Origin: Halanaerobium saccharolyticum
GTDB taxonomy: Bacteria > Bacillota > Halanaerobiia > Halanaerobiales > Halanaerobiaceae
Assembly (NCBI RefSeq): GCF_003053565.1
Contig: NZ_QAXS01000011.1
Coordinates: forward strand, 1-64,000
Direction: 5' to 3'
DNA: 64,000 nt
Shown: positions 1 through 64,000 of the stretch, piece by piece
Layout: every line of letters begins with the position of its first letter
Position numbering within the stretch: position 1 is the stretch's first letter
Made by a program: the position numbers and the translations under genes
The notes under the pieces: model-generated
Databases searched by the model: none
Told to the model about the DNA's origin: nothing
The model's input: the letters and a program-made list of their open reading frames with translations, nothing else

Positions 1-23
1 CAAATAATTAATTCAACGGAGCC

Positions 24-45
24 AGGCAGATGCCTTTTTTTATTT
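24..45 (+). terminator. Possible terminator remnant at the left edge
   Basis: A short GC-rich hairpin (AGGC, four-base loop, GCCT) is followed by seven T's and an AT-rich run. It could end a plus-strand transcript entering from outside the window. The stem is only about four pairs, so the call is weak. Nothing else is visible in the first 121 bases. Confidence 0.3.
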
Positions 46-121
46 AGATATTTTTAGATTTACATTTTTTTCTTCACAACATTAATTATACAACCTATAT
101 AATTTTTAATTTTAATACATT

Positions 122-643
122 TTAAAGCTTTTCTGGAGACTTATATTCTACACCAAAAGTTTCTACCTCGACAGATTTCATTACTTGGTCTTCTTTCGGC
201 ATATCTCTAGCGCCTGTTTCTACTTCAGCTATTTGATCAACAGTTTCCATACCTTCAACTACCTCACCAAAAGCTGCATATTGGCCATCTAAGTGAGGAG
301 AATCTTTGTGCATAATAAAGAACTGTGAACCTGCAGAATTAGGGCTCTGACTGCGGGCCATCGAAATAACTCCACGGCTGTGTTTTAAATCATTATCATA
401 ACCATTAGCAGAAAATTCACCTTTAATTGAATAACCGGGATTACCCATTCCTGTGCCATCAGGACAGCCACCTTGAATCATAAAACCTTTTATTACTCGA
501 TGAAAAATAAGACCATCATAATACCCATCTTCAGCCAGCTGAATAAAATTTTTAACTGTATTTTCAGCTTTTTCTGGGTAGAGTTCTAATTTGATTTGAT
601 TCCCACTTTCCATTGTTATTGTTATTTCTGGATTTTTTGACAT
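122..643 (-). CDS. ppiB: Peptidyl-prolyl cis-trans isomerase, cyclophilin type
   Basis: This is a 173-residue cytoplasmic cyclophilin that catalyses cis-trans isomerisation of prolyl peptide bonds during protein folding. Visible family motifs are FHRVIKGFMIQGG (about residues 47-59), GSQFFI in the active-site region and HLDGQYAAFGEV. There is no signal peptide. The length is normal for the bacterial single-domain family. The ATG start has a GAGGTG ribosome-binding site upstream. It is divergent from the substrate-binding protein gene, and the 220-bp gap between them contains paired direct repeats. Family assignment is secure; the specific substrate is unknown. Confidence 0.95.
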   Translation of the reverse strand: MSKNPEITITMESGNQIKLELYPEKAENTVKNFIQLAEDGYYDGLIFHRVIKGFMIQGGCPDGTGMGNPGYSIKGEFSANGYDNDLKHSRGVISMARSQSPNSAGSQFFIMHKDSPHLDGQYAAFGEVVEGMETVDQIAEVETGARDMPKEDQVMKSVEVETFGVEYKSPEKL

Positions 644-696
644 TTATAACACCTCAATTTAATTTTTAATCTTTCTTTCATTATTATATATAATTT

Positions 697-759
697 AAGC
701 TGATATTTAAAGCTGATATTTTAAAATCTTATTAATCAACACGACTTATTTTAAAATCT
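697..759. repeat. Two sets of short direct repeats in a divergent promoter region
   Basis: AAGCTGATATTT occurs at 697-708 and 710-721 (period 13). TATTTTAAAATCT occurs at 717-729 and 747-759 (period 30, close to three helical turns). They lie between ppiB and the divergent binding-protein gene, upstream of both. They may be regulator sites, but the region is very AT-rich. Confidence 0.5.
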
Positions 760-787
760 GATCTTCTTAATTTCAAAAAGTTAAAAA

Positions 788-817
788 TTGACAAGCTGAA
801 GCTATTAATTATATAAT
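788..817 (+). promoter_or_regulatory. Sigma-A type promoter for the substrate-binding protein
   Basis: A perfect TTGACA (788-793) and a perfect TATAAT (812-817) are separated by 18 bp. They lie about 50 bp upstream of the ATG at 865. The position and sequence fit the housekeeping promoter consensus. Confidence 0.75.
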
Positions 818-864
818 TGATTTAAATAATTTGATTTTTCAAAAAGAAGGGAGTAGAAAAAAGT

Positions 865-1839
865 ATGAAAAATATTTTAAAGAAAAGCTATTTATTAGTT
901 TTAATTGTTCTATTAATATCTTCATTTTCAATGAATTTAGCAGCCCAGGAATATGAGATAGGAATTTCACAGTTTGTTGAGCATCCATCTTTAGATTTGG
1001 CCAGAGAGGGTTTTATTGATCAGCTGGCAGAAGAAGGTTTTGTTGATGGTGAAAATATTGAAATAGATTTGCAGAATGCTCAGGCTGATTTTGCCACTGC
1101 TCAGACGATTGCCCAAAGATTTAATCAAAATAAGGTTGATTTAGTTTTAGCAATTGCAACACCATCCGCTCAAACAGCAGCAAATGTTTTAAAAAATACG
1201 CCGGTATTAATTACAGCTGTTACTGATCCTGTAGAAGCTGGTATTGTTAAAAGCATGGAAAAGCCAGGAGCTAATATTACCGGAACAACAGATATGAATC
1301 CGGTGGCAAAACAGTTAGAATTAATAAGAAATTTTTTACCTGAGGTAAAAGATATAGGTATTTTATATAATCCAGGTGAGGTGAATTCAACTGTTCAGGT
1401 TAAATTAGCTAAAGAAAAAGCCAAGGAAATGGGAGTTAATCTGGAAGAAGCAACAGTTAGCAACAGCAGTGAAGTTAGTCTGGCAGTTTCTTCATTGGTA
1501 GATAATGTAGATGCAATTTATGTGCCAACTGATAATATTATCGTTTCTGCAATGCCAACTGTACTTCAAATAGCACATAATAGAAAGATTCCAGTATTTG
1601 CTTCTGAAAATAACTCAGTTGAGCAGGGTGCAGTTGCCACTTTAGGAATTGATTATTATCAGTTAGGCAGACAGACTGGATCTATGGCAGCCAGGATTCT
1701 TAATGGTAGTGACCCTGCGAAAATGCCTGTTGAATCTTCGAAAGAATTAAAGCTTTATATTAATCAAAAATCGACTGAAGAAATTGGTTTAGAAATTCCA
1801 GCAGAACTATTAGAATCTGCTGATACTATTTTTAAGTAA
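865..1839 (+). CDS. ABC transporter substrate-binding protein, TrpX-like family
   Basis: This 324-residue secreted protein has an N-terminal signal peptide (basic MKNILKKS start, hydrophobic stretch to about residue 24, AA before the cleavage site). The mature part resembles the periplasmic-binding fold of the DUF534/TrpX family, whose members bind tryptophan, tyrosine or unknown ligands. There is no lipobox cysteine (the sequence around cleavage is NLAAQE), so the protein is probably soluble rather than lipid-anchored. No permease or ATPase gene follows; a group II intron and then tRNA genes on the other strand come next, so it is an orphan here. The start is ATG with a GAAGGGAG ribosome-binding site. 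Ligand unknown. Confidence 0.85.
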   Translation: MKNILKKSYLLVLIVLLISSFSMNLAAQEYEIGISQFVEHPSLDLAREGFIDQLAEEGFVDGENIEIDLQNAQADFATAQTIAQRFNQNKVDLVLAIATPSAQTAANVLKNTPVLITAVTDPVEAGIVKSMEKPGANITGTTDMNPVAKQLELIRNFLPEVKDIGILYNPGEVNSTVQVKLAKEKAKEMGVNLEEATVSNSSEVSLAVSSLVDNVDAIYVPTDNIIVSAMPTVLQIAHNRKIPVFASENNSVEQGAVATLGIDYYQLGRQTGSMAARILNGSDPAKMPVESSKELKLYINQKSTEEIGLEIPAELLESADTIFK

Positions 1840-1888
1840 AGCGAAATTAAAAAAGAGTTCATTATTTAGTTAAAAATTATATATGCAA

Positions 1889-4084
1889 ATAGAGTAGGGC
1901 GACCACTTTAATGGTTGCCCCCTCATCAAACCGCACGTGCCTTACTAAGGCATACGGCTTACCAACGTGTTTTGATTTGAATTTATATTTTTGCTAATCT
2001 TTGTGTGCATTTTATTTTACGGACTTTTTCAGTGGTATAATAATTCTGACCTTTTTCCCTTGCTCTTTCTACTTTGCGTTTTTGATTTTTCCTGTACTTT
2101 TCCTTCATGTATCTGATATAATCATCTATGGTATAACCAAATTGATAATTATAATATAACCAGAAGGCTGGGATTAATCCAACTTTTGCAAAGTATTCAT
2201 TATTCCATTTGCTAGTCATTTTCCAGCCTTTTTTCTGACTGGGATGGTCATGTATCATTGCTACTCTCAGTCTTCTTCTAATATATCCATCAATTGCTAA
2301 TAATTTATTGCTAAAAACATTTATATAGCAGTTACTTTTCTGTCCATAACTTTCATTGGCATTGATAGCCTTATATAGATTCAAGTAATAATTTATCTTT
2401 CCTCTGATCACTGGATTTACTCTTTCAAGCCATGATTTGATATTTAAAGTTAGATTCTTTCCAGTTTTAGCTTTAATACTTTCTTTAAATTTCTTCCAGG
2501 TTGATTCTTGAGGTTTTGCTATGAAATATGGTTTTCCATCTCTTTTTCGATTTCTCCAGTGCTCAAAAGTATATCCTAGAAAATCAAAATCATCATCATT
2601 AAAATCAACAACTTTCGTCTTTTCCTTCGATATTTCAAGACCTAATTCTTCGAGTTTTCCTTTAACTATCTGGATGGCCTTTTTAATATCCTCTTCACTT
2701 TTTGCAAACACTAGAAAATCATCCGCATATCTAACAAATCTTATTTTATTTTCCTCTAAAACCCAGTCCAGTTCATTTAAATAGGTATTAGCAAGAATTG
2801 GCGAAATGACTCCACCCTGCGGAGTGCCGGAACTTACGTCATAATACTTTCCTTCTTCCATGTAACCAGCTTTCAACCATTTCCAAATCATATCCAGCAC
2901 TGTACCATCTGCTACATATTTATTTAATATTTTCATTAGCTTTTTATGTGGTATGTTATCAAAGAATCCTTTGATATCACAATCATATACATAATTATAT
3001 CCTGTCTCGATATGCCAGAGGATTATTTGTAGTGCTCTCTGCACACCTCTGCCAGGTCGATAACCACAGGACCATTTATGGAAGACTTCTGCTTCAAATT
3101 TAGGCTGGATTACATTTACTACAGCCTGTTGGATTATTCTGTCTTCAATAGTTGGTATTCCAAGTGGTCTTACCTTACCATTTTTCTTCGGTATATACTG
3201 TCGTCTTACCGGAGATGGTTTGTACTCTTTCTCTTTTAATTTATCCAGCATCTTCTCTAATTTCTTTTCTGACTGCTTTCCAAATGATTCTAGAGTTTCA
3301 CCATCAATTCCACCTGCACCTTTATTAGCTTTTACTTTCTGCCAGGCTTCCTTTAACCGCTTTTCGTTCAGTATCTGTCCATAAATACTATGCCACTTTA
3401 ATTTTCTTTCTTTATTCTTTAACTCTTTCAAATCTTATTCCACTCCCTGTTTTGCACACATCCAGCTCGTTTATACTATATTTAGTATCGTCACTGTTTA
3501 CATTATGCATTATTTAAGTGTGAATCCACTCAGGTCGCACTCCCTTCCGTTCAGAAAATGTTTAGTCATTTTCTTACTTCCGTACTATGGAGGCGTCTGA
3601 CTTCTCTATCCGTGTCAACAACTTCGGCTTAACCTTATATGTCTTCACCCATTTCTGGTAGGATAGAGACCTCACGGGGTTGTTGCACTTTCCTTCTAAA
3701 CATGCCCTGTACCTTCACCTGTTAAACTTTTAATATTCGTCCGGATTCTCTGAATATCAAATACTTATTTCTTAAGTAGATTTCCCATTCTTTTCGGATA
3801 GTCATCAATTTAACCTGCCGCTCGTACTTTACGCATTTCTGCATTAGGGCCTGCTCATCCACCTACGGACTTCTCAGCTTGCCGCGTCTCCTTCAGACAG
3901 CACTTCACAATGCTGCCCTAGACTAAGTTTCCCGAGCTATACCGGCATCCTCGGGGAAGGACTTCCACCTTCGAGAAAATTATTCTTCCAGACTCTCAAT
4001 CCGTTTTTACCTTCAAGGTAACGTAATCGCTGTCCTTAACAATTAATTCATTTATGTTACAAAAAGTGCGACTGCCCGTCGCAC
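1889..4084 (-). mobile_element. Group II intron, probably class C, with maturase
   Basis: The minus-strand RNA begins GTGCGAC at 4084, matching the GUGYG 5' consensus. It ends with a domain V hairpin at about 1925-1960 (AGCCGTATG paired with CACGTGCGGTT) and a domain VI hairpin at about 1897-1922, ending CTACTCTAT. About 650 bases of structured domain I-III sequence precede the maturase gene at 1983-3431. The 5' exon ends in the T-tract of the tRNA-operon terminator. Insertion behind a terminator hairpin is the known habit of class C introns. The 3' boundary is uncertain by a few bases. No second copy is present in the window. Confidence 0.88.
1983..3431 (-). CDS. ltrA: Group II intron reverse transcriptase/maturase
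   Basis: The 482-residue intron-encoded protein carries the reverse transcriptase domain (about residues 60-290). It shows GTPQGGVISPILAN and the catalytic YADD motif near residue 236. A maturase X region follows, ending in a basic C-terminus. No HNH endonuclease domain is visible, as expected for class C proteins. It supports intron splicing and retromobility. The start is TTG with GGGAG about 11 bases upstream. The frame is intact, so the element may still be active. The small plus-strand ORF inside it is an antisense shadow. Confidence 0.95.
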   Translation of the reverse strand: MKELKNKERKLKWHSIYGQILNEKRLKEAWQKVKANKGAGGIDGETLESFGKQSEKKLEKMLDKLKEKEYKPSPVRRQYIPKKNGKVRPLGIPTIEDRIIQQAVVNVIQPKFEAEVFHKWSCGYRPGRGVQRALQIILWHIETGYNYVYDCDIKGFFDNIPHKKLMKILNKYVADGTVLDMIWKWLKAGYMEEGKYYDVSSGTPQGGVISPILANTYLNELDWVLEENKIRFVRYADDFLVFAKSEEDIKKAIQIVKGKLEELGLEISKEKTKVVDFNDDDFDFLGYTFEHWRNRKRDGKPYFIAKPQESTWKKFKESIKAKTGKNLTLNIKSWLERVNPVIRGKINYYLNLYKAINANESYGQKSNCYINVFSNKLLAIDGYIRRRLRVAMIHDHPSQKKGWKMTSKWNNEYFAKVGLIPAFWLYYNYQFGYTIDDYIRYMKEKYRKNQKRKVERAREKGQNYYTTEKVRKIKCTQRLAKI

Positions 4085-4117
4085 AAAAAGAAGCCAGGCA
4101 TAATGCCTGGCTTTAAT
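4085..4117 (-). terminator. Terminator of the tRNA operon and intron insertion site
   Basis: Read on the minus strand, AAGCCAGGCA and TGCCTGGCTT form an 11-bp stem with a three-base loop, followed by CTTTTT. The intron 5' end abuts the T-tract. It terminates the tRNA-Lys/fMet/Phe transcript. Confidence 0.9.
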
Positions 4118-4129
4118 ATTCTAAAAAAA

Positions 4130-4205
4130 TGGTGGTGGAAGACAGAATTGAACTGTCGACACGTGGATTTTCAATCCACTGCTCTACCGACTGAGCTATT
4201 CCACC
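4130..4205 (-). tRNA. tRNA-Phe (GAA)
   Basis: This is a complete 76-base cloverleaf with an encoded CCA end. The acceptor stem is GGTGGAA/TTCCACC. The anticodon loop TTGAAAA gives anticodon GAA. It is the last gene of a three-tRNA operon and is followed directly by the operon terminator. Confidence 0.97.
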
Positions 4206-4226
4206 TAATATGTAATTAATTAAAAA

Positions 4227-4303
4227 TGGTTGCGGGGACCGGATTCGAACCGATGACCTCCAGGTTATGAGCCTGACGAGCTACCAGACTGCTCTACCCC
4301 GCG
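4227..4303 (-). tRNA. Initiator tRNA-fMet (CAT)
   Basis: This is a 77-base cloverleaf with encoded CCA and anticodon CAT. Two initiator marks are present: an unpaired C1/A72 at the acceptor end and a purine-pyrimidine A11:T24 pair in the D stem. The three anticodon-stem pairs next to the loop read AGG/CCT rather than the usual GGG/CCC, so pair 29:41 is A:U. It is the middle gene of the tRNA operon. Confidence 0.93.
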
Positions 4304-4310
4304 CTATGAA

Positions 4311-4386
4311 TGGTGAGCCATGGAGGATTCGAACCTCCGACAACCTGATTAAAAGTCAGGTGCTCTGCCAACTGAGCTAATGGCCC
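4311..4386 (-). tRNA. tRNA-Lys (TTT)
   Basis: This is a 76-base cloverleaf with encoded CCA. The acceptor stem GGGCCAT pairs with ATGGCTC, and the anticodon loop CTTTTAA gives TTT. It is the first gene of the operon, close behind a strong promoter. Confidence 0.97.
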
Positions 4387-4407
4387 ATTTCTCTTGCGAC
4401 GCTTTTT

Positions 4408-4436
4408 ATAATATCAATAAACCAGGTGGTTGTCAA
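4408..4436 (-). promoter_or_regulatory. Promoter of the tRNA operon
   Basis: On the minus strand a perfect TTGACA (4436-4431) is followed after 17 bp by TATTAT (4413-4408). The -10 box lies about 20 bp upstream of tRNA-Lys. This is a near-consensus housekeeping promoter. Confidence 0.85.
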
Positions 4437-4474
4437 GAAAAAAGTACAAAAAAGTTTAATATAAAGTAAAATTT

Positions 4475-4512
4475 AGAAAAAATAAAAGGCAGACAACAAA
4501 TAGAGCTGCCCA
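4475..4512 (-). terminator. Terminator of the LysM/M23 gene
   Basis: On the minus strand GGGCAG and CTGCC form a short stem with a 12-base loop, followed by TTTTATTTTTT. It lies just downstream of the stop codon at 4558. Confidence 0.6.
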
Positions 4513-4557
4513 CCTTAAAATTTAAATCATCTCAAACTGCAGTGTCACATTATTAAA

Positions 4558-5829
4558 CTAAGGTAAATAATTTTTAGGATTCAGCGGCTTTTCATTTTGT
4601 AAAACTCCAAAATGAAGGTGGGGCCCTGTGCTTAAACCTGTATTTCCTGATAAAGCTACCACTTGTCCCTTATTAACCATTGAACCTTTAGCAACACTTA
4701 CCTTTGAGTTATGTGCATAAAGAGTTTCTATACCCCGACCATGATCAATAATAACTGTATATCCAAATCCGTTCATCCAGCCGCTATGTACAACTTTTCC
4801 TCCTGCTGCTGCTTTTACACGAGTACCTGATGGTACAGCAATATCCAAACCATTATGAAATAATCTTGTCTTTTTAATGGGGTGAGTTCTCCAGCCAAAA
4901 TTGGAAGTTATTCTACCACTAACCGGCCAGATCAGAGAATTTCTGCTTAATGAAAAAGGACCTCTTTCATAATCAGTTATTATCAGCTCATCACCAGCAA
5001 ATATCCTATCTCCATTTAAATTATTATTCTGACGAATTGTATCTATATCAGTACCATACATTCTGGCAATGGTACTTAAAGCATCTCCTCGCTGTACTTT
5101 ATGTACTATCTGCTCAGAAGAAGATTCATTTCTTTTAGCTTTTGCCTCACTTTTACTGCTGTCTGATTTTTCAAAATCTACAATTGGAAGCACCAGTTCC
5201 TGGCCTTCTTTAATAAAATCTGAATTTAAATTGTTGGCATCCATAATTTCTTCTACCGGTAGATTTCTGCGGGCTGCAATTGTGGAAAGTGTATCGCCCC
5301 TGCGGACTGTATAATAAATCTGTGCTCTTTTAGCTTCCGATTTTTCTTCAGTATTCTTAGCTTCAGTCTTTGCTTCGGCAGTTATAATCTTATCTCTTGG
5401 AATTTTCAAATCCTGTCCGGGTTTTAATTTAGAAGAACTCATGTTATTAAACTCCATAATTTCTTCTACAGTCACATCTCTTGACCCAGCAATTCCTGAC
5501 AGAGTATCTCCATTATCCACTACATAAAGCTCATAAGATACTTTCTCAGAAATCATTTTTTTCAATAATTCAAGGGTTCTACCTCCAACAATACCATCAA
5601 CCTGCAGATTATTACTTTCCTGAAAAGATTCGACCGCTACTTCGGTAGTTCGACCAAAAATGCCATCAGTCGAAACATTATAGCCAAGTGTCTCTAAATA
5701 TTTCTGGACTTCAATTACATCTCTACCTCGATCATTTAATTTAACCTGAAAAGCGGAGGCAGTGATAGTTATTGACAAAAGAAAAACTAATAAAAATATT
5801 AGCGTTGTTAAATAGGTATTTTTTTCCAT
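4558..5829 (-). CDS. Peptidoglycan hydrolase: PG-binding, three LysM and M23 peptidase domains
   Basis: This 423-residue exported protein is predicted to cut peptidoglycan cross-links outside the cytoplasmic membrane. After a signal peptide (to about residue 26) come a PG_binding_1 domain (about 28-90), three LysM repeats (about 99-145, 172-217, 242-285) and a C-terminal M23 endopeptidase domain (about 320-415). The zinc-ligand signatures HNGLD and PHLHFG are both present, so the domain should be catalytic or at least metal-binding. Linkers between LysM repeats are rich in Lys, Glu and Ser. It is probably monocistronic, with its own terminator. A role in growth or division, as in NlpD/DipM proteins, is inferred. 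Confidence 0.93.
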   Translation of the reverse strand: MEKNTYLTTLIFLLVFLLSITITASAFQVKLNDRGRDVIEVQKYLETLGYNVSTDGIFGRTTEVAVESFQESNNLQVDGIVGGRTLELLKKMISEKVSYELYVVDNGDTLSGIAGSRDVTVEEIMEFNNMSSSKLKPGQDLKIPRDKIITAEAKTEAKNTEEKSEAKRAQIYYTVRRGDTLSTIAARRNLPVEEIMDANNLNSDFIKEGQELVLPIVDFEKSDSSKSEAKAKRNESSSEQIVHKVQRGDALSTIARMYGTDIDTIRQNNNLNGDRIFAGDELIITDYERGPFSLSRNSLIWPVSGRITSNFGWRTHPIKKTRLFHNGLDIAVPSGTRVKAAAGGKVVHSGWMNGFGYTVIIDHGRGIETLYAHNSKVSVAKGSMVNKGQVVALSGNTGLSTGPHLHFGVLQNEKPLNPKNYLP

Positions 5830-5879
5830 TTCTCCCCTCCTTTCTTTTTTACTCTACTATACATATTTCTAGATAAAAC

Positions 5880-6365
5880 TCAGATTTCCTTTTTATATTT
5901 CCCTTTTTTGTTTAAATTTATAAAATTATTCTGTCTCAGGGCCTCATAGATAATAATGGAAACTGAGTTAGAAAGATTCAGAGATCTTAAATCATCTTTC
6001 ATAGGAATCCTAATACATCTATCAAGATTATTTTCTAATAATTCTTCCGGTAGACCTGCTGTTTCTTTGCCAAATAGAAAATAATCATCATCCTGATATT
6101 CAAATTCAGCATATGATTTTGCTGCTTTAGTGGTTGCATAAAAAAAGCGCCCACCTTTATTTTCTTTAAAAAAATGCTCTAAATTATCATAATAACTGAT
6201 ATCTAATTTATCCCAGTAATCAAGTCCGGCTCTTTTTAGATATTTATCTGATGTTGAAAATCCGAGTGGTCTAACCAGATGCAGCTTAGAATCGGTTACT
6301 GCACAGGTGCGGGCAATATTTCCGGTATTTTGAGGAATTTCTGGTTCAACAAGTACAATATTCAA
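5880..6365 (-). CDS. trmL: tRNA (cytidine/uridine-2'-O-)-methyltransferase TrmL
   Basis: This SPOUT-family enzyme methylates the ribose at wobble position 34 of certain leucine tRNAs. Visible motifs are EPEIPQNTGNIART near the N-terminus, LVRPLGF, LFGKETAGLPEE and the C-terminal NLSNSVSIIIYEAL that forms the SAM-binding knot. The length of about 161 residues is typical. I place the start at TTG 6365: AAAGG lies 8 bases upstream, and the protein then begins MNIVLVEPEIP like the family. The GTG at 6374 sits inside the Shine-Dalgarno itself. Confidence 0.92.
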   Translation of the reverse strand: MNIVLVEPEIPQNTGNIARTCAVTDSKLHLVRPLGFSTSDKYLKRAGLDYWDKLDISYYDNLEHFFKENKGGRFFYATTKAAKSYAEFEYQDDDYFLFGKETAGLPEELLENNLDRCIRIPMKDDLRSLNLSNSVSIIIYEALRQNNFINLNKKGKYKKEI

Positions 6366-6436
6366 GTTTATCACCTTTGTTATATCTATTTTTCTGAATT
6401 GATTTTTACTTATCTTCTACAAAAGTTAAATTTCTA

Positions 6437-7195
6437 TTAAACTTCTATTTTTAGACCATCATAAGCTGGACTTACATACTCAGGCAGATAATCATTTAAT
6501 TTCTGATGGTCAAGTCTGTGAGAGATATGAGTTAAATAACCGTGTTTTAAATTTAAGCTTTCAATCAGCTCCACTGCCTGGTCAACCGACATGTGAGTTG
6601 GGTGTTCTTCAAAACGAAGTGCATCAACTGCTGCATATTCTATACCTTCCAGGAGTTTTAAAGAACTCTCAGAGATTTTACTGCAGTCAGTTAGATAGGC
6701 AAAATTATTAATCCGGTAAGCAAGTATCTTGTTGTCCCCATGATAGATTGGTACCGGTTGAACTGTTAAATCTTTAAAATGCATCTCTTCTTCAATCTTC
6801 TTTAAAATAACCTGGGGAACTCCTCCACCAGGATTTTCTTCGGAAAATATATAAGGAAAAACTTTTTTTATATGATTTAAAGTTTTATGATCACCATATA
6901 CAGGCATTTCTTTACCCTGAAACCAGTTTAAAGCCCTGATATCATCAAACCCCATAATATGATCTGCATGAGCATGGGTCATCAAAACTGAATCAACATT
7001 TTTTATTTTATTAGCAATTAACTCCAGCCTCATCTCAGGCGGAGTATCAATTAACAAATTATATTCTTCACTTTTTATATGAATCGATGTGCGCATCCTT
7101 TTATTCTTTGGATTATTTGACTGACACACCTCACAATCACAGGCAATTACAGGTACCCCGTGGGAGGTTCCAGTTCCTAAAAATGTTATTTGCAA
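6437..7195 (-). CDS. MBL-fold metal-dependent hydrolase (PhnP-like)
   Basis: This metallo-beta-lactamase-fold protein of about 253 residues has the metal-binding motif THAHADH, FLGTGTSHGVP at its start, a later YLTDCS segment and C-terminal THISHR. A cysteine cluster (CDCEVC) near residues 19-24 resembles the extra zinc site of PhnP-type phosphodiesterases. The substrate is probably a cyclic phosphodiester, but this is not certain. The likely start is TTG 7195 after a GAGAGGGG ribosome-binding site; starts at 7213 (ATG) and 7252 add residues not usual for the family. It lies downstream of ribU with a short gap. Confidence 0.85.
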   Translation of the reverse strand: MQITFLGTGTSHGVPVIACDCEVCQSNNPKNKRMRTSIHIKSEEYNLLIDTPPEMRLELIANKIKNVDSVLMTHAHADHIMGFDDIRALNWFQGKEMPVYGDHKTLNHIKKVFPYIFSEENPGGGVPQVILKKIEEEMHFKDLTVQPVPIYHGDNKILAYRINNFAYLTDCSKISESSLKLLEGIEYAAVDALRFEEHPTHMSVDQAVELIESLNLKHGYLTHISHRLDHQKLNDYLPEYVSPAYDGLKIEV

Positions 7196-7256
7196 AAAAA
7201 CAACCCCTCTCATTAAAAATTTTAACTTAAAAGAGGGGCATTTGTCAAACATTTAA

Positions 7257-7802
7257 CTAATTTATTTGCTTTAATAATCCCTTATTTCTCAGGAAATTTG
7301 CCAGTTTTTTATAAATTAAAACTGTAATAATCGAGTTAATTACTGCTTTGGTTAAATTAAATGGTAAAATTCCGGGCAACATCATCTGTAGAACCTGTTC
7401 TCTGGGAATCCCATAAAAGATTGGATTAAAAATCAAATTGGCTCCTGCCATCACAACTGTCATTGCAATTGAACCAATTGCAAGTCCTTTAATTGCTCCG
7501 ACTTTGTTATGGTGTTTTTGATAAAAATAACCTGCTGTACCCGCAAAGACACCTGTTGCTAGAAAATGCATAAAAGCCCCGAAAGGACCTCCCAGGCCTG
7601 TAAATACTGCCATTAAAATTGATAATATAAAGGTAGCCCCAAGTGCGGCAGCTGGCCCAAACATAAATGAAATGATTAAGATTGGAATATCTCCTGGTTC
7701 ATAAATTAAAAATGGTAAAAACATCGGAAAACGAATCAGCAGCATTAATACCAGTGAAAAAGCTGATAAAACTGCAATTGTAGTAATTCTTTTTGTATCC
7801 AT
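7257..7802 (-). CDS. ribU: Riboflavin ECF transporter S component RibU
   Basis: This integral membrane protein of about 181 residues has roughly five or six hydrophobic helices. YEPGDIPILI and the following FGPAAALG segment are signatures of RibU, the riboflavin-binding S component of energy-coupling factor transporters. The shared EcfA/EcfT energising module is not in this window. The gene sits directly behind an FMN riboswitch and terminator, which independently supports riboflavin as substrate. The start at ATG 7802 follows GGAGAG by five bases; the ATG at 7817 lies before the ribosome-binding site. Confidence 0.93.
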   Translation of the reverse strand: MDTKRITTIAVLSAFSLVLMLLIRFPMFLPFLIYEPGDIPILIISFMFGPAAALGATFILSILMAVFTGLGGPFGAFMHFLATGVFAGTAGYFYQKHHNKVGAIKGLAIGSIAMTVVMAGANLIFNPIFYGIPREQVLQMMLPGILPFNLTKAVINSIITVLIYKKLANFLRNKGLLKQIN

Positions 7803-7842
7803 CTTTTCTCTCCTCATTGTTTATTTATTATCTCCAATTAAA

Positions 7843-7873
7843 ACAAAAAATTAGCCCATTTTTACAGGGCTAA
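7843..7873 (-). terminator. Riboswitch-controlled terminator upstream of ribU
   Basis: TTAGCCC and GGGCTAA form a stem around an A-rich loop and are followed by a T-rich tract on the minus strand. It lies between the FMN aptamer and ribU and is the probable expression platform. Confidence 0.85.
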
Positions 7874-7885
7874 TCAATTATCAAA

Positions 7886-7998
7886 TCTTCTTTATTCCGG
7901 ACTGTACCGTCGGTACTGGAATTTCACCAGTTCAGCTGAAGCTCGTGGACTATACCACCGGTTTGGAATTGCTTTTAAGCTCACCAGACCCTGAAGAT
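7886..7998 (-). ncRNA. FMN riboswitch (RFN element)
   Basis: The minus strand shows the conserved RFN blocks in order: CAGGGTCTGGTG, ATTCC-ACCGGTGGTATAGTCCACGAGC, GGTGAAATTCCAGTACCGACGG, AGTCCGG and AGAAG. The terminator that follows and the riboflavin transporter gene complete a standard FMN-off transcriptional switch: FMN binding favours termination and lowers RibU synthesis. Confidence 0.96.
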
Positions 7999-8018
7999 AA
8001 TATTTTTTTGTCAGTTTT

Positions 8019-8047
8019 ATTATAAGCAATTTTTTCCCAAAAAGCAA
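8019..8047 (-). promoter_or_regulatory. Promoter of the FMN riboswitch-ribU unit
   Basis: On the minus strand TTGCTT (8047-8042) and a perfect TATAAT (8024-8019) are separated by 17 bp. They lie about 20 bp before the aptamer. Confidence 0.75.
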
Positions 8048-8067
8048 ATTTTTGATTAAACAGCTGC

Positions 8068-10170
8068 TTAATTAATTTTTTCAATTTCTACTCCGGGATA
8101 AAAATGCTTAATAATCTCCTGGTAATTCCAGCCTGCAGCTCCCATTCCTGCTGATGCTGACTGGTCAAGACCAAGATTATGACCCCAGCCGGAGCCGTAA
8201 ACATAAAGTTCTTTTAAATAACCATTCTGATCATAGTGGCTGTCAAAATAAAAGCGGCTGCTTTTTAAACCCCCGAGTACTCTTCTGATCTGAGAGACAC
8301 TGTAATCTTTACTTTCCTGATCACTGTAAATAGTCAGCGAAGTAATTGTACCACCCTGAGCTCGCTCATTGACCTCAATTTTTCTAATTTTATTTAGCTC
8401 ACTCCTGTATTCTATAACCTCTGCAGGAACTCTTAACTGCCAGCGATAGTTACTGCTGCCAAAATCTTTAGAATAAGATTCTGGAGAAGATAAAAGCCAT
8501 TGCTGCAGCTCAACCGGGGCCAGTGGAAAATCATAATCATCATTTTTCATCTGATTTGCCCCCCGCAGATAATGTAAATCGGCAGACCAGATTTGATCAC
8601 TGCGCTCTGTAAAACCACCACTGTTGCTGCTGAAAACAGCTTCAATAACTCTGCCTTCGTAAACTGCACTTTCTCCCTGAGTTGATAAAACTGCTTCTGT
8701 AGTGCGCTCATTTTCACTCATTATCCCATTATAGGCTGCACAGTGAACACTTGAACAGAGATCATAACCATCACTGCTGTGGCGTCCTAAATTGCTGAGC
8801 GTATAGCTTCTGGCTGCTACAGCCTGAGCCTTTAAGGCTTCCTCCGGCCAGCTGGCATAAATCTCTGAAGGAACTACAGAAATCAAGTAGGGTGTCAGTT
8901 CAATCTGATTAATTAGGGTAAACTCTTCTCCCTCACCTTTGATAATCATATTACCTCTGTACTGTCTGTTGCCGCTCCCCTGCCAGAAATACCCCTGTCC
9001 ATAATTAATATTATAGACATAAAAGGAATAATTTTGCTGACTGCTGTAAATCTGATATTCAAGATCAGAGCTGCCAAGCCTTACCCTTTCCTCTTCAGTT
9101 CGAATAAATATTGATCCAGCTTCTATTTCGAGCAGATAATTTTTACGCGGCTCACCTCGATAGATAATTTTACCATCATAAACTACTGAAAAAGAACCTG
9201 AATACTGGAAAAGAAGATGCTCATTATTTTCCTGGAGTCCAATTCTCAGCATCTGATTTTCTTTTTGATTTTTTAGTTCTTTAACTTCACGCCAGGAAGC
9301 CTCTAAAGTGAACGGGTTAATTTCTTCTGGTTCTTCTTGATCTTCATCATCAGGTTTTAGCTGTGGATATTTATCCTGATATTGATTAATCTTCTGATAG
9401 GCTAAGTCTCTATACCAACCATAAGAAAGGGTCCGCTGCCAGTAATTATAGGCTTCAATTTCTTCACCGGCAAGTTCAAGCATCTCAGCCATATTTTTAA
9501 AGAGATATGTCTGACCTCGATTTGCCTCATAAGCTGACTGATAATTATTAAATGCCTGCTTAAAATTATTCTTTTTTCTGTTCAGTTCTGCACTGAGCAG
9601 ATAAACTTCCGACTGATTAACTTTTAAATTGGTGATTTTCATCAAATATTCTTCTGCTTTATCAAGATTATCTAAATCTAAATTATTCTTAATCAAATAA
9701 TAATATTTCTGATAAAGCATAGATTCCTGCTCAAGCTGCTCATCAAACTTATTTTCCAAAATATAATTTGAGGCAAGCTGGTTGTTGAGCTCATAAAAAT
9801 TAACTGCCAGATCCAAATAATCCTGGTTTTGATTACTTAAAATAGTTAACTGCATCCGCGTTTTATTTTCTGCCTGTAGTTTATTCTGATCATTATAGAC
9901 TACAGCCAGATTACGCCTGCTTTCTAAATTAAACGGAGAAAGTTCAATTATCTCCTGATAATAGTTTTCTGCCGCCGAATAATTCCCCTCATAATAAGCT
10001 TCTTTTGCTAACTTAAATAATTCATTGATAGTTCTGTCTCTGCTCTCCTGAGCCATGGTTACAGCTAACTTTTCTTCCTGCTGATAAAAATGGTCAGCAA
10101 CTGGAATTAAAATCCCCAGTAAAAGAGCAGAGATTATTATTAACCTAAAAACTTTTTTCATTAAATACAA
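8068..10170 (-). CDS. TPR-repeat protein with C-terminal SpoIID/LytB domain
   Basis: This protein of about 700 residues has an N-terminal membrane or signal segment (to about residue 28) and a run of tetratricopeptide-like helices (about 40-265). After an acidic hinge comes a SpoIID/LytB region (about 420-695) with VVPSEIYASWPEEALKAQAVAARSY, SSNSGG and GWGHNLGLDQSA segments. SpoIID enzymes are lytic transglycosylases acting on denuded glycan strands; the LytB branch enhances amidases. A role in envelope remodelling outside sporulation is inferred. The start may be ATG 10161, nine bases after AGGAG, rather than 10170. It lies 8 bp downstream of the PhoH gene. Confidence 0.88.
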   Translation of the reverse strand: MYLMKKVFRLIIISALLLGILIPVADHFYQQEEKLAVTMAQESRDRTINELFKLAKEAYYEGNYSAAENYYQEIIELSPFNLESRRNLAVVYNDQNKLQAENKTRMQLTILSNQNQDYLDLAVNFYELNNQLASNYILENKFDEQLEQESMLYQKYYYLIKNNLDLDNLDKAEEYLMKITNLKVNQSEVYLLSAELNRKKNNFKQAFNNYQSAYEANRGQTYLFKNMAEMLELAGEEIEAYNYWQRTLSYGWYRDLAYQKINQYQDKYPQLKPDDEDQEEPEEINPFTLEASWREVKELKNQKENQMLRIGLQENNEHLLFQYSGSFSVVYDGKIIYRGEPRKNYLLEIEAGSIFIRTEEERVRLGSSDLEYQIYSSQQNYSFYVYNINYGQGYFWQGSGNRQYRGNMIIKGEGEEFTLINQIELTPYLISVVPSEIYASWPEEALKAQAVAARSYTLSNLGRHSSDGYDLCSSVHCAAYNGIMSENERTTEAVLSTQGESAVYEGRVIEAVFSSNSGGFTERSDQIWSADLHYLRGANQMKNDDYDFPLAPVELQQWLLSSPESYSKDFGSSNYRWQLRVPAEVIEYRSELNKIRKIEVNERAQGGTITSLTIYSDQESKDYSVSQIRRVLGGLKSSRFYFDSHYDQNGYLKELYVYGSGWGHNLGLDQSASAGMGAAGWNYQEIIKHFYPGVEIEKIN

Positions 10171-10178
10171 CTCCTAGT

Positions 10179-11489
10179 TTAAAGAAGATCACTTGCAATC
10201 TCAGCAAGTTCAGATCTTTCTCCTTCCTTTAACATAATGTGACCGGCAATTTTTTGATCATGAAATTTATGAGCAAGATAATTTAATCCATTTTTATGAA
10301 AGTTCAAATATGGATTATCAATCTGATACGGATCACCGGTAAAGATTAATTTAGACCCTTCTCCAGCTCTGGTCACTATTGTTTTAACTTCGTGTAACGA
10401 TAGATTTTGTGCCTCATCAATTATTATAAACTGATCTGGAACAGATCGTCCTCTAATATAGGTTAAAGGTTCAACCTGAATTAAATCTTTATCAAGCAAC
10501 TTCTGATAGGCGTAATCTGCATTTTTATTGCGGTGAACAATAAAGTCCAGATTATCAAAAATCGGCTGCATCCAGGGGCCCATTTTCTCTTCAACATCAC
10601 CCGGTAAAAAGCCCATTTCTTTACCCATTGGCTGGATTGGTCGGCCCACAAGCAGCTTGGAATAAGTCTGCTCATCTACCGCCTTTGCCAGACCTGCTGC
10701 TATTGCCAGTAGGGTTTTACCTGTACCGGCTTTTCCTGACATAGTCACCAGTTTAATTTCATCATCCAGCAGCAGTTCAAGAGCAAGCTGCTGCTCCCTA
10801 TTTCTGGCTCTAATTTTTGCCGGCTGACTCTTATTATAGCGGAGAGTAACCAGATTTTCGCCATCGAACCTGGCCAGAGCGGTATTCTTATTTCGATCAT
10901 CAGCTGTCAGCTGTACAAATTCATTTGGATAAAGTGAGTCATCGAGCTGATCCAGTTCTGCTGGAGAAATTTTTTCTTCCTTAAAAAATTTATCGATTAG
11001 CGAAGAGCTGCAGCTAATTTCCTTAAAGCCTGAATATATTTCTTCTTCCTTCAATCTGCTTGAATTATGCTCTTCTGCCTCCAGACCATAGGCATCACAG
11101 ATTAAGCGCAGATTAATATCATCAGAGATCATTACTACCTTTTTATCTGAGTTTTCTTTCTGAAGGTGAATTGCAGTTGAGATGATTCGATTATCCATCT
11201 TACTGGAGCTCAATCCTTCGGGAAGTTCGAGTCCACCATTGATAACAATTTTAATAGTTCCACCTGAATCCAACTCTACCCCGTCGTGCAGATTACCCTT
11301 AGCTCTAATTTCTTCTAAAATTCTTGAACTTTCGCGGGCATTATAACCTAAATCTGAACTTTTTGTCTTCAAATTATCAATTTCTTCTAAAACAGCCAGT
11401 GGGATAATAACATCATTATCTTCAAAACTATAGATGGCGCGCGGGTCATTTAACAACACATTGGTGTCCAGAACAAATATTTTTTTCAT
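10179..11489 (-). CDS. PIN-PhoH family ATPase/ribonuclease
   Basis: This protein of about 436 residues has an N-terminal PIN nuclease domain (FVLDTNVLLNDP, acidic residues to about 140) and a C-terminal PhoH domain. Walker A is GKAGTGKT (about 252-259) and Walker B is FIIIDEAQN. The architecture matches YlaK/PhoH2 proteins, which have RNA helicase and ribonuclease activity in the families studied. Cytoplasmic. Start ATG 11489 follows GGAG by eight bases. The SpoIID-type gene follows closely, so they are probably cotranscribed. Confidence 0.93.
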   Translation of the reverse strand: MKKIFVLDTNVLLNDPRAIYSFEDNDVIIPLAVLEEIDNLKTKSSDLGYNARESSRILEEIRAKGNLHDGVELDSGGTIKIVINGGLELPEGLSSSKMDNRIISTAIHLQKENSDKKVVMISDDINLRLICDAYGLEAEEHNSSRLKEEEIYSGFKEISCSSSLIDKFFKEEKISPAELDQLDDSLYPNEFVQLTADDRNKNTALARFDGENLVTLRYNKSQPAKIRARNREQQLALELLLDDEIKLVTMSGKAGTGKTLLAIAAGLAKAVDEQTYSKLLVGRPIQPMGKEMGFLPGDVEEKMGPWMQPIFDNLDFIVHRNKNADYAYQKLLDKDLIQVEPLTYIRGRSVPDQFIIIDEAQNLSLHEVKTIVTRAGEGSKLIFTGDPYQIDNPYLNFHKNGLNYLAHKFHDQKIAGHIMLKEGERSELAEIASDLL

Positions 11490-11539
11490 CAAATCATCTC
11501 CTCTTTATTTTTTTAAATCAAAGATGAATCTTTTTTTAT

Positions 11540-12181
11540 TTACTTGCTGTAATAAGTACAGAGATTAGAAGCAAAACAATTTTCACAGTCAGGATTTTGT
11601 GCTTTACAGAGCGCCCGACCGTGGTCAATTAACCAGTGATGAAAATCTATCCAGTATTTTTTGGGAATTAAATCTGTTAATTCCTTTTCTGTCTGCGAAA
11701 CATTCTGACCGCTGCTCAAACCCAGACGTTCTGAAACTCTAAAAACATGAGTATCCACTGGAAATGCTGCTTTAAAAAAGGCATTTGCCAGCACAACATT
11801 AGCAGTTTTTCTACCCACCCCACTTAATTTTAAAAGTTCTTTGCGGGTCTCAGGAACTTCTCCTCCAAATTCATCCAGCAGGATCCTGCAGGTTTTTAAA
11901 ATATATTTTGCTTTATTTCTAAAAAGACCAATACTGTTTATTTTTTCTTCTAATTCCTGCTGGCTGAGCTTCAGCATAGCTTCCGGTGTATTGTATTCCT
12001 GAAAAAGATCTTCTGTTACCTTATTTACCTGTATATCTGTCGTCTGAGCAGATAAAATAGTAGCAATTAAAAGTTCAAAAGGGGTACTAAAATTTAAAGC
12101 TGTACCTGGTTCAGGATAGTGTTCTGAAAATAAATCTACTAATTTTTCTACTTTTTCTTCTTTGCTAATTTTATCAGTCAA
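11540..12181 (-). CDS. nth: Endonuclease III
   Basis: This 213-residue DNA glycosylase/AP lyase removes oxidised pyrimidines in base excision repair. It has the helix-hairpin-helix LSGVGRKTANVV containing the catalytic lysine, the downstream VDTHV with the catalytic aspartate, and a C-terminal [4Fe-4S] cluster with C-x6-C-x2-C-x5-C spacing. Its length and motif order are normal, with nothing missing. It lies 47 bp upstream of the PhoH gene on the same strand. Confidence 0.97.
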   Translation of the reverse strand: MTDKISKEEKVEKLVDLFSEHYPEPGTALNFSTPFELLIATILSAQTTDIQVNKVTEDLFQEYNTPEAMLKLSQQELEEKINSIGLFRNKAKYILKTCRILLDEFGGEVPETRKELLKLSGVGRKTANVVLANAFFKAAFPVDTHVFRVSERLGLSSGQNVSQTEKELTDLIPKKYWIDFHHWLIDHGRALCKAQNPDCENCFASNLCTYYSK

Positions 12182-12354
12182 TTAATTTCCTCCTAAAATC
12201 TTACTCTCTTAATCTTATTTTACTTGATATTAACAGAAAAATAAAGTTATCTTATTAAATATTCCTGATTGTTCCTATTATCTAGACATAAAAGCTAAAA
12301 AATGATAGTATAATTAAAAGATAAAATATAATTATTATATGAGGTGTTATAAAA

Positions 12355-12954
12355 ATGAAATATAATTTTGGCATAGATATTGATGGTGTTTTGACAGATG
12401 AAGGGCCAGATCACAACAGTATCTGGCAGCAGAAAATGAATGAGTTTTTTGATCGTGAAATAACTCTAAAAGAATATACCTATGACCTGAGAAAAGCTTT
12501 TGCACTCAGTGATCAGGAATTGAATGAATTTATTCAGGAAAATATTGAAGAAATCTACAGTAATGTAAAGGCAGTTGACAAAGCAAGAAAAATACTTAAA
12601 GAACTTTATGACCAGGGACACCGCTTAATTTTAATTACCGCCAGAAGTGAAGAACATCGTCCAATAACTGAAAACTGGCTGCAGGAAAACAATATACCCT
12701 ATCATGAACTGCACCATGAAGACCAGAAAGCTCCACTGGCTGCAGAGAAAAATATATCTTTATTTATTGATGATAAAAAAGAAAATGCAGTTGAAATAGC
12801 AGCCAGAAATATCCCGGTGATTTTAGTAAGTAAATATCATAATCATGATTTTGAAGGTAATGATCAAATAACAAAGGTTAAGGACTGGGATGAAATCAAG
12901 ACAAATATAGAGCTATTCTTCTCTAAAAACACTCATTCCAGTAAACTCTCTTAA
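12355..12954 (+). CDS. HAD-family phosphatase, 5'-nucleotidase type (YqfW-like)
   Basis: This 199-residue protein has haloacid dehalogenase motif I as GIDIDGVLTDE, motif II as LILITAR and motif IV as LFIDDKKENA. It resembles the NT5C/YqfW group of putative nucleotidases. The substrate is not known. ATG start with a GAGGTG ribosome-binding site. It is the only plus-strand gene for many kilobases, and its last 42 bases overlap the convergent uridine-kinase-like gene. A TATAAT lies at 12309-12314, but no well-spaced -35 is evident. Confidence 0.85.
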   Translation: MKYNFGIDIDGVLTDEGPDHNSIWQQKMNEFFDREITLKEYTYDLRKAFALSDQELNEFIQENIEEIYSNVKAVDKARKILKELYDQGHRLILITARSEEHRPITENWLQENNIPYHELHHEDQKAPLAAEKNISLFIDDKKENAVEIAARNIPVILVSKYHNHDFEGNDQITKVKDWDEIKTNIELFFSKNTHSSKLS

Positions 12955-14562
12955 AATTGAAGTAACAGGAACCTCATTATCAGGTATAGCTTTAAAATTG
13001 CTTAAGATTTCGAGCAGCCGCTGTGCCTGATAATAGTTTTTATTTGTTTTATCAATCTGTTTTAATAAAGGCTCGACATAATTTTTGAGGACTGAAAGCT
13101 CATAAATCAAAGCTGAATTAAACATTACATCTGCATTTTCCTGGTAGGGGAAAATGTTTTTTTCTTCTCCCTTACGGACACTCTTCCATAAATTCAAGGT
13201 CTCAGATGCCGCCAGGTTTCGGTACTGATTATCTCTTACAATTCTTCTGATTAATCTTGTATCAGTTGTTGGAATCCTGTTATGACAGTCAATATTTAAC
13301 TGGGTGAGAGCACTAATATAAATTTTAAATTTTAAATCCTGTGGGATAACTTCGGTCAATTTATCATTCAAGCCGTGAATTCCTTCAATTAAAATTGGCT
13401 GGTCATCTTCCAGTTTTAGATATTTTCCGCTTTTTTCTCGGACACCTTTTTCAAAATTAAATTTTGGAAGTTCAACTTTCTCTCCCTGAATTAACTTTAA
13501 TAAATGATCATTAAAAAGTTCTAAATTAATGGCATTTAATGACTCAAAATCAGGGTTCCCGTTTTTGTCAACTGGAGTATTTTCGCGATCAACAAAATAG
13601 TCATCTACTGAAATCTGAACCGGCCTTAAACCATTAATTTTAAGCTGAGTTGAAAGACGATGAGTAAAAGTAGTTTTACCTGATGAAGTGGGTCCGGCAA
13701 TTAAAATTATCTTATTTCTGGGCATCCCACTTTTTATTCTATCTGCAATCTCTGCTATTTTTTTCTCATGCAGGGCTTCTGCTATCCTAATCAGCTCATT
13801 ATATTCTTTGTTTTCAATCAGCTGATTTAATTCTACCACATCATTAACGCCAAGAATTTTGCCCAGACGCTCATATTCTAAAAATATATTAGCCAGTTTA
13901 GGCTGCTCAATAAATTTAGGAACTTTTTTGCTGCTGAAAAATTTGGGGAATAATAAGACAAAACCTGGGATTCTCAAGTGGAGATCGAATTCTCCTAAAT
14001 AAGAAGTAGAAGGAACCATATTATAGTAAAAATAATCATAGTAACCGTCAAGCTCATAAAGAGTATAATAATCCTTGTCCTGTTCTTTAATTAGTTCACT
14101 TCTAAAAGAACAGTTTTCATTTTTTATAATCTCCAGAACCTCTTTTTTATTTAACCGGTGTTTTTTTATCTTATAGTCAGCTGCAATGATTTCCTGCATC
14201 CTCTTTTTTACTTTATTTAAATCATTTTTGCTTAAACTGCTTTTATTTTCAAGTTCACAGTAGATACCGTTGCTGATTGAAATCTCAATCTTTAAAACAG
14301 CTTCCGGAAAAATTTCGTATATTGCTCTGGCGAGGACCAGATAAAGACTTCGCCTGTAGATTCTATTTCCCAGTTCTGAATTTATTTTAACTGTTTTGAT
14401 TTCTGCATCTTGATCAAGTTCTTCATTTAAATCATAAACTTCATTATCTATAATAACAGCCATTACATCCTTTGGCTCTTTAATTTTACTCTCTTCGATT
14501 ATTGCTTCGATGCTCTTTTTTTCAATAACTTTTAATTTTTCTCCATCTAAATTAATATTCAT
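12913..14562 (-). CDS. TGS-domain nucleoside (uridine) kinase
   Basis: This 549-residue protein combines an N-terminal TGS-like domain and a threonyl-tRNA-synthetase-like additional domain with a C-terminal uridine/phosphoribulokinase domain. The kinase P-loop is GPTSSGKTTF (about 290-299), followed by DDYF and the RRIVRD region. Proteins of this build are common in Clostridia and are annotated as nucleoside kinases; the role of the TGS part is unknown. The start overlaps the end of queG by 11 bp, indicating cotranscription. Its 3' end overlaps the convergent HAD gene. Confidence 0.9.
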   Translation of the reverse strand: MNINLDGEKLKVIEKKSIEAIIEESKIKEPKDVMAVIIDNEVYDLNEELDQDAEIKTVKINSELGNRIYRRSLYLVLARAIYEIFPEAVLKIEISISNGIYCELENKSSLSKNDLNKVKKRMQEIIAADYKIKKHRLNKKEVLEIIKNENCSFRSELIKEQDKDYYTLYELDGYYDYFYYNMVPSTSYLGEFDLHLRIPGFVLLFPKFFSSKKVPKFIEQPKLANIFLEYERLGKILGVNDVVELNQLIENKEYNELIRIAEALHEKKIAEIADRIKSGMPRNKIILIAGPTSSGKTTFTHRLSTQLKINGLRPVQISVDDYFVDRENTPVDKNGNPDFESLNAINLELFNDHLLKLIQGEKVELPKFNFEKGVREKSGKYLKLEDDQPILIEGIHGLNDKLTEVIPQDLKFKIYISALTQLNIDCHNRIPTTDTRLIRRIVRDNQYRNLAASETLNLWKSVRKGEEKNIFPYQENADVMFNSALIYELSVLKNYVEPLLKQIDKTNKNYYQAQRLLEILSNFKAIPDNEVPVTSILREFTGMSVFREE

Positions 14563-15649
14563 TCTCTTCTCCTTTCTGCTCCAATAAACTAAAGATCAGC
14601 TTTTGATATTTGCTGTTATTTTCAGCTGCAGCTGTCTTTTTTACAAGCTCTTTTGCCCGCTGATAATTTATTTTAAGCAGTGCCAGCACAGCATAATAAC
14701 GGATTATAGGCGAATTATCCTGGAGCTTTTTTTGAACTGCCTCAAAATATTTCTCATCTTCTAAATTAGAAACAGCAATAAGTGCATTTCTCAGTAAGAT
14801 TCTGCTGCCCCTCCACATAATTGCAGTATTTTTAAGTTCAGATGGAGGATTATTTCTTTCAATTTCTAAAAAATAATTTAATTTTTTATCAAAAAAACTC
14901 AATTCCGGCTGAGTTATTTGCTCTTTATTAACATTATATGGGCACTTGGTCTGGCAGGCATCACAGCCCCAGATATGGGTGCCGATTTTATTTACTTCAC
15001 TTTTAGATAAAATTCCTTTTTTTTGAGTTAAATAAGAAATACAGACTTCCCCATCAAGTAAGTACTCATCTTTAAGAGCTCCCCCCTCACAATTTTGAAG
15101 GCAGATCTGACACTGGCCGCAGTCAAGCTCAAGCGGCTCATCTTTTTCTATCTCCAGATCTGTAAAAAGTTCACCCAAAAATAAATATGAACCCAGCTCT
15201 GGATTAATCAGCATTGAATTTTTACCGATAAAGCCAATTCCTGCTCTTTTTGCCAGCGCTCTTTCTAAAAAAGGGGCTGTATCAACAAATATTTTATAAT
15301 TAAAATCTCTATTTAATTTCTGCTGCAGTTCTAATGCCAGTTTTTTAAGCTTCTGCTGCAGGTAATCATGATAATCTTCAACAGTCACATAATTGGATAA
15401 AAAAGGACTGGCTCCACCATTATTATAACTGATTGCTGTTACAATAATCGAATTTAAATTTTCAAATTGCAGAGCTGGTTTTGTCAGCTGATCAAGATCC
15501 CGGTTTGTAAAAGGCTGGGGCCAGTACTCAGTCTCTGCTCTTTTTTCTAAAATCAATCTTTCCTCAGTGAGCTCACTGCCGTCTGTAATACCACAGAGAT
15601 CAATTTTTAATTCAGCTGCAGTTTTTTTGACTAACTTATTGATCTGCAT
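14552..15649 (-). CDS. queG: Epoxyqueuosine reductase QueG
   Basis: This 365-residue cobalamin-dependent iron-sulfur enzyme performs the last step of queuosine synthesis in tRNA. Two [4Fe-4S] motifs are visible: C-x2-C-x2-C-x3-C in CGQCQICLQNC and C-x2-C-x3-C-P in CDACQTKCP. A C-terminal HEAT-like segment follows (about 285-355). No other queuosine genes are in the window. It overlaps the MFS gene by 14 bp and the kinase gene by 11 bp, which makes a tight operon. Confidence 0.94.
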   Translation of the reverse strand: MQINKLVKKTAAELKIDLCGITDGSELTEERLILEKRAETEYWPQPFTNRDLDQLTKPALQFENLNSIIVTAISYNNGGASPFLSNYVTVEDYHDYLQQKLKKLALELQQKLNRDFNYKIFVDTAPFLERALAKRAGIGFIGKNSMLINPELGSYLFLGELFTDLEIEKDEPLELDCGQCQICLQNCEGGALKDEYLLDGEVCISYLTQKKGILSKSEVNKIGTHIWGCDACQTKCPYNVNKEQITQPELSFFDKKLNYFLEIERNNPPSELKNTAIMWRGSRILLRNALIAVSNLEDEKYFEAVQKKLQDNSPIIRYYAVLALLKINYQRAKELVKKTAAAENNSKYQKLIFSLLEQKGEENEY

Positions 15650-16781
15650 TTTGTTCTAATTCCCTTTCTTTTTTTAAAAGATATATGCTATAGATAATTC
15701 CAGCTGCCGCTGAAATCAAAGACCAGAAAAAATACATACTTTCACCGCCGGCAAGCTGATATATTTTACCGCCAATCAGACTGCCTGATATAGCACTAAC
15801 TCCCATAAATACTCCGGCATAGATATTCTGTCCGGTAGCTCTAAATTTTTCCCCACTAATCTGGTCCACATAATCTACTCCAACCGCAAAAAAGAGGCCA
15901 AAAGTTATGCTGTGCAGAAGCTGAGATAATAAAATTATCGGATTAGATGGAAAAAGTGAGAGCAGCAGCCAGCGTATCATAAACCCGATGCTGATCACTG
16001 CAATAATTTTACTGAATTTATTGTTTTTGATTATCCTGTCGGAAAAAAAGAAAGCTAATATCTCACTGGCCGAAGAAATTGTGAGAGCAATACCAACCAG
16101 AAACTCCCCACCTCCATGATCAATAATATAGAGCGGAAAATAGCTGTAGTTGGCATTCATCGCAGTCTGAAGAATAAATACAAAAAATAAAAAGTAAAGC
16201 AATCTTTTTTTTCTAAATATTTTCTTGAAATCACCAGGGTTTAAGACTTCAATTTCTCTTTTGCTTTTTGGTAAAAATTTAAGCAGAAATATTGATAAAA
16301 TTAAAACCACTGCATAAACATAAAATAAATTAGCAGATGAGGTGCTTTCCAAAAAATAACCTAAAAAAGAAACTGAAAGCATATAACCTGCTGACCCCCA
16401 CAGTCTAAACTTACCATAGTGATTAGAATTATCTCCAAGATAATCTAAAAGTAAACTGTCAGATAAGGGGACAATCGGGTTCTGAAATAAAGTGTAAAAA
16501 AACATTAAAAGCATTAAAAATTTAAATGATCCTGTCTGAGGGAATAACAGCACTGTAGTCAGGGTACCAAGCAGAGTTATAAATAAAACTTTTTTATTCT
16601 CATGAAAGTAGTCGGTTAAAAATCCCCAGAAAGGCATCAATAAAAGAGCAAAAAATCTGGGGATGGCATTAACCAATCCTATTTGGAAAGAATCAAGACC
16701 CGCATCCTGGAAGTAGATATTAAAATAGCCAAAGGCGGCCATTGTAATATAAAATATAAAGTTATACAGCTTAAAAGCCAA
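15636..16781 (-). CDS. Major facilitator superfamily transporter
   Basis: This 381-residue polytopic membrane protein has about 12 predicted helices. Its sequence style (FGYFNIYFQDAGLDSFQIG at the first helices, GKFRLWGSAGYML, GLFFAVGVDYVD) fits the MFS_1-like/phenylpropionate-permease-type branch. The substrate cannot be read from the sequence. The start is TTG with GAGG nine bases upstream. It lies between the M16 peptidase gene (5 bp gap) and queG (overlap), so it is part of the same minus-strand operon. Confidence 0.85.
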   Translation of the reverse strand: MAFKLYNFIFYITMAAFGYFNIYFQDAGLDSFQIGLVNAIPRFFALLLMPFWGFLTDYFHENKKVLFITLLGTLTTVLLFPQTGSFKFLMLLMFFYTLFQNPIVPLSDSLLLDYLGDNSNHYGKFRLWGSAGYMLSVSFLGYFLESTSSANLFYVYAVVLILSIFLLKFLPKSKREIEVLNPGDFKKIFRKKRLLYFLFFVFILQTAMNANYSYFPLYIIDHGGGEFLVGIALTISSASEILAFFFSDRIIKNNKFSKIIAVISIGFMIRWLLLSLFPSNPIILLSQLLHSITFGLFFAVGVDYVDQISGEKFRATGQNIYAGVFMGVSAISGSLIGGKIYQLAGGESMYFFWSLISAAAGIIYSIYLLKKERELEQNADQ

Positions 16782-16786
16782 ACAAA

Positions 16787-18079
16787 TCAGTCCTCATTTA
16801 AAATAATCGATTCAACCATAAAGTCCTTATTAAATACTTTATCTGAATATGCAAGCAGTTCTTCTAGAGTTATATTTTCAATTATTTCTGCCAGCTCAAA
16901 AATATCAATTCCCAGTCGGCGGTAATTAACAAATTCTGCAGCCAGATGGTTAAAGTTATTAAACAACCTGATAAAGCTGCCCTGATATTTTCTTTTTATC
17001 CGCTGAAAATTATCCCTAATTTCATCATGGTCAATATCAACTAACTTTTCTTTGATTCTTCTGCGCATCTGATCCGGTTTGTTACTCTCCCCATGCAGAT
17101 GAACATAGGCATAATCAGGCTTTTTATGATAGGTACAGGAAAAGCTGTTGTCAATAATTCCCTCGTCATATAGCTGGTTATAATTTTTACTGCTGCGGCC
17201 AAAAACTATATCTAATAGCAGATTTACAATATATTCCTTTTTGATTATCTGAGCCGGTTCTTCACTTTTCACCGGGTCTTTAAAGGCAATCTGAACCATC
17301 GGCCGAGAAATATTCATTTTTTCTTCAACCAGTTTCTTGGCAACTTTTTCTGGTTCCTCCTGAATAATTCTAACTGGATTTTTAAAATGAGGAAAATGCT
17401 TTTTGGATTGATTTTCTCTAATCAAATTTATAATCCGTTTTGGATCAAGGTCCCCAATTAAGATTAAATCCATATTTGAAGGCAGATAAAAGTTATAATA
17501 ACAGATATATAAATCCTCAGGAGTAATCGACATCACACTTTCTTCAGTCCCGGCTATATCGTTTTTGACTGGATGGTTGGAATATAAAGCAGAAAGCAAA
17601 TTAAAATAGGATCTCCAGTAAGGGTTATCCTGATACATTTTAATTTCCTGAACGATAATCCCCTTCTCTTTTTTTACATTTTCATCACTGAAATATGGTT
17701 CCTGAACAAATTCAATTAAGTTAATTAGAGAATCTTCAAAATTACTGCTGCTGGAGAAAAGATAATTTGTGCTGTCAAAATTAGTATAAGCATTTGCAGA
17801 TGCACCGAGATCAGCAAATTTATCAAAGATGCTCTCTTCTTTATCCTCAAAAAGCTGATGTTCTAGAAAATGGGCAATCCCCAGAGGCATATTTCTTCTG
17901 CGGCCATTTTTAACATCAATAAAATCTATATCATTTGAGCCAAAATCCACTGAAAGCATTGCATACTGTTTTACATAATCCTTCTTGGGAAAAATATAAA
18001 TATTTAAGCCGTTATCCAGTTTTTCTTTAATTAATGTTTCATCCATATTTTTATTGTATATGCTCTCCAAAATAATCAA
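16787..18079 (-). CDS. M16-family zinc metallopeptidase (YmfH-like)
   Basis: This 430-residue member of the pitrilysin/insulinase clan has the inverted zinc motif HFLEH (about residues 71-75) and a downstream glutamate-rich segment. It should therefore be the catalytic partner of the adjacent M16 protein. Bacillus YmfF/YmfH is the matching arrangement. The start near 18079 is TTG; a second TTG three codons later has better spacing from GAGG. It overlaps the upstream partner gene by 4 bp. Substrate unknown. Confidence 0.9.
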   Translation of the reverse strand: MIILESIYNKNMDETLIKEKLDNGLNIYIFPKKDYVKQYAMLSVDFGSNDIDFIDVKNGRRRNMPLGIAHFLEHQLFEDKEESIFDKFADLGASANAYTNFDSTNYLFSSSSNFEDSLINLIEFVQEPYFSDENVKKEKGIIVQEIKMYQDNPYWRSYFNLLSALYSNHPVKNDIAGTEESVMSITPEDLYICYYNFYLPSNMDLILIGDLDPKRIINLIRENQSKKHFPHFKNPVRIIQEEPEKVAKKLVEEKMNISRPMVQIAFKDPVKSEEPAQIIKKEYIVNLLLDIVFGRSSKNYNQLYDEGIIDNSFSCTYHKKPDYAYVHLHGESNKPDQMRRRIKEKLVDIDHDEIRDNFQRIKRKYQGSFIRLFNNFNHLAAEFVNYRRLGIDIFELAEIIENITLEELLAYSDKVFNKDFMVESIILNED

Positions 18080-19347
18080 TCCTCACTTTTTAGTAAATAT
18101 ATTGTATCCATCTTTAATTTTTCAGCAACAGCTATTATATCTTCCCTGTTTACTGCTTCAACTCCCTTAATTGTCTGGTTAATTGATTCTTCCTTATTAT
18201 TGACCAGACTTAAAAGAAAATGAGCAGAAAGAGCTTTATTGCTGTCTAAATCCTGTTTTAAATGGTTGATAATACTTTTTTTAGAACGCATAAATTCTTC
18301 TTCACTGAAATCACCTGCTGCTACTGCTGCAATTTCTTTTTTTACAAGTTCAATTACTTTTTCTTTATTTTCAGCGTTAATTCCACTGTTAATCAAAAGT
18401 AGACCCTTAGTTGTCTCAATAGAAGAACTAACATAATAAGCCAGACTTCTTTTCTCTCTAATCTCCTGAAACAGTCTGGAGTGAGTTGAGCCTCCAATTA
18501 AACTGTTAAATACAAGCAGCGAATAATAATCAGGCATTTTACGGGTAATGCCGGTTCTAAAACCAATCGATAATCTTGCCTGATTTACTCTTAACTCCTG
18601 CTCATAAAAATCTATTTTTTTATCACGGTAGACGACTTCAGTCTGCTCATCAAAAATATCGTCTCCCGCCTGCAGCTCAGTATTCTCAAAAAGATCATTG
18701 ACAAAGCTGCTCTTAAAATTACCTACTAAAAAGAGTGACCTTTTAGCCTGGCTGAGTATTTTCTGGTAATGATCGAAAAGCTCCTGGTTGCTAATTTGAT
18801 CAAGTACTGAAACTGATCCCATTTTATAGATACCATATTTTTCATTTTTACACATTCGGGAAAGGCAATTTTCGACCGTAAAACTGTATTTATCATTAAT
18901 TAAGGATAAAATATCCTGTTTTAGAATCTCTTTTTCCTGCTTAAAATATTTTTCATTAAATTTACCTGCTTCAGTTAACGGATTAAAGATTATATCATTT
19001 AATAAGTTAAAGGCATCTATAGTTAAATTGCTTTTATGAGTTAAAAACTTTTCGTTGACCATCTCCAGAGAAAATCTTAAAATTTGATTTTCCCCTCTTT
19101 TAAGGATGTTAAAACTCATATTTGAGCCATATAAATTTTCTAACTGGGTCTTAATTAGTTGATTGTCCTTATAATTTTTTGATCCCCTTTCCAGTACTGA
19201 AGGGATCAGGGCATTCATGGCTGCCTCTTTTTCGTTCTTAAGAGGCAGCATGAAATATACCTGGATCAGGTTTGTTTTGAATTTATCTGTTGCCAGATGG
19301 TGTAAATTAAATCTATTCTGATAGCTTTTAAATTCTAAGTCATTCAT
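18076..19347 (-). CDS. M16-family protein, inactive partner (YmfF-like)
   Basis: This 423-residue M16-fold protein has no HxxEH zinc motif in the N-terminal half; the equivalent region reads LIPSVLERGS. The C-terminal half keeps the substrate-binding type motif SRLFQEIREKRSLAYYV. M16 enzymes of this kind work as a pair of active and inactive subunits. The 4-bp overlap with the active gene supports coexpression and a heteromeric complex. Confidence 0.88.
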   Translation of the reverse strand: MNDLEFKSYQNRFNLHHLATDKFKTNLIQVYFMLPLKNEKEAAMNALIPSVLERGSKNYKDNQLIKTQLENLYGSNMSFNILKRGENQILRFSLEMVNEKFLTHKSNLTIDAFNLLNDIIFNPLTEAGKFNEKYFKQEKEILKQDILSLINDKYSFTVENCLSRMCKNEKYGIYKMGSVSVLDQISNQELFDHYQKILSQAKRSLFLVGNFKSSFVNDLFENTELQAGDDIFDEQTEVVYRDKKIDFYEQELRVNQARLSIGFRTGITRKMPDYYSLLVFNSLIGGSTHSRLFQEIREKRSLAYYVSSSIETTKGLLLINSGINAENKEKVIELVKKEIAAVAAGDFSEEEFMRSKKSIINHLKQDLDSNKALSAHFLLSLVNNKEESINQTIKGVEAVNREDIIAVAEKLKMDTIYLLKSED

Positions 19348-19353
19348 AAATAA

Positions 19354-22197
19354 TTACTCTCCTGTTCTGGATAATTGGTTTAAAATTTCTCCTAATTCTT
19401 CTATTAGTTCTCCGTATTCTGCAAAATTACCATCCTGCAGAGCCTGCTGTGCCTGCTGATATAAATCATTGGCTTCAGTGATTAATTCTGCACTGCTGGT
19501 CGGCATTAAGTCAGTTTTATCTGTATCCTGCTGGCTCTGATCAGGCTGTACATCTGAAGCCTCATCTTCGACTCCAGCTGTTTCTTCTACATCTAAACCT
19601 GTTTCTTCCTGCAGTTCTTCTACATCTTCTTCCGGTACAGCCAGGCCTTCTCCTTCTTCAAGCATTGCCCTCAGAGCATCTTCTAAGTTTTCGCGCATTA
19701 TTATCTGGTTTTTATAAGAAACAATTACTCTTCTTAATTCGGGAATACCGCCGCCTTCAGCCTGCAGGAATATTGGCTCTACATATAAGACACTATTATT
19801 AACAGGAATCACCAGCAGATTTCCACGAATAACATCTGAACCACGCTGACTCCAGAGGGTTAAGAGCTGTGATATCTCAGATTCCTGATCAATTCTGGAT
19901 TCAATCTGGTTGGGACCATAAACAAGCTGATCTTTAGGGAATCTGTAGGTGAATAATTCACCGTAATGTTCTCCATCATTTCGCGCTGCCATCCAGGCCA
20001 CCATATTATCTCTATTTGATGGGGTAAAGGGAGACATTAAAATAAACTCTGCCTTATCTTCACCAGGAAGCTGATTCATTATATAATACGGCTCAACTGG
20101 AACTGTTGATCCCTGGTAATTTTCCTGTGGAATCTCCCAGACATCCTCCCTGTTATAATAAACTACCGGGTCTTCCATATGATAGTTTTTATAAATCTGA
20201 GTCTGGATCTTAAATAAATCCTGTGGATAACGAAGATGTTCCCTGATAGAATCAGGCATTTCAGCTCCTGGTTTGAATAAATCATCAAAAATCTTCGCAT
20301 AGGTTTGGGCAATTGGATCTTCTTGATCAACAATATAATAATCTAAAGTACCATTATAGGCATCTACAACTACTTTGATCGAATTGCGGACATAATTTTC
20401 TCTGCCATTATAAGGTTGAGAATAAGGATAAAGACCGGTAGTTGTATAGGCATCATAGATCCAGAATAGCCTTCCTTCTGCATTTATTATATAAGGGTCA
20501 TTATCGTACTGCAAAAATGGTGCTGCTTTCCTAACTCTCTGATGGATATTACGTGTATACATTATCTGACTCTGGTCATTAATATCGTCTGATAATAAAA
20601 TTTTCATTGTATTAAAGCGCAGAGCAAAAATAGATTTTCTAAGAATATTAGAAATTTCTACACCACCGGTACCTTCATACTCAGTAAAGACATTTTCAGA
20701 ACCCATGGGATAGTGAAACTCTGTTTCATCTGTATTTACAATTACATAATTATCAGTTTTTTCTCCATAATAAATTGAAGAATTATCCAAATTAATATTT
20801 TCGTTATTAACTTTAGGTGGAATATCCTGAATCAAAAATTCAGGCTGTCCATTAGCTCTTACCTGACCGCCCGGACTCATTGTAACTCCAAGACCGTGAG
20901 TATACTTTAATGTTTTATTAACCCAGGTTTGAGCCTGTGAGGCAAGTGCATTTTGATCAAGTTCTCTGGCACCCAGCATCACCTGAGTATAATCATCTCC
21001 CAGCTGATAGCGGTCAATATCAATATCTTCAAAAGTATAATACTGTCTTAAAGCCTGGAGCTGATTATAAGTATCCTGTAAGGGCCTGTAATCCCAGAGC
21101 CTAATATTATCTACTACAGTCTCATACTCCATTAACTCATCATAAGTTAAATCATCATCTGAGAGCACAAAATCATCAGTTTCAACATCATCAAGTCCAT
21201 AAGCCTTTAAAGTCATCTGAATATTATTTTCTATAAATTCTTCTTCTCTATTAATTTCATTTGGTTCAACACTGTACTGCTGGACAAAGGCGGGATAAAC
21301 ACCTGTAAAAATAATTGAAAGAAGAACCCAGGCTCCAATTCCCCAGACCAGCGGCTTATAATTATTTTTAAATAAACTGTAAAGTACTGCCAGAGCAACA
21401 AAGATTACTGTTACAAATAAAACTCTATATCCCAACAAATTAGCATTTACATCAGTGTAGCCGGCACCGAAAACAACTCCGTCTGCAGAAAATAAAATAT
21501 TGTACATCTGAAGTCTGTAATCCCAGGCTTTAAAAAGCAAAAAGACAAATACCAAAATTGACATGTGTTTTTTTGCTCTACTGCTTAATTTACCTGAAAT
21601 TTCACTAAAAGAGTGAATACCAGTAAAGATAATATAAATTGCTCCAACTAAAATTAAAGAAATTACTATAACTACCATTCCCATTTCTCGTAAAAAGGAG
21701 TAGAAAGGCAGCGAAAAAACATAGAAGGAAATATCATTATTAAATATTGGATCAACAGTGTTAAATTCAGTTTTATTTAAAAACTTTAAGACCATTTTCC
21801 AGCTTTCACTAGAAATTGAAGAAAATAAAAAACCAAAAACAATACTGGCTAAAAGATAAATTAAATTCAACCTTTTTTTATTTAACCATTCAAAAATTTG
21901 ATTTCTTTCTTCGCCAAATAAATTTTCAACTTTTGAATCTGTTTGAACATTAATAAATTTGTTGATCGGTTTTTTGGTAAAATGAAGATTGAGATAAATG
22001 ACAGCTGCAAAGACCACCCCGATCAGCAGCCTTAAAATGAAATTGGAAAGAAACATAATTGTAAATGTTTTTTCAAAGTTTAATTCCTTAAACCAGAGCC
22101 AGTCTGTATAGATATTCGCCCCGGTTGAAATGAAAATAATTAACAAAATAGCAGCGATTGCAAAAATGGAGAGAAAAAATTTAATTGTTTTACTCAT
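19354..22197 (-). CDS. UPF0182 family membrane protein
   Basis: This 947-residue protein has about seven transmembrane helices in the first 320 residues, a large extracytoplasmic domain (about 320-850) rich in aromatic and acidic residues, and an acidic, Gln-rich C-terminal tail. The organisation and many motifs (LWDYRPLQDTYNQLQALRQYY, YTHGLGV) match UPF0182, a family without an assigned function. It ends 7 bp before the M16 gene. I do not propose a function. Confidence 0.88.
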   Translation of the reverse strand: MSKTIKFFLSIFAIAAILLIIFISTGANIYTDWLWFKELNFEKTFTIMFLSNFILRLLIGVVFAAVIYLNLHFTKKPINKFINVQTDSKVENLFGEERNQIFEWLNKKRLNLIYLLASIVFGFLFSSISSESWKMVLKFLNKTEFNTVDPIFNNDISFYVFSLPFYSFLREMGMVVIVISLILVGAIYIIFTGIHSFSEISGKLSSRAKKHMSILVFVFLLFKAWDYRLQMYNILFSADGVVFGAGYTDVNANLLGYRVLFVTVIFVALAVLYSLFKNNYKPLVWGIGAWVLLSIIFTGVYPAFVQQYSVEPNEINREEEFIENNIQMTLKAYGLDDVETDDFVLSDDDLTYDELMEYETVVDNIRLWDYRPLQDTYNQLQALRQYYTFEDIDIDRYQLGDDYTQVMLGARELDQNALASQAQTWVNKTLKYTHGLGVTMSPGGQVRANGQPEFLIQDIPPKVNNENINLDNSSIYYGEKTDNYVIVNTDETEFHYPMGSENVFTEYEGTGGVEISNILRKSIFALRFNTMKILLSDDINDQSQIMYTRNIHQRVRKAAPFLQYDNDPYIINAEGRLFWIYDAYTTTGLYPYSQPYNGRENYVRNSIKVVVDAYNGTLDYYIVDQEDPIAQTYAKIFDDLFKPGAEMPDSIREHLRYPQDLFKIQTQIYKNYHMEDPVVYYNREDVWEIPQENYQGSTVPVEPYYIMNQLPGEDKAEFILMSPFTPSNRDNMVAWMAARNDGEHYGELFTYRFPKDQLVYGPNQIESRIDQESEISQLLTLWSQRGSDVIRGNLLVIPVNNSVLYVEPIFLQAEGGGIPELRRVIVSYKNQIIMRENLEDALRAMLEEGEGLAVPEEDVEELQEETGLDVEETAGVEDEASDVQPDQSQQDTDKTDLMPTSSAELITEANDLYQQAQQALQDGNFAEYGELIEELGEILNQLSRTGE

Positions 22198-22234
22198 AAT
22201 TTTCTCCTTTCAGATTTTAAGCTAATAATTTTAT

Positions 22235-23533
22235 TTACTTTAATTTATCAGCAATTTTTAATGCTCGTTTTTCTGCTTCATAATAAATTTTTTCCTGATC
22301 AAGCGTTTTTAAGATCTTATTTTCCATTAAAACTTTCCCTGCAGCTATAACAGTGTCTACACCTGTACTGTCAGCTGCATAAAATAAATTGGATAGGTTA
22401 TTGTGGTGGGGATAGAAAAAGGATTTATCTTTGATGTCTATTAACTGTAGATCAGCCTGATAGCCTTCCTCAATCAAACCCACTTCAGTTAGAGCAAGGG
22501 CTTCTGCCCCATTTATAGTTAAAAGCTCTAAAATTTCAGCAGCGGCTACTGCTGTTGGATCACTGTACTTAATCTTCTGCAGATAAGAAGCCATCTTTGC
22601 TTCTTTGAGCATATCCAGTGAGTTATTGCTGGAAACTCCATCAGTACCCAGGCTGACATTGATTTCATTAGCTAAATATTTTTTAACTGGTGCAATTCCA
22701 TTTGCCAGTTTGGCATTACTCATAGGATTGTGGGCAATCTGAACCTTTTTATTTCTTAAAATCTCCAGATCTCCCGGCTTCAGATGGACACAGTGTGCAG
22801 CCAGAACGTGATTATCAAAAAAATCAAAATCTGCTAAATATTTAATCGGTGAGCTCTGATAATTATCTATAAAATCATCAACTTCCTTTTTACTTTCAGA
22901 AAGATGAATATGAATTGGCAGTTTATTTTCCCGGGCCAGCTCTTTTATTTGTTTTAAATAATCTCGCCCACAGGTATAGGGAGCATGTGGAGCCAGCATA
23001 GTTGTAATTCTGCCGTCAGCTTTACCATTATAATTAAGGGCAAAATCCAGAGCTTTATCTAAACCTTTCTGACCATCATTGGCTTCGATCAGCCCCTCTG
23101 CTAGAACAGCTCTAATTCCGCTTTTTTTAACTATTTCTGCTACTCGATCCATCGCAAAATACATATCAGAAAAGGTTGTAGTTCCGGTTTTTATCATTTC
23201 AATTACAGCCAGTGCTGTTCCCCAGTAAATATCTTCAGCATTAATCTCTGCCTCAAAAGGCCAGATTTTATTCTGCAGCCACTTATCCAGCGGCATGTCA
23301 TCTGCATAACCCCGCATTAAAGTCATAGCAGCATGAGTGTGGGTATTAACATAACCGGGTAATACTATTTTACCGGCAGCATCAATTAAATAATCATATT
23401 CTTTAACCTGATCTATTAGAGACATTTTCTCAATTTTTTTGATAATCTGATCTTCAATCAAAATAAATTGATCCTTTTTGGGATCCGAAAAAGGACTATA
23501 AATTTCTGCAATATTTTTAATTAAAATTTTCAA
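22235..23533 (-). CDS. mtaD: 5-methylthioadenosine/S-adenosylhomocysteine deaminase
   Basis: This 432-residue amidohydrolase has metal ligands in NTHTHAAM, HIHLSE and LGTDGVSSNN, plus the family motif MPLDKWL. Such enzymes deaminate SAH or MTA to inosyl products in purine and methionine salvage; some related proteins act on other adenosines. The start is TTG, nine bases after GAGG. It lies between the UPF0182 gene and pgsA on the same strand. Confidence 0.92.
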   Translation of the reverse strand: MKILIKNIAEIYSPFSDPKKDQFILIEDQIIKKIEKMSLIDQVKEYDYLIDAAGKIVLPGYVNTHTHAAMTLMRGYADDMPLDKWLQNKIWPFEAEINAEDIYWGTALAVIEMIKTGTTTFSDMYFAMDRVAEIVKKSGIRAVLAEGLIEANDGQKGLDKALDFALNYNGKADGRITTMLAPHAPYTCGRDYLKQIKELARENKLPIHIHLSESKKEVDDFIDNYQSSPIKYLADFDFFDNHVLAAHCVHLKPGDLEILRNKKVQIAHNPMSNAKLANGIAPVKKYLANEINVSLGTDGVSSNNSLDMLKEAKMASYLQKIKYSDPTAVAAAEILELLTINGAEALALTEVGLIEEGYQADLQLIDIKDKSFFYPHHNNLSNLFYAADSTGVDTVIAAGKVLMENKILKTLDQEKIYYEAEKRALKIADKLK

Positions 23534-23557
23534 ATTTTACATCCTCTCCAGCAAAAT

Positions 23558-24070
23558 TTATTTAAATACTTTTTTATAAGCTCTATAAGAATAATCCAGA
23601 GCAGAATAAATATTAATTGGGATTACAATATAAAATAAGCTGTTGCCAAAAAAATTAACATCTAATAGTTTTAAAGCAATTGCCAGATACAATAGGGATA
23701 TAGATAATTTGCCAATAAAGCTGGGGTTAATAAAATTAAGACCATATATATAAGTTATTATTCCAGATAATAAAATAAATAATTCTCGTATTAAAATTAT
23801 AAATGAGATAAAACGGGGGATAATATTTAAATAAATTAAGACCAGTAAAATACTTATTATTGTTAATTTATCTGCCAGTGGATCAAGTAATTTTCCTATT
23901 TTTGATTCCAGATTATATTTTCTGGCAATATAACCATCCAGAAAGTCAGTAAGAGCAGAAAAAGCAAAGAATCCCGCTGCTGCTATAATATTTCCCTGGA
24001 CAAAATGGTATAAATAAACCGGTATTAAAAAAATTCTAAAAAAAGTTATATAATTGGGGATTGTAAACAA
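23558..24070 (-). CDS. pgsA: CDP-diacylglycerol-glycerol-3-phosphate 3-phosphatidyltransferase
   Basis: This integral membrane enzyme of about 170 residues makes phosphatidylglycerol-phosphate. The CDP-alcohol phosphotransferase signature DG-x2-AR-x8-G-x3-D-x3-D is visible as DGYIARKYNLESKIGKLLDP followed by LAD. Four to six hydrophobic helices follow. The start is placed at TTG 24070 (MFTIPNYIT, eight bases after GGAG); GTG 24079 overlaps the ribosome-binding site. Confidence 0.93.
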   Translation of the reverse strand: MFTIPNYITFFRIFLIPVYLYHFVQGNIIAAAGFFAFSALTDFLDGYIARKYNLESKIGKLLDPLADKLTIISILLVLIYLNIIPRFISFIILIRELFILLSGIITYIYGLNFINPSFIGKLSISLLYLAIALKLLDVNFFGNSLFYIVIPINIYSALDYSYRAYKKVFK

Positions 24071-24088
24071 AATTATCACTCCAGGGAA

Positions 24089-24394
24089 TTAATTATTCTC
24101 ATATTCTTCTTTACCAATAATTTTACCAGCTTCTATTTCCTGATTAATAATATTATATCGTTTATCAAACTCCAGGTGAAGATTAATTTTATTATAACAT
24201 TTATCACAGACTACTACTTTAGAAATTTCATAGGCAGCATCCCGATTATCTTCATAAACTTTCTGGATATCATAACTTTTTCTAAATAAAAGTTTCATCT
24301 GATTCCCACATTTATCATCTTCAACATAAATCTCAATCAAATTGGACTGATTTCCACCAGCAAAAATAGACTTTATTTTATCAAAAATTCCCAT
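24089..24394 (-). CDS. Small cysteine-containing conserved protein
   Basis: This 101-residue protein has no recognised function. It has KCG near residue 29 and a CDKC pair near residues 64-67, followed by IN-x-HLEFDKRYN and a C-terminal GKIIGKEEY segment. The pattern recalls small zinc-ribbon-like proteins found beside housekeeping genes in anaerobes, where two CxxC pairs are expected; here the first pair seems to have lost one cysteine. It lies 18 bp upstream of pgsA and is probably cotranscribed. Confidence 0.65.
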   Translation of the reverse strand: MGIFDKIKSIFAGGNQSNLIEIYVEDDKCGNQMKLLFRKSYDIQKVYEDNRDAAYEISKVVVCDKCYNKINLHLEFDKRYNIINQEIEAGKIIGKEEYENN

Positions 24395-24437
24395 CTTCTC
24401 TCCTCCTATTAATGAAAATAATCAAAGATAAGTAATT

Positions 24438-24474
24438 AAAGAGATATACCTAAAAATAGATATATCTCTAATTT
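24438..24474 (-). terminator. Probable terminator of the ferritin gene
   Basis: AGAGATATA and TATATCTCT form a nine-pair stem just after the ferritin stop, followed by TTAATTA on the minus strand. The T-tract is weak. Confidence 0.5.
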
Positions 24475-24477
24475 TAA

Positions 24478-24996
24478 TTATTCTTCTCCATCAGCTTCAG
24501 CAGCAGATTTAGTTCTAGCTCCAAGTTTGTCATCCATCATAAATAATCCCTGGGTTGAATCTCCAACCAGTTTTAATTTATCGACAATTTCGCCCACTGA
24601 ATCCTCTTCTTCTACCTGCTCATCTACAAACCACTGCAGGAAGGAATGAGTTGCATAATCATTTTCCTCGTCTGCTAGAGCAACTAAATCATTAATCATT
24701 GCGGTTACTTTTTCTTCATGAGCAAGTGAATCCTCAAAAACTTCCAGATTAGAATCCCAATCACTTTTTGGTTTATCTATACCCTCAAGAATAACTCTGC
24801 CGCCTCTTTCATTAACAAAATCATAAATCTTGCGGGCATGTGCCATTTCTTCTTCAGCCTGCAGGTCCATCCAGCGTGAAAAACCCGCTAAACTTTTATC
24901 TTCAAAATAGGCAGCCATAGACTGATATAAATAAGCGGAATAAAGTTCTGCATTAATCTGTTCATTTAAAGCTTTTTCTACATTTTCTTTTAACAT
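24478..24996 (-). CDS. ftnA: Ferritin (non-heme, FtnA type)
   Basis: This 172-residue ferritin has the ferroxidase ligands in place: Glu in EQINAELYSAY, EEEMAHARK with E-x2-H, and E/Q residues in the later helices (LQWFVDEQVEEE). It should store iron and detoxify ferrous iron in the cytoplasm. The C-terminal tail is short and charged. The gene has its own GGAGGT ribosome-binding site and probably its own transcript. Confidence 0.94.
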   Translation of the reverse strand: MLKENVEKALNEQINAELYSAYLYQSMAAYFEDKSLAGFSRWMDLQAEEEMAHARKIYDFVNERGGRVILEGIDKPKSDWDSNLEVFEDSLAHEEKVTAMINDLVALADEENDYATHSFLQWFVDEQVEEEDSVGEIVDKLKLVGDSTQGLFMMDDKLGARTKSAAEADGEE

Positions 24997-25081
24997 AATA
25001 TTACCTCCAAATTTATAATTTAAAAATCTTCTTCATTATTATTTATTCAACAATAGTTACTAATATCCTGCTTTTTACAGC

Positions 25082-26452
25082 TTAATTATCTGATTTCAGA
25101 TTATTAATTTTTTCTAAATATTTATCCATCTTAAATTTTCTTTCCAGTCCCCTGGAATTCATATATCTTACTTTACCAAAAATATCTCTTTCCGTCCAGG
25201 CGCGATCATGTTTAGAAAATACCCAGGCTACTCCGGCATAACTGTTTGGATCCCTTCCGTCGAGTGAATATTTATTATTCAGCTTTAAAGCCCCTTGATA
25301 GGCCTCTTCTGGATCAGCGGTCCACTCCAGAATTTTTTTGCCCCAGTACATCCGCATATAATTATGCATCTTTCCGGTAATTACCATTTCCTTTTGAGCA
25401 GCATTCCAGTATTGATCATGGGTTTCTGCCCTTTCAAGTTCCTGATAATCGTAAATATATTCTCTCTGATCATCCTGATGTTCCATCAGCGACTGATAAG
25501 CCCAGTCACTTAAAATATCCTTTAAACCGCCGTCATAGTTTTTATTATAGTAGACAAAGTTAAATGAAAGCTCCCTGCGGACAATTAACTCTTCTAAAAA
25601 GGGCTCAGCATCATCTTTAGAATTGATTGCTGCCAGCCCTACCTCCTGAGCTGATATCTGGCCAAAATGCAGATAGGGGCTTAAATCAGATTGATAGTTA
25701 AGGTGGGGAATATTTCTTTTTTCCTCATAATCATTTAATTTATGCTGAATAAAATCATCCAGTTTTTTTCTAGCTTCCCGGTAACCACCTTTAAAGTAGT
25801 CACTATAAGATTTTTTTTGCTCAAAGTTCATTTTTCCCAAATAACTATCCAGATCAGTAACTAATTCTAACTCATTATTTTTTATTTTTATCTCAGTTTT
25901 ATTCTGCAGTTTTTCCCGCTGATATTCTACTAAATAATCAGCTCGAATTTTATTAATCTTTTTTCGGATTGTATAGGCTGCATACTCTTCTTTTTCACTC
26001 ACTTCTGCTACCGGGCAGACTAAATTGCTTTCCACCAGATAAAAAGGTACAGAGATCCTCTCAGCAGCCTTTTCTTTCCACTGACGCAGATGTTTAAGGT
26101 AAACTTTTTCGCTGACCACTAAAGATGCATCTTCAACAATTTTTTCTATATCATCAATTTGATGATAATTAAAGAGATAAAAGTTAAGATCTTTATTAGC
26201 TAAGTTGGCTTTTATTTCTTTTAAGCCCTCAATCATAAATTTAAAATGTCCAAATTCTGCTTCTGGAAAATCTGAATTTAATAAGAAAAATATTAAAAGA
26301 GGCTGATTTAATTGATTTGCTCTTTCAACTGCATACCCCAGGGCCTGGTTATATTCCAGGCGCTGAGATGACTGCATCCAGTAAGCAACAAATTCTTTTT
26401 CCTTTAATTCAGCCTCATTAATTTTTTCTATTCTATTTTCTTTAACTAACAC
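25082..26452 (-). CDS. phrB: Class II CPD photolyase
   Basis: This 456-residue flavoprotein uses light to reverse cyclobutane pyrimidine dimers. Class II hallmarks are the DPNSYAGVAWVFSKHDRAW and FGKVRYMNSRGL segments near the C-terminus and the MRMYWGKKILEW segment before them. The start is GTG with GGGGAC upstream. It overlaps the end of the mscS gene by 7 bp. An enzyme needing visible light implies at least occasional exposure to sunlight. Confidence 0.93.
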   Translation of the reverse strand: MLVKENRIEKINEAELKEKEFVAYWMQSSQRLEYNQALGYAVERANQLNQPLLIFFLLNSDFPEAEFGHFKFMIEGLKEIKANLANKDLNFYLFNYHQIDDIEKIVEDASLVVSEKVYLKHLRQWKEKAAERISVPFYLVESNLVCPVAEVSEKEEYAAYTIRKKINKIRADYLVEYQREKLQNKTEIKIKNNELELVTDLDSYLGKMNFEQKKSYSDYFKGGYREARKKLDDFIQHKLNDYEEKRNIPHLNYQSDLSPYLHFGQISAQEVGLAAINSKDDAEPFLEELIVRRELSFNFVYYNKNYDGGLKDILSDWAYQSLMEHQDDQREYIYDYQELERAETHDQYWNAAQKEMVITGKMHNYMRMYWGKKILEWTADPEEAYQGALKLNNKYSLDGRDPNSYAGVAWVFSKHDRAWTERDIFGKVRYMNSRGLERKFKMDKYLEKINNLKSDN

Positions 26453-27261
26453 AGTTTTGTCCCCTGATCAAAGTGAACATCCAGCTGTGGGTAAGGTATG
26501 CCAATTCCAGCTTCATCAAAGGCATCTTTAACATCTTCATGCATGTCAAAATAAACATCCCAGTAATCAGGACCCTTAACCCAGACTTTACAGGCTATAT
26601 TAACTGAACTGCCTGCATGTTCGGTAACTCGAATTAATGGCTCCGGATCATCCAAAATAAGTTCATGTTTATCAGCAAGCTCTTTTAAAAGAGTAATTGC
26701 CTCGTGAAAATCATCATCATATCCTATACCAAAGGTTAAATCAACTCTTCTTTTATCCATTGCTGAATAATTAGTAATACTATCAGTAGCTACATTTCCA
26801 TTTGGAATAAATATTTTCTTATTGTCAAAAGTTGTCAGGATAGTGTAAAGAATTTGAATTTCCTGCACCTTTCCCTTATATCCAGACACTTCAATAACAT
26901 CCCCGGCAGAAAAAGGTCTAAATATCAGCAGCATAACCCCACCAGCAAAGTTAGATAGACTTCCCTGTAGAGCAAAGCCAACAGCAAAAGAAGCTGCACC
27001 AAGTACTGCTACAAAAGAAGTTACTTCAATCCCAATTGTAGAAGCAATAGAAATAAACAGCAGGATTAATAAAACTGCCCTGGTAATAGACATTAAAAAA
27101 CTGGTCAATGTTCTATCAAATCTGCCCTGAACATTTTTTTCCAGAACTTTAATAATAAATTTAATTACCCATAAACCAACTAATAAAAATACAATGGCTA
27201 ATAACAATTTCATTCCGTAATTTGCAACTATCGATTGTAAACCACCTGTAATTTGATCCAT
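26446..27261 (-). CDS. mscS: Small-conductance mechanosensitive channel MscS
   Basis: This 271-residue channel has three N-terminal transmembrane helices (to about residue 125), the glycine/alanine-rich pore helix AASFAVGFALQGSLSNFAGG, and a cytoplasmic beta/alpha-beta cage domain. It releases solutes on sudden osmotic down-shock, which suits a salt-adapted host. Upstream lies a 226-bp gap holding the HU terminators. It overlaps the photolyase gene. Confidence 0.94.
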   Translation of the reverse strand: MDQITGGLQSIVANYGMKLLLAIVFLLVGLWVIKFIIKVLEKNVQGRFDRTLTSFLMSITRAVLLILLFISIASTIGIEVTSFVAVLGAASFAVGFALQGSLSNFAGGVMLLIFRPFSAGDVIEVSGYKGKVQEIQILYTILTTFDNKKIFIPNGNVATDSITNYSAMDKRRVDLTFGIGYDDDFHEAITLLKELADKHELILDDPEPLIRVTEHAGSSVNIACKVWVKGPDYWDVYFDMHEDVKDAFDEAGIGIPYPQLDVHFDQGTKLC

Positions 27262-27381
27262 ATCATTTCCCCCTTCAATCTTGTTATAATAAAATAAAAT
27301 TTATCTAGCTTACTATATTAATTTCTAGTTAAATACTTACATTCCTGCAAAAGATTAAAATTATTTAGTTATGATATGAAA

Positions 27382-27430
27382 TAAAAAATCCTTATTCATA
27401 ATTTCTTTGAAATCAGGAATAAGGACTTTT
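27382..27430 (-). terminator. Second hairpin of a tandem terminator after HU
   Basis: A perfect nine-base inverted repeat TCCTTATTC/GAATAAGGA with a 19-base loop is followed on the minus strand by TTTTTTAT. It lies just downstream of the first HU terminator. A-rich flanks mean it could also act on the plus strand. Confidence 0.6.
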
Positions 27431-27435
27431 AGGAT

Positions 27436-27466
27436 AGAAAAAAAGAAGAACCGGAAATTTCCGGTC
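27436..27466 (-). terminator. Terminator of the HU gene
   Basis: The palindrome ACCGGAAATTTCCGGT is followed on the minus strand by TCTTCTTTTTTT. It lies about 23 bp after the HU stop codon. Confidence 0.85.
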
Positions 27467-27488
27467 CCTCAATAAGTAATATTATTTC

Positions 27489-27788
27489 TTAAACATCAAC
27501 TGTTTCTTTAAAAGACTTACCACTTCTAAATACAGGCACTTTACGTGCTGGAATCTGAATCTCTTCCCCAGTTTGAGGGTTACGTCCTTTTCTGGCACTT
27601 CTATCTTTTACTTCAAAAGTACCAAAACCGATTAATTGAACATTATCACGCTTATCTTCTGCTTTCTTAGCTTCAGATTTTAAGTGGTTCATGATAGTAT
27701 CAATTGTTTCGTTAACAACTTCCCCTGTATCTTTTTTAGTGACACCTGTTTTTTCTGCAACGGCATCAATAAGTTCATTCTTAGTCAT
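27489..27788 (-). CDS. hup: HU family DNA-binding protein
   Basis: This 99-residue histone-like protein bends and compacts DNA. It begins MTKNELIDAVAEKTGVTKKD and contains the signature GFGTFEVKDRSARKGRNPQTG with the DNA-binding arm after it. It is slightly longer than a 90-residue HU because of an insertion (KKAEDKRDN) before the signature. It has a GGGGGTG ribosome-binding site and two tandem terminators, so it is probably a strong single-gene transcript. Confidence 0.96.
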   Translation of the reverse strand: MTKNELIDAVAEKTGVTKKDTGEVVNETIDTIMNHLKSEAKKAEDKRDNVQLIGFGTFEVKDRSARKGRNPQTGEEIQIPARKVPVFRSGKSFKETVDV

Positions 27789-27893
27789 GGAAATTCACCC
27801 CCTTTTAAAACTAAAACTTTTTGCTGTCATTATTTATTATTCTCGCTATAACAGCGATTTCCTGCTTAATTAAAGAAAAAATTTATAATTTTT

Positions 27894-28925
27894 CTAGATT
27901 TTCCATAAAGAATTATCTACAGCTGATTCCATTTCGGGTTTTTTGCTCCTCAACATCAGCTCTTCAACTGCCTGATAGGGATCTTTGCTTTCAAATAAAA
28001 CCTGATAAACTTCTTCAGTAATAGGCATTTCTAAATCTATTTCTTCGGAGTTTAACCACCTATAAATTGCTCTGGCAGTTTTAACTCCCTCTACAACCTG
28101 GTTAACCTTTTCTTTTGCTTCTAAAAGAGTTTTCCCCTTACCAATTTCAATTCCAAAACGGCGGTTGCGGCTGTGCATACTGGTACAGGTAACTACAAGA
28201 TCGCCCATACCCGACAGGCCAACCAGCGTTAAGTCACTGGCACCATGATAGTCAACAAAACGGCTCATTTCATTTAAGCCCCTGGTAATTAAAGCAGCAC
28301 GAGTATTATCACCAAAATCAAGACCGTCACAGATCCCACTGGCCACAGCAATTACATTCTTTAAGGCTCCACCCAGTTCTACCCCTTTAATATCAGGGTT
28401 AGTGTAGACCCTAAAATTTTTAGACATAAATAAATCCTGAACTCTTTCAGCTGCATCTTTACTATGGGCTGCCGAAACTATCGCTGTTGGCAGTTTTTCC
28501 ATAACTTCTTCTGCATGGGTTGGTCCAGAAAGAACAACTACATTCTCAAAACCAGCTTCTTTTATCATTTGCGAGTTAGTTTTAAAAGTTATTTCGTCAA
28601 TTCCCTTGGCAGTAGAAACCATTATTGTCTCAGAACTGATAAGTTTTTTTAGTTCTGCTAATATACCTGTTAAAGCCTGTGTTGGTACTGAAATCACCAC
28701 TAGGTCTGTATTTTCCAGGCTTTCTTTTAAATTACTGAAAGCTCTCAATTTACTATTCAGCTTATAGTCAGGAAAATATTTAAAATTTTTCTGTTCCTGA
28801 TTAATTGAATCAACAACTTTCTGATCTCTGGCGTAAATGCTTACTTCTTCACCATTTTCAGCCAGCAGATTAGCCAGAGCAGTACCCCAGCTGCCGGCAC
28901 CAATTACTGTAATTTTTGAACTCAT
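27894..28925 (-). CDS. gpsA: Glycerol-3-phosphate dehydrogenase [NAD(P)+]
   Basis: This 343-residue cytoplasmic enzyme reduces dihydroxyacetone phosphate to sn-glycerol-3-phosphate for lipid synthesis. It has the N-terminal nucleotide fold GAGSWGTALANLLAENG, the catalytic lysine in GGALKNVIA, and SGMGDLVVTC. The start overlaps the plsY stop (TAATGAG), so the product is made beside the acyltransferase that uses it. Confidence 0.97.
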   Translation of the reverse strand: MSSKITVIGAGSWGTALANLLAENGEEVSIYARDQKVVDSINQEQKNFKYFPDYKLNSKLRAFSNLKESLENTDLVVISVPTQALTGILAELKKLISSETIMVSTAKGIDEITFKTNSQMIKEAGFENVVVLSGPTHAEEVMEKLPTAIVSAAHSKDAAERVQDLFMSKNFRVYTNPDIKGVELGGALKNVIAVASGICDGLDFGDNTRAALITRGLNEMSRFVDYHGASDLTLVGLSGMGDLVVTCTSMHSRNRRFGIEIGKGKTLLEAKEKVNQVVEGVKTARAIYRWLNSEEIDLEMPITEEVYQVLFESKDPYQAVEELMLRSKKPEMESAVDNSLWKI

Positions 28926-29542
28926 TACTCTTTACCACTCTTCCCCAGTTTATCTGGATCCATTCTGTTTTCTTCACCTTTTAAAAGCCGCTTTATGTTT
29001 TCACGGTGAGTATACATTACAAAAAGTGATAATAAGGCTGCAAAAAATACATGCTTCCCCTCAAAAGAACTAAAATAAAGTGTCAAAGGGAGTGACATCG
29101 AACCAATAATTGACCCCAGAGATACATAGCGGGTTGTAAATACCAGCAGGATCCAAATTACAGCATAAATTAAAAAGGCAAGTGGATATAAGCGCAGAAT
29201 TACACCAAAGGTTGTAGCAACCCCCTTACCACCGGAAAAGCCAAGAAAAATTGACCAGTCATGACCGGCAATGGCAGCAACAGCAACAAATAAAATGGCT
29301 GTTGAAAGGCTGCTTCCGAGAATCATCTGTCCGACCATAACTCCTAAATATCCTTTTAATATATCAAAAACTGCAACTAAAACACCGGCTTTTATGCCCA
29401 TTACTCTGGCAACATTTGTAGCTCCAATATTTCCACTACCATATTCCCTAACATCTTTTTTCATTACATATTTTGTTAATAAAAAACCGGATGGTATTGA
29501 CCCGATTAGATAACTTAATAATATCGCAATAAATACCTGCAT
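28925..29542 (-). CDS. plsY: Acyl-phosphate:glycerol-3-phosphate acyltransferase
   Basis: This 205-residue polytopic membrane enzyme transfers the acyl chain from acyl-phosphate to glycerol-3-phosphate. Visible motifs are GSIPSGFLLTK, GSGNIGATNV and GFSGGKGVATTFG, matching the three conserved loops of PlsY. It lies 9 bp after der and is coupled to gpsA. Confidence 0.97.
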   Translation of the reverse strand: MQVFIAILLSYLIGSIPSGFLLTKYVMKKDVREYGSGNIGATNVARVMGIKAGVLVAVFDILKGYLGVMVGQMILGSSLSTAILFVAVAAIAGHDWSIFLGFSGGKGVATTFGVILRLYPLAFLIYAVIWILLVFTTRYVSLGSIIGSMSLPLTLYFSSFEGKHVFFAALLSLFVMYTHRENIKRLLKGEENRMDPDKLGKSGKE

Positions 29543-29551
29543 GATAACCTC

Positions 29552-30868
29552 CTAGTTTCTCTGTTTTAATTTAAAGTTCATTGGATTTCCCACATAACCA
29601 AAGGCTTCTCTGAGTACATTTTCCAAATATCTCTGATAGGCAAAATGCATTAAATTAGGATCATTGACAAAGAAAACAAAAGTTGGAGGTTTTACACCAA
29701 CCTGACTGCCGTAATAAATTTTCAGCCTTTTTCCTTTTCTACTTGGCGGCTCACGCAGCTGTACAGCTTCGGATATAACCTCATTTAAAATTCCAGTTTT
29801 TACCCGCAGATTACTCTGATCAACCACAAATTCAAGCAGAGATAAAAGCTCATCTATTCTCTCACCTGTTAGAGCAGAAATATAGGTGACTGGCACATAA
29901 TTTAAAAACTTTAACTGATAATAAACTTCGTCAGTATAACGCTCCATAGTTTTAGAATCTTTTTCCATCAGATCCCATTTATTAATTGCAATAACCATTG
30001 CCTTACCCTCATCATGAGCATAACCGGCAATTTTCTTATCCTGATCTGTTACACCTTCCTGTGCATCAATCATCATTAAAACTGCATCAGCACGATCAAC
30101 TGACCTCAGTGCCCTCAGATTACTGTAATATTCTACATCTTCTTTAACCTTTGACTTTCTTCTCAGACCGGCTGTATCAATAAAATTAAATTGAATATCC
30201 TTCCATTCAATTAAAGTATCAACTGCATCTCTGGTTGTTCCCGGCATATCACTGACAATTACTCTTTCTTTGCCAATCAAATGGTTAACCAGACTTGACT
30301 TACCAACATTAGGTTTACCAATTACTGCAATATTAATTTGATCATTATCACTGTCTTCTACTTCACTTTCCGGCAGCTTAGCAGTTACTTCATCCATCAG
30401 CTCACCGGTGTTTTTACCGTGCTCAGCTGAAATCAAAACTGGATCACCAAAACCAAGAGAATAAAATTCCCAACCAATCTCTTCCTGATTAGAAAAATCC
30501 TCAACTTTATTTACTACTAAAATGACTTCCTTGTTAGTTCTATATAAAAGCTGAGCAATATCTTCATCAACACCGGTCATCCCTGTTCTGGAATCAACAA
30601 CAAATAAGATCAGATCTGCTTCTTCCATTGCCAGTTCAGCCTGATACTTAATTTGATTTTTAATTTTATCATTATCATGCATAACTATACCACCGGTATC
30701 AATAACATTAAACTTTTTGCCGAGCCACTCTGTTTCTCCATAGATTCTATCCCGAGTAACATTGGGCTCTCCTTCTACTATCGCTCTCCGTCCACCGACT
30801 AATCTATTAAAAAGTGTGGACTTGCCAACATTTGGTCTACCTACAATCGCAACTGTAGACTTAGCCAT
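29552..30868 (-). CDS. der: Ribosome-associated GTPase Der (EngA)
   Basis: This 438-residue GTPase has two tandem G domains and a C-terminal KH-like domain. It acts in 50S ribosomal subunit assembly. First domain: GRPNVGKS, DTGG, NKVE. Second: GKPNVGKS (about 184-191), DTAG, NKWD. Its start overlaps the upstream PDZ/radical-SAM gene by 8 bp. Confidence 0.97.
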   Translation of the reverse strand: MAKSTVAIVGRPNVGKSTLFNRLVGGRRAIVEGEPNVTRDRIYGETEWLGKKFNVIDTGGIVMHDNDKIKNQIKYQAELAMEEADLILFVVDSRTGMTGVDEDIAQLLYRTNKEVILVVNKVEDFSNQEEIGWEFYSLGFGDPVLISAEHGKNTGELMDEVTAKLPESEVEDSDNDQINIAVIGKPNVGKSSLVNHLIGKERVIVSDMPGTTRDAVDTLIEWKDIQFNFIDTAGLRRKSKVKEDVEYYSNLRALRSVDRADAVLMMIDAQEGVTDQDKKIAGYAHDEGKAMVIAINKWDLMEKDSKTMERYTDEVYYQLKFLNYVPVTYISALTGERIDELLSLLEFVVDQSNLRVKTGILNEVISEAVQLREPPSRKGKRLKIYYGSQVGVKPPTFVFFVNDPNLMHFAYQRYLENVLREAFGYVGNPMNFKLKQRN

Positions 30869-32162
30869 TATTGATCACCTCCATAAATTGATTAATATCA
30901 CTTACAAACTCTATTCTGTATTCAGATAATTCTTCTAAAAACTCTTCTTTTTTTACATCATCCAGAAATTTCATCTGATCATTTAAAACAACTTCAGGTA
31001 TAAAAATATTATCATACTTATCTGCCCTTATCTGTTTAATCTTAGCTTTTAAATCCCGTGCTGTTAAAAGACCGGTAACAGTTACTGTTTTACCAAAAAA
31101 CTCATTTTCAACCACTAAAAAATCAGATTTAAGCTTAGCAGTGCTTTTTAATCGCTCAGACAATTTATTTAAAGCTTTTTTCCCCAGAACAGAAGTTATC
31201 ACTGCAATCTTTTTTTCTCTCTTAAGGGATTCTGGAAATTTGACTGCCTTTATTTCTTCATTAATTAAAGCTGTTAAGCCGATTCCATTTTCTAACTGTG
31301 GAAATTCATTATATTCTTCAACAGCTGGAATTTCAGTATCAGTACTCAAATAGAATTCATCTGCCGCATAAATTAGATTTTCACCAAATTTATTTTTTGC
31401 CTGCTGCTGCCAGTAACTGATCTGTTTTAATGAATCCTTCATTTCTTTTTCAGTCATAGTTCGCAGCTCAGCCAGGCCTTCTCGATATTTAGTTAGTCCA
31501 ACAGGTACTATACCAATCGATAATAACTGCGGATAAAATTCTAAAAGCTCCTTTAAGGTTCTATCCAGCTCTTTTTGATCATTATAACCCGGACAGAGAA
31601 CTATCTGGGTATGAAACTGAATATTATTCTTTTGAAATAATTTAAGCAGTCTATTAATTTCAGCCGCTTTTGGGTTTTTCATCATTTCAACCCTCAGTTC
31701 AGGATTCGTTGTATGAACTGAAATATTCAGTGGACTTAGGTTTTTTTCAATTATTCTTGTTATCTCTTTTTTATCAAGATTTGTCAGAGTTACAAAACTA
31801 CCCTGTAAAAAAGAAAAACGATAATCATCATCCATCTGATTTAAACTATTCCGCATTTTTTGGGGCTGCTGTTTAACAAAACAAAAAATACAGTTATTTT
31901 TACACTGTTTTAAGCCATCAAATACAATTTCTTTAAATTCAATGCCCAGTTCTTCTCCAGGCATCCGCTGAAGCTCAATCTCTTTTCTTAAACCGTCTTC
32001 AGTCTCAATTTCCAGTTCAATTACTGGTTCAGAAATCTGATATAAATAATCTATATAATCATTTATTTTTTGACCATTAATGGTGATTATTTTATCATTT
32101 GAATTCAAACCTGCTTTAGCAGCGGTAGAATTTTCAATAACCTCTTCTATTTTAACCATCAT
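30861..32162 (-). CDS. PDZ and DUF512 domain radical-SAM-like protein
   Basis: This protein of about 433 residues has an N-terminal PDZ-like region (about 1-70), a cysteine motif C-x3-C-x2-C (CKNNCIFC) of the radical SAM type, and a C-terminal DUF512 region. The family (TIGR03279 type) is widespread next to der in Clostridia and Cyanobacteria; its reaction is unknown. The start is placed at ATG 32162, just after a perfect AGGAGGT. The longer frame to 32249 lies in sequence upstream of that ribosome-binding site. Confidence 0.9.
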   Translation of the reverse strand: MMVKIEEVIENSTAAKAGLNSNDKIITINGQKINDYIDYLYQISEPVIELEIETEDGLRKEIELQRMPGEELGIEFKEIVFDGLKQCKNNCIFCFVKQQPQKMRNSLNQMDDDYRFSFLQGSFVTLTNLDKKEITRIIEKNLSPLNISVHTTNPELRVEMMKNPKAAEINRLLKLFQKNNIQFHTQIVLCPGYNDQKELDRTLKELLEFYPQLLSIGIVPVGLTKYREGLAELRTMTEKEMKDSLKQISYWQQQAKNKFGENLIYAADEFYLSTDTEIPAVEEYNEFPQLENGIGLTALINEEIKAVKFPESLKREKKIAVITSVLGKKALNKLSERLKSTAKLKSDFLVVENEFFGKTVTVTGLLTARDLKAKIKQIRADKYDNIFIPEVVLNDQMKFLDDVKKEEFLEELSEYRIEFVSDINQFMEVINNG

Positions 32163-32227
32163 CCTTCTACCTCCTGTAAGCTTGATAATATCACATTTGT
32201 TCTGTTTAGGCAATAATCTGCAGTAAG

Positions 32228-32272
32228 CATAAAAAAACCCGCCGCCCATAATGGACAGCGGGTGCTTTTTTA
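32228..32272 (-). terminator. Terminator of the ispH-rpsA gene
   Basis: On the minus strand CCCGCTGTCC and GGGCGGCGGG form a GC-rich stem followed by seven T's. It lies immediately after the stop at 32274. Confidence 0.88.
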
Positions 32273-32273
32273 A

Positions 32274-34511
32274 TTATTCACCCTGGTCAAAAATATCTCC
32301 AACAATTTCTCTAATAGTAGCTCCACCAGATGATGAATTATCATCATTATTACTCTGGGAACTGCTGCTACCACTGCTTCGATTTGAACTTTGAGAACTG
32401 CTGCTGGACTTTTCTTTAGGCTCAGGCTTTTCTTCTAATTCTTTTAAGCTTAAACCTACTCTTTCCTGGTCAGCATCAATATTGATAATTTTGGCTTCTC
32501 TAACATCACCAACATTAACTACTTCATCAGCAGTTTTAACATGCTTGTGTGATAACTGAGAAATATGAATTAAACCTTCAATACCTTTTTCAACTTCCAT
32601 AAAGGCACCAAAATCAACCAGTTTAGTAATCTTACCTTCAACAACTTCTCCTTCATAGTGCTTTTCAGCAAATTCTTCCCATGGATCGGGCAGTAACTGC
32701 TTTAAGCCAAGAGAAATTCTTTCTTCTTCCTTATTAACTCCAAGTACCTGAACTTCAACTTTTTCGCCTTCAGAAAGAACTTCAGCCGGGCTTTCAATTC
32801 TTCCCCAGGACATTTCTGAAATATGAAGTAAACCTTCAATTCCACCCAGGTCAATAAAAGCACCAAAATCAACCAGTTTAGTAACAGTACCTTCTACAGT
32901 CTGTCCTTCTTCTAAGCTAGCTAAAGTTTCTTCTTTTTTAGCTGCTCTTTCTTTTTCTAATACCTTTTTAGCAGAAAGAACAACATTATTATTGTCTCTT
33001 TCAACTTCAATTACCTTTAAGCGTAATGTTTCTCCAACATAATCGCTTAAGTCATCAACATAGCCAATTGCTACATGAGAAGCAGGGATAAATCCTCTTA
33101 CTCCAACATCTACAACTAAGCCACCTTTAACTTCTTTTGTAACTTCAGCTTCAATGATTTCATCATTTTCATATGCTTCAACAATTTTTTCCCAGGCTTT
33201 TTCATAGTCAGCCTGCTTTTTAGATAAAATCATGTTTCCTTCATCATCTTCTAATGTTAAAATAACTACTTCAATTTCTTCGTCCATGCTTACAATATCA
33301 TGAGCATCTTCAACAGGACGATGACTTAAATGGCGTAATGGAATAAATCCATCTGTTTTATAATTTACATCAACATAAACACCATTGTCATTAATTTCAA
33401 CTACAGTACCAGTAACTTTCTGACCTTTTCTTAAATCAGCAATATCATTATCGCTATATTTAAATTCGGCCTCTTCCTGAGTTTCAGCTTCTTCCTCTGC
33501 ATCTACTTCCGCAGATTCTTCAGCTTCCTCATTGTTATCAGCCTCTTTTTCCTCTGTAGTTTCTTCAGTCTCTTCTGTTGTTTCTTCTACCTCTTCTACC
33601 TCTTCTACTGTCTCTTCTACAACCTGCTCTTCTTTTTCCTCTACGTTCTCAGTTGACTCAACATTTACTTCTTTGTTTTCTTCGTTCATTAACTGAATAA
33701 CCTCCCTTATTAACCAGTCTGGAGTCGATGCTCCAGCTGTAATTCCAACTTTATTTTTTCCAGACAGCCACTCTTTTTTAATTTCAGCGGCTGTTTCTAT
33801 ATGATAAGTAGGGGTGTTTGTGGCTGCACAAATTTCTGCCAGCCTGGTAGTATTAGCACTTTTATGACCCCCTATTACAAACATGATATCTGCATCCTCA
33901 GCCAATTTTTTTGCCGAAGATTGACGTACATCTGTAGTATTACAAATAGTGTTAAAAACTTTTAACTCTTTAACTTCTGTGATTACTAAATTAATAATAT
34001 CCCGAAAAGACTCAGGAGATTTTGTTGTTTGAGCCACAAAACCTACTTTAGCTTTTAGCTCAACAGATTTTAAATCCTCTTTTTCTCTGATTATAATTGC
34101 TTTTTTATCACTTGCCCCATAAATGCCCTGAACTTCTGGGTGATCCTGATCACCATAAATAAAGGTTTGATAGCCTTCATCCACCAGCTGTCTGGCATAT
34201 TTTTGAGCATTTTTAACATAAGGACAGGTAGCATCTATAATCTTAAGATTTTTTTCTCTTGCCTGCTCAATGATTTCTGGTGCTACTCCATGTGAACGGA
34301 TAATAACTATCCCAGAATCTATCTCGGCAAGTGAAGAGGCCACTTTAACATTTTTTTCTTCCAACTTTTTAACAACCTGTGGATTGTGAATTAGTGGTCC
34401 CAGTGTATAAACATTTAAATCATCATTTTCACTGGCAGCTTCCAGAACCATATCTATAGCTCTTTCTACACCAAAACAAAATCCAGCCTCTTCTGCTGTA
34501 ATAACCTCCAG
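32274..34511 (-). CDS. ispH-rpsA: Fused IspH (HMBPP reductase) and ribosomal protein S1
   Basis: This two-part protein of about 745 residues starts with 4-hydroxy-3-methylbut-2-enyl diphosphate reductase, the last step of the MEP isoprenoid pathway. Its iron-sulfur cysteines are in GFCFGV, DATCPYV and ICNTTDVRQ. A Glu-rich acidic linker (about residues 280-350) leads to four S1 RNA-binding repeats and a Ser-rich tail. The fusion is known from Clostridia and relatives. No ATG is available: CTG 34511 lies eight bases after a perfect AAGGAGG and gives the family N-terminus MEVITAEEAGFC, so I take it as the start. TTG 34541 or a GTG inside the ribosome-binding site are alternatives. Confidence 0.95.
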   Translation of the reverse strand: MEVITAEEAGFCFGVERAIDMVLEAASENDDLNVYTLGPLIHNPQVVKKLEEKNVKVASSLAEIDSGIVIIRSHGVAPEIIEQAREKNLKIIDATCPYVKNAQKYARQLVDEGYQTFIYGDQDHPEVQGIYGASDKKAIIIREKEDLKSVELKAKVGFVAQTTKSPESFRDIINLVITEVKELKVFNTICNTTDVRQSSAKKLAEDADIMFVIGGHKSANTTRLAEICAATNTPTYHIETAAEIKKEWLSGKNKVGITAGASTPDWLIREVIQLMNEENKEVNVESTENVEEKEEQVVEETVEEVEEVEETTEETEETTEEKEADNNEEAEESAEVDAEEEAETQEEAEFKYSDNDIADLRKGQKVTGTVVEINDNGVYVDVNYKTDGFIPLRHLSHRPVEDAHDIVSMDEEIEVVILTLEDDEGNMILSKKQADYEKAWEKIVEAYENDEIIEAEVTKEVKGGLVVDVGVRGFIPASHVAIGYVDDLSDYVGETLRLKVIEVERDNNNVVLSAKKVLEKERAAKKEETLASLEEGQTVEGTVTKLVDFGAFIDLGGIEGLLHISEMSWGRIESPAEVLSEGEKVEVQVLGVNKEEERISLGLKQLLPDPWEEFAEKHYEGEVVEGKITKLVDFGAFMEVEKGIEGLIHISQLSHKHVKTADEVVNVGDVREAKIINIDADQERVGLSLKELEEKPEPKEKSSSSSQSSNRSSGSSSSQSNNDDNSSSGGATIREIVGDIFDQGE

Positions 34512-34555
34512 AACCTTCACCTCCTTCCAGCACAACACCAACAGTTGAACAGTGC

Positions 34556-34575
34556 ACCCTGAAAATAAACAGGGT
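34556..34575 (-). promoter_or_regulatory. Small hairpin in the ispH-rpsA leader
   Basis: ACCCTG and CAGGGT form a six-pair stem with an eight-base loop about 45 bases upstream of the start. No T-tract follows, so it is not a normal terminator. It could be a leader element, but evidence is slight. Confidence 0.3.
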
Positions 34576-34629
34576 ACCTCTTAAACTTTTTTCTCTATCA
34601 ATCTCTAAAATCCTTCTTTAAATCCAAAA

Positions 34630-34660
34630 AAATTTAAAAAAGAAGCAAAAAACTTCTGCA
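34630..34660 (-). terminator. Possible weak terminator after plsC
   Basis: AGAAG and CTTCT form a five-pair stem followed on the minus strand by TTTTTTAAATTTTTTT. It would partly separate plsC from ispH-rpsA. Confidence 0.45.
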
Positions 34661-34667
34661 TTGACCT

Positions 34668-35261
34668 TTACTCTTGATAATTTAGCTCTTTTTGAATTCT
34701 GGCCTTAATAAATTGAGCGGCCTCTTTTCGCTCTTCTTTACTCAGTCTTTTTTGAGCAAATTGTTCTAAGCCAAAAGGTTTTCCGATATTTACTGTAATT
34801 CTACCATCTTTTTTAACATTTTTAATTCCAACTGGTAAAACCGGAGCCCCACTTTTAATAGCCAGCATAACTGAACCGGCTTTAGGGTTCCCAAGTTTTC
34901 CTTCAGGACGTCTGGTTCCCTCAGGGAAAAGACCAAGCACCTCTCCATTTTTAATAACAGAGAGCGACTTTTTGACGGCAGTAATGTCATTTGTACTGCG
35001 GTCAACCGGAAAAGCATCTGCTAAAAATAAGACAAATCTTAAAATCGGGTTTTTAAACAATTCCTTTTTGGCCATAAACCTCACTGGCCTTGAGAAAATA
35101 GCTGCCAGCAGGGGAGGATCATAAGCACTGATATGATTTGACATAATGATTACTCCACCCTGATCTGGTAGATTTTCTCTGCCATTTATCTTAATTCTAA
35201 AAAATATTTTAAAGATGGCAAAGAGCAGCAGTCTAATAATCTGATAGATAATTTTTTTCAC
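34668..35261 (-). CDS. plsC: 1-acyl-sn-glycerol-3-phosphate acyltransferase
   Basis: This 197-residue membrane-associated enzyme converts lysophosphatidic acid to phosphatidic acid. It has an N-terminal hydrophobic helix, the catalytic H-x4-D motif NHISAYDPP and the FPEGTRRPEG motif. GTG start. The start overlaps the cmk stop by 4 bp (GTGA), so translation is coupled. Confidence 0.95.
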   Translation of the reverse strand: MKKIIYQIIRLLLFAIFKIFFRIKINGRENLPDQGGVIIMSNHISAYDPPLLAAIFSRPVRFMAKKELFKNPILRFVLFLADAFPVDRSTNDITAVKKSLSVIKNGEVLGLFPEGTRRPEGKLGNPKAGSVMLAIKSGAPVLPVGIKNVKKDGRITVNIGKPFGLEQFAQKRLSKEERKEAAQFIKARIQKELNYQE

Positions 35262-35917
35262 TGTACTTCACCTTCAATAATTTCTATCATTTTAGCAAGT
35301 ACCTCGTCAATAGATAAATTGGTTGTGTCCACCAAAACAGCATCTTCTGCTTTTTTTAGTGGTGAATGTTCACGCTCACTATCCATTTTATCTCTGCGAG
35401 CAATGCTTTCTTTTATTTTTTCAAAATCTGCATCTTTATTTTTGGACCTGACTTCCTGATATCTTCTTCTGGCTCTTTCCTCTAAAGATGCTGTCAAAAA
35501 GAATTTATGGTCTGCTTCAGGTAAAACAACCGTAGTAATATCACGCCCATCCATAACAACCTTGTTGTTCCGGGCAAGCTGCTGCTGTTTTTTTACTAAA
35601 ACATCCCGCACTCCTTTAACTGCAGCTGTCTGAGAAACATGTTTATTAACCTCTGCTTTTCTAATTTCTTCACTCACATTTTCTCCATCAAGGAAAATTT
35701 CGCCTTTTTGATCAAAACTGATATCTATTTTCCTGGCAAGCTCTATCAGCTTCTCCTGCTGATTAAAATCAATATTTTCCCGCAGAGCAGCCAGAGTTAC
35801 AGCTCTATACATGGCACCAGTATCAAGATGCAGATAATTTAATTTTTGGGCCAGCAGCCTGGCAATTGTACTTTTACCTGCTCCACCTGGACCATCAATT
35901 GCTACTACATTTTCCAT
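35258..35917 (-). CDS. cmk: Cytidylate kinase
   Basis: This 219-residue enzyme phosphorylates CMP and dCMP. It has the P-loop GPGGAGKST (about 8-16), DTGAMYRA, the DGRDITT motif and an arginine-rich lid (RRRYQE). It lies in the common Clostridia order cmk-plsC-ispH-rpsA. Confidence 0.97.
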   Translation of the reverse strand: MENVVAIDGPGGAGKSTIARLLAQKLNYLHLDTGAMYRAVTLAALRENIDFNQQEKLIELARKIDISFDQKGEIFLDGENVSEEIRKAEVNKHVSQTAAVKGVRDVLVKKQQQLARNNKVVMDGRDITTVVLPEADHKFFLTASLEERARRRYQEVRSKNKDADFEKIKESIARRDKMDSEREHSPLKKAEDAVLVDTTNLSIDEVLAKMIEIIEGEVQ

Positions 35918-35945
35918 TTAGATCTCAACACCTTTATAGTTATAT

Positions 35946-36302
35946 TTATTTAACTAAATCAGGCCTCAGTTTTTCAGCTTTTCTTAAATATTGATGTTTT
36001 ACCTGACTTTTTTCTCTATTCCCATCAACATGCACTAATAATCTTATCATTTTTTGACTACTATTTTCAACCTTCATTTCCTGCATACATAAAATAGGGG
36101 TTAAATCATAGCCAATTTCTCTTAATGCTTTACCGGGATAAACCTTTGTTAGATCATCAGTTGTTGTGGTAATGATACTAATTAAATCTTCTTTTTTAAG
36201 CTGATTTGCCTGGATCAGATTCTGCATTACTTCTTTAGTTGCAGCCAGAATATCTTCTTCAGTATTTTTTTCAACACTGATCGCTCCTCTTATTGCATAC
36301 AC
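35946..36302 (-). CDS. aroH: Chorismate mutase, AroH type
   Basis: This 118-residue monofunctional chorismate mutase converts chorismate to prephenate. The N-terminal RGAISVEKNTEEDI and the active-site LIRLLVHVDGN-like C-terminal region (MIRLLVHVDG) match the trimeric AroH fold. GTG start after GGGGG. It lies between rnc and cmk. Confidence 0.95.
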   Translation of the reverse strand: MYAIRGAISVEKNTEEDILAATKEVMQNLIQANQLKKEDLISIITTTTDDLTKVYPGKALREIGYDLTPILCMQEMKVENSSQKMIRLLVHVDGNREKSQVKHQYLRKAEKLRPDLVK

Positions 36303-36321
36303 TGTCTTATCCCCCTGTTAA

Positions 36322-37035
36322 CTAATCAAGTTTATTTAATTTATCTAAAGCAACTTTTGCTGCTTCCTGCTCAGCTTCCTTTTTACTTGACCCCTGCCCG
36401 GAGCCAAGATTATCTTCATTTAATTTTACAGCAACTATAAAAGTTTTATTGTGATCAGGACCTTCTTCATCAACCACTTCATATTCCGGTCTGTGATTGC
36501 CATTTTCCTGGATCACTTCCTGCAGCATTGTTTTATAATCCTGAATATGATTTCCCTCTGCTACATTTATGATATCAATTTTAAGCAGCTCAAGTATAAA
36601 ATCTGCTGCTGCTGTAAAACCCTGGTCAAGATATAAAGCACCAAAAATTGCTTCCATAGTATCTGCTAAAATTGAATCTCTTTCTCTACCACCTGTCATT
36701 TCTTCTCCTTTACCCAAGAAAAGGAACTGTCCGAGTTCAATTCTTTTGGCAACTTCTGCTAATATTGGGGCACTTACAATAACTGCCCGCATTTTTGCCA
36801 GCTCTCCCTCTGGTAAATCAGCAAACTTATTGAATATATAAGTGCTGACCGAAAGGCTTAAAACAGAATCTCCCAAAAACTCTAAACGTTCATTGTCCTT
36901 AATATTAAGACGCCTGTTTTCATTGGGGTATGACTTGTGGGTTAAGGCTCTCTGGATTAACAACTTATTATTAAATTCCAGTTTTAGACTCTTTTCAAAT
37001 TCTTTAATTTTTCTCTGATTAAACAATTTTCCCAT
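36322..37035 (-). CDS. rnc: Ribonuclease III
   Basis: This endoribonuclease of about 237 residues cleaves double-stranded RNA in rRNA maturation and regulation. It has the signature ERLEFLGDSVL, the metal-binding DTMEAIFGALYLD and a C-terminal double-stranded RNA-binding domain (about 165-235). The start at ATG 37035 (MGKLF) has a GGTGAG ribosome-binding site; the longer frame to 37083 is unlikely. It follows acpP, as in many Firmicutes. Confidence 0.96.
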   Translation of the reverse strand: MGKLFNQRKIKEFEKSLKLEFNNKLLIQRALTHKSYPNENRRLNIKDNERLEFLGDSVLSLSVSTYIFNKFADLPEGELAKMRAVIVSAPILAEVAKRIELGQFLFLGKGEEMTGGRERDSILADTMEAIFGALYLDQGFTAAADFILELLKIDIINVAEGNHIQDYKTMLQEVIQENGNHRPEYEVVDEEGPDHNKTFIVAVKLNEDNLGSGQGSSKKEAEQEAAKVALDKLNKLD

Positions 37036-37110
37036 TAATATCTCACCATCCATTAAAATAAATAAAAGGGATGAAAACTCCACAGAGGGAGCTTCATCCT
37101 TAAATATTGT

Positions 37111-37344
37111 TTAAAGAATATCTTCTAAATAACTTACAGCATCCTCTACTGTGCGAATGTCTTCTGCATCTTCATCAGGGATTTCTACATCAAATTCTTC
37201 TTCAAATGCCATTACTAATTCTACCACATCTAAAGAATCTGCTCCAAGATCTTCTATAAATGAAGAGTCTTCAGTAACTTCATCTCTGTCAACTGCTAAT
37301 TCTTCTGCTACAATATCAATAACTTTATCTAAGATATTATCCAC
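37111..37344 (-). CDS. acpP: Acyl carrier protein
   Basis: This acidic protein of about 77 residues carries the growing fatty acyl chain. The phosphopantetheine attachment site is the serine of [10 protein letters not shown]. The start is placed at GTG 37344 (MDNILDKV), eight bases after GGAGG; the GTG at 37353 is inside that ribosome-binding site. Confidence 0.97.
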
Positions 37345-37384
37345 TCCATTCACCTCCTTCCCAGGGCCTTGAGCTCAAAACAAG

Positions 37385-38131
37385 TTAAGCGCCCATGCCT
37401 CCATCAATTTTAATTACTTCACCATTTATGTAGTTTGCATTATCTGAAGCTAAAAATGATACTAAATCTGCTACTTCTTCTGCTCTGCCAAAACGAGCCA
37501 GAGGAACCTGTTCTATGATTCCCTCTTTGATACTGTCACTCAGCTCATCTGTCATTTCTGTATCTATAAAGCCAGGAGCTATTGCATTTGAGCAGACTCC
37601 TTTTGTAGCCAGTTCTTTGGCCATTGTTTTAGTAAAGCCAACAATTCCTGCTTTTGCAGCTGAATAATTAGCCTGACCTGCATTACCATTAACTCCTACC
37701 ACAGAAGATAGATTAATTAACTTAGCATTTTCAGCTTTAAGTAAATATCTTACTGCATTTTTGGTGCAGTTAAATACACCTTTTAAATTAATATCTAAAA
37801 CCTGATCCCAGTCTTCTTCCTTCATTCTTAAAATAAGCTTATCCTTTGTAATTCCGGCATTGTTAACCAAAACATTAAGGCCGCCCATTTTTTTATAAGC
37901 AGTTTTAACTAGGTTCGCTGCCTGATCGAAATCACTCACATCAGCCTGAATCAGATGAGCAGTACCACCAGCCGCTTCAATTTCACTTTTAACATCTTCG
38001 GCTCTTTCCTTAGAATGAGCATAATTAATAACAACTTCTGCCCCTAAAGCAGCCATTTTCTTTGCTATTTCAGCTCCTATGCCGCGGGAGCTTCCTGTGA
38101 TTAATACTTTTTTATCGTTAAGGTTTATCAA
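37385..38131 (-). CDS. fabG: 3-oxoacyl-[ACP] reductase FabG
   Basis: This short-chain dehydrogenase of about 248 residues reduces 3-oxoacyl-ACP. It has the NADPH motif GSSRGIG, NNAG, and the catalytic Ser (LSSVVG) and Tyr-Lys (YSAAK). The start is placed at TTG 38131, eight bases after GAGG; GTG 38140 overlaps the ribosome-binding site. It lies between fabK and acpP. Confidence 0.96.
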   Translation of the reverse strand: MINLNDKKVLITGSSRGIGAEIAKKMAALGAEVVINYAHSKERAEDVKSEIEAAGGTAHLIQADVSDFDQAANLVKTAYKKMGGLNVLVNNAGITKDKLILRMKEEDWDQVLDINLKGVFNCTKNAVRYLLKAENAKLINLSSVVGVNGNAGQANYSAAKAGIVGFTKTMAKELATKGVCSNAIAPGFIDTEMTDELSDSIKEGIIEQVPLARFGRAEEVADLVSFLASDNANYINGEVIKIDGGMGA

Positions 38132-38174
38132 ATTTGACACCTCTTTTTTCTTATAATAAATTTAAGATATTATA

Positions 38175-39122
38175 TTACTTCAGCAGACTGTGACTATTTT
38201 TAATAACAGCTTCTGCTTCTTCAATAATCTCATCTACTATTTCTCTTACACTTTTAATTTCAGAAATCATTCCTGAAATCTGACCGGCCATTACACTACC
38301 CTGGTCAACATCACCATCAATAACAGCGTCTCGAAGCTTACCTGATCCCAGTTCTTCTACTTCTTCAGGTTTGGCCCCTTCCTTTTCCAGCCTGTCTATC
38401 TCTTTAGTCAGCTTGTTTTTAAGGTTTCGCACCGGATGGCCTGTGCTGCGGCCTGTAACAACTGCATCACGATCTCTGGCTCCTACAATGGCCTTTTTAA
38501 AGTCTTCAGAAGCAGTACACTCTTCAGAACAGACAAATCTGGTCCCAATCTGAGCACCCTTTGCTCCCAGAGCAAGCACTGCCGCCAGACCCCGGCCGTC
38601 AGCAACTCCACCAGCTGCTATTACCGGTACCTCAACTGCATTAACTACCTGAGGTACTAAAGCCATAGTAGTCAGCTCTCCGATATGACCTCCAGCCTCT
38701 GTTCCTTCTACTATAACTGCATCTACCTTTAGCCTTTCCATTCTTCTGGCTAAAGCTACAGAAGGAACTACAGGAATAACTTTAGATCCTACTTCCTGAA
38801 ATCTTTTTACATGTTTACCAGGATTACCGGCACCTGTAGTAATTACAGGAACTTTTTTCTCTATTGCCAGTTCTATTATATCATCTGCAAAAGGAGAGAG
38901 TAACATAATATTTAAACCAAATGGTTTATCTGTCAGTTCTCTTACCTTTTCAATTTCTTTTTCAATAACATCTGCCGGAGCATTACCAGCTCCAATTATA
39001 CCCAGGCCACCTGCACTGGAAACAGCTGCAGCAAGTTCGCCAGTTGCAACCCAGGCCATACCTCCCTGAATAATTGGCTTCTCAATCTCTAGTAAATCAC
39101 ATAGTTCAGTTTTCAATGCCAT
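38175..39122 (-). CDS. fabK: Enoyl-[ACP] reductase II FabK
   Basis: This 315-residue FMN-dependent enoyl-ACP reductase of the nitronate monooxygenase-like TIM-barrel family has PIIQGGMAWVA at the start, EGTEAGGHIG, and AAGGVADGRG with the following GAQIGTRF phosphate-binding segment. Being next to plsX and fabG supports FabK rather than nitronate monooxygenase. Its ATG directly follows the plsX stop. Confidence 0.94.
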   Translation of the reverse strand: MALKTELCDLLEIEKPIIQGGMAWVATGELAAAVSSAGGLGIIGAGNAPADVIEKEIEKVRELTDKPFGLNIMLLSPFADDIIELAIEKKVPVITTGAGNPGKHVKRFQEVGSKVIPVVPSVALARRMERLKVDAVIVEGTEAGGHIGELTTMALVPQVVNAVEVPVIAAGGVADGRGLAAVLALGAKGAQIGTRFVCSEECTASEDFKKAIVGARDRDAVVTGRSTGHPVRNLKNKLTKEIDRLEKEGAKPEEVEELGSGKLRDAVIDGDVDQGSVMAGQISGMISEIKSVREIVDEIIEEAEAVIKNSHSLLK

Positions 39123-40136
39123 TTATTCCAACTCCTCATTCTTTTCTAACTCACTTTTTATCAGTGCTACTATATCTTCTTTAACAGTATTTTTAGCAGT
39201 TTTAACAGCATTATAAATAGCAGTCCCATCCGAACTACCGTGACTGATAATAACAATACCATTAACCCCTAATAAAGGAGCTCCTCCATACTGTCTGTAA
39301 TCAATTTTTTTCAAAACTTTTTTTAAATATGGTTTCAATAACAGCGCAGCCAGTTTTGATCTTAGATTAGTCTGAAAGCTTTCCTTAATTAAATCAAGAA
39401 AAAATGAAGCTGCCCCTTCTGTTGTTTTTAAAACTACATTGCCGACAAATCCATCTGTTACAACAACATCAACTTTGTCACTGAAAATATCTCTACCTTC
39501 AACATTACCAATAAAATTTTTGATCCGCTGATCATTACTTAAAATTTCATAGCTTTCTTTGCTTAAATTATTTCCCTTGCTCTCCTCTTCCCCAATATTT
39601 AAAAGAGCAACTTTAGGATTATCAATCTTCATTAAATTTTCCGCATAAAGCTGGCCCATCAAAGCAAACTGCTGTAGATTTTCGGGGCTGCAGTCAGTGT
39701 TGGCTCCATTATCTAAAACCAGAGTACTGCCATTTGCAGCAGGAAACTGAATTGCAATTGGTGGTCTAGAAACACCTTTAATCCGACCTACCCTTAATAA
39801 TCCAGCTGCCATCACCGAACCTGTATTACCTGGAGAAATAAAAGCATCAACTTTTTGATCCTTCAATAATCCTGCACCTACATTAACTGTTGCATTTTTC
39901 TTGCTGCGCAGAGCTTTGATTGGAGATTCTTGCATCGTAATTATTTGATCAGCATTTTCTATTTTAAGCCTTTTCGAATCAAAGTCAGTTTTTGCTAACT
40001 CTTCGCTTATAATATCATATTCACCAATCAGGGTCAATTCAATTTCTGCTTCTTCTCTCAATGCTTTTAAAGCTCCTGCAATTAATTCTGCAGCATCCTT
40101 TTCTCCACTCATAACATCAACAGCTATTCTATACAA
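39123..40136 (-). CDS. plsX: Phosphate acyltransferase PlsX
   Basis: This 337-residue peripheral enzyme makes acyl-phosphate from acyl-ACP. It has the N-terminal IAVDVMSGEKDA and later SPGNTGSVMAAGL, LNIGEEESKGN and GFVGNVVLKTTEG segments. The start is TTG with GGGAGG upstream. It is the first gene of the plsX-fabK-fabG-acpP-rnc run and has its own promoter. Confidence 0.96.
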   Translation of the reverse strand: MYRIAVDVMSGEKDAAELIAGALKALREEAEIELTLIGEYDIISEELAKTDFDSKRLKIENADQIITMQESPIKALRSKKNATVNVGAGLLKDQKVDAFISPGNTGSVMAAGLLRVGRIKGVSRPPIAIQFPAANGSTLVLDNGANTDCSPENLQQFALMGQLYAENLMKIDNPKVALLNIGEEESKGNNLSKESYEILSNDQRIKNFIGNVEGRDIFSDKVDVVVTDGFVGNVVLKTTEGAASFFLDLIKESFQTNLRSKLAALLLKPYLKKVLKKIDYRQYGGAPLLGVNGIVIISHGSSDGTAIYNAVKTAKNTVKEDIVALIKSELEKNEELE

Positions 40137-40193
40137 TATTGCCGCCTCCCGGGTTCAAAAAAAGAAAATTTATATCTGTATCATTTGGAAAAC

Positions 40194-40222
40194 ATTATAT
40201 CTCAACCGTCGGTCAAATGCAA
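40194..40222 (-). promoter_or_regulatory. Promoter upstream of plsX
   Basis: On the minus strand TTGCAT (40222-40217) and a perfect TATAAT (40199-40194) are 17 bp apart, about 58 bp before the plsX start. I saw no FapR-type operator nearby. Confidence 0.7.
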
Positions 40223-40232
40223 GTTTATGGCA

Positions 40233-40276
40233 AGAAAAAAACAGAGAATCTCCTGCAGAGAGATCTCTGTTTTTCT
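40233..40276 (-). terminator. Terminator after rpmF
   Basis: AAAACAGAGA and TCTCTGTTTT form a stem followed by a T-rich tract on the minus strand just after the L32 stop. It separates yceD-rpmF from the plsX operon. Confidence 0.8.
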
Positions 40277-40284
40277 AAAATATT

Positions 40285-40458
40285 TTAATTTCCGCTCACC
40301 TTTTTGCCATCATAATGTCCACATTCAGGGCATACATGATGAGGTAAAATCTTTTCATGGCAGTTTGAACATTCTACTAGACTTGGAGCACTCAGCTTCT
40401 TATGAGTACGTCTTTTACGCTTACGAGTTTTAGAAGTTCGTTTCTTTGGTACAGCCAT
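40285..40458 (-). CDS. rpmF: 50S ribosomal protein L32
   Basis: This 57-residue basic ribosomal protein begins [19 protein letters not shown]. Two cysteine pairs (CSNC and CPEC) form a zinc ribbon. Start ATG 40458 lies eight bases after GGAGG; a GTG at 40467 overlaps the ribosome-binding site. It follows yceD, the usual partner. Confidence 0.97.
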
Positions 40459-40476
40459 TATATACACCTCCTTTGC

Positions 40477-40959
40477 TTATTTATCTTCACTTTCATTATA
40501 AAAGTCTTTAAGCTTTGCCAGACGTGGATCAACCACTTCTACCTCACAGTCACATTCCTCTTCATTTAAGTTCTGACCACATTCAGGACAGATGCCCTTG
40601 CAGTCTTCAGAACAGAGAGGTTTCATGGGTAAGGATAAAATAATGTTATCCACGACTATTTCGTCTAAATATAGTTCTTCCTCATCTTCCATTTCACTTT
40701 TTAAAATATCTTCGGAAATATCGAGCTCAACAGGAGAACTATACTTTTGTAAGCAGCGACTGCAGCTTAAAATTAATTCTGCTTGCAATTTACCATTTAC
40801 TACAAAAGAATCACTGGTATTAAAAATCTCTAAGTCAAGCTTAATTGGTTCTTCAATTTCAATTTCGCGGTTAGCAAATTCTAAATCATGAAATTCAAGC
40901 TCCAGTGATACCTGTTTGCTACCTCCAATTTCTTTTAAATCGCTGAGGTTTATATACAA
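40477..40959 (-). CDS. yceD: YceD family (DUF177) protein
   Basis: This 160-residue protein is of the family found next to rpmF and linked to 23S rRNA accumulation in other bacteria. It has CSRC near the middle and CSEDCKGICPECGQNL near the C-terminus, a likely metal-binding cluster. The start is TTG after GGGGTGATC. It is strongly acidic. The molecular role is not settled. Confidence 0.92.
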   Translation of the reverse strand: MYINLSDLKEIGGSKQVSLELEFHDLEFANREIEIEEPIKLDLEIFNTSDSFVVNGKLQAELILSCSRCLQKYSSPVELDISEDILKSEMEDEEELYLDEIVVDNIILSLPMKPLCSEDCKGICPECGQNLNEEECDCEVEVVDPRLAKLKDFYNESEDK

Positions 40960-41030
40960 TTTATCTGATCACCCCTGTAAATAGCCACGTTTTATTATAT
41001 AAAAAGCAGCCTAAACTGTCAAGAAGAAAT

Positions 41031-42227
41031 TTACTTATTTACTAATTCCATTGTATCTCTGGCGATAACCAATTCCTCGTTTGTTGGAATAACCATTGCT
41101 TTAACTTTAGAATCATCAGTTGAAATAAATACTTCCTTACCACGGCTGTCATTTGCCTCATGGTCTACCTCTACTCCTAAATATTCAAGTCCTTCCAGAA
41201 CTCCTGCTCTGGTATCTATAGAATTTTCACCGATTCCGGCTGTAAAGACAATAGCATCAACACCGCCCATTGCAGCTGTATAAGCTCCAATATATTTCTT
41301 CACTCTGTAATTAAAGAGTTCAATTGCAATTTCTGCCTGATGATTTCCTTCAGCAGCAGCATCTTCTACATCACGAGAATCACTGCTGACACCGGAAACA
41401 CCTAAAAGACCACTTTCTTTATTCAAGATATCATCCATCTCTGAAGCGGAAATATCTTCCTTATCCATGATAAATGGAATTATAGCCGGATCAATATCTC
41501 CACAGCGGGTACCCATTACCAGGCCTTCTAAAGGAGTTAATCCCATACTTGTATCTACAGATTTACCATTTTTAACTGCTGCTACACTGGCACCATTACC
41601 TAGATGACAGGTCACAATTTTAAGTTCAGATAAAGGTTGATCCATCATCTGAGCTGCTCGTTTAGCAACAAAGCCGTGAGAAGTTCCGTGAAAACCATAT
41701 CTTCTTACCCCATATTTCTTATAATATTCATAAGGAAGGGCATAAATAAATGCTTTCTCTGGCATTGACTGGTGGAAAGCTGTATCAAAAACTCCAACCT
41801 GAGGTTTGTCAGGCATTAGTTCTTTACAAACTTTAATCCCCATAATATTAGGAGGATTGTGTAAAGGAGCTAAATCAGCAACATCTTCCAGTTTTTTAAT
41901 TGCCTGATCATCAATTATAGTAGATTCTGCAAATGCTTCCCCACCGTGAACAATTCGGTGTCCAATCGCCTCTACTTCATCCATATCTTCCAGTACACCG
42001 TGGTCTTTGGAAAGCAGTGTTTCTATTAATAATTCAATTCCTACCTTATGTGTAGGAATATCTTTTTCAATTACAATTTCTTCACCTGCACCATTTTCAT
42101 ATTCTAAAAATGAGTCATCAATTCCAATTCTTTGAATTAAACCCTTTGCCAGTACACTCTCTGTTTCCATATTGAATAACTGATACTTTAAAGACGAACT
42201 ACCACTATTAATTACAAGTATTTTCAT
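41031..42227 (-). CDS. ackA: Acetate kinase
   Basis: This 398-residue ASKHA enzyme makes ATP and acetate from acetyl-phosphate. It has the N-terminal INSGSSSLKYQ, the GEAF and FDTAFHQ segments, HLGNGAS and GGVDAIVFTAGIGEN. It follows pta by 19 bp, so together they form the substrate-level phosphorylation branch of fermentation. Confidence 0.98.
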   Translation of the reverse strand: MKILVINSGSSSLKYQLFNMETESVLAKGLIQRIGIDDSFLEYENGAGEEIVIEKDIPTHKVGIELLIETLLSKDHGVLEDMDEVEAIGHRIVHGGEAFAESTIIDDQAIKKLEDVADLAPLHNPPNIMGIKVCKELMPDKPQVGVFDTAFHQSMPEKAFIYALPYEYYKKYGVRRYGFHGTSHGFVAKRAAQMMDQPLSELKIVTCHLGNGASVAAVKNGKSVDTSMGLTPLEGLVMGTRCGDIDPAIIPFIMDKEDISASEMDDILNKESGLLGVSGVSSDSRDVEDAAAEGNHQAEIAIELFNYRVKKYIGAYTAAMGGVDAIVFTAGIGENSIDTRAGVLEGLEYLGVEVDHEANDSRGKEVFISTDDSKVKAMVIPTNEELVIARDTMELVNK

Positions 42228-42246
42228 TTTCTTCCCCCTATAAATT

Positions 42247-43245
42247 TTATTTATTTTGAGCCTGTACTGCTGTAATTGCTGTTAAATTAACAACATCATC
42301 TACTGAACAGCCGCGAGACAGGTCATTGATTGGTGCTGCCAGCCCCTGTAGAATTGGACCAACTGCATCTGCACCTGCAAGTCTCTGTACAAGCTTATAA
42401 CCAATATTTCCTGACTGTAAATCAGGGAAAACTAAAACATTTGCTCTTCCAGCTATTTCACTGTCTGGAGCTTTTCTTTGACCAACACTTTCTACTAAAG
42501 CAGCATCTGCCTGCATTTCACCGTCAATCTTTAAATGAGGTGCATTCTGATGGGCAATCTTTACTGCCTGCTGTACATTATCTACATTTTCATGCCGGGC
42601 ACTGCCCATTGTGGAGAATGAAAGCATCGCTACTTTTGGATCAAAATCTAATAATCTGTGTGCTGTATCAGCTGTAGTTATCGCTATCTCTGCCAGCTGT
42701 TCTGAATTTGGAGCTGGATTTACAGCACAGTCAGAAAAGACCATTACTCCCTCTTCTCCAAATGATTTATCTTTAAGGACCATTATAATTGCACTGGAAA
42801 CTGTTGAAATCCCTTCTGCAGTTTTTACTATCTGAAAAGCCGGTCTTAAAACATTACCGGTTGCATTAGCTGCTCCGGCAACCATTCCATCTGCTTTATC
42901 TGTATAAATCATCATTGTTCCAAAATACAGTGGGTCTTTGATAGCTTTTTCTGCTTCTTCCCGGCTAATCCCTTTATGTTTTCTTAATTCAAAAAATTCA
43001 TCTCTGAACTCAGTTATGTAATCAGAATTTTCAGGATCAATAATTTCAACCCCGTCTAAATCAACTTCATACTCCTCTGCAGATTTTTGAATAGATTTTA
43101 GATTACCTAAAATTACAATTTCGGCAATCCCTTCAGCTTCTATTTCTGCTGCGGCTTTAACTATTCTTTCGTCATCACCTTCAGCAAAAACAATTTTCTT
43201 TAAATCAGAAGCTGCTCTCTCCTTGAAATTTTTAAGTACATCCAT
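42247..43245 (-). CDS. pta: Phosphate acetyltransferase
   Basis: This 332-residue short-form Pta interconverts acetyl-CoA and acetyl-phosphate. It has KIVFAEGDDERIVKAA at the start, DGMVAGAANATG, and NVLVFPDLQSGNIGYKL with QRLAGADAVGPI following. It is the first gene of the pta-ackA pair, with a GGGGGAGG ribosome-binding site and a divergent tmcAL gene upstream. Confidence 0.98.
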   Translation of the reverse strand: MDVLKNFKERAASDLKKIVFAEGDDERIVKAAAEIEAEGIAEIVILGNLKSIQKSAEEYEVDLDGVEIIDPENSDYITEFRDEFFELRKHKGISREEAEKAIKDPLYFGTMMIYTDKADGMVAGAANATGNVLRPAFQIVKTAEGISTVSSAIIMVLKDKSFGEEGVMVFSDCAVNPAPNSEQLAEIAITTADTAHRLLDFDPKVAMLSFSTMGSARHENVDNVQQAVKIAHQNAPHLKIDGEMQADAALVESVGQRKAPDSEIAGRANVLVFPDLQSGNIGYKLVQRLAGADAVGPILQGLAAPINDLSRGCSVDDVVNLTAITAVQAQNK

Positions 43246-43432
43246 CTTAAATATCCTCCCCCGTGGTTTTAAAATATGTAATTTGTTCTTTATATATTTA
43301 TTTGCTATTATATATATAATACTGTGTTAAAGTATCAAATCCTTCTTTATAGAAAGAAGTTCGAAAAGTAAAACTTTTATTATACAGTAGTACTTAATTA
43401 ATTAAATCAAATTTAAATAATGAGGTGTTTTT

Positions 43433-44719
43433 ATGGCATTAACTGCATTGATTACAGAATATAACCCTTTTCATAATGGTCATCAATATCATCTAAACCA
43501 GAGTAAAAAAATAACAAAAAATGATGAGCTGCTTGTAATTATGAGTGGGAATTTTACTCAGCGTGGAGATGCAGCTCTTTTAGATAAATGGGCTCGAACA
43601 CGGCAGGCCCTAAAATGTGGTGCTGATCTTGTTCTAGAACTCCCTTTAATTTATAATATTCGGAGTGCTGAATATTTTGCTCATTACTCGGTTTTAAGTT
43701 TAGAAAAAACTAAGCTGGTAGATTCAATTGTCTTCGGCAGTGAAGCCGGCAATATTGAGATCCTTACTGCTGCTGCAGACGCATTTGCAAATGAAAGCTC
43801 TGAATTTAAAGCTGAACTGCAGAGATATTTGAAAACTGGTATTGATTTTCCAACCGCAAGGCGCCAAGCCCTCCTTGCCTGCATTCAGTATTATCCAAAG
43901 CTGCAGAAATTTAACAAAAATCATATCGAAAAAGTATTGAAAGCTCCCAATAACATCCTGGGCATAGAATATCTAAAGTCATTAATTAAGTTAGATTCAG
44001 ATATCAAGCCATATACTATTAAAAGAACCGGTACAGACTACCACAGCCAAAATATAAATAAAAACTATGCCAGCGCTTCCCTGATCAGAAATATTATTAA
44101 TTCTAAAGCCCGGGCTGAGGCAGTGACTGATGTCAGAAGTTTAATGCCAGCTGAGTCCTGGAAAATTTTAAAAGATGAAATCAAACAGGGACGTTATGTT
44201 ACAAAGAAGGCTGAAGAAAAGCTTTTCAACAAAGTAGTTGATCAGTTAAGACGCCTTCAGGCTGATGATTTAAGAAAATATAAGGGTATTAAAAACGGAC
44301 TGGAAAATAGAATAATTGAGAAAGCAGCGGCTGCTTATAATTCTGATTCATTTCTGGAATCTCTGAAATCTAAAAATCTAACAGAAAGCAGGCTTAAAAG
44401 AAAACTGCTGCAGCTTTATTTTGAGCTTGAATCTGAAAAAATAAAGCTGGTAGAAAAAAATGCTCCTCACTATCTAAGAGTGCTGGGAATACGAAAAGGT
44501 AAAGAATATTTACTTTCTCAGCTCAAAGCAAAATCTGAGCTTGAAATAATAATCAATCCAGCTGCAGAATTGAATTCTGTTGATTTAAAGACCAGTAATC
44601 CACTTGCGCTTTCCTTGAGTTATGATCTACTGGCTTCAGACCTTTATTCACTGCTGTATCAGAACCCAGCGCACAGTAAATCTCACAGAGATTTTTACCA
44701 GAAATTAATTAAAATCTAA
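43433..44719 (+). CDS. tmcAL: tRNA(Met) cytidine acetate ligase TmcAL
   Basis: This 428-residue homologue of Bacillus YlbM forms N4-acetylcytidine at position 34 of elongator tRNA-Met using acetate and ATP. It shows the nucleotidyltransferase motif EYNPFHNGHQYHL with HNGH, and SGNFTQRGDAAL. Acetate is its substrate and the divergent pta-ackA genes make acetate, so the neighbourhood is apt. ATG start with a GAGGTG ribosome-binding site. It ends only 8 bp from the convergent sepM gene. Confidence 0.94.
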   Translation: MALTALITEYNPFHNGHQYHLNQSKKITKNDELLVIMSGNFTQRGDAALLDKWARTRQALKCGADLVLELPLIYNIRSAEYFAHYSVLSLEKTKLVDSIVFGSEAGNIEILTAAADAFANESSEFKAELQRYLKTGIDFPTARRQALLACIQYYPKLQKFNKNHIEKVLKAPNNILGIEYLKSLIKLDSDIKPYTIKRTGTDYHSQNINKNYASASLIRNIINSKARAEAVTDVRSLMPAESWKILKDEIKQGRYVTKKAEEKLFNKVVDQLRRLQADDLRKYKGIKNGLENRIIEKAAAAYNSDSFLESLKSKNLTESRLKRKLLQLYFELESEKIKLVEKNAPHYLRVLGIRKGKEYLLSQLKAKSELEIIINPAAELNSVDLKTSNPLALSLSYDLLASDLYSLLYQNPAHSKSHRDFYQKLIKI

Positions 44720-44727
44720 ACTATCCC

Positions 44728-45738
44728 TTATAATTCAAGGTCTTTTTCGAGATATTCAATAATATCAGTAATATTATTAACTTTTAAAAGTTCTAAGTCA
44801 GCTGCATATTCAGAGGCTTCTTGATAATTATCTTCTGGTACAATAAATAAATCAACACCGGCCTCTTTAGCTGCCATAATCTTATATTTAACTCCATCTA
44901 TCCGACCGATTTCGCCGTCAAGACTAATTGTTCCTGTACCAGCTATTCTTCTGCCGCCGGTAATATCATCCGGAATTAATTGATTATAAATTTCCATACT
45001 AAAAACACTGCCAGCTGAAGGACCAATAATATTTTCTGTTTCAAAATTGACCTCACCCGGAATCTTATAATCCAGTCCTTTGGAGCTGATTAAAACACCA
45101 ATTGAAGGATTTCCTTCATTACCCTCAAGTTCAAGGGTCTCTAAATCGAATTTCAGCTCTTCTCCCTCGCGAATAACTGTTATTTCAACTACATCACCTA
45201 TGTTTCGGTTTTTAATAATATTAACTGCATCAGCTGCCATTTCAACTTTTTTGCCATCAACAGCTGTAATTAAATCACCTTTTTTTAGGTTATTGTAGGC
45301 GCTTCCATTTTCCATTACCTCTACAATTTCTGCACCTTCTCCAGAAACTTCAACCTGATAGCCAGCCTGTCTAAAAGCAACAGCCTGAGCCTGAAGTTTA
45401 CTTTCTTCCATCAGTTCAGCCATTAATTCTATATATTCATTCATCTCCATATTTTCCGGCAGCTGTTCAGAAATAGCTGTTAATTCCTTATCTTCAGGTG
45501 CAAAAAGTGAAATATAGAAATAATCCCAGGCCACTGCTCTTCTGCTGCTAACCGCCGTCAGCAAAAACTCTCCCTGGTTTTCATAGCCATCTTTTACCTC
45601 AATCATCGGCGAAAGTTCAGCTGCAATTCCAGGCTCCATAACCTGATAGGGCACCGGTATAAAATGACTGATCACAAATAAAATAAATATTATTCCTATT
45701 AACCGAGAATAAAACTTTTTTAATCTTTTATTTCTCAT
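44728..45738 (-). CDS. sepM: PDZ domain and S16 (Lon-type) serine protease, SepM/YlbL-like
   Basis: This 336-residue protein has one N-terminal membrane helix (about 10-28), a PDZ domain (about 120-200) and a Lon-type proteolytic domain with catalytic serine in GPSAGSV and lysine in VKYKIMAAKEAG. YlbL/SepM proteins act outside the cytoplasmic membrane. It stands next to the YlbM homologue as in Bacillus. Substrate unknown. Confidence 0.92.
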   Translation of the reverse strand: MRNKRLKKFYSRLIGIIFILFVISHFIPVPYQVMEPGIAAELSPMIEVKDGYENQGEFLLTAVSSRRAVAWDYFYISLFAPEDKELTAISEQLPENMEMNEYIELMAELMEESKLQAQAVAFRQAGYQVEVSGEGAEIVEVMENGSAYNNLKKGDLITAVDGKKVEMAADAVNIIKNRNIGDVVEITVIREGEELKFDLETLELEGNEGNPSIGVLISSKGLDYKIPGEVNFETENIIGPSAGSVFSMEIYNQLIPDDITGGRRIAGTGTISLDGEIGRIDGVKYKIMAAKEAGVDLFIVPEDNYQEASEYAADLELLKVNNITDIIEYLEKDLEL

Positions 45739-45772
45739 AAAGATCTTCCTTTTTGATTAATTTATTAGTATT

Positions 45773-45793
45773 CAGCAGCAAGAAAAGCTGCTG
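45773..45793. repeat. Inverted repeat in the sepM leader
   Basis: A perfect seven-base inverted repeat, CAGCAGC and GCTGCTG, has a seven-base loop and lies 35 bp upstream of the sepM start. There is no T-tract on either side, so it is a hairpin or protein site rather than a terminator. Confidence 0.5.
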
Positions 45794-45884
45794 AAATAGA
45801 AATTTTTATAGCTCTCGCAAAAAAAGTCAACATATCTATTATATATTATAAACCCTGTTCAATGCAAAATTTTTTCCAGATTTC

Positions 45885-45913
45885 TTGACATAAATTACAG
45901 GCTGGGTTATAAT
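45885..45913 (+). promoter_or_regulatory. Promoter of the lysine riboswitch transcript
   Basis: A perfect TTGACA (45885-45890) and a perfect TATAAT (45908-45913) are separated by 17 bp. They lie about 60 bp upstream of the aptamer. Confidence 0.9.
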
Positions 45914-45967
45914 TTTATATGAAATTGAATATTGAGAATTGATTAGCTTCTGCTAATCATAATAAAT

Positions 45968-46160
45968 ACCTCATCTAATTGATGAGGTAGAGGAGCAGAA
46001 AAAATTAGTAATTCTAAACTCAAGCTTGAATCCAGTTTATATTTAGAATGAAAGGGTTTTCTGCCGAAGTGGGTTTTTTAGGATTCAAAAATCCCGCTGG
46101 GGCTGTACATAAAATGTACAGAACTGTCATAGTATTTTACTATGTTGTGCTATCTCAGAA
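45968..46160 (+). ncRNA. Lysine riboswitch (L box)
   Basis: Conserved L-box blocks appear in order: GAGGTAGAGGAGC, TTAGTA, GAAAGGGTTTTCTGCCGAAG, GGGGCTGTACAT with its hairpin partner ATGTACAG, ACTGTCAT, and GTGCTATCTCA closing P1 with TGAGGTAG. An extra upstream segment ACCTCATC (45968-45975) is complementary to the P1 5' strand. A terminator follows. The downstream gene is an NhaC-family transporter, a known lysine-riboswitch partner. Confidence 0.95.
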
Positions 46161-46186
46161 TCATGATGAGGCGATTTTTGCTATTA

Positions 46187-46213
46187 ACCCGGCATATCGC
46201 CGGGTATTTTTTA
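46187..46213 (+). terminator. Riboswitch expression-platform terminator
   Basis: ACCCGGC and GCCGGGT form a short GC-rich stem with a T-rich tract after it. GGCGAT (46170-46175) can instead pair with ATCGCC (46196-46201), giving a candidate antiterminator. It controls read-through into the transporter gene at 46268. Confidence 0.85.
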
Positions 46214-46267
46214 TGCCCTAAAACTTTTATTCAATTTTTAGAAAACAAAAACTAGGAGGCTTTATTT

Positions 46268-47809
46268 ATGGAAAGTTATGGTATTATTTCTCTGCTGCCG
46301 CCACTACTGGCTATCATTTTGGCCTGGTGGAGCAAACAGGTTGTTTTGTCTTTATTTTTAGGAGTTTTTGCTGGTGCATTGATTACAAATGGATATAATC
46401 CAATCTTTGCTTTTATGCATACTCTGGATGATTATATTTTAGCTTCACTTGCTGATTCCTGGAATGCCGGTATTATTTTATTTTTGCTGGCAATGGGAGG
46501 CATGATCGGGATAATTAATAAATCAGGCGGGATTATTGCTATCGGTGAATATGTTGCCGAAAAGGCAAATTCTGTACTTAAAACTCAACTTGCAGCCTGG
46601 TTTATGGGAGTTCTGATCTTTTTTGATGATTATGCAAATACCTTAATTGTTGGGAACACAATGCGCCCAATAACTGACAAAATGAAAATTTCAAGAGAAA
46701 AACTGGCTTTTATAGTTGATTTAACTGCTGCTGCCGTTTCAAGTATTGTGCCAATTTCAACCTGGATTGCTTTTGAAGTTGGAGTAATTAGAGATGGTTT
46801 TGATTCTCTCGGCCTGGAAATGAATGCTTATGGAACCTTTGTGCAAACTATACCTTATCGTTTTTACAGTATTTTTGCACTTGGTTTTGCTTTAATAATT
46901 ATCTTTACTGCCAAAGATTTTGGACCGATGTTAAAGGCAGAAAAAAGAGCCCGCTCAACCGGGGAAACTTTGAGACCGGGATCTACTCCGATGGTTTCTC
47001 AGGAAATGGAAGAAATTGAACAGCCAGAAGGAAAAAGTTTTACCTTTAGCAATTCATTTTTACCTATTATTGGAGTTATTCTAATTACTCTAATTGGCCT
47101 CTGGTATAATGGTGGAGGTTTGGAAGCTGGAACTTCAGTTAGAGATGCTTTTGGTAATGCTGATGCAAGTATTGTTCTTCTCTGGGCAGCCATTACAGGT
47201 AGTTTTATCGCAGGAATTCTTTCTTTTTCTAAAGGGATTCTCAATATCAGTGAAACTGTTGACGGCTGGATTGATGGAGCAAAGTCAATGTTTATTGCCT
47301 GTTTAATCCTTGTTTTAGCCTGGTCTATCGGTAGTATTACAGATGACTTAGGAACTGCAAATTACTTAGTAGGTATTTTAGAAGGAAACATTATTCCAGA
47401 AATTGTTCCGGTGATGATTTTTGCTTTTTCTGCATTTATTGCCTTTACAATTGGAAGTTCCTGGGGAACTGTAGCTATTGTAATGCCGCTTGCTATTCCT
47501 CTTGCAAACTCAATTGGAATACCAATGCTGCCGACAATTGCTGCTGTCTTAACAGCAAGTGTAATGGGAGACCACTGTTCACCAATTTCTGATACAACTA
47601 TCATGTCTTCTACAGCCTCTGCTGTTGACCATATGGATCATGTCAGCACTCAGATGCCTTATGCTTTAACAGTTGGACTGGTAGCTGCTTTATTCGGCTT
47701 TTTACCAGCTGGCTTTGGACTGTCATCTGTTTACCTATTACCTTTAGGACTTATCGTTCTTTACCTGATTGTTAGTTTCTTTGGTAAAAAAGCAGAAGAA
47801 GTCATTTAA
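46268..47809 (+). CDS. NhaC-family transporter, probable lysine transporter (LysW type)
   Basis: This 513-residue polytopic membrane protein of the NhaC Na+/H+ antiporter family has about 11-12 helices, the FFDDYANTLIVGNTMRP motif and a C-terminal GDHCSPISDTTIMSS motif. By sequence alone it would be called an antiporter. The lysine riboswitch directly upstream argues for lysine uptake, as proposed for LysW proteins. It is a single-gene unit with a GGAGG ribosome-binding site and a terminator after it. Confidence 0.9.
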   Translation: MESYGIISLLPPLLAIILAWWSKQVVLSLFLGVFAGALITNGYNPIFAFMHTLDDYILASLADSWNAGIILFLLAMGGMIGIINKSGGIIAIGEYVAEKANSVLKTQLAAWFMGVLIFFDDYANTLIVGNTMRPITDKMKISREKLAFIVDLTAAAVSSIVPISTWIAFEVGVIRDGFDSLGLEMNAYGTFVQTIPYRFYSIFALGFALIIIFTAKDFGPMLKAEKRARSTGETLRPGSTPMVSQEMEEIEQPEGKSFTFSNSFLPIIGVILITLIGLWYNGGGLEAGTSVRDAFGNADASIVLLWAAITGSFIAGILSFSKGILNISETVDGWIDGAKSMFIACLILVLAWSIGSITDDLGTANYLVGILEGNIIPEIVPVMIFAFSAFIAFTIGSSWGTVAIVMPLAIPLANSIGIPMLPTIAAVLTASVMGDHCSPISDTTIMSSTASAVDHMDHVSTQMPYALTVGLVAALFGFLPAGFGLSSVYLLPLGLIVLYLIVSFFGKKAEEVI

Positions 47810-47844
47810 CTTAATTCTCTAAAATCAAATAGATAAAAACTGCA

Positions 47845-47875
47845 GAAGACCGCTCTTAAAAAAGAGCGGTCTTTA
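47845..47875. terminator. Bidirectional terminator between convergent genes
   Basis: AGACCGCTCTT and AAGAGCGGTCT form an 11-pair stem flanked by A and T runs. It can serve both the transporter gene (+) and the GGDEF-EAL gene (-). Confidence 0.88.
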
Positions 47876-47888
47876 ATTATTTAAATAT

Positions 47889-49976
47889 TTATTTATCACT
47901 ATATATTTTTCCAAGCTCAACTTCCGGCATTGGTGGATTAAAATAATATCCCTGAATAATGTCATTATTGAGCTGATTAAGAGATTTTAATTCAATTTCT
48001 TTTTCTACACCTTCAGCTATAGTCTTTAACTTTAAAAGATGAGCAATATTAATTATTGATTCCACAATATTTCTGCCATCATCACTTAAGGTCATGTTCC
48101 GGATAAAAGAAATATCGATTTTAAGGTAATCAATCGGAAATTTCTGCAGATAACTAAATGAAGAATATCCCGTCCCAAAATCATCAATGGAAATAGAAAA
48201 TCCCCTTTCCTTCATTTTGTTCATTACTTTTAAGCTGTGATTAACATCATCCATGGCACTGGATTCTGTAATTTCAAAATTAATTAAGTTGTTATCTATA
48301 CCAGCAGCTTCAATAATCTGGTAAATACTCTGCAGATGCTCACTATCTTCAAGCTGTCTGGCAGAAAGGTTGATAGAAATTGGAACAACTTGAAAACCGG
48401 AATTCAACCAGCTTTTTATACTTTTAACTACCTTAGTAATAACAATTAGACCTACTTTTTTAATCAGCTGAGAATTCTCTAAAACGGGAATAAACTCTGC
48501 CGGTGATATCAGACCTTTATCCGGACTCTGCCATCGGATCAAGGCTTCCATTCCATAGAGTTCTTTGCTCTGACCTTTGTAGTAGGGCTGATAATAAATT
48601 ACAAATTCATCATTTTTTATTGCCTGATCAAGCCTGGCTTCCATTTTAGTAAATTGCTTAATTTCCTGGTTCATTTCCCGGTCAAAAAAAGCATAATCAT
48701 TTTTCTTAATATTAATTAGAGCAATTTCGGCATTGGAAAGTAAACTCTGGGAATTAATACAGTCATCAGGATAAACTGAAATACCAATTCGAGCATTCAG
48801 CATAAATGGTTCATAATTATAGATAATTGCATTTGAGAAAATTTCTAATAAATTTTCAGCTGTTTTGTAGATTTCATTTGCAGAATTGAGATCATCTACT
48901 ATCATCGCAAAATTATCTCCGCCAAGATAGGAAAGATGATTATCACTGTCTATTTTAACACATTTTGAATTATCGTCTGCCCTGGCATTAATTTCTTCTG
49001 CCACCAGATTAATTAAACTGTAATTGCTTTCTGAATCGGTATATATATCATTTAAATACTTGATGCGATTAATATTGACTACTAAAACTGCAATTTTTTT
49101 ATCAGAATTAATTTCAATTAGATTATCAATTTTACTTCTTACAGATTTTCGGTTTGGTAAGCCTGTTATAAGATCGTAATTAGAAATATATTCAATTTTC
49201 CGCCGCAGTTTTTCGTTTTGAGTAATATCTCTGCCGACAGATATATAATTAATAATCTTACTGTTGTGGTCTTTTATCGGGGTTATAGTCTGTTCAGAAT
49301 AGAAATATTCTCCATTCTTTTTTTGATTAATAATTACATCGTTAAAGACCTCACCGGACTTTATTGTCTGCCAGAGTTTTTTATAATATTTATTATTATG
49401 CTTATCTGATTTAAAAAGAGATGGTTTTTTACCAATTACTTCATCCTTGCTGTAACCTGTTATCTCCTCAACAGTAGTATTTGCATATTCAATAACTCCA
49501 GATTGATCTGTGATCACAACCCAGTTATCTGTTTCATTTATGGCCTTTACAAGTTTAAGCATTTCCATTTCCTGTTCTAAATCTTTACTTAAATTTTTGG
49601 CAATAGAAATAACCTCTTCGACACTTCCATTTTCTTTAATTACAGCGTTATTCCAGCTGCAGTTAATAATGGAGCCATCTTTTTTTATTCCTCGACTCAT
49701 AAAATCTCTCGGAAGAGCATCCAGTTTATTATTTTTCCACTTCCGCCAGACATCCCTGTCTTCTGCTGCTATAATTGTAGAAATAAAATCTTTGTTCTCT
49801 ATCTCTATTTTATTCCAACCAAATAGCTCTTCTGCTGCCTGATTTAAATCAATGATATCTCCTTCGCGATTCCAGGAAATAAATGCCAGAGGAGATTTTT
49901 GATAGATTAAATTGAGTCTTTGTTGAGTATATTTTAATTTCTGGATTATAAATTCTTCATTTTCTATTTCTGACAT
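47889..49976 (-). CDS. PAS-PAS-GGDEF-EAL protein, probable c-di-GMP phosphodiesterase
   Basis: This soluble protein of about 695 residues has two PAS domains (about 20-130 and 140-260), a GGDEF domain (about 270-425) and an EAL domain (about 440-690). The cyclase motif is changed to GGDNF, so synthesis is unlikely. The EAL part keeps MEAL, ISINLSA, FEITES, DDFGTGYSS, LKID, AEGVE and the final QGYYF, so hydrolysis of c-di-GMP is expected. The PAS ligand is unknown. Start ATG 49976; GTG 49988 sits inside the AAAGGTG ribosome-binding site. Confidence 0.93.
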   Translation of the reverse strand: MSEIENEEFIIQKLKYTQQRLNLIYQKSPLAFISWNREGDIIDLNQAAEELFGWNKIEIENKDFISTIIAAEDRDVWRKWKNNKLDALPRDFMSRGIKKDGSIINCSWNNAVIKENGSVEEVISIAKNLSKDLEQEMEMLKLVKAINETDNWVVITDQSGVIEYANTTVEEITGYSKDEVIGKKPSLFKSDKHNNKYYKKLWQTIKSGEVFNDVIINQKKNGEYFYSEQTITPIKDHNSKIINYISVGRDITQNEKLRRKIEYISNYDLITGLPNRKSVRSKIDNLIEINSDKKIAVLVVNINRIKYLNDIYTDSESNYSLINLVAEEINARADDNSKCVKIDSDNHLSYLGGDNFAMIVDDLNSANEIYKTAENLLEIFSNAIIYNYEPFMLNARIGISVYPDDCINSQSLLSNAEIALINIKKNDYAFFDREMNQEIKQFTKMEARLDQAIKNDEFVIYYQPYYKGQSKELYGMEALIRWQSPDKGLISPAEFIPVLENSQLIKKVGLIVITKVVKSIKSWLNSGFQVVPISINLSARQLEDSEHLQSIYQIIEAAGIDNNLINFEITESSAMDDVNHSLKVMNKMKERGFSISIDDFGTGYSSFSYLQKFPIDYLKIDISFIRNMTLSDDGRNIVESIINIAHLLKLKTIAEGVEKEIELKSLNQLNNDIIQGYYFNPPMPEVELGKIYSDK

Positions 49977-49992
49977 ACAATTTTCCACCTTT

Positions 49993-50763
49993 TTAGCGCC
50001 AGTATTTTTTCATTTTTGTTCTTAAAAGTTGAAAATCTTCCTTTTCAGGCCACAGTTCTCTATTATCACTATCTCTCATTGCTGAAACTAGATTAGCAAA
50101 TAACTGCTGATCATTAAAATAATGAGCAAAATCTTCTCTTACCTGAGAACGCGCTGAATGGCCATCATAGGGACAGGCACTCCTTTTTATTTCAATTTTT
50201 CTTTTGTTAATTTCTGCAGAAATAATATCCTCTCTCAAATATATTAAAGGCCTAATAATTTTTACTCCACTTTCACTCAAAAATCTCTCAGGCTGCAGAG
50301 CTTTCAGCTGACCGGAATAAAAAATACTCATCAAAAATGTCTCCACTGCATCATCCAGATGGTGGCCGAAAGCAAGCTTATTATAATTATTCTGCTGCAG
50401 ATAATTAATTATAGCCCCTTTACGGAAATGAGCACATTTGGAACAGGGATTTTCGCTTTCTGCTTCGTTTATGTAATTAGCAATTTTAGTTTCTATAATT
50501 TTCAAATCAACATTTAATTGTTCACAAAATTCTTCGATTCTAACGGCAGTGGAGTTTTTAAAACCCGGGTCTACATGAACTGCCATCAAACTGAAATTTT
50601 TATTAAAATGGTCCGCAAATATTTTTAAAATCATTAATAAAAAAGTGCTGTCCTTACCACCAGAAAGACCAACTGCTATCCGATCTCCATCCTCAATCAA
50701 ATCAAATTCTGCAACTGCCTTAACAACCTTTGCTGTAATCGAGCTGTCAAAAGATAAATCCAT
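49993..50763 (-). CDS. TtcA-like ATP pyrophosphatase, tRNA 2-thiolation family
   Basis: This 256-residue PP-loop protein has the nucleotide motif SGGKDS (about 34-39), a PCSKC cysteine pair near the middle and a further cysteine in SACPYDGHSAR. These three cysteines are typical of the TtcA group, which binds an iron-sulfur cluster and thiolates tRNA cytidine 32. Related anaerobe proteins may modify other positions. ATG start after AAGGAG. It lies 5 bp before the GGDEF-EAL frame. Confidence 0.88.
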   Translation of the reverse strand: MDLSFDSSITAKVVKAVAEFDLIEDGDRIAVGLSGGKDSTFLLMILKIFADHFNKNFSLMAVHVDPGFKNSTAVRIEEFCEQLNVDLKIIETKIANYINEAESENPCSKCAHFRKGAIINYLQQNNYNKLAFGHHLDDAVETFLMSIFYSGQLKALQPERFLSESGVKIIRPLIYLREDIISAEINKRKIEIKRSACPYDGHSARSQVREDFAHYFNDQQLFANLVSAMRDSDNRELWPEKEDFQLLRTKMKKYWR

Positions 50764-50765
50764 AA

Positions 50766-51647
50766 TTACTCCTTAATCTTTATTAACCAATTTTTTAGTT
50801 CTGCAGATCTTTTTTCTGCAAGCCGATAACCAGAATTGTATAAGTCTTCAAGTTCTTCTGGATCACGACTGAAGCGATCAATATCAATTTTTTCGGGTCT
50901 GAAAACAAAAAACTGATTAGCTTTTTCTTTTTCTGCTATTAAATCAAGACTCTGATTATAAATTTGGTGTCTTTCTTTTAAATCATCAATTAAATTGGGA
51001 TATTTTCTTAAAAAAAGTTCCATAATAAATTCTGCTTTAATTGGGCTTTTGCGGTATCCTCTCTCTCTGGTTAAAATTACAAGTAGATTTTGATAACCAT
51101 CTGCCAGAGCTTTTTTTACCGGTATCGAATCTCTAATTCCCCCATCAAGATAAAAATTATCACCAATTTTTACCGGATTTGAAACAAGGGGTAAACTGCT
51201 TGATGCTTTAAAAATCTTATCAATTTTATTGACTTTATCATACTGCTGCGGTTCAAAATATTTAACTTCACCGCTGCTGCATTCTGTAACTGCAACCTTA
51301 AGCCTTGTAGTTGATTTTTTAAAACTCTGATAATCAAAAGGTAAGATTTCATGTGGAAGTTGATGAAAAAGAAAATCCATCCCAAAGTAGCTTCCATCTT
51401 TAATTAAATTTTTTATTCCCATATATCTCTTATCTTCTACAAGTTCAGTAAATATTTTTTTATTGCGGGTGACCTGTCTGCTGGTATAATTAGCACCATT
51501 GTTGGCTCCAGCCGATACTCCAATAGTATAATCAAAATAAATCTCATTTTTTAGTAAATAATCGATAATACCAGCAGTAAAAGCTCCCCTCATTCCTCCA
51601 CCTTCTAATACAAGTCCACAATTATTAATCTGCAATCTAAATAACAC
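50766..51647 (-). CDS. Patatin-like phospholipase family protein (YlbK-like)
   Basis: This 293-residue patatin-fold hydrolase has the oxyanion motif GLVLEGGGMRGAF, the nucleophile in GVSAG and the catalytic aspartate in DGGIRDSIP. All three are intact, so lipid acyl hydrolase activity is possible. Location between sepM/tmcAL and coaD/rsmD matches Bacillus ylbK. The start at 51647 is a GTG overlapping a TGAGGTG ribosome-binding site; a TTG four codons on is an alternative. Confidence 0.88.
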   Translation of the reverse strand: MLFRLQINNCGLVLEGGGMRGAFTAGIIDYLLKNEIYFDYTIGVSAGANNGANYTSRQVTRNKKIFTELVEDKRYMGIKNLIKDGSYFGMDFLFHQLPHEILPFDYQSFKKSTTRLKVAVTECSSGEVKYFEPQQYDKVNKIDKIFKASSSLPLVSNPVKIGDNFYLDGGIRDSIPVKKALADGYQNLLVILTRERGYRKSPIKAEFIMELFLRKYPNLIDDLKERHQIYNQSLDLIAEKEKANQFFVFRPEKIDIDRFSRDPEELEDLYNSGYRLAEKRSAELKNWLIKIKE

Positions 51648-51651
51648 CTCA

Positions 51652-52023
51652 TTATTTTACTTTTCTTATATCTTTTCCAAAAGGCATTAATGATAAATAA
51701 GCAAGTTTTAAACTTTGTTTAGCAAACGGAATTCCAATAATCGTAATTCCAAAAATCAGAGCAGAAACTAAATTAATAACAGCAAGTTCCCAGCCGAAAA
51801 CAATAATCCAGATAATATTTGCAATTAAGCCGATTGAAGAGCTGTCTTTTTCGACTATTTCTTTACCAAATGGTGCAAGCTGCATTTTTGCCATCTTAAA
51901 ACACTGTTTACCAACTGGTATTCCAATAATTGTAATTGACCAGAGCAGTCCTGCAACCCACCAACCAATAGCCTCAATCAGACCACCAAAAATAAACCAG
52001 ATAATATTTCCTATTAAAGTCAT
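51652..52023 (-). CDS. YccF domain membrane protein
   Basis: This 123-residue membrane protein is built from two similar halves. Each has a NIIW segment, a hydrophobic helix, an ITIIGIP motif and an FGK ending. This is the YccF (DUF307) duplication. The function is unknown. It ends 4 bp before the patatin gene frame and lies 19 bp downstream of the prenyltransferase gene. Confidence 0.88.
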   Translation of the reverse strand: MTLIGNIIWFIFGGLIEAIGWWVAGLLWSITIIGIPVGKQCFKMAKMQLAPFGKEIVEKDSSSIGLIANIIWIIVFGWELAVINLVSALIFGITIIGIPFAKQSLKLAYLSLMPFGKDIRKVK

Positions 52024-52042
52024 AAATTTTTACCCCCTTTTT

Positions 52043-52981
52043 TTAAAAAACAACTGCAATTAATAAAGTTACTGCTGTAGAATAATTTATAATCACAAAA
52101 TTCTTGACTGATAAAACAAATGTGTCTTTTTTGCTCTGGTATTTTTCAAAAAGATTTATATTTGGCTGTACTATAAAAATAGATAAAAGTGAAAAAAGAG
52201 ATATTAATGGCAGAATCTTTAACAAAACAGCTGCTAAAATACTCAGATAAGAAAAATAATATAAATACCTGAATAATTTAAGACTTTTACTGCGGGAAAG
52301 ATAGATCGGCAGAGTGAATCTCTTATTTGCCAGGTCATCTTCAAGATCACAGATATTATTTGCCAGCATAATGTTGGCAATGCCAAAAATAAGCGGCAGT
52401 GAAAAGATAAATATTTTAAAAATATCAAGATATTTAAACTCTATAATTAATAAGCCACTATTTATTACCAGATCAATTAAATTTAAATTATGTACATAAA
52501 CTGCTAAAAAAGTGATAAAAAAACCCATTGTGAAACCAGAAAAAACTTCTCCAAGCGGAGTTCTAGAAATAGGCACCGGTCCTGAAGTATATAAAATACC
52601 AATTATAAATGAAATAATACCAATGATTAAAACTATAACATCAGTGTTTAAATAAAGCAGTATTCCACTTACTATTGCCAGTAAAAAAAGAATGAAAATA
52701 GTTTTTTTAACATTTTTTTCACTTAAGTTGTAGTTTACTACTGCATTATGTTCTTCATAATTATAGCCTTCTTTTCTTTTAGCCCTGAGAAAATCCTGAT
52801 AATTATTAACTGCAGTTGTCCCCATATCTACGCAGAGCAGCGAAAAAAAGAAAAGAAAAAAATTAAAAATATTAAAATTAGAATAATGGTAGACAAGATA
52901 TAAATTACCCAGTAAAAAAGGAGTGAAACTGGCAATCTTAGTTCTAATTTCGACCAGTTTTAAAAAAGCTGCTGCTGACAC
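52043..52981 (-). CDS. UbiA-family prenyltransferase (MenA-like)
   Basis: This 312-residue polytopic membrane protein has about eight or nine helices. The first Asp-rich region reads TAVNNYQDFLRAKRKEG and the second NNICDLEDDLANKR, consistent with the two Mg-prenyl-diphosphate sites of UbiA enzymes. The overall look is closest to MenA (1,4-dihydroxy-2-naphthoate prenyltransferase). No other menaquinone gene is in the window, so the acceptor is uncertain. GTG start after GGAGG, adjacent to the coaD stop. Confidence 0.85.
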   Translation of the reverse strand: MSAAAFLKLVEIRTKIASFTPFLLGNLYLVYHYSNFNIFNFFLFFFSLLCVDMGTTAVNNYQDFLRAKRKEGYNYEEHNAVVNYNLSEKNVKKTIFILFLLAIVSGILLYLNTDVIVLIIGIISFIIGILYTSGPVPISRTPLGEVFSGFTMGFFITFLAVYVHNLNLIDLVINSGLLIIEFKYLDIFKIFIFSLPLIFGIANIMLANNICDLEDDLANKRFTLPIYLSRSKSLKLFRYLYYFSYLSILAAVLLKILPLISLFSLLSIFIVQPNINLFEKYQSKKDTFVLSVKNFVIINYSTAVTLLIAVVF

Positions 52982-52982
52982 A

Positions 52983-53480
52983 TTATCCCTCCTGATTTTT
53001 TTCTTTAAATTTATTTCTCAACTTTTTATAAACAAAATCAGGGACAAGATCTTTAATATTACCATCAAAATAAGCTGCTTCCTTAATAACGCTTGAACTT
53101 AAAAAAGCATATTTGGTATCTGTCATCAAAAATATAGTTTCAATTTCCTGATCAAGATGTTTGTTCATTGAAGCCATCTGAAATTCACCTTCAAAATCAG
53201 AAACAGCTCTTAAACCGCGTAAAATTGCCTCACCACCAATAGAATGAACATATTTAGTTGTTAAGCCGGAAAAAGAATCAACTTTTACATTTTTAAACTT
53301 TTTGGTAGCTTTTTTTAACATTTCAACCCTTTCATCCATTGTAAATACTGGCTCTTTATTAGGATTGCAGAATACTGAAACTATAACTTCATCAAAAATA
53401 TTAGCCGCTCTTTCAACAATATCAAGATGGCCATTAGTAACAGGATCAAAACTACCTGGATATACAATTTTTTTACTCAT
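52983..53480 (-). CDS. coaD: Phosphopantetheine adenylyltransferase
   Basis: This 165-residue enzyme of coenzyme A synthesis has the YPGSFDPVTNGHLDI motif with NGH, and SSSVIKEAA near the C-terminus. It follows rsmD by 19 bp, the standard Firmicute pairing. Confidence 0.98.
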   Translation of the reverse strand: MSKKIVYPGSFDPVTNGHLDIVERAANIFDEVIVSVFCNPNKEPVFTMDERVEMLKKATKKFKNVKVDSFSGLTTKYVHSIGGEAILRGLRAVSDFEGEFQMASMNKHLDQEIETIFLMTDTKYAFLSSSVIKEAAYFDGNIKDLVPDFVYKKLRNKFKEKNQEG

Positions 53481-53499
53481 ATTAACTACCCCTTATAAT

Positions 53500-54039
53500 T
53501 TATTTTAGTTTATAGATTGTTAATAATGAATTTCCATAGTGTTTATTTTTTATAATACTTAAACCCTCAAATTCTTCTGCTTTTTCTGCAGCTGATTTTT
53601 CGCTGATAATCAGACCATTTTCTTTTAATAAATTATTTGCTAAAATTAATTTTACTGCTTCTGCTGTCATATCTTTTTCATACGGTGGGTCCATAAAAAT
53701 TAAATCATATTTTCTACTGCAGCTTTTTAAATACTGATAAACATCCTGATTAAAAAGCTCTGCCTGATCATAAAGTTTGGCTTTTTTTAAATTATCTTCT
53801 ATAATCTTAAGATGAGATTTTTTTATTTCTACAAAATCTGCCTTCTCTGCTCCTCGACTTAAGGCCTCAATCCCCAGGCTGCCAAACCCGCTAAATAAAT
53901 CGAGGACTTCCGCTCCCGGTAGGTAAAATGCAATGATATTAAACATTGATTCTTTTACCCGATCCAGGGTCGGCCTAACTTCTCTTCCTTTTAAACTTTT
54001 TAATTTTAAGCCACCAGCTCTGCCGGCAATAATTCTCAT
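53500..54039 (-). CDS. rsmD: 16S rRNA (guanine(966)-N(2))-methyltransferase
   Basis: This 179-residue methyltransferase has the RNA-binding start MRIIAGRAGG, the VRPTLDRVKESMFNI segment, the SAM motif DLFSGFGSLGIEALSRGA and the catalytic MDPPY. It lies between recG and coaD. Confidence 0.97.
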   Translation of the reverse strand: MRIIAGRAGGLKLKSLKGREVRPTLDRVKESMFNIIAFYLPGAEVLDLFSGFGSLGIEALSRGAEKADFVEIKKSHLKIIEDNLKKAKLYDQAELFNQDVYQYLKSCSRKYDLIFMDPPYEKDMTAEAVKLILANNLLKENGLIISEKSAAEKAEEFEGLSIIKNKHYGNSLLTIYKLK

Positions 54040-54061
54040 TAAATAACTCCTCCAGATATAA

Positions 54062-56119
54062 TTAAATCTTTAATTCTATTTTTGAAATAATTTCTGCTAA
54101 CTTTTGATACTGCTGCTGCCAGTTTTTTATTCCTACAATCTTCTGAGCTTCATCCCTTGCCTCAACCAGAAGCTCCTGATCATCAATTAAACTGGCTACT
54201 TTTAAATCATCAATCCCATGCTGTCTGGTTCCAAAAAACTCTCCCGGCCCCCGCATCTTTAAATCTTCTTCGGCAATTAAAAAACCATTATTACTTTTAC
54301 ACATAATTTCCAGGCGGTGAGCAGCTTCTTCTCCCGGAGGATCAGAAATCAAAATACAGTAAGATTGATGGCGGCCTCTGCCAACTCTTCCCCTGAGCTG
54401 ATGCAGCTGGGCCAGTCCAAATCTTTCTGCATTCTCGATGATCATAATACTGGCATTACTTACATCTACCCCAACTTCAATTACAGTTGTTGCTACCAGT
54501 ATATCAATCTCACCATCTCGGAAATTTTCCATGATCTCTTTTTTTTCTGCTGCAGGAATTGAGCTGTGGATTAAAGCCAGCTTCTGTTCTTTAAAAAAAC
54601 CAGTTTTTAAATCATTAAAGAGCTCTTCTGCAGATACAAGTTCCGGCATTTCCTCTGATTCTTCAATCAGGGGACAGACAATATAGGCCTGCCTCCCTGA
54701 TTCTATTTTTTCTTTTAAAAATGAATAAATCTGTTTTCTTCTATTTTCTCTTCTCCAGAAAGTAGCTATTTCTTTTCTCCCTGGCGGCATCTCATCAATT
54801 ACTGAAAGATCAAGATCTCCATAAATTAGCATGGCCATTGATCGCGGAATCGGTGTTGCTGTCATAATTAATAAATCAGGACTGTCACCTTTTTCTTTTA
54901 AACTATGTCTCTGTTCAACACCAAAGCGGTGCTGTTCATCAATAACTATTAGACCCGGATTATCATAATTTAAACTCTCCTGAAAAAGAGCATGAGTACC
55001 AATAATTAAATCAGTTTTTCCAGTTTCTATCTCAGCTTCAATCTCCTGTCTCTCTGCTGTTTTTACACTACCTGTCAGCAGAGAAATATTATAATCAAAG
55101 TCAGCTAAAAGTTCTTTAAAATTCAAAAAATGCTGTTCAGCCAGGATTTCTGTTGGCGCCATAAAAATTCCCTGATAGCCATTGGCCATAGTCTGCAGTA
55201 GCGCCAGACCGGCAACTACAGTTTTACCTGAGCCTACATCTCCCTGCAGTAGTCTTGACATAGTTTTTTTAGATTCCATATCTTTTCTGATCTCAGAACT
55301 CACCCGCTTCTGAGCCGATGTTAGTTCAAAATCAAGAGCTGCAAGAAATTTACTGCTCTCTTCTTCTTTAAATTGATGCTCAATCCCCTGGAGATCGTTA
55401 TATTTTTTCTTTTCTTCCAGAGCATAAAGCTGCAGATAAAAAAACTCCTCAAAAGCCAGCCGGCGGCGAGAAAATTTTTGATGTTTATCATTTTTAGGAA
55501 AGTGCATACCAAGAATAGATGTTTTTAAATCAGGAAAATTATGTTCTTTTAAAATAGTTTCTGGCAATTCGTCTTCAAGTAAAAAAGCATGACTTTTTAA
55601 GGCATTAGCAATCACCCGGCGCAGCCTGCGCTGAGTAATACCTTCAGTTAATGAATAAATCGGAACAATTCGTCCTGTATTTAAGACCGAAGCTTCAGAA
55701 CCCAATTTTTCGTAAACAGGGTTATTGATTTCTTTTCTTTTATATTTGCGCCAGTTTTTTTCACTAATTTTGCCGCTGATTATATATTTGTCCCCTTTTT
55801 GAAACTGATCCCGCAGATAGGATTGATTATACCAGATTCCATTTACCACATCACTGCCATCAGAAAAAGTAACCCGCAGTAAATCAAGATTATATCTGAT
55901 TTTCTGGTAGTCAATTTTTAAAACTTCAACCTTAAAATTAGCCTGCTCTCCTGGAGCAGTATATTTGATCTGGCTAATCTGGCTGCGGTCCTCATATTCT
56001 CGGGGAAAATAATAAAAAAGATCCCTGACTGTTTTAATCCCTAATTTGGAAAGGCGTTCGGCCCATTTGGGCCCAACACCTTTAACAAATTGCACTTCAT
56101 CTGAAAGTTTAAGTTTCAT
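54062..56119 (-). CDS. recG: ATP-dependent DNA helicase RecG
   Basis: This 685-residue helicase remodels stalled forks and Holliday junctions. It has an N-terminal wedge/OB region with FVKGVGPKWAERL, Walker A GDVGSGKT, the DEQHRFG box, TATPIPRS, and motif VI in LRGRVGRG. The length is normal. Its ATG overlaps the end of the DegV gene by 1 bp. Confidence 0.98.
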   Translation of the reverse strand: MKLKLSDEVQFVKGVGPKWAERLSKLGIKTVRDLFYYFPREYEDRSQISQIKYTAPGEQANFKVEVLKIDYQKIRYNLDLLRVTFSDGSDVVNGIWYNQSYLRDQFQKGDKYIISGKISEKNWRKYKRKEINNPVYEKLGSEASVLNTGRIVPIYSLTEGITQRRLRRVIANALKSHAFLLEDELPETILKEHNFPDLKTSILGMHFPKNDKHQKFSRRRLAFEEFFYLQLYALEEKKKYNDLQGIEHQFKEEESSKFLAALDFELTSAQKRVSSEIRKDMESKKTMSRLLQGDVGSGKTVVAGLALLQTMANGYQGIFMAPTEILAEQHFLNFKELLADFDYNISLLTGSVKTAERQEIEAEIETGKTDLIIGTHALFQESLNYDNPGLIVIDEQHRFGVEQRHSLKEKGDSPDLLIMTATPIPRSMAMLIYGDLDLSVIDEMPPGRKEIATFWRRENRRKQIYSFLKEKIESGRQAYIVCPLIEESEEMPELVSAEELFNDLKTGFFKEQKLALIHSSIPAAEKKEIMENFRDGEIDILVATTVIEVGVDVSNASIMIIENAERFGLAQLHQLRGRVGRGRHQSYCILISDPPGEEAAHRLEIMCKSNNGFLIAEEDLKMRGPGEFFGTRQHGIDDLKVASLIDDQELLVEARDEAQKIVGIKNWQQQYQKLAEIISKIELKI

Positions 56120-56991
56120 TAGCTCAATAATTCTCCTCTATAAATAACAATCCCATAAACCAGAGGACCTGTATGAGAACTTAAAACAGTTCCAATTTTG
56201 TTTTCTAAAAGTTGATATTCAAAATTATCCTGTGCCTTTAAATCTGCTTCAAAAAGTTCTTTTAACTGCTGATAATTATCACTATCTTTACCATAAATAT
56301 AAGCGAAATTAACTTTTTCACTACCCTCAGCAGCATTTAAAGCTAAATCAATCATTTTCTGATTTGTTTTCTTATAGCCTCTTATTTTTTCCTTGGGAGT
56401 GATTTCTCCAGTGGCAGCAGAAAGTTCTAAAATTGGATTAAAATTAAATATACTGCCTAAAAAAGCCTGTGCTTTACCAATTCTTCCGCCTTTTTCCAGA
56501 TAACTTAGTTCGTTTACAGTAAAATAGATAGTTATTTTTTCTCTCTCTTTTAGAATTTTATCCTTAATTTCTTCAAGATTTTTTCCCTCTTTAATCATTT
56601 TTGCAGCCAGCAGTACCATAAAGCCCAGACCTGTACTTGTTGATTTAGAATCTATTATTTCAACATTCAAATCGTCCAGCTGAGCAGCTGCCAGTCTTGC
56701 TGACTCACAGGTACCACTTAGAGCAGAGGACAAATGAATCGAAATCACCTGATCATATTCTTCAGCTAATTTTTGATATTTATCCATAAAAAGCCCAACA
56801 GATGGCTGTGAAGTTGTTGGTAAATCAGCTGCAGATTCCATCATCTTATAAAATTCCTCACTATCCAGATCAACTTTGTCATAATAGGTATCTTCTTCAA
56901 AATGTACAGTTAAAGGCACAATTTCAATCTGATATTTAGCCAGAATCTCTGCCGGTAAATCACAGGTGCTGTCAGTTACTAGAGCTATCAT
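56119..56991 (-). CDS. DegV family fatty-acid-binding protein (probable FakB)
   Basis: This 290-residue protein begins with ALVTDSTCDLP, the DegV signature, and has SQPSVGLF, the ISIHLSSALSGT loop and ENKIGTVLSSHTGPLVYG near the C-terminus. DegV proteins bind a fatty acid and present it to the FakA kinase. The fakA-type gene is 11 bp upstream on the same strand, which supports a FakB role. Confidence 0.92.
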   Translation of the reverse strand: MIALVTDSTCDLPAEILAKYQIEIVPLTVHFEEDTYYDKVDLDSEEFYKMMESAADLPTTSQPSVGLFMDKYQKLAEEYDQVISIHLSSALSGTCESARLAAAQLDDLNVEIIDSKSTSTGLGFMVLLAAKMIKEGKNLEEIKDKILKEREKITIYFTVNELSYLEKGGRIGKAQAFLGSIFNFNPILELSAATGEITPKEKIRGYKKTNQKMIDLALNAAEGSEKVNFAYIYGKDSDNYQQLKELFEADLKAQDNFEYQLLENKIGTVLSSHTGPLVYGIVIYRGELLS

Positions 56992-57002
56992 ATTAACACA
57001 TC

Positions 57003-58796
57003 CTATTCTAATGAAATTATGAAGGGATAAAGTGGCTGTCCTCCTGGATAGACTTCTATTTCATCAAAATCAAAGTTTTCTTCCATAATTGCTTTGATTT
57101 CTTCTGCTTCTGTCTCAGTTATGCCTTCACCATAATAAATAGTGACCAGTTCTTCATCTTCAGCCACTTTATTTAATAAATTAATTACAGTTTCTCTTTC
57201 TGTATCAGCACTAACTAAGATATCTCCATCTTTAAGTCCGATATAACTATCTTTTTTAATTTCCAGACCATTAACTTTAGAGTCCTTAACAGCCTGTGTT
57301 ATCTCAAGTGTTTTAACATACTTGATTTCTGCTTCCATACTTTCTTTTAATTCTACAGGAGAAGCCTGGTCATCAAAAATCATTAGAGCTGTCACTGCCT
57401 GAGGAATAGAACGAGTTTCAATAATTGCTATCTCTTTTTCACTCAGTTCTGAAACCTGTTTGGCCGCAGAAATAATATTTTTATTATTGGGTAGTATAAT
57501 TATCTGATCAGTATTCATTCTTTCCACAACTTCGAGAAAATCATTGGTGGAAGGATTCATTGACTGTCCACCTTTAATCACATAATCAACTCCAAGCTCT
57601 TTTAAAATATTAACTACACCTTCACCATTAGCCACAGAAATAATACCAATGTTTTTCTCTACTACTATTTCTGAATCTTCCTTAACTTCCTTTTTATCAA
57701 CTTCTGCTGCCTTGACTTCATCTTTTTCTTCCACAGCTGCAGACTGATTACCCTCTTCAGGCTTAACTGCAGGAGCTTTATTTTTAGCCTGATGAAATTG
57801 AGAATGATCAAAATCAGCGTCATTTTCACGCTGAACTTTTTCCTGATTCTGTTTGCGCATATTATCAATTTTAATATCAAAAACTTTACCTTTTTTCAGA
57901 CCGTATTCTAATAAAACACCCGGATGGTTAGTGTGAACATGAATCTTAATAACATCATCACTGCCAACTACCATGATTGAGTCCCCATAACTCTGCATAT
58001 CTTTTCTAATCCTGTCAATCATCCGGTCAATATTAGTTTTACGGCTGTCAATTTCAATTAACATCTGGGTACAGTAAGTAAATTTAATATCTTCTGCAAG
58101 CTCAGATTTCTTTCGGGTTTTAGTCTCAGCTGTTGCCGCCTGATATTCAATCTTCTCTCCTTTTAATCCTTTAAGCATACCTTCAAGGATAGTTAGATAT
58201 CCCTGACCTCCAGCGTCTACAACCTCTGCTTCTTTTAAAGCAGCCAGCAGCTCTGGAGTCCGCTCTAAAGATTCTTCTGCAGCCTTAATTGTTATTTCAA
58301 ATAGTTCTATAATATCAGCAGCAGAATCCATCTCTGCCTGAGCTTTTTCGGCAGCCTCCCTTGACACAGTCAGAATAGTTCCTTCTACTGGTTTTAAAAC
58401 ACCATGATAGGCGACTTCAGAAGCCTTGGTTAGCGCATTAGCTAAATCTTTAACTTTCATCTGCTTCTTGTTTTTAAGGGCCTGTGCAAAACCTCTGATC
58501 AGCTGAGAGAGTATAACCCCTGAGTTTCCTCTAGCTCCCATTAATGCACCTTTAGAGAGTGCTGCAGCCAGTTCTGAAACACTTCTTGAGCTTTTGTCCT
58601 CCAGACTGGATACAGCTTCCTTAAAAGTTAAATACATATTTGTACCCGTATCACCATCTGGCACCGGAAAAACATTTAAAGAATCAATAAAAGATTTTTG
58701 TTCTTTAAGCCAGTATAGTGAGGTAAACATCATATCTTTAAATTGTTCTGCATCTACTGCAGTAATTTTTTCTTTATTATTAATTGGCATCGCCAA
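57003..58796 (-). CDS. fakA: DAK2-domain fatty acid kinase FakA (YloV-like)
   Basis: This 597-residue protein has an N-terminal DhaL/DAK2 domain with nucleotide motif PVPDGDTGTNMYLTF and GARGNSGVILSQL, a middle domain, and a C-terminal DUF1949/DegV-like domain. It should phosphorylate FakB-bound fatty acids. A Lys/Glu-rich, low-complexity linker of about 70 residues (about 310-385) makes it longer than the usual 550 residues. The start may be ATG 58790, six bases after GAGGG. It overlaps the asp23 gene end by about 10-17 bp. Confidence 0.94.
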   Translation of the reverse strand: MAMPINNKEKITAVDAEQFKDMMFTSLYWLKEQKSFIDSLNVFPVPDGDTGTNMYLTFKEAVSSLEDKSSRSVSELAAALSKGALMGARGNSGVILSQLIRGFAQALKNKKQMKVKDLANALTKASEVAYHGVLKPVEGTILTVSREAAEKAQAEMDSAADIIELFEITIKAAEESLERTPELLAALKEAEVVDAGGQGYLTILEGMLKGLKGEKIEYQAATAETKTRKKSELAEDIKFTYCTQMLIEIDSRKTNIDRMIDRIRKDMQSYGDSIMVVGSDDVIKIHVHTNHPGVLLEYGLKKGKVFDIKIDNMRKQNQEKVQRENDADFDHSQFHQAKNKAPAVKPEEGNQSAAVEEKDEVKAAEVDKKEVKEDSEIVVEKNIGIISVANGEGVVNILKELGVDYVIKGGQSMNPSTNDFLEVVERMNTDQIIILPNNKNIISAAKQVSELSEKEIAIIETRSIPQAVTALMIFDDQASPVELKESMEAEIKYVKTLEITQAVKDSKVNGLEIKKDSYIGLKDGDILVSADTERETVINLLNKVAEDEELVTIYYGEGITETEAEEIKAIMEENFDFDEIEVYPGGQPLYPFIISLE

Positions 58797-59142
58797 CCCT
58801 CACTCCCCTTACATTTACATCTATAGTTACTACTTCAATTCCAACTTTATTTTCGAGGGTATAGCGAACTCTTTCCATAACATTATGAGCTACTTCATGA
58901 ATATTAGTTCCGTATTCAACAATGATGTTTAAATCCAGATGAACCTTATCTTCACTAATATCAATACCAACACCCTTACTAATATTGTCCCAACCTAAAA
59001 GATCTGCAAGACCATCCTGCACACTTCTGGAAGACATACCAACAAGACCATAGCACTCCATTACAGCAATACCTGCCGTTTTAGCTATTACCTCTTCATC
59101 AATAATTATCTTACCAAGTTCATTTGTTAATTCTTTTTCCAT
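58780..59142 (-). CDS. Asp23/Gls24 family envelope protein (YloU-like)
   Basis: This 120-residue alkaline-shock-type protein contains VIAKTAGIAVMECYGLVGM and the C-terminal VNVRGV motif. Such proteins are linked to envelope stress and sit beside fakA in most Firmicutes. The molecular function is not known. It overlaps the downstream fakA start, so the two are cotranscribed. Confidence 0.94.
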   Translation of the reverse strand: MEKELTNELGKIIIDEEVIAKTAGIAVMECYGLVGMSSRSVQDGLADLLGWDNISKGVGIDISEDKVHLDLNIIVEYGTNIHEVAHNVMERVRYTLENKVGIEVVTIDVNVRGVRVGDAN

Positions 59143-59380
59143 TCTTTACACCTCTTTTCATACATAATTATTCTATCTTATCTAAGGCCTCTATGCAAGA
59201 AATAAATCAACAGAGCTGCCTAAATTAATCCTCATTTATTATTTATTTCAAGATAAAATTATACTTTCCTGCATATATAAACTTATATTTTTGTAGAATT
59301 ATTCTAATTAACTTGCTAAAGGATGTTTATCTATGTTAAAATATAATCTGAGATAAATTTTATTAAGGAGGTGTTTTCCT

Positions 59381-59611
59381 ATGTCCAGAGTCTGCGAAAT
59401 TTGTGGCAAAGGTGGAAATAAAGCCAATAGCATACAGAGACGTGGTAAAGCTAAGAAAAAAGGTGGGGTTGGTCGTAACATTACAAGTTCTACAAAGAGA
59501 ACTCAGCGTCCAAACCTTAAAAAAGTTAAAGCAATTGTTGATGGTTCACCAAAAAGAATTAAAGTGTGTACTCAGTGTCTTAAGTCAGGTAAGGTTGAAA
59601 GAGCTTACTAA
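59381..59611 (+). CDS. rpmB: 50S ribosomal protein L28
   Basis: This 76-residue basic ribosomal protein begins MSRVCEICGKGG. A CEIC pair at the start and CTQC near the end give the zinc-binding form. It is about 13 residues longer than the usual 62-64 residue L28. GGAGGTG ribosome-binding site. It is divergent from asp23. The upstream 237-bp gap holds TTGCTA-TTAAAA-type promoter sequences of low certainty. Confidence 0.97.
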   Translation: MSRVCEICGKGGNKANSIQRRGKAKKKGGVGRNITSSTKRTQRPNLKKVKAIVDGSPKRIKVCTQCLKSGKVERAY

Positions 59612-59630
59612 ATTAAGATTTAAACAAAGA

Positions 59631-59668
59631 AGGGAGCAGATTTATTTCAAAATAAATCTGCTCCCTTT
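59631..59668. terminator. Bidirectional terminator between rpmB and the malic enzyme gene
   Basis: A long stem, GGGAGCAGATTTATTT paired with AAATAAATCTGCTCCC, is flanked by A-rich and TTT sequences. It lies between two convergent genes. Confidence 0.85.
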
Positions 59669-59685
59669 AGTGCTTTAATATGACA

Positions 59686-60921
59686 TTATTTTGATTTTAA
59701 TTTATCTAAATTCTTTTTTATCTTATTTTTTAACTGCTCTTCATTCAGATCCAACTGAGCCAGATTATTTTTGACTGCATTCCGGGCAACTGAAAAAGCA
59801 ACTGCCGGAACAACCCGCTGATCAAAAGGATCCGGGATAATATACTCAGACGAAAGGTTATCGCCAGCAAGTTCTGCAATAGCTTCAGCAGCAGCAATTT
59901 TCATCCCTTCACTTATTTCTGATGCTCTAACATCAAGCGCTCCTCTGAATACACCAGGAAAAGCAAGCACATTATTGATCTGATTGGGATAATCTGATCT
60001 TCCTGTTGCGATTACTGCCGCCCCTGCCTTTAAAGCAATTTCTGGATCAATTTCGGGAGTTGGATTAGCCATCGCAAAAATCAGGGGATCAGCTGCCATC
60101 TCCTCAACCATCTCTGCTTTTAAAATATTACCTACAGATAAGCCAATAAATAAATCAGCATCTTTAACAGCCTCTTTTAACCCTCCGCTCAAAGCATCCG
60201 GGTTGGTTCTTTTAATTAAATCCTGGCGCAGAGAGTCATACTGATCTAAATTATTGGAGTTTAAAATTCCAATTTTATCATTGATAATTAAATTTTTAGC
60301 TCCTGCATCTAAAAGCAGTTTAGAAACTGCTGTAGCTGCTGCTCCCGCTCCATTTACAACAATCTTTATCTGATCAAGTTCTTTACCTACAAGTTTTAAG
60401 GCATTGATCACCGCTGCCAGAACAACTATTGCTGTTCCGTGCTGATCATCATGAAAAATAGCCATTTCTGTTTCTTCCTTTAGTCTGGCTTCTATTTCAA
60501 AACACTTTGGAGCTGAAATATCTTCTAAATTAATCCCGGCAAATGTCGGCTCCAGCAGTTTAACAAATTCTACAATCTGATCAACTTCTTTTGTACCAAC
60601 ACATAACGGAAAAGCATCAACATTTGCAAATTCTTTAAATAAAACTGCTTTTCCTTCCATAACCGGCAGGGCAGCTTTCGGTCCGATATCTCCCAAACCT
60701 AAAACAGCTGTCCCCGAAGAAACCACAGCAACCTGATTGCCGCGCGCCGTATACTGATAAATTTTTTCGGGGTTTTTCTCAATTTCTCTGCAGGGCTCTG
60801 CCACACCGGGAGAATAAGCAAGACTTAATTCCTCTCGATTGCGAACTCTAACCTTTGATTTAACTTCAATTTTCCCCTGATGATCACTATGTAATTTTAA
60901 TGCTTTTTGATAAATATCCAT
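59686..60921 (-). CDS. NAD(P)-dependent malic enzyme
   Basis: This enzyme of about 411 residues decarboxylates malate to pyruvate. It shows the N-terminal YSPGVAEPC, KAVLFKEFANVDAFPLCV, FHDDQHGTAIV and the nucleotide-binding VNGAGAAATAV, followed by FAMANPTPEI. There is no C-terminal phosphotransacetylase-like domain, so this is the short form. Start ATG 60921 lies five bases after GGAGG. Confidence 0.96.
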   Translation of the reverse strand: MDIYQKALKLHSDHQGKIEVKSKVRVRNREELSLAYSPGVAEPCREIEKNPEKIYQYTARGNQVAVVSSGTAVLGLGDIGPKAALPVMEGKAVLFKEFANVDAFPLCVGTKEVDQIVEFVKLLEPTFAGINLEDISAPKCFEIEARLKEETEMAIFHDDQHGTAIVVLAAVINALKLVGKELDQIKIVVNGAGAAATAVSKLLLDAGAKNLIINDKIGILNSNNLDQYDSLRQDLIKRTNPDALSGGLKEAVKDADLFIGLSVGNILKAEMVEEMAADPLIFAMANPTPEIDPEIALKAGAAVIATGRSDYPNQINNVLAFPGVFRGALDVRASEISEGMKIAAAEAIAELAGDNLSSEYIIPDPFDQRVVPAVAFSVARNAVKNNLAQLDLNEEQLKNKIKKNLDKLKSK

Positions 60922-60947
60922 TATTACCTCCATCTACTCTCTGCTCT

Positions 60948-61604
60948 CTACTTTAATTTTTCTAAGACATAAATTAAGAGACCACTTTTTAACCTGACTT
61001 CAGCCTGTTCACTCTCAATTAAATTGCTGATGCCTCTGCTCTGCGAGCGAAAAATATCCTGATTAATAAGATTATATTTGCAGCCTTTAATACTCAGACC
61101 GCGGACAGTACTGCTCTGAGGAATTAAAGAAAGTCGATAACCTTCTTTCGCTAAAAACTTTTTCTTTTGGTCAATTATTGCAATCTCGATTCTATCTGAA
61201 ATTATCCTGGCTTCTAAATCTATTTCATAGATATATTCTAATAAATTTAAATTGGCCAGCTGCTGATCAATTCTACCACCTAAGGCGGCAGTTAAATAAA
61301 GCTGCTCAAAATTGTTTTCTTTACAGTAATCAACAGCAATTTCACTATCAGTCTGGTCTTTTTCAACGGGATGTTTTATTATCTTTACCTTTTTTTTCTT
61401 AAAATGAGCTTTATTTTCTTCAGTAATTGAATCCAGATCACCAATAATCAGATCAGGCAGCAGCTCCAATTTTCTAAGTTTATTGCTGCCTCCATCAACT
61501 GCGATAATAAAATCTATCCCTTCTTTTTGAATAATTAGTTCTAGTTTCTTCTTATCTAAATCAAATTCACCATTAAGAACTAAAAGCGCCTTCTTTTTAG
61601 ACAT
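60948..61604 (-). CDS. thiN: Thiamine pyrophosphokinase
   Basis: This 218-residue enzyme converts thiamine to thiamine diphosphate. It has VDGGSNKL, the IIGDLDSI motif, QTDSEIAVDY and GGRIDQQLANL. Its start overlaps the rpe end by 8 bp. The rsgA-rpe-thiN order is the usual Firmicute arrangement. Confidence 0.95.
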   Translation of the reverse strand: MSKKKALLVLNGEFDLDKKKLELIIQKEGIDFIIAVDGGSNKLRKLELLPDLIIGDLDSITEENKAHFKKKKVKIIKHPVEKDQTDSEIAVDYCKENNFEQLYLTAALGGRIDQQLANLNLLEYIYEIDLEARIISDRIEIAIIDQKKKFLAKEGYRLSLIPQSSTVRGLSIKGCKYNLINQDIFRSQSRGISNLIESEQAEVRLKSGLLIYVLEKLK

Positions 61605-62253
61605 CAGCAGCGGTACTCCTCATTTCAGCCAGCGCCTGAGCGGGATCTGCCGAACCAAAAATTGCTGAACCGGCTACTATTATATCAGCTCCAGCCTTTA
61701 CAATTTCCTGCAGATTATGATTTTTTATCCCTCCATCAACCTCTATTTTGCATTGATAATTATTTTCTACAATCATTCTTTTTAATTTAGCTATCTTTGC
61801 TGTCATTTGGGGGATATAAGACTGGCCTCCAAAACCTGGATTAACTGACATAATTAAAACCTGATCCAGTTCTGGCAGAATGAATTCTAAACTTTCTACG
61901 GGTGTGGCCGGGTTTAAAGATACACCAGCTTTTATTCCCTGCTCTTTAATCAGCTGAATTACTCGATGAATATGGTCAGTTGCTTCTAAATGAACAGTTA
62001 AGATATCTGAGCCGGCTTCGGCAAATTCTTTGATATACCTTTCGGGTTTACTGATCATTAAGTGAGTGTCAAATGGAAGCTGACTGTGCTTTCTGATAGC
62101 ACTGATCAGACCCGGTCCAAAAGTTATATTTGGTACATAATGACCGTCCATTACATCTAAATGTAAATAGTCAGCATCCTTAACCAGCTGAATCTGGTCT
62201 TTTAACTGACTAAAATCAGAAGCAAGCAGTGATGGTGCAAATTCTGTTTTCAT
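61597..62253 (-). CDS. rpe: Ribulose-phosphate 3-epimerase
   Basis: This 218-residue TIM-barrel enzyme interconverts ribulose-5-phosphate and xylulose-5-phosphate. Visible segments are APSLLASDFSQL, LDVMDGHYVPNITFG, DTHLMI, MSVNPGFGGQ and EVDGGI. It overlaps rsgA by 1 bp and thiN by 8 bp. Confidence 0.98.
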   Translation of the reverse strand: MKTEFAPSLLASDFSQLKDQIQLVKDADYLHLDVMDGHYVPNITFGPGLISAIRKHSQLPFDTHLMISKPERYIKEFAEAGSDILTVHLEATDHIHRVIQLIKEQGIKAGVSLNPATPVESLEFILPELDQVLIMSVNPGFGGQSYIPQMTAKIAKLKRMIVENNYQCKIEVDGGIKNHNLQEIVKAGADIIVAGSAIFGSADPAQALAEMRSTAADV

Positions 62254-63113
62254 TAGTATTTTCTCTCCTTTTCTTTAAGTTCATTATATAACTGCTGATA
62301 ACTTTGATATCTTCTTTTTGAGATTTCTCCATTTTCTACCTTTTCCTGAACAACACAACCAGGCTCATGGAGGTGTGTACAGCGGTTAAACTTACACTGA
62401 TTATTATATTCTGCAATCTCCGGAAAATACCAGGATAAATCGTCTGCTTCAATATCAAGGTTCAATTTTGACATTGAAGAAAAACCGGGAGTATCTGCGA
62501 CCCAACCCTGATTGGGTAGAGATAATAGTTCTACCATCCTCGTTGTATGAACTCCCTTTTTTAATTTTTTGCTAACTGCAGCAGTTTTTAGGTCAGCATC
62601 TTCTATAACTTTGTTCAAAAATGAAGATTTACCAGCTCCTGAAGGCCCGGTCAAAACATTAATTTTTTTATTGAGTTTATCAAATAGCTGCTCTAAATTT
62701 TTATTTTCTTTAACACTGATAAAGTGCAGCTGATAACCTGCTGCTTTAAATTCTTCAAATTCAGCTTTGAACCCGGGCTCAGCCTGATCGATTTTGTTAA
62801 TTACTATTAGCGGTTCAAAACCAGAACTTTCGACAAGCAGCAAAAATCTATCCAGCAGTGATGGCTTAAAATCAGGGTTTTTAACAGAGTGCATTATTAC
62901 CACCTGATCAACATTGGCCACTTTTGGCCTTCTTAACAGATTCTTTCGAGGATAAAATTCTTCTAGGATTTTATTTTTTTTATCTATCTCTACATAATCT
63001 CCAGGATAAATTTTTTCTCTTATTTTGCCTCTAATTCTGCACTGATAAATTTCTTTATTTTGATCAGCTACAAAGAAAAAACCTCCTATTGATTTAACTA
63101 AAATTCCTTTCAT
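62253..63113 (-). CDS. rsgA: Ribosome small subunit-dependent GTPase RsgA
   Basis: This 286-residue circularly permuted GTPase tests maturation of the 30S subunit. The motif order is G4 (INKID), G1 (GPSGAGKSSFLN), G3 (DTPGFS). It has an N-terminal OB fold and a C-terminal zinc knuckle with CKFNRCTHLHEPGC. Its ATG follows the kinase gene stop by 8 bp. Confidence 0.97.
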   Translation of the reverse strand: MKGILVKSIGGFFFVADQNKEIYQCRIRGKIREKIYPGDYVEIDKKNKILEEFYPRKNLLRRPKVANVDQVVIMHSVKNPDFKPSLLDRFLLLVESSGFEPLIVINKIDQAEPGFKAEFEEFKAAGYQLHFISVKENKNLEQLFDKLNKKINVLTGPSGAGKSSFLNKVIEDADLKTAAVSKKLKKGVHTTRMVELLSLPNQGWVADTPGFSSMSKLNLDIEADDLSWYFPEIAEYNNQCKFNRCTHLHEPGCVVQEKVENGEISKRRYQSYQQLYNELKEKERKY

Positions 63114-63121
63114 CTAAATTA

Positions 63122-64000
63122 TCATCCCCCAAAACTTTCTGATTTGATTAACTGATCATCAAAGTATATTTTTATCTCAGTCTCTCCCTGACTTCTAATA
63201 TCTCTAATTATATTATCTCCAGGTTCATGTACTGCCTGATAAACCTGATCTTCACCATTGTCGTCTTCAACCATAATCCTTACCTCTCTGCTTTCGGTGC
63301 CCGTAACATTTACGGAAATTCTATTTAGATTATAATCTTCATCAGAGGCAGAATTAGAGCCGCGGCTGACTACAAAATCAACTGCAATACCTCGCGGCAG
63401 ATATTCCCCAGCTCGGACACTCTGAGAGATAACCTGGCCATCAGCAAAACGTTCTGAACTTTCTACACTGACCTGACCAATATTTAAACCATTTTCTTTT
63501 AATAAATCAAATGCTTCAGCCTGGTTTAAACCACTTAAATCAGGCATTCTAACAGATATGTCACGCTCACCCCGGCTGACAAAAAGAGTAATTTCACTTC
63601 CTTTTTCCAACTCAGCTCCAGCAGCTGGGATCTGATTGATAACTGTTCCCGGCTCTTCTGAAAGTCTAAATATATACTGGATATCTCCACTTCTCAGAGA
63701 AAGATTATCTAATTCAATTAGTGCCTCTCTTAATGAAGATCCAATAAAATCTGGAATTTCTATTAACTGTGGGCCCTTACTCACAGTAATATTTAGCGGC
63801 CGGCTCTGCTTGATTCGTTCTCCAGCAGCTGGCTGCTGGCTCACTATGTGTTCTGCAGCTATTTCTTCACTAAAAACTCTTTCTTCATTTTCAACTAAGT
63901 TAAGGCCTACTTCTGAAGCTAATTTCCTTGCCTCACTTAATCTTTCCCCTTCTATTTCGGGAACCTCAACCACCGGCACATTTGTATACTGGTTGAAAAA
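63122..64000 (-). CDS. prkC: PASTA-domain C-terminal part of a PknB-type serine/threonine kinase (partial)
   Basis: The frame is open to the window edge, so only the last part of the gene is present (about 292 residues). It contains three PASTA repeats (about 64-68 residues each, typically ending VSKGP or VSRG) that bind peptidoglycan fragments outside the membrane, then a C-terminal extracellular domain of about 75 residues. The kinase and transmembrane parts lie beyond the window. The next gene, rsgA, and this repeat pattern fit PrkC/PknB rather than a penicillin-binding protein. The GTG at 63979 is not the true start. Confidence 0.88.
   Translation of the reverse strand, partial: FFNQYTNVPVVEVPEIEGERLSEARKLASEVGLNLVENEERVFSEEIAAEHIVSQQPAAGERIKQSRPLNITVSKGPQLIEIPDFIGSSLREALIELDNLSLRSGDIQYIFRLSEEPGTVINQIPAAGAELEKGSEITLFVSRGERDISVRMPDLSGLNQAEAFDLLKENGLNIGQVSVESSERFADGQVISQSVRAGEYLPRGIAVDFVVSRGSNSASDEDYNLNRISVNVTGTESREVRIMVEDDNGEDQVYQAVHEPGDNIIRDIRSQGETEIKIYFDDQLIKSESFGG

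Follow-up and report, generated by a model that had tools for sequence, protein, structure and literature searches.

A strand upstream of the aptamer as a proposed switching element in lysine riboswitches of Halanaerobium and other Bacillota

In the L box of Bacillus subtilis lysC, the textbook lysine riboswitch (RF00168), the 3' strand of helix P1 acts as the switch by making an antiterminator with downstream sequence, a model accepted in outline for that leader (PMC6614840, in the accessible part of its text). Strand-exchange riboswitches rely on mutually exclusive helices with a common switching sequence, which usually lies in the first helix (available portion of PMC10907184). In the HMP-PP (thiS motif) riboswitch, the aptamer sits within a stem-loop followed by a T-run, and the ligand prevents the terminator, turning expression ON (PMC6478431, as excerpted). 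A 2026 covariation study of full riboswitches, lysine included, extended the RF00168 aptamer from its 3' end only, according to the accessible sections of PMC13273304. The leader described here resembles the lysC type in its aptamer (117.8 bits against the full model), in having P1 as the contested helix and in its OFF logic via a terminator, which is assumed to be the same. It differs in two respects: the strand that would report P1 formation is placed 5' of the aptamer, and the contested strand is the 5' rather than the 3' strand of P1. The extra upstream strand that would relay the signal also distinguishes it from strand-exchange riboswitches in general; as a consequence, the relay as proposed would leave aptamer helix and expression platform without a common base. 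In a literature search, no title or abstract described lysine riboswitches as having a switching strand upstream; Garst 2012 and the founding papers on the L box lay outside this search, and an earlier notice is possible. The arrangement is a variant of a known riboswitch and apparently undescribed in the searchable literature.

The locus lies in a 64,000-nucleotide stretch of Halanaerobium saccharolyticum DNA, the whole of which is referred to below as the window. The upstream strand is called U and its downstream partner D:

45885-45913, + strand: sigma-70 type promoter, TTGACA-17-TATAAT, 12 of 12 consensus positions
45940-45959, + strand: leader hairpin 5' of U, predicted in all constrained folds
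45967-45975, + strand: element U, TACCTCATC, proposed upstream switching strand; includes CCTCATC at 45969-45975
45980-46160, + strand: lysine riboswitch aptamer (L box), RF00168, 117.8 bits
45981-45990, + strand: 5' strand of P1 with GATGAGG extension, common to the 5' hairpin and P1
46150-46156, + strand: 3' strand of P1, CTATCTC
46165-46171, + strand: element D, GATGAGG, partner of U in the proposed OFF state (7 Watson-Crick pairs)
46170-46175, + strand: antiterminator 5' arm, GGCGAT, sharing 2 nt with D
46187-46205, + strand: intrinsic terminator, ACCCGGC-ATATC-GCCGGGT, then ATTTTTT
46196-46201, + strand: ATCGCC, located in loop and 3' arm of the terminator, partner of GGCGAT in the antiterminator
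46268-47809, + strand: controlled gene, encoding a transporter of the Na+/H+ antiporter (NhaC-type) family (PF03553, E 1.2e-63)

The aptamer spans the full RF00168 model (1-182) with a score far above the Rfam gathering threshold of 30 bits and, by this match, is a lysine riboswitch; lysine would be the expected ligand. P1 as modelled joins 45984-45990 to 46150-46156, and GATGAGG (45981-45987) overlaps it by GAGG. From this promoter, a perfect match to the consensus, the transcript would start near 45920 and include U. Comparable -35 and -10 elements are found upstream of U in 30 of the 31 loci of the window's order. A second L-box of the same genome, upstream of a lysA-like gene (identified from the start of its protein), also bears U. 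The product of 46268-47809 is a probable lysine transporter, in view of the riboswitch and of PMC11477304, the accessible text of which places the PF03553 family behind L-boxes elsewhere and calls lysine transport by it a speculation. All NCBIfam matches of this protein are far under their cut-offs; that to the Tet(35) model reaches 200 bits against a cut-off of 750, which makes the name tetracycline efflux pump unsuitable. The divergent gene on the other side of the leader (44728-45738, - strand) encodes a SepM-like protein with PDZ and Lon-type protease domains (157 of 200 bits, under the NCBIfam cut-off). Elsewhere in the window, the - strand carries an FMN riboswitch (7881-8002, RF00050, 91.4 bits) that precedes a terminator-like hairpin and for which no upstream switching strand was seen by eye, as well as a group II intron match (1889-1962, RF00029, 42.6 bits against 40) and a cluster of three tRNA genes (4133-4386).

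A preliminary description of this leader correctly placed CCTCATC at 45969-45975 and GATGAGG at 45981-45987 and 46165-46171, and the pairings that it proposed can all be drawn. U (45967-45975) can pair with 45981-45989 in a 9-bp 5' hairpin, which contains CCTCATC and the GATGAGG of P1 with their flank, or with D in a helix of 7 bp. The second GATGAGG overlaps GGCGAT, which in turn can form six pairs with ATCGCC inside the terminator (local structure -12.7 kcal/mol) so that the terminator would be blocked. The model energy of the leader is -88.0 kcal/mol with 5' hairpin and antiterminator, -92.3 kcal/mol with 5' hairpin and terminator, and -91.8 kcal/mol with P1, the U:D helix and terminator. 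P1 with an antiterminator that keeps five U:D pairs comes to -87.9 kcal/mol, 3.9 above the latter structure. When P1 and the terminator are retained and U is held single, the energy is -81.9 kcal/mol; by this model, the U:D helix would be worth about 10 kcal/mol. In a transcript extending to 46201, hairpin plus antiterminator (-86.8) is ahead of P1 plus U:D (-81.7) by 5 kcal/mol, and in one extending to 46203 the lead is about 2 kcal/mol (-88.0 versus -86.1). In the model, therefore, the two states are near in energy, as a switch requires. The unconstrained fold of the leader includes both the 5' hairpin and the terminator. Since the full-length fold is predicted to prefer the terminator even in the presence of the 5' hairpin, read-through would have to be kinetic, decided during transcription. 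In the window, the U:D helix and the antiterminator arms have just 2 nt in common, and their mutual exclusion would rest on those two bases.

We propose that U, lying 5' of the lysine aptamer, governs termination through a relay, a reading to which we assign a probability of roughly 0.7. In the absence of lysine, U, being made first, would pair with the 5' strand of P1 and P1 would stay open; D, being free, would then engage the terminator in an antiterminator, and transcription would continue into the transporter gene. In the presence of lysine, P1 would form and U would be displaced; the released U would capture newly transcribed D, and with D withdrawn from the antiterminator the terminator would form. 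We infer the state favoured by lysine, the order of events, termination itself and the OFF direction; the basis shown by sequence and comparison comprises the elements, their capacity to pair, the conservation of U, the association of every U with the D of its own locus and of D with its terminator, and, in loci with U, the lack of excess pairing between the 3' strand of P1 and D.

The U arrangement is widespread among L-boxes of Bacillota and not peculiar to this leader. No more than 40 nt ahead of the aptamer, the motif CCTCA occurs in 31 of 31 L-boxes of the order Halanaerobiales (1.4% in shuffles), in 7 of 35 from the rest of the class (0.6%) and in 67 of 89 from the rest of the phylum (2.2%), these 89 being the best-scoring of the matches listed and hence no random sample. 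A helix of at least 8 bp with the 5' strand of P1 can be formed in 31 of 31, 11 of 35 and 50 of 89 loci, respectively (the 89 again as the best-scoring matches listed). The preliminary description had called the switch not usual for the L box, which is apt relative to the textbook model but, taken as a statement of rarity, is at odds with these counts. L-boxes were found in 21 of 38 genomes of the order (31 of 32 matches used, one being dropped as under cut-off), in 37 of 59 genomes of the class (35 of 36 matches outside the order used) and in 120 of the 199 genomes of the phylum sample, from which the 89 loci outside the class were taken. The match dropped from the class is the second copy of a tandem in genome G241 (contig 38, 140190-140596), where L095 and its neighbour are lysine aptamers about 80 bases apart, possibly a tandem riboswitch. 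A pattern scan of GTDB genomes yielded at least 80 loci, 69 of them L-boxes, of which 67 were used; L223, which ends at a contig end, and L188, with too little upstream sequence, were left out. As these loci were picked by U, they are uninformative on its frequency. Among the matches listed, all 69 L-boxes carry titles that name Bacillota or one of its members (Bacillus, Paenibacillus, Listeria, Shouchella, Kurthia, Caldanaerobacter, Halanaerobium and other genera), and the 11 of 80 listed loci that are not L-boxes are all from other phyla. Thirty-seven genomes contain more than one sampled L-box; in 14 of these, L-boxes with U occur alongside others that lack it.

Comparison of sequences across Bacillota shows each U to be associated with its own D. 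For every U, the duplex energy with the D of the same locus was compared with the energies given by D elements from other loci. Own pairs were favoured with z -10.7 (n=131, near-duplicates removed), as against -2.2 for a control with reversed U; at stricter redundancy limits the values were -7.0 versus -1.3 (n=73) and, for the 42 most diverse loci, -6.6 versus -1.0. Much of this signal sits in and beside the core. The hairpin-loop bases alone give a weak signal (z -3.2, -2.5 and -2.1 versus -1.8, -1.9 and 0.3 with reversal, for 131, 73 and 42 loci), and bases 5' of U none that is specific to the own partner (z -1.4, reversed -1.1). An extended U:D helix, suggested by eye in leaders such as L012, which pairs over 12 bp via bases 5' of U, was thus discarded for want of an own-specific signal overall. 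D could be anchored in 60 of the 131 leaders; a fixed-register count over these showed more pairing than expected at several positions of the loop (p 0.02-0.06), a weak result as the anchor is often uncertain, and no excess at most positions 5' of U. Taken individually, only 44 of 131 loci have a U:D helix better than with shuffled downstream sequence at p 0.05, with 6.6 expected. The U:D and P1 3'-strand tests on 131 loci used a set cleared of L216, which has no L-box, and of the misplaced 3' end of L164; both are included in the sets for the 15-locus test (below), the test of bases 5' of U, the T-run filter, the D:terminator test and the overlap count. A further test pairing reversed U with reversed D was disregarded, since complementarity is retained and it provides no control.

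Within the window's order U hardly varies, and covariation there is accordingly absent or marginal. The U:D duplex test gives p 0.146 over all 31 loci and p 0.003 for the 15 non-redundant ones. In the alignment of the order, U:D is paired in 82.6% of cells, compared with 40-56% when slid, but among the 31 loci it shows no compensatory change and does not surpass shuffles. The 5' hairpin is paired in 99.6% of the 279 cells, with a single compensatory change, in L025, whose CCTCATT pairs with AATGAGG; its D has T for G at the matching place. Covariation of CCTCATC, which the preliminary description had offered as a check on its switch, consequently failed to appear in the nearly invariant core (31 rows; one compensatory change for the hairpin, none for U:D). 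Such covariation as exists concerns bases around the core and becomes visible only across Bacillota.

D also appears to belong to its terminator. A local terminator is present in 147 of the 172 loci of the pool; in 102 loci with one, the D:terminator pairing of own over swapped partners gives z -12.6, with a reversed control of -2.4. The bases of D used with U and with the terminator overlap by at least 3 nt in 99 of the 102 (median 7; 2 in the window). The main partner of D is the 5' half of the terminator in 33 of these loci and the 3' half in 16, so the geometry of the antiterminator would differ between loci. In some leaders, U and D may make the terminator themselves. An automatic filter picked out 16 leaders whose U:D helix leads into T-rich sequence; L216, among them, is no L-box. 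For nine loci, representing eight distinct leaders, the search revealed no terminator-like stem but U:D: no other terminator was found within 160 nt in L067, L068, L071, L087, L129, L143, L135 and its duplicate L238, and L230, the last spotted by eye. Judging by eye from the protein starts, the gene behind each of L067, L068, L071 and L087 is a transporter gene of the kind seen in the window; here U and D, flanking the aptamer, would make the stem directly. These nine loci recall the HMP-PP riboswitch in that the aptamer lies within a stem-loop, now of U and D, followed by a T-run. They differ from it in aptamer and size, and in that lysine would assemble the terminator rather than prevent it. 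The leader in the window, which has an ordinary terminator, is not of this terminator-embedded kind. Overall, the three-way switch advanced in the preliminary description finds partial support: the pairings fit a switch, and comparative support for U with the 5' strand of P1, for U:D and for D with the terminator comes from outside the window's order. The structure is real, and the proposed switch is a good reading of it.

Were the textbook model to apply to these leaders, the P1 3' strand would do the switching and U would be incidental. This seems improbable to us, since the loci with U, taken as a group, show pairing between the P1 3' strand and the sequence beyond it in 6 of 131 cases, no excess over the 6.6 expected from shuffles, and the strand's own downstream sequence fares no better than that of others (z 0.5). 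The near invariance of the P1 3' strand leaves the swap test with low power, a problem of which the shuffle test is free. L-boxes without U do fit the textbook model: their P1 3' strand pairs downstream in 19 of 50 loci (2.5 expected), or 15 of 46 non-redundant ones (2.3 expected), and the sequence at U's place in 4 of 50, or 6 of 46 (2.3 expected), at or slightly above chance. That the excess is confined to loci without U points to two L-box platforms, the textbook one and the upstream-strand relay, and this contrast is the strongest sign that U takes the switching role of the P1 3' strand. We give even odds to the broader view that Bacillota lysine riboswitches are of two mechanistic kinds, with the upstream-strand kind the commoner in the present sample and, in its simplest form (before this transporter gene in a different family of the class), with U and D themselves making the terminator around the lysine-bound aptamer. 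The upstream-strand kind would have been largely missed because aptamer models and constructs begin at P1.

An equally improbable explanation is that U has no role beyond the 5' hairpin, which would compete with P1 and adjust the sensitivity to lysine, the likeness of D to the 5' strand of P1 being a by-product. The hairpin is indeed the better conserved pairing, at 99.6% of cells with its one compensatory change, and its helix of at least 8 bp is frequent in all three samples (31/31, 11/35 and, among best-scoring matches listed, 50/89). Yet D follows U (z -10.7 to -6.6), and the nine loci in which D directly precedes a T-run, with no other terminator found, leave U as the only evident partner of D. 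Somewhat less probable still is that the U:D helix of the window, followed by CGATTTTTG, makes a first terminator-like or pausing stem ahead of the ordinary terminator. In all six transporter leaders of this type from Halanaerobium, GATGAGGCGA is present and a T-run comes after it, and for the same gene relatives elsewhere in the class rely on U:D and a T-run alone; against this, stem and T-run are three bases apart in the window, the run is short, a strong ordinary terminator lies downstream, and two terminator stems per aptamer are called unprecedented in the accessible text of PMC6478431. A chance repeat, or a role for D as Shine-Dalgarno-like site of a leader peptide, is very improbable, although D of several relatives reads GGAGGTGAT and resembles a ribosome-binding site. 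Of the four copies of GATGAGG on the + strand of the window two are in this leader, and the chance of one within the 31 nt of 46157-46187 is about 0.002 (0.0016 from the frequency in the window; 172 of 100000 shuffled segments). This figure and the conservation across genera stand against a chance repeat, and the reading frames after D, which differ among loci by eye, against a leader peptide; both ideas were rejected. In Bacilli, moreover, D takes another form (GATGCGG, GATGAGG) than a Shine-Dalgarno site.

If the relay is correct, many lysine riboswitches use a strand that is left out of families of the RF00168 type and of constructs trimmed to P1, and work on affinity, kinetics or drug targeting with such constructs would miss half of the switch. 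An expression platform could then be split across both flanks of an aptamer, and searches confined to downstream sequence, as in the accessible sections of PMC13273304, would be blind to the upstream strand. Leaders that have only the U:D helix would represent a very simple natural design, in which binding of the ligand closes a terminator around the aptamer.
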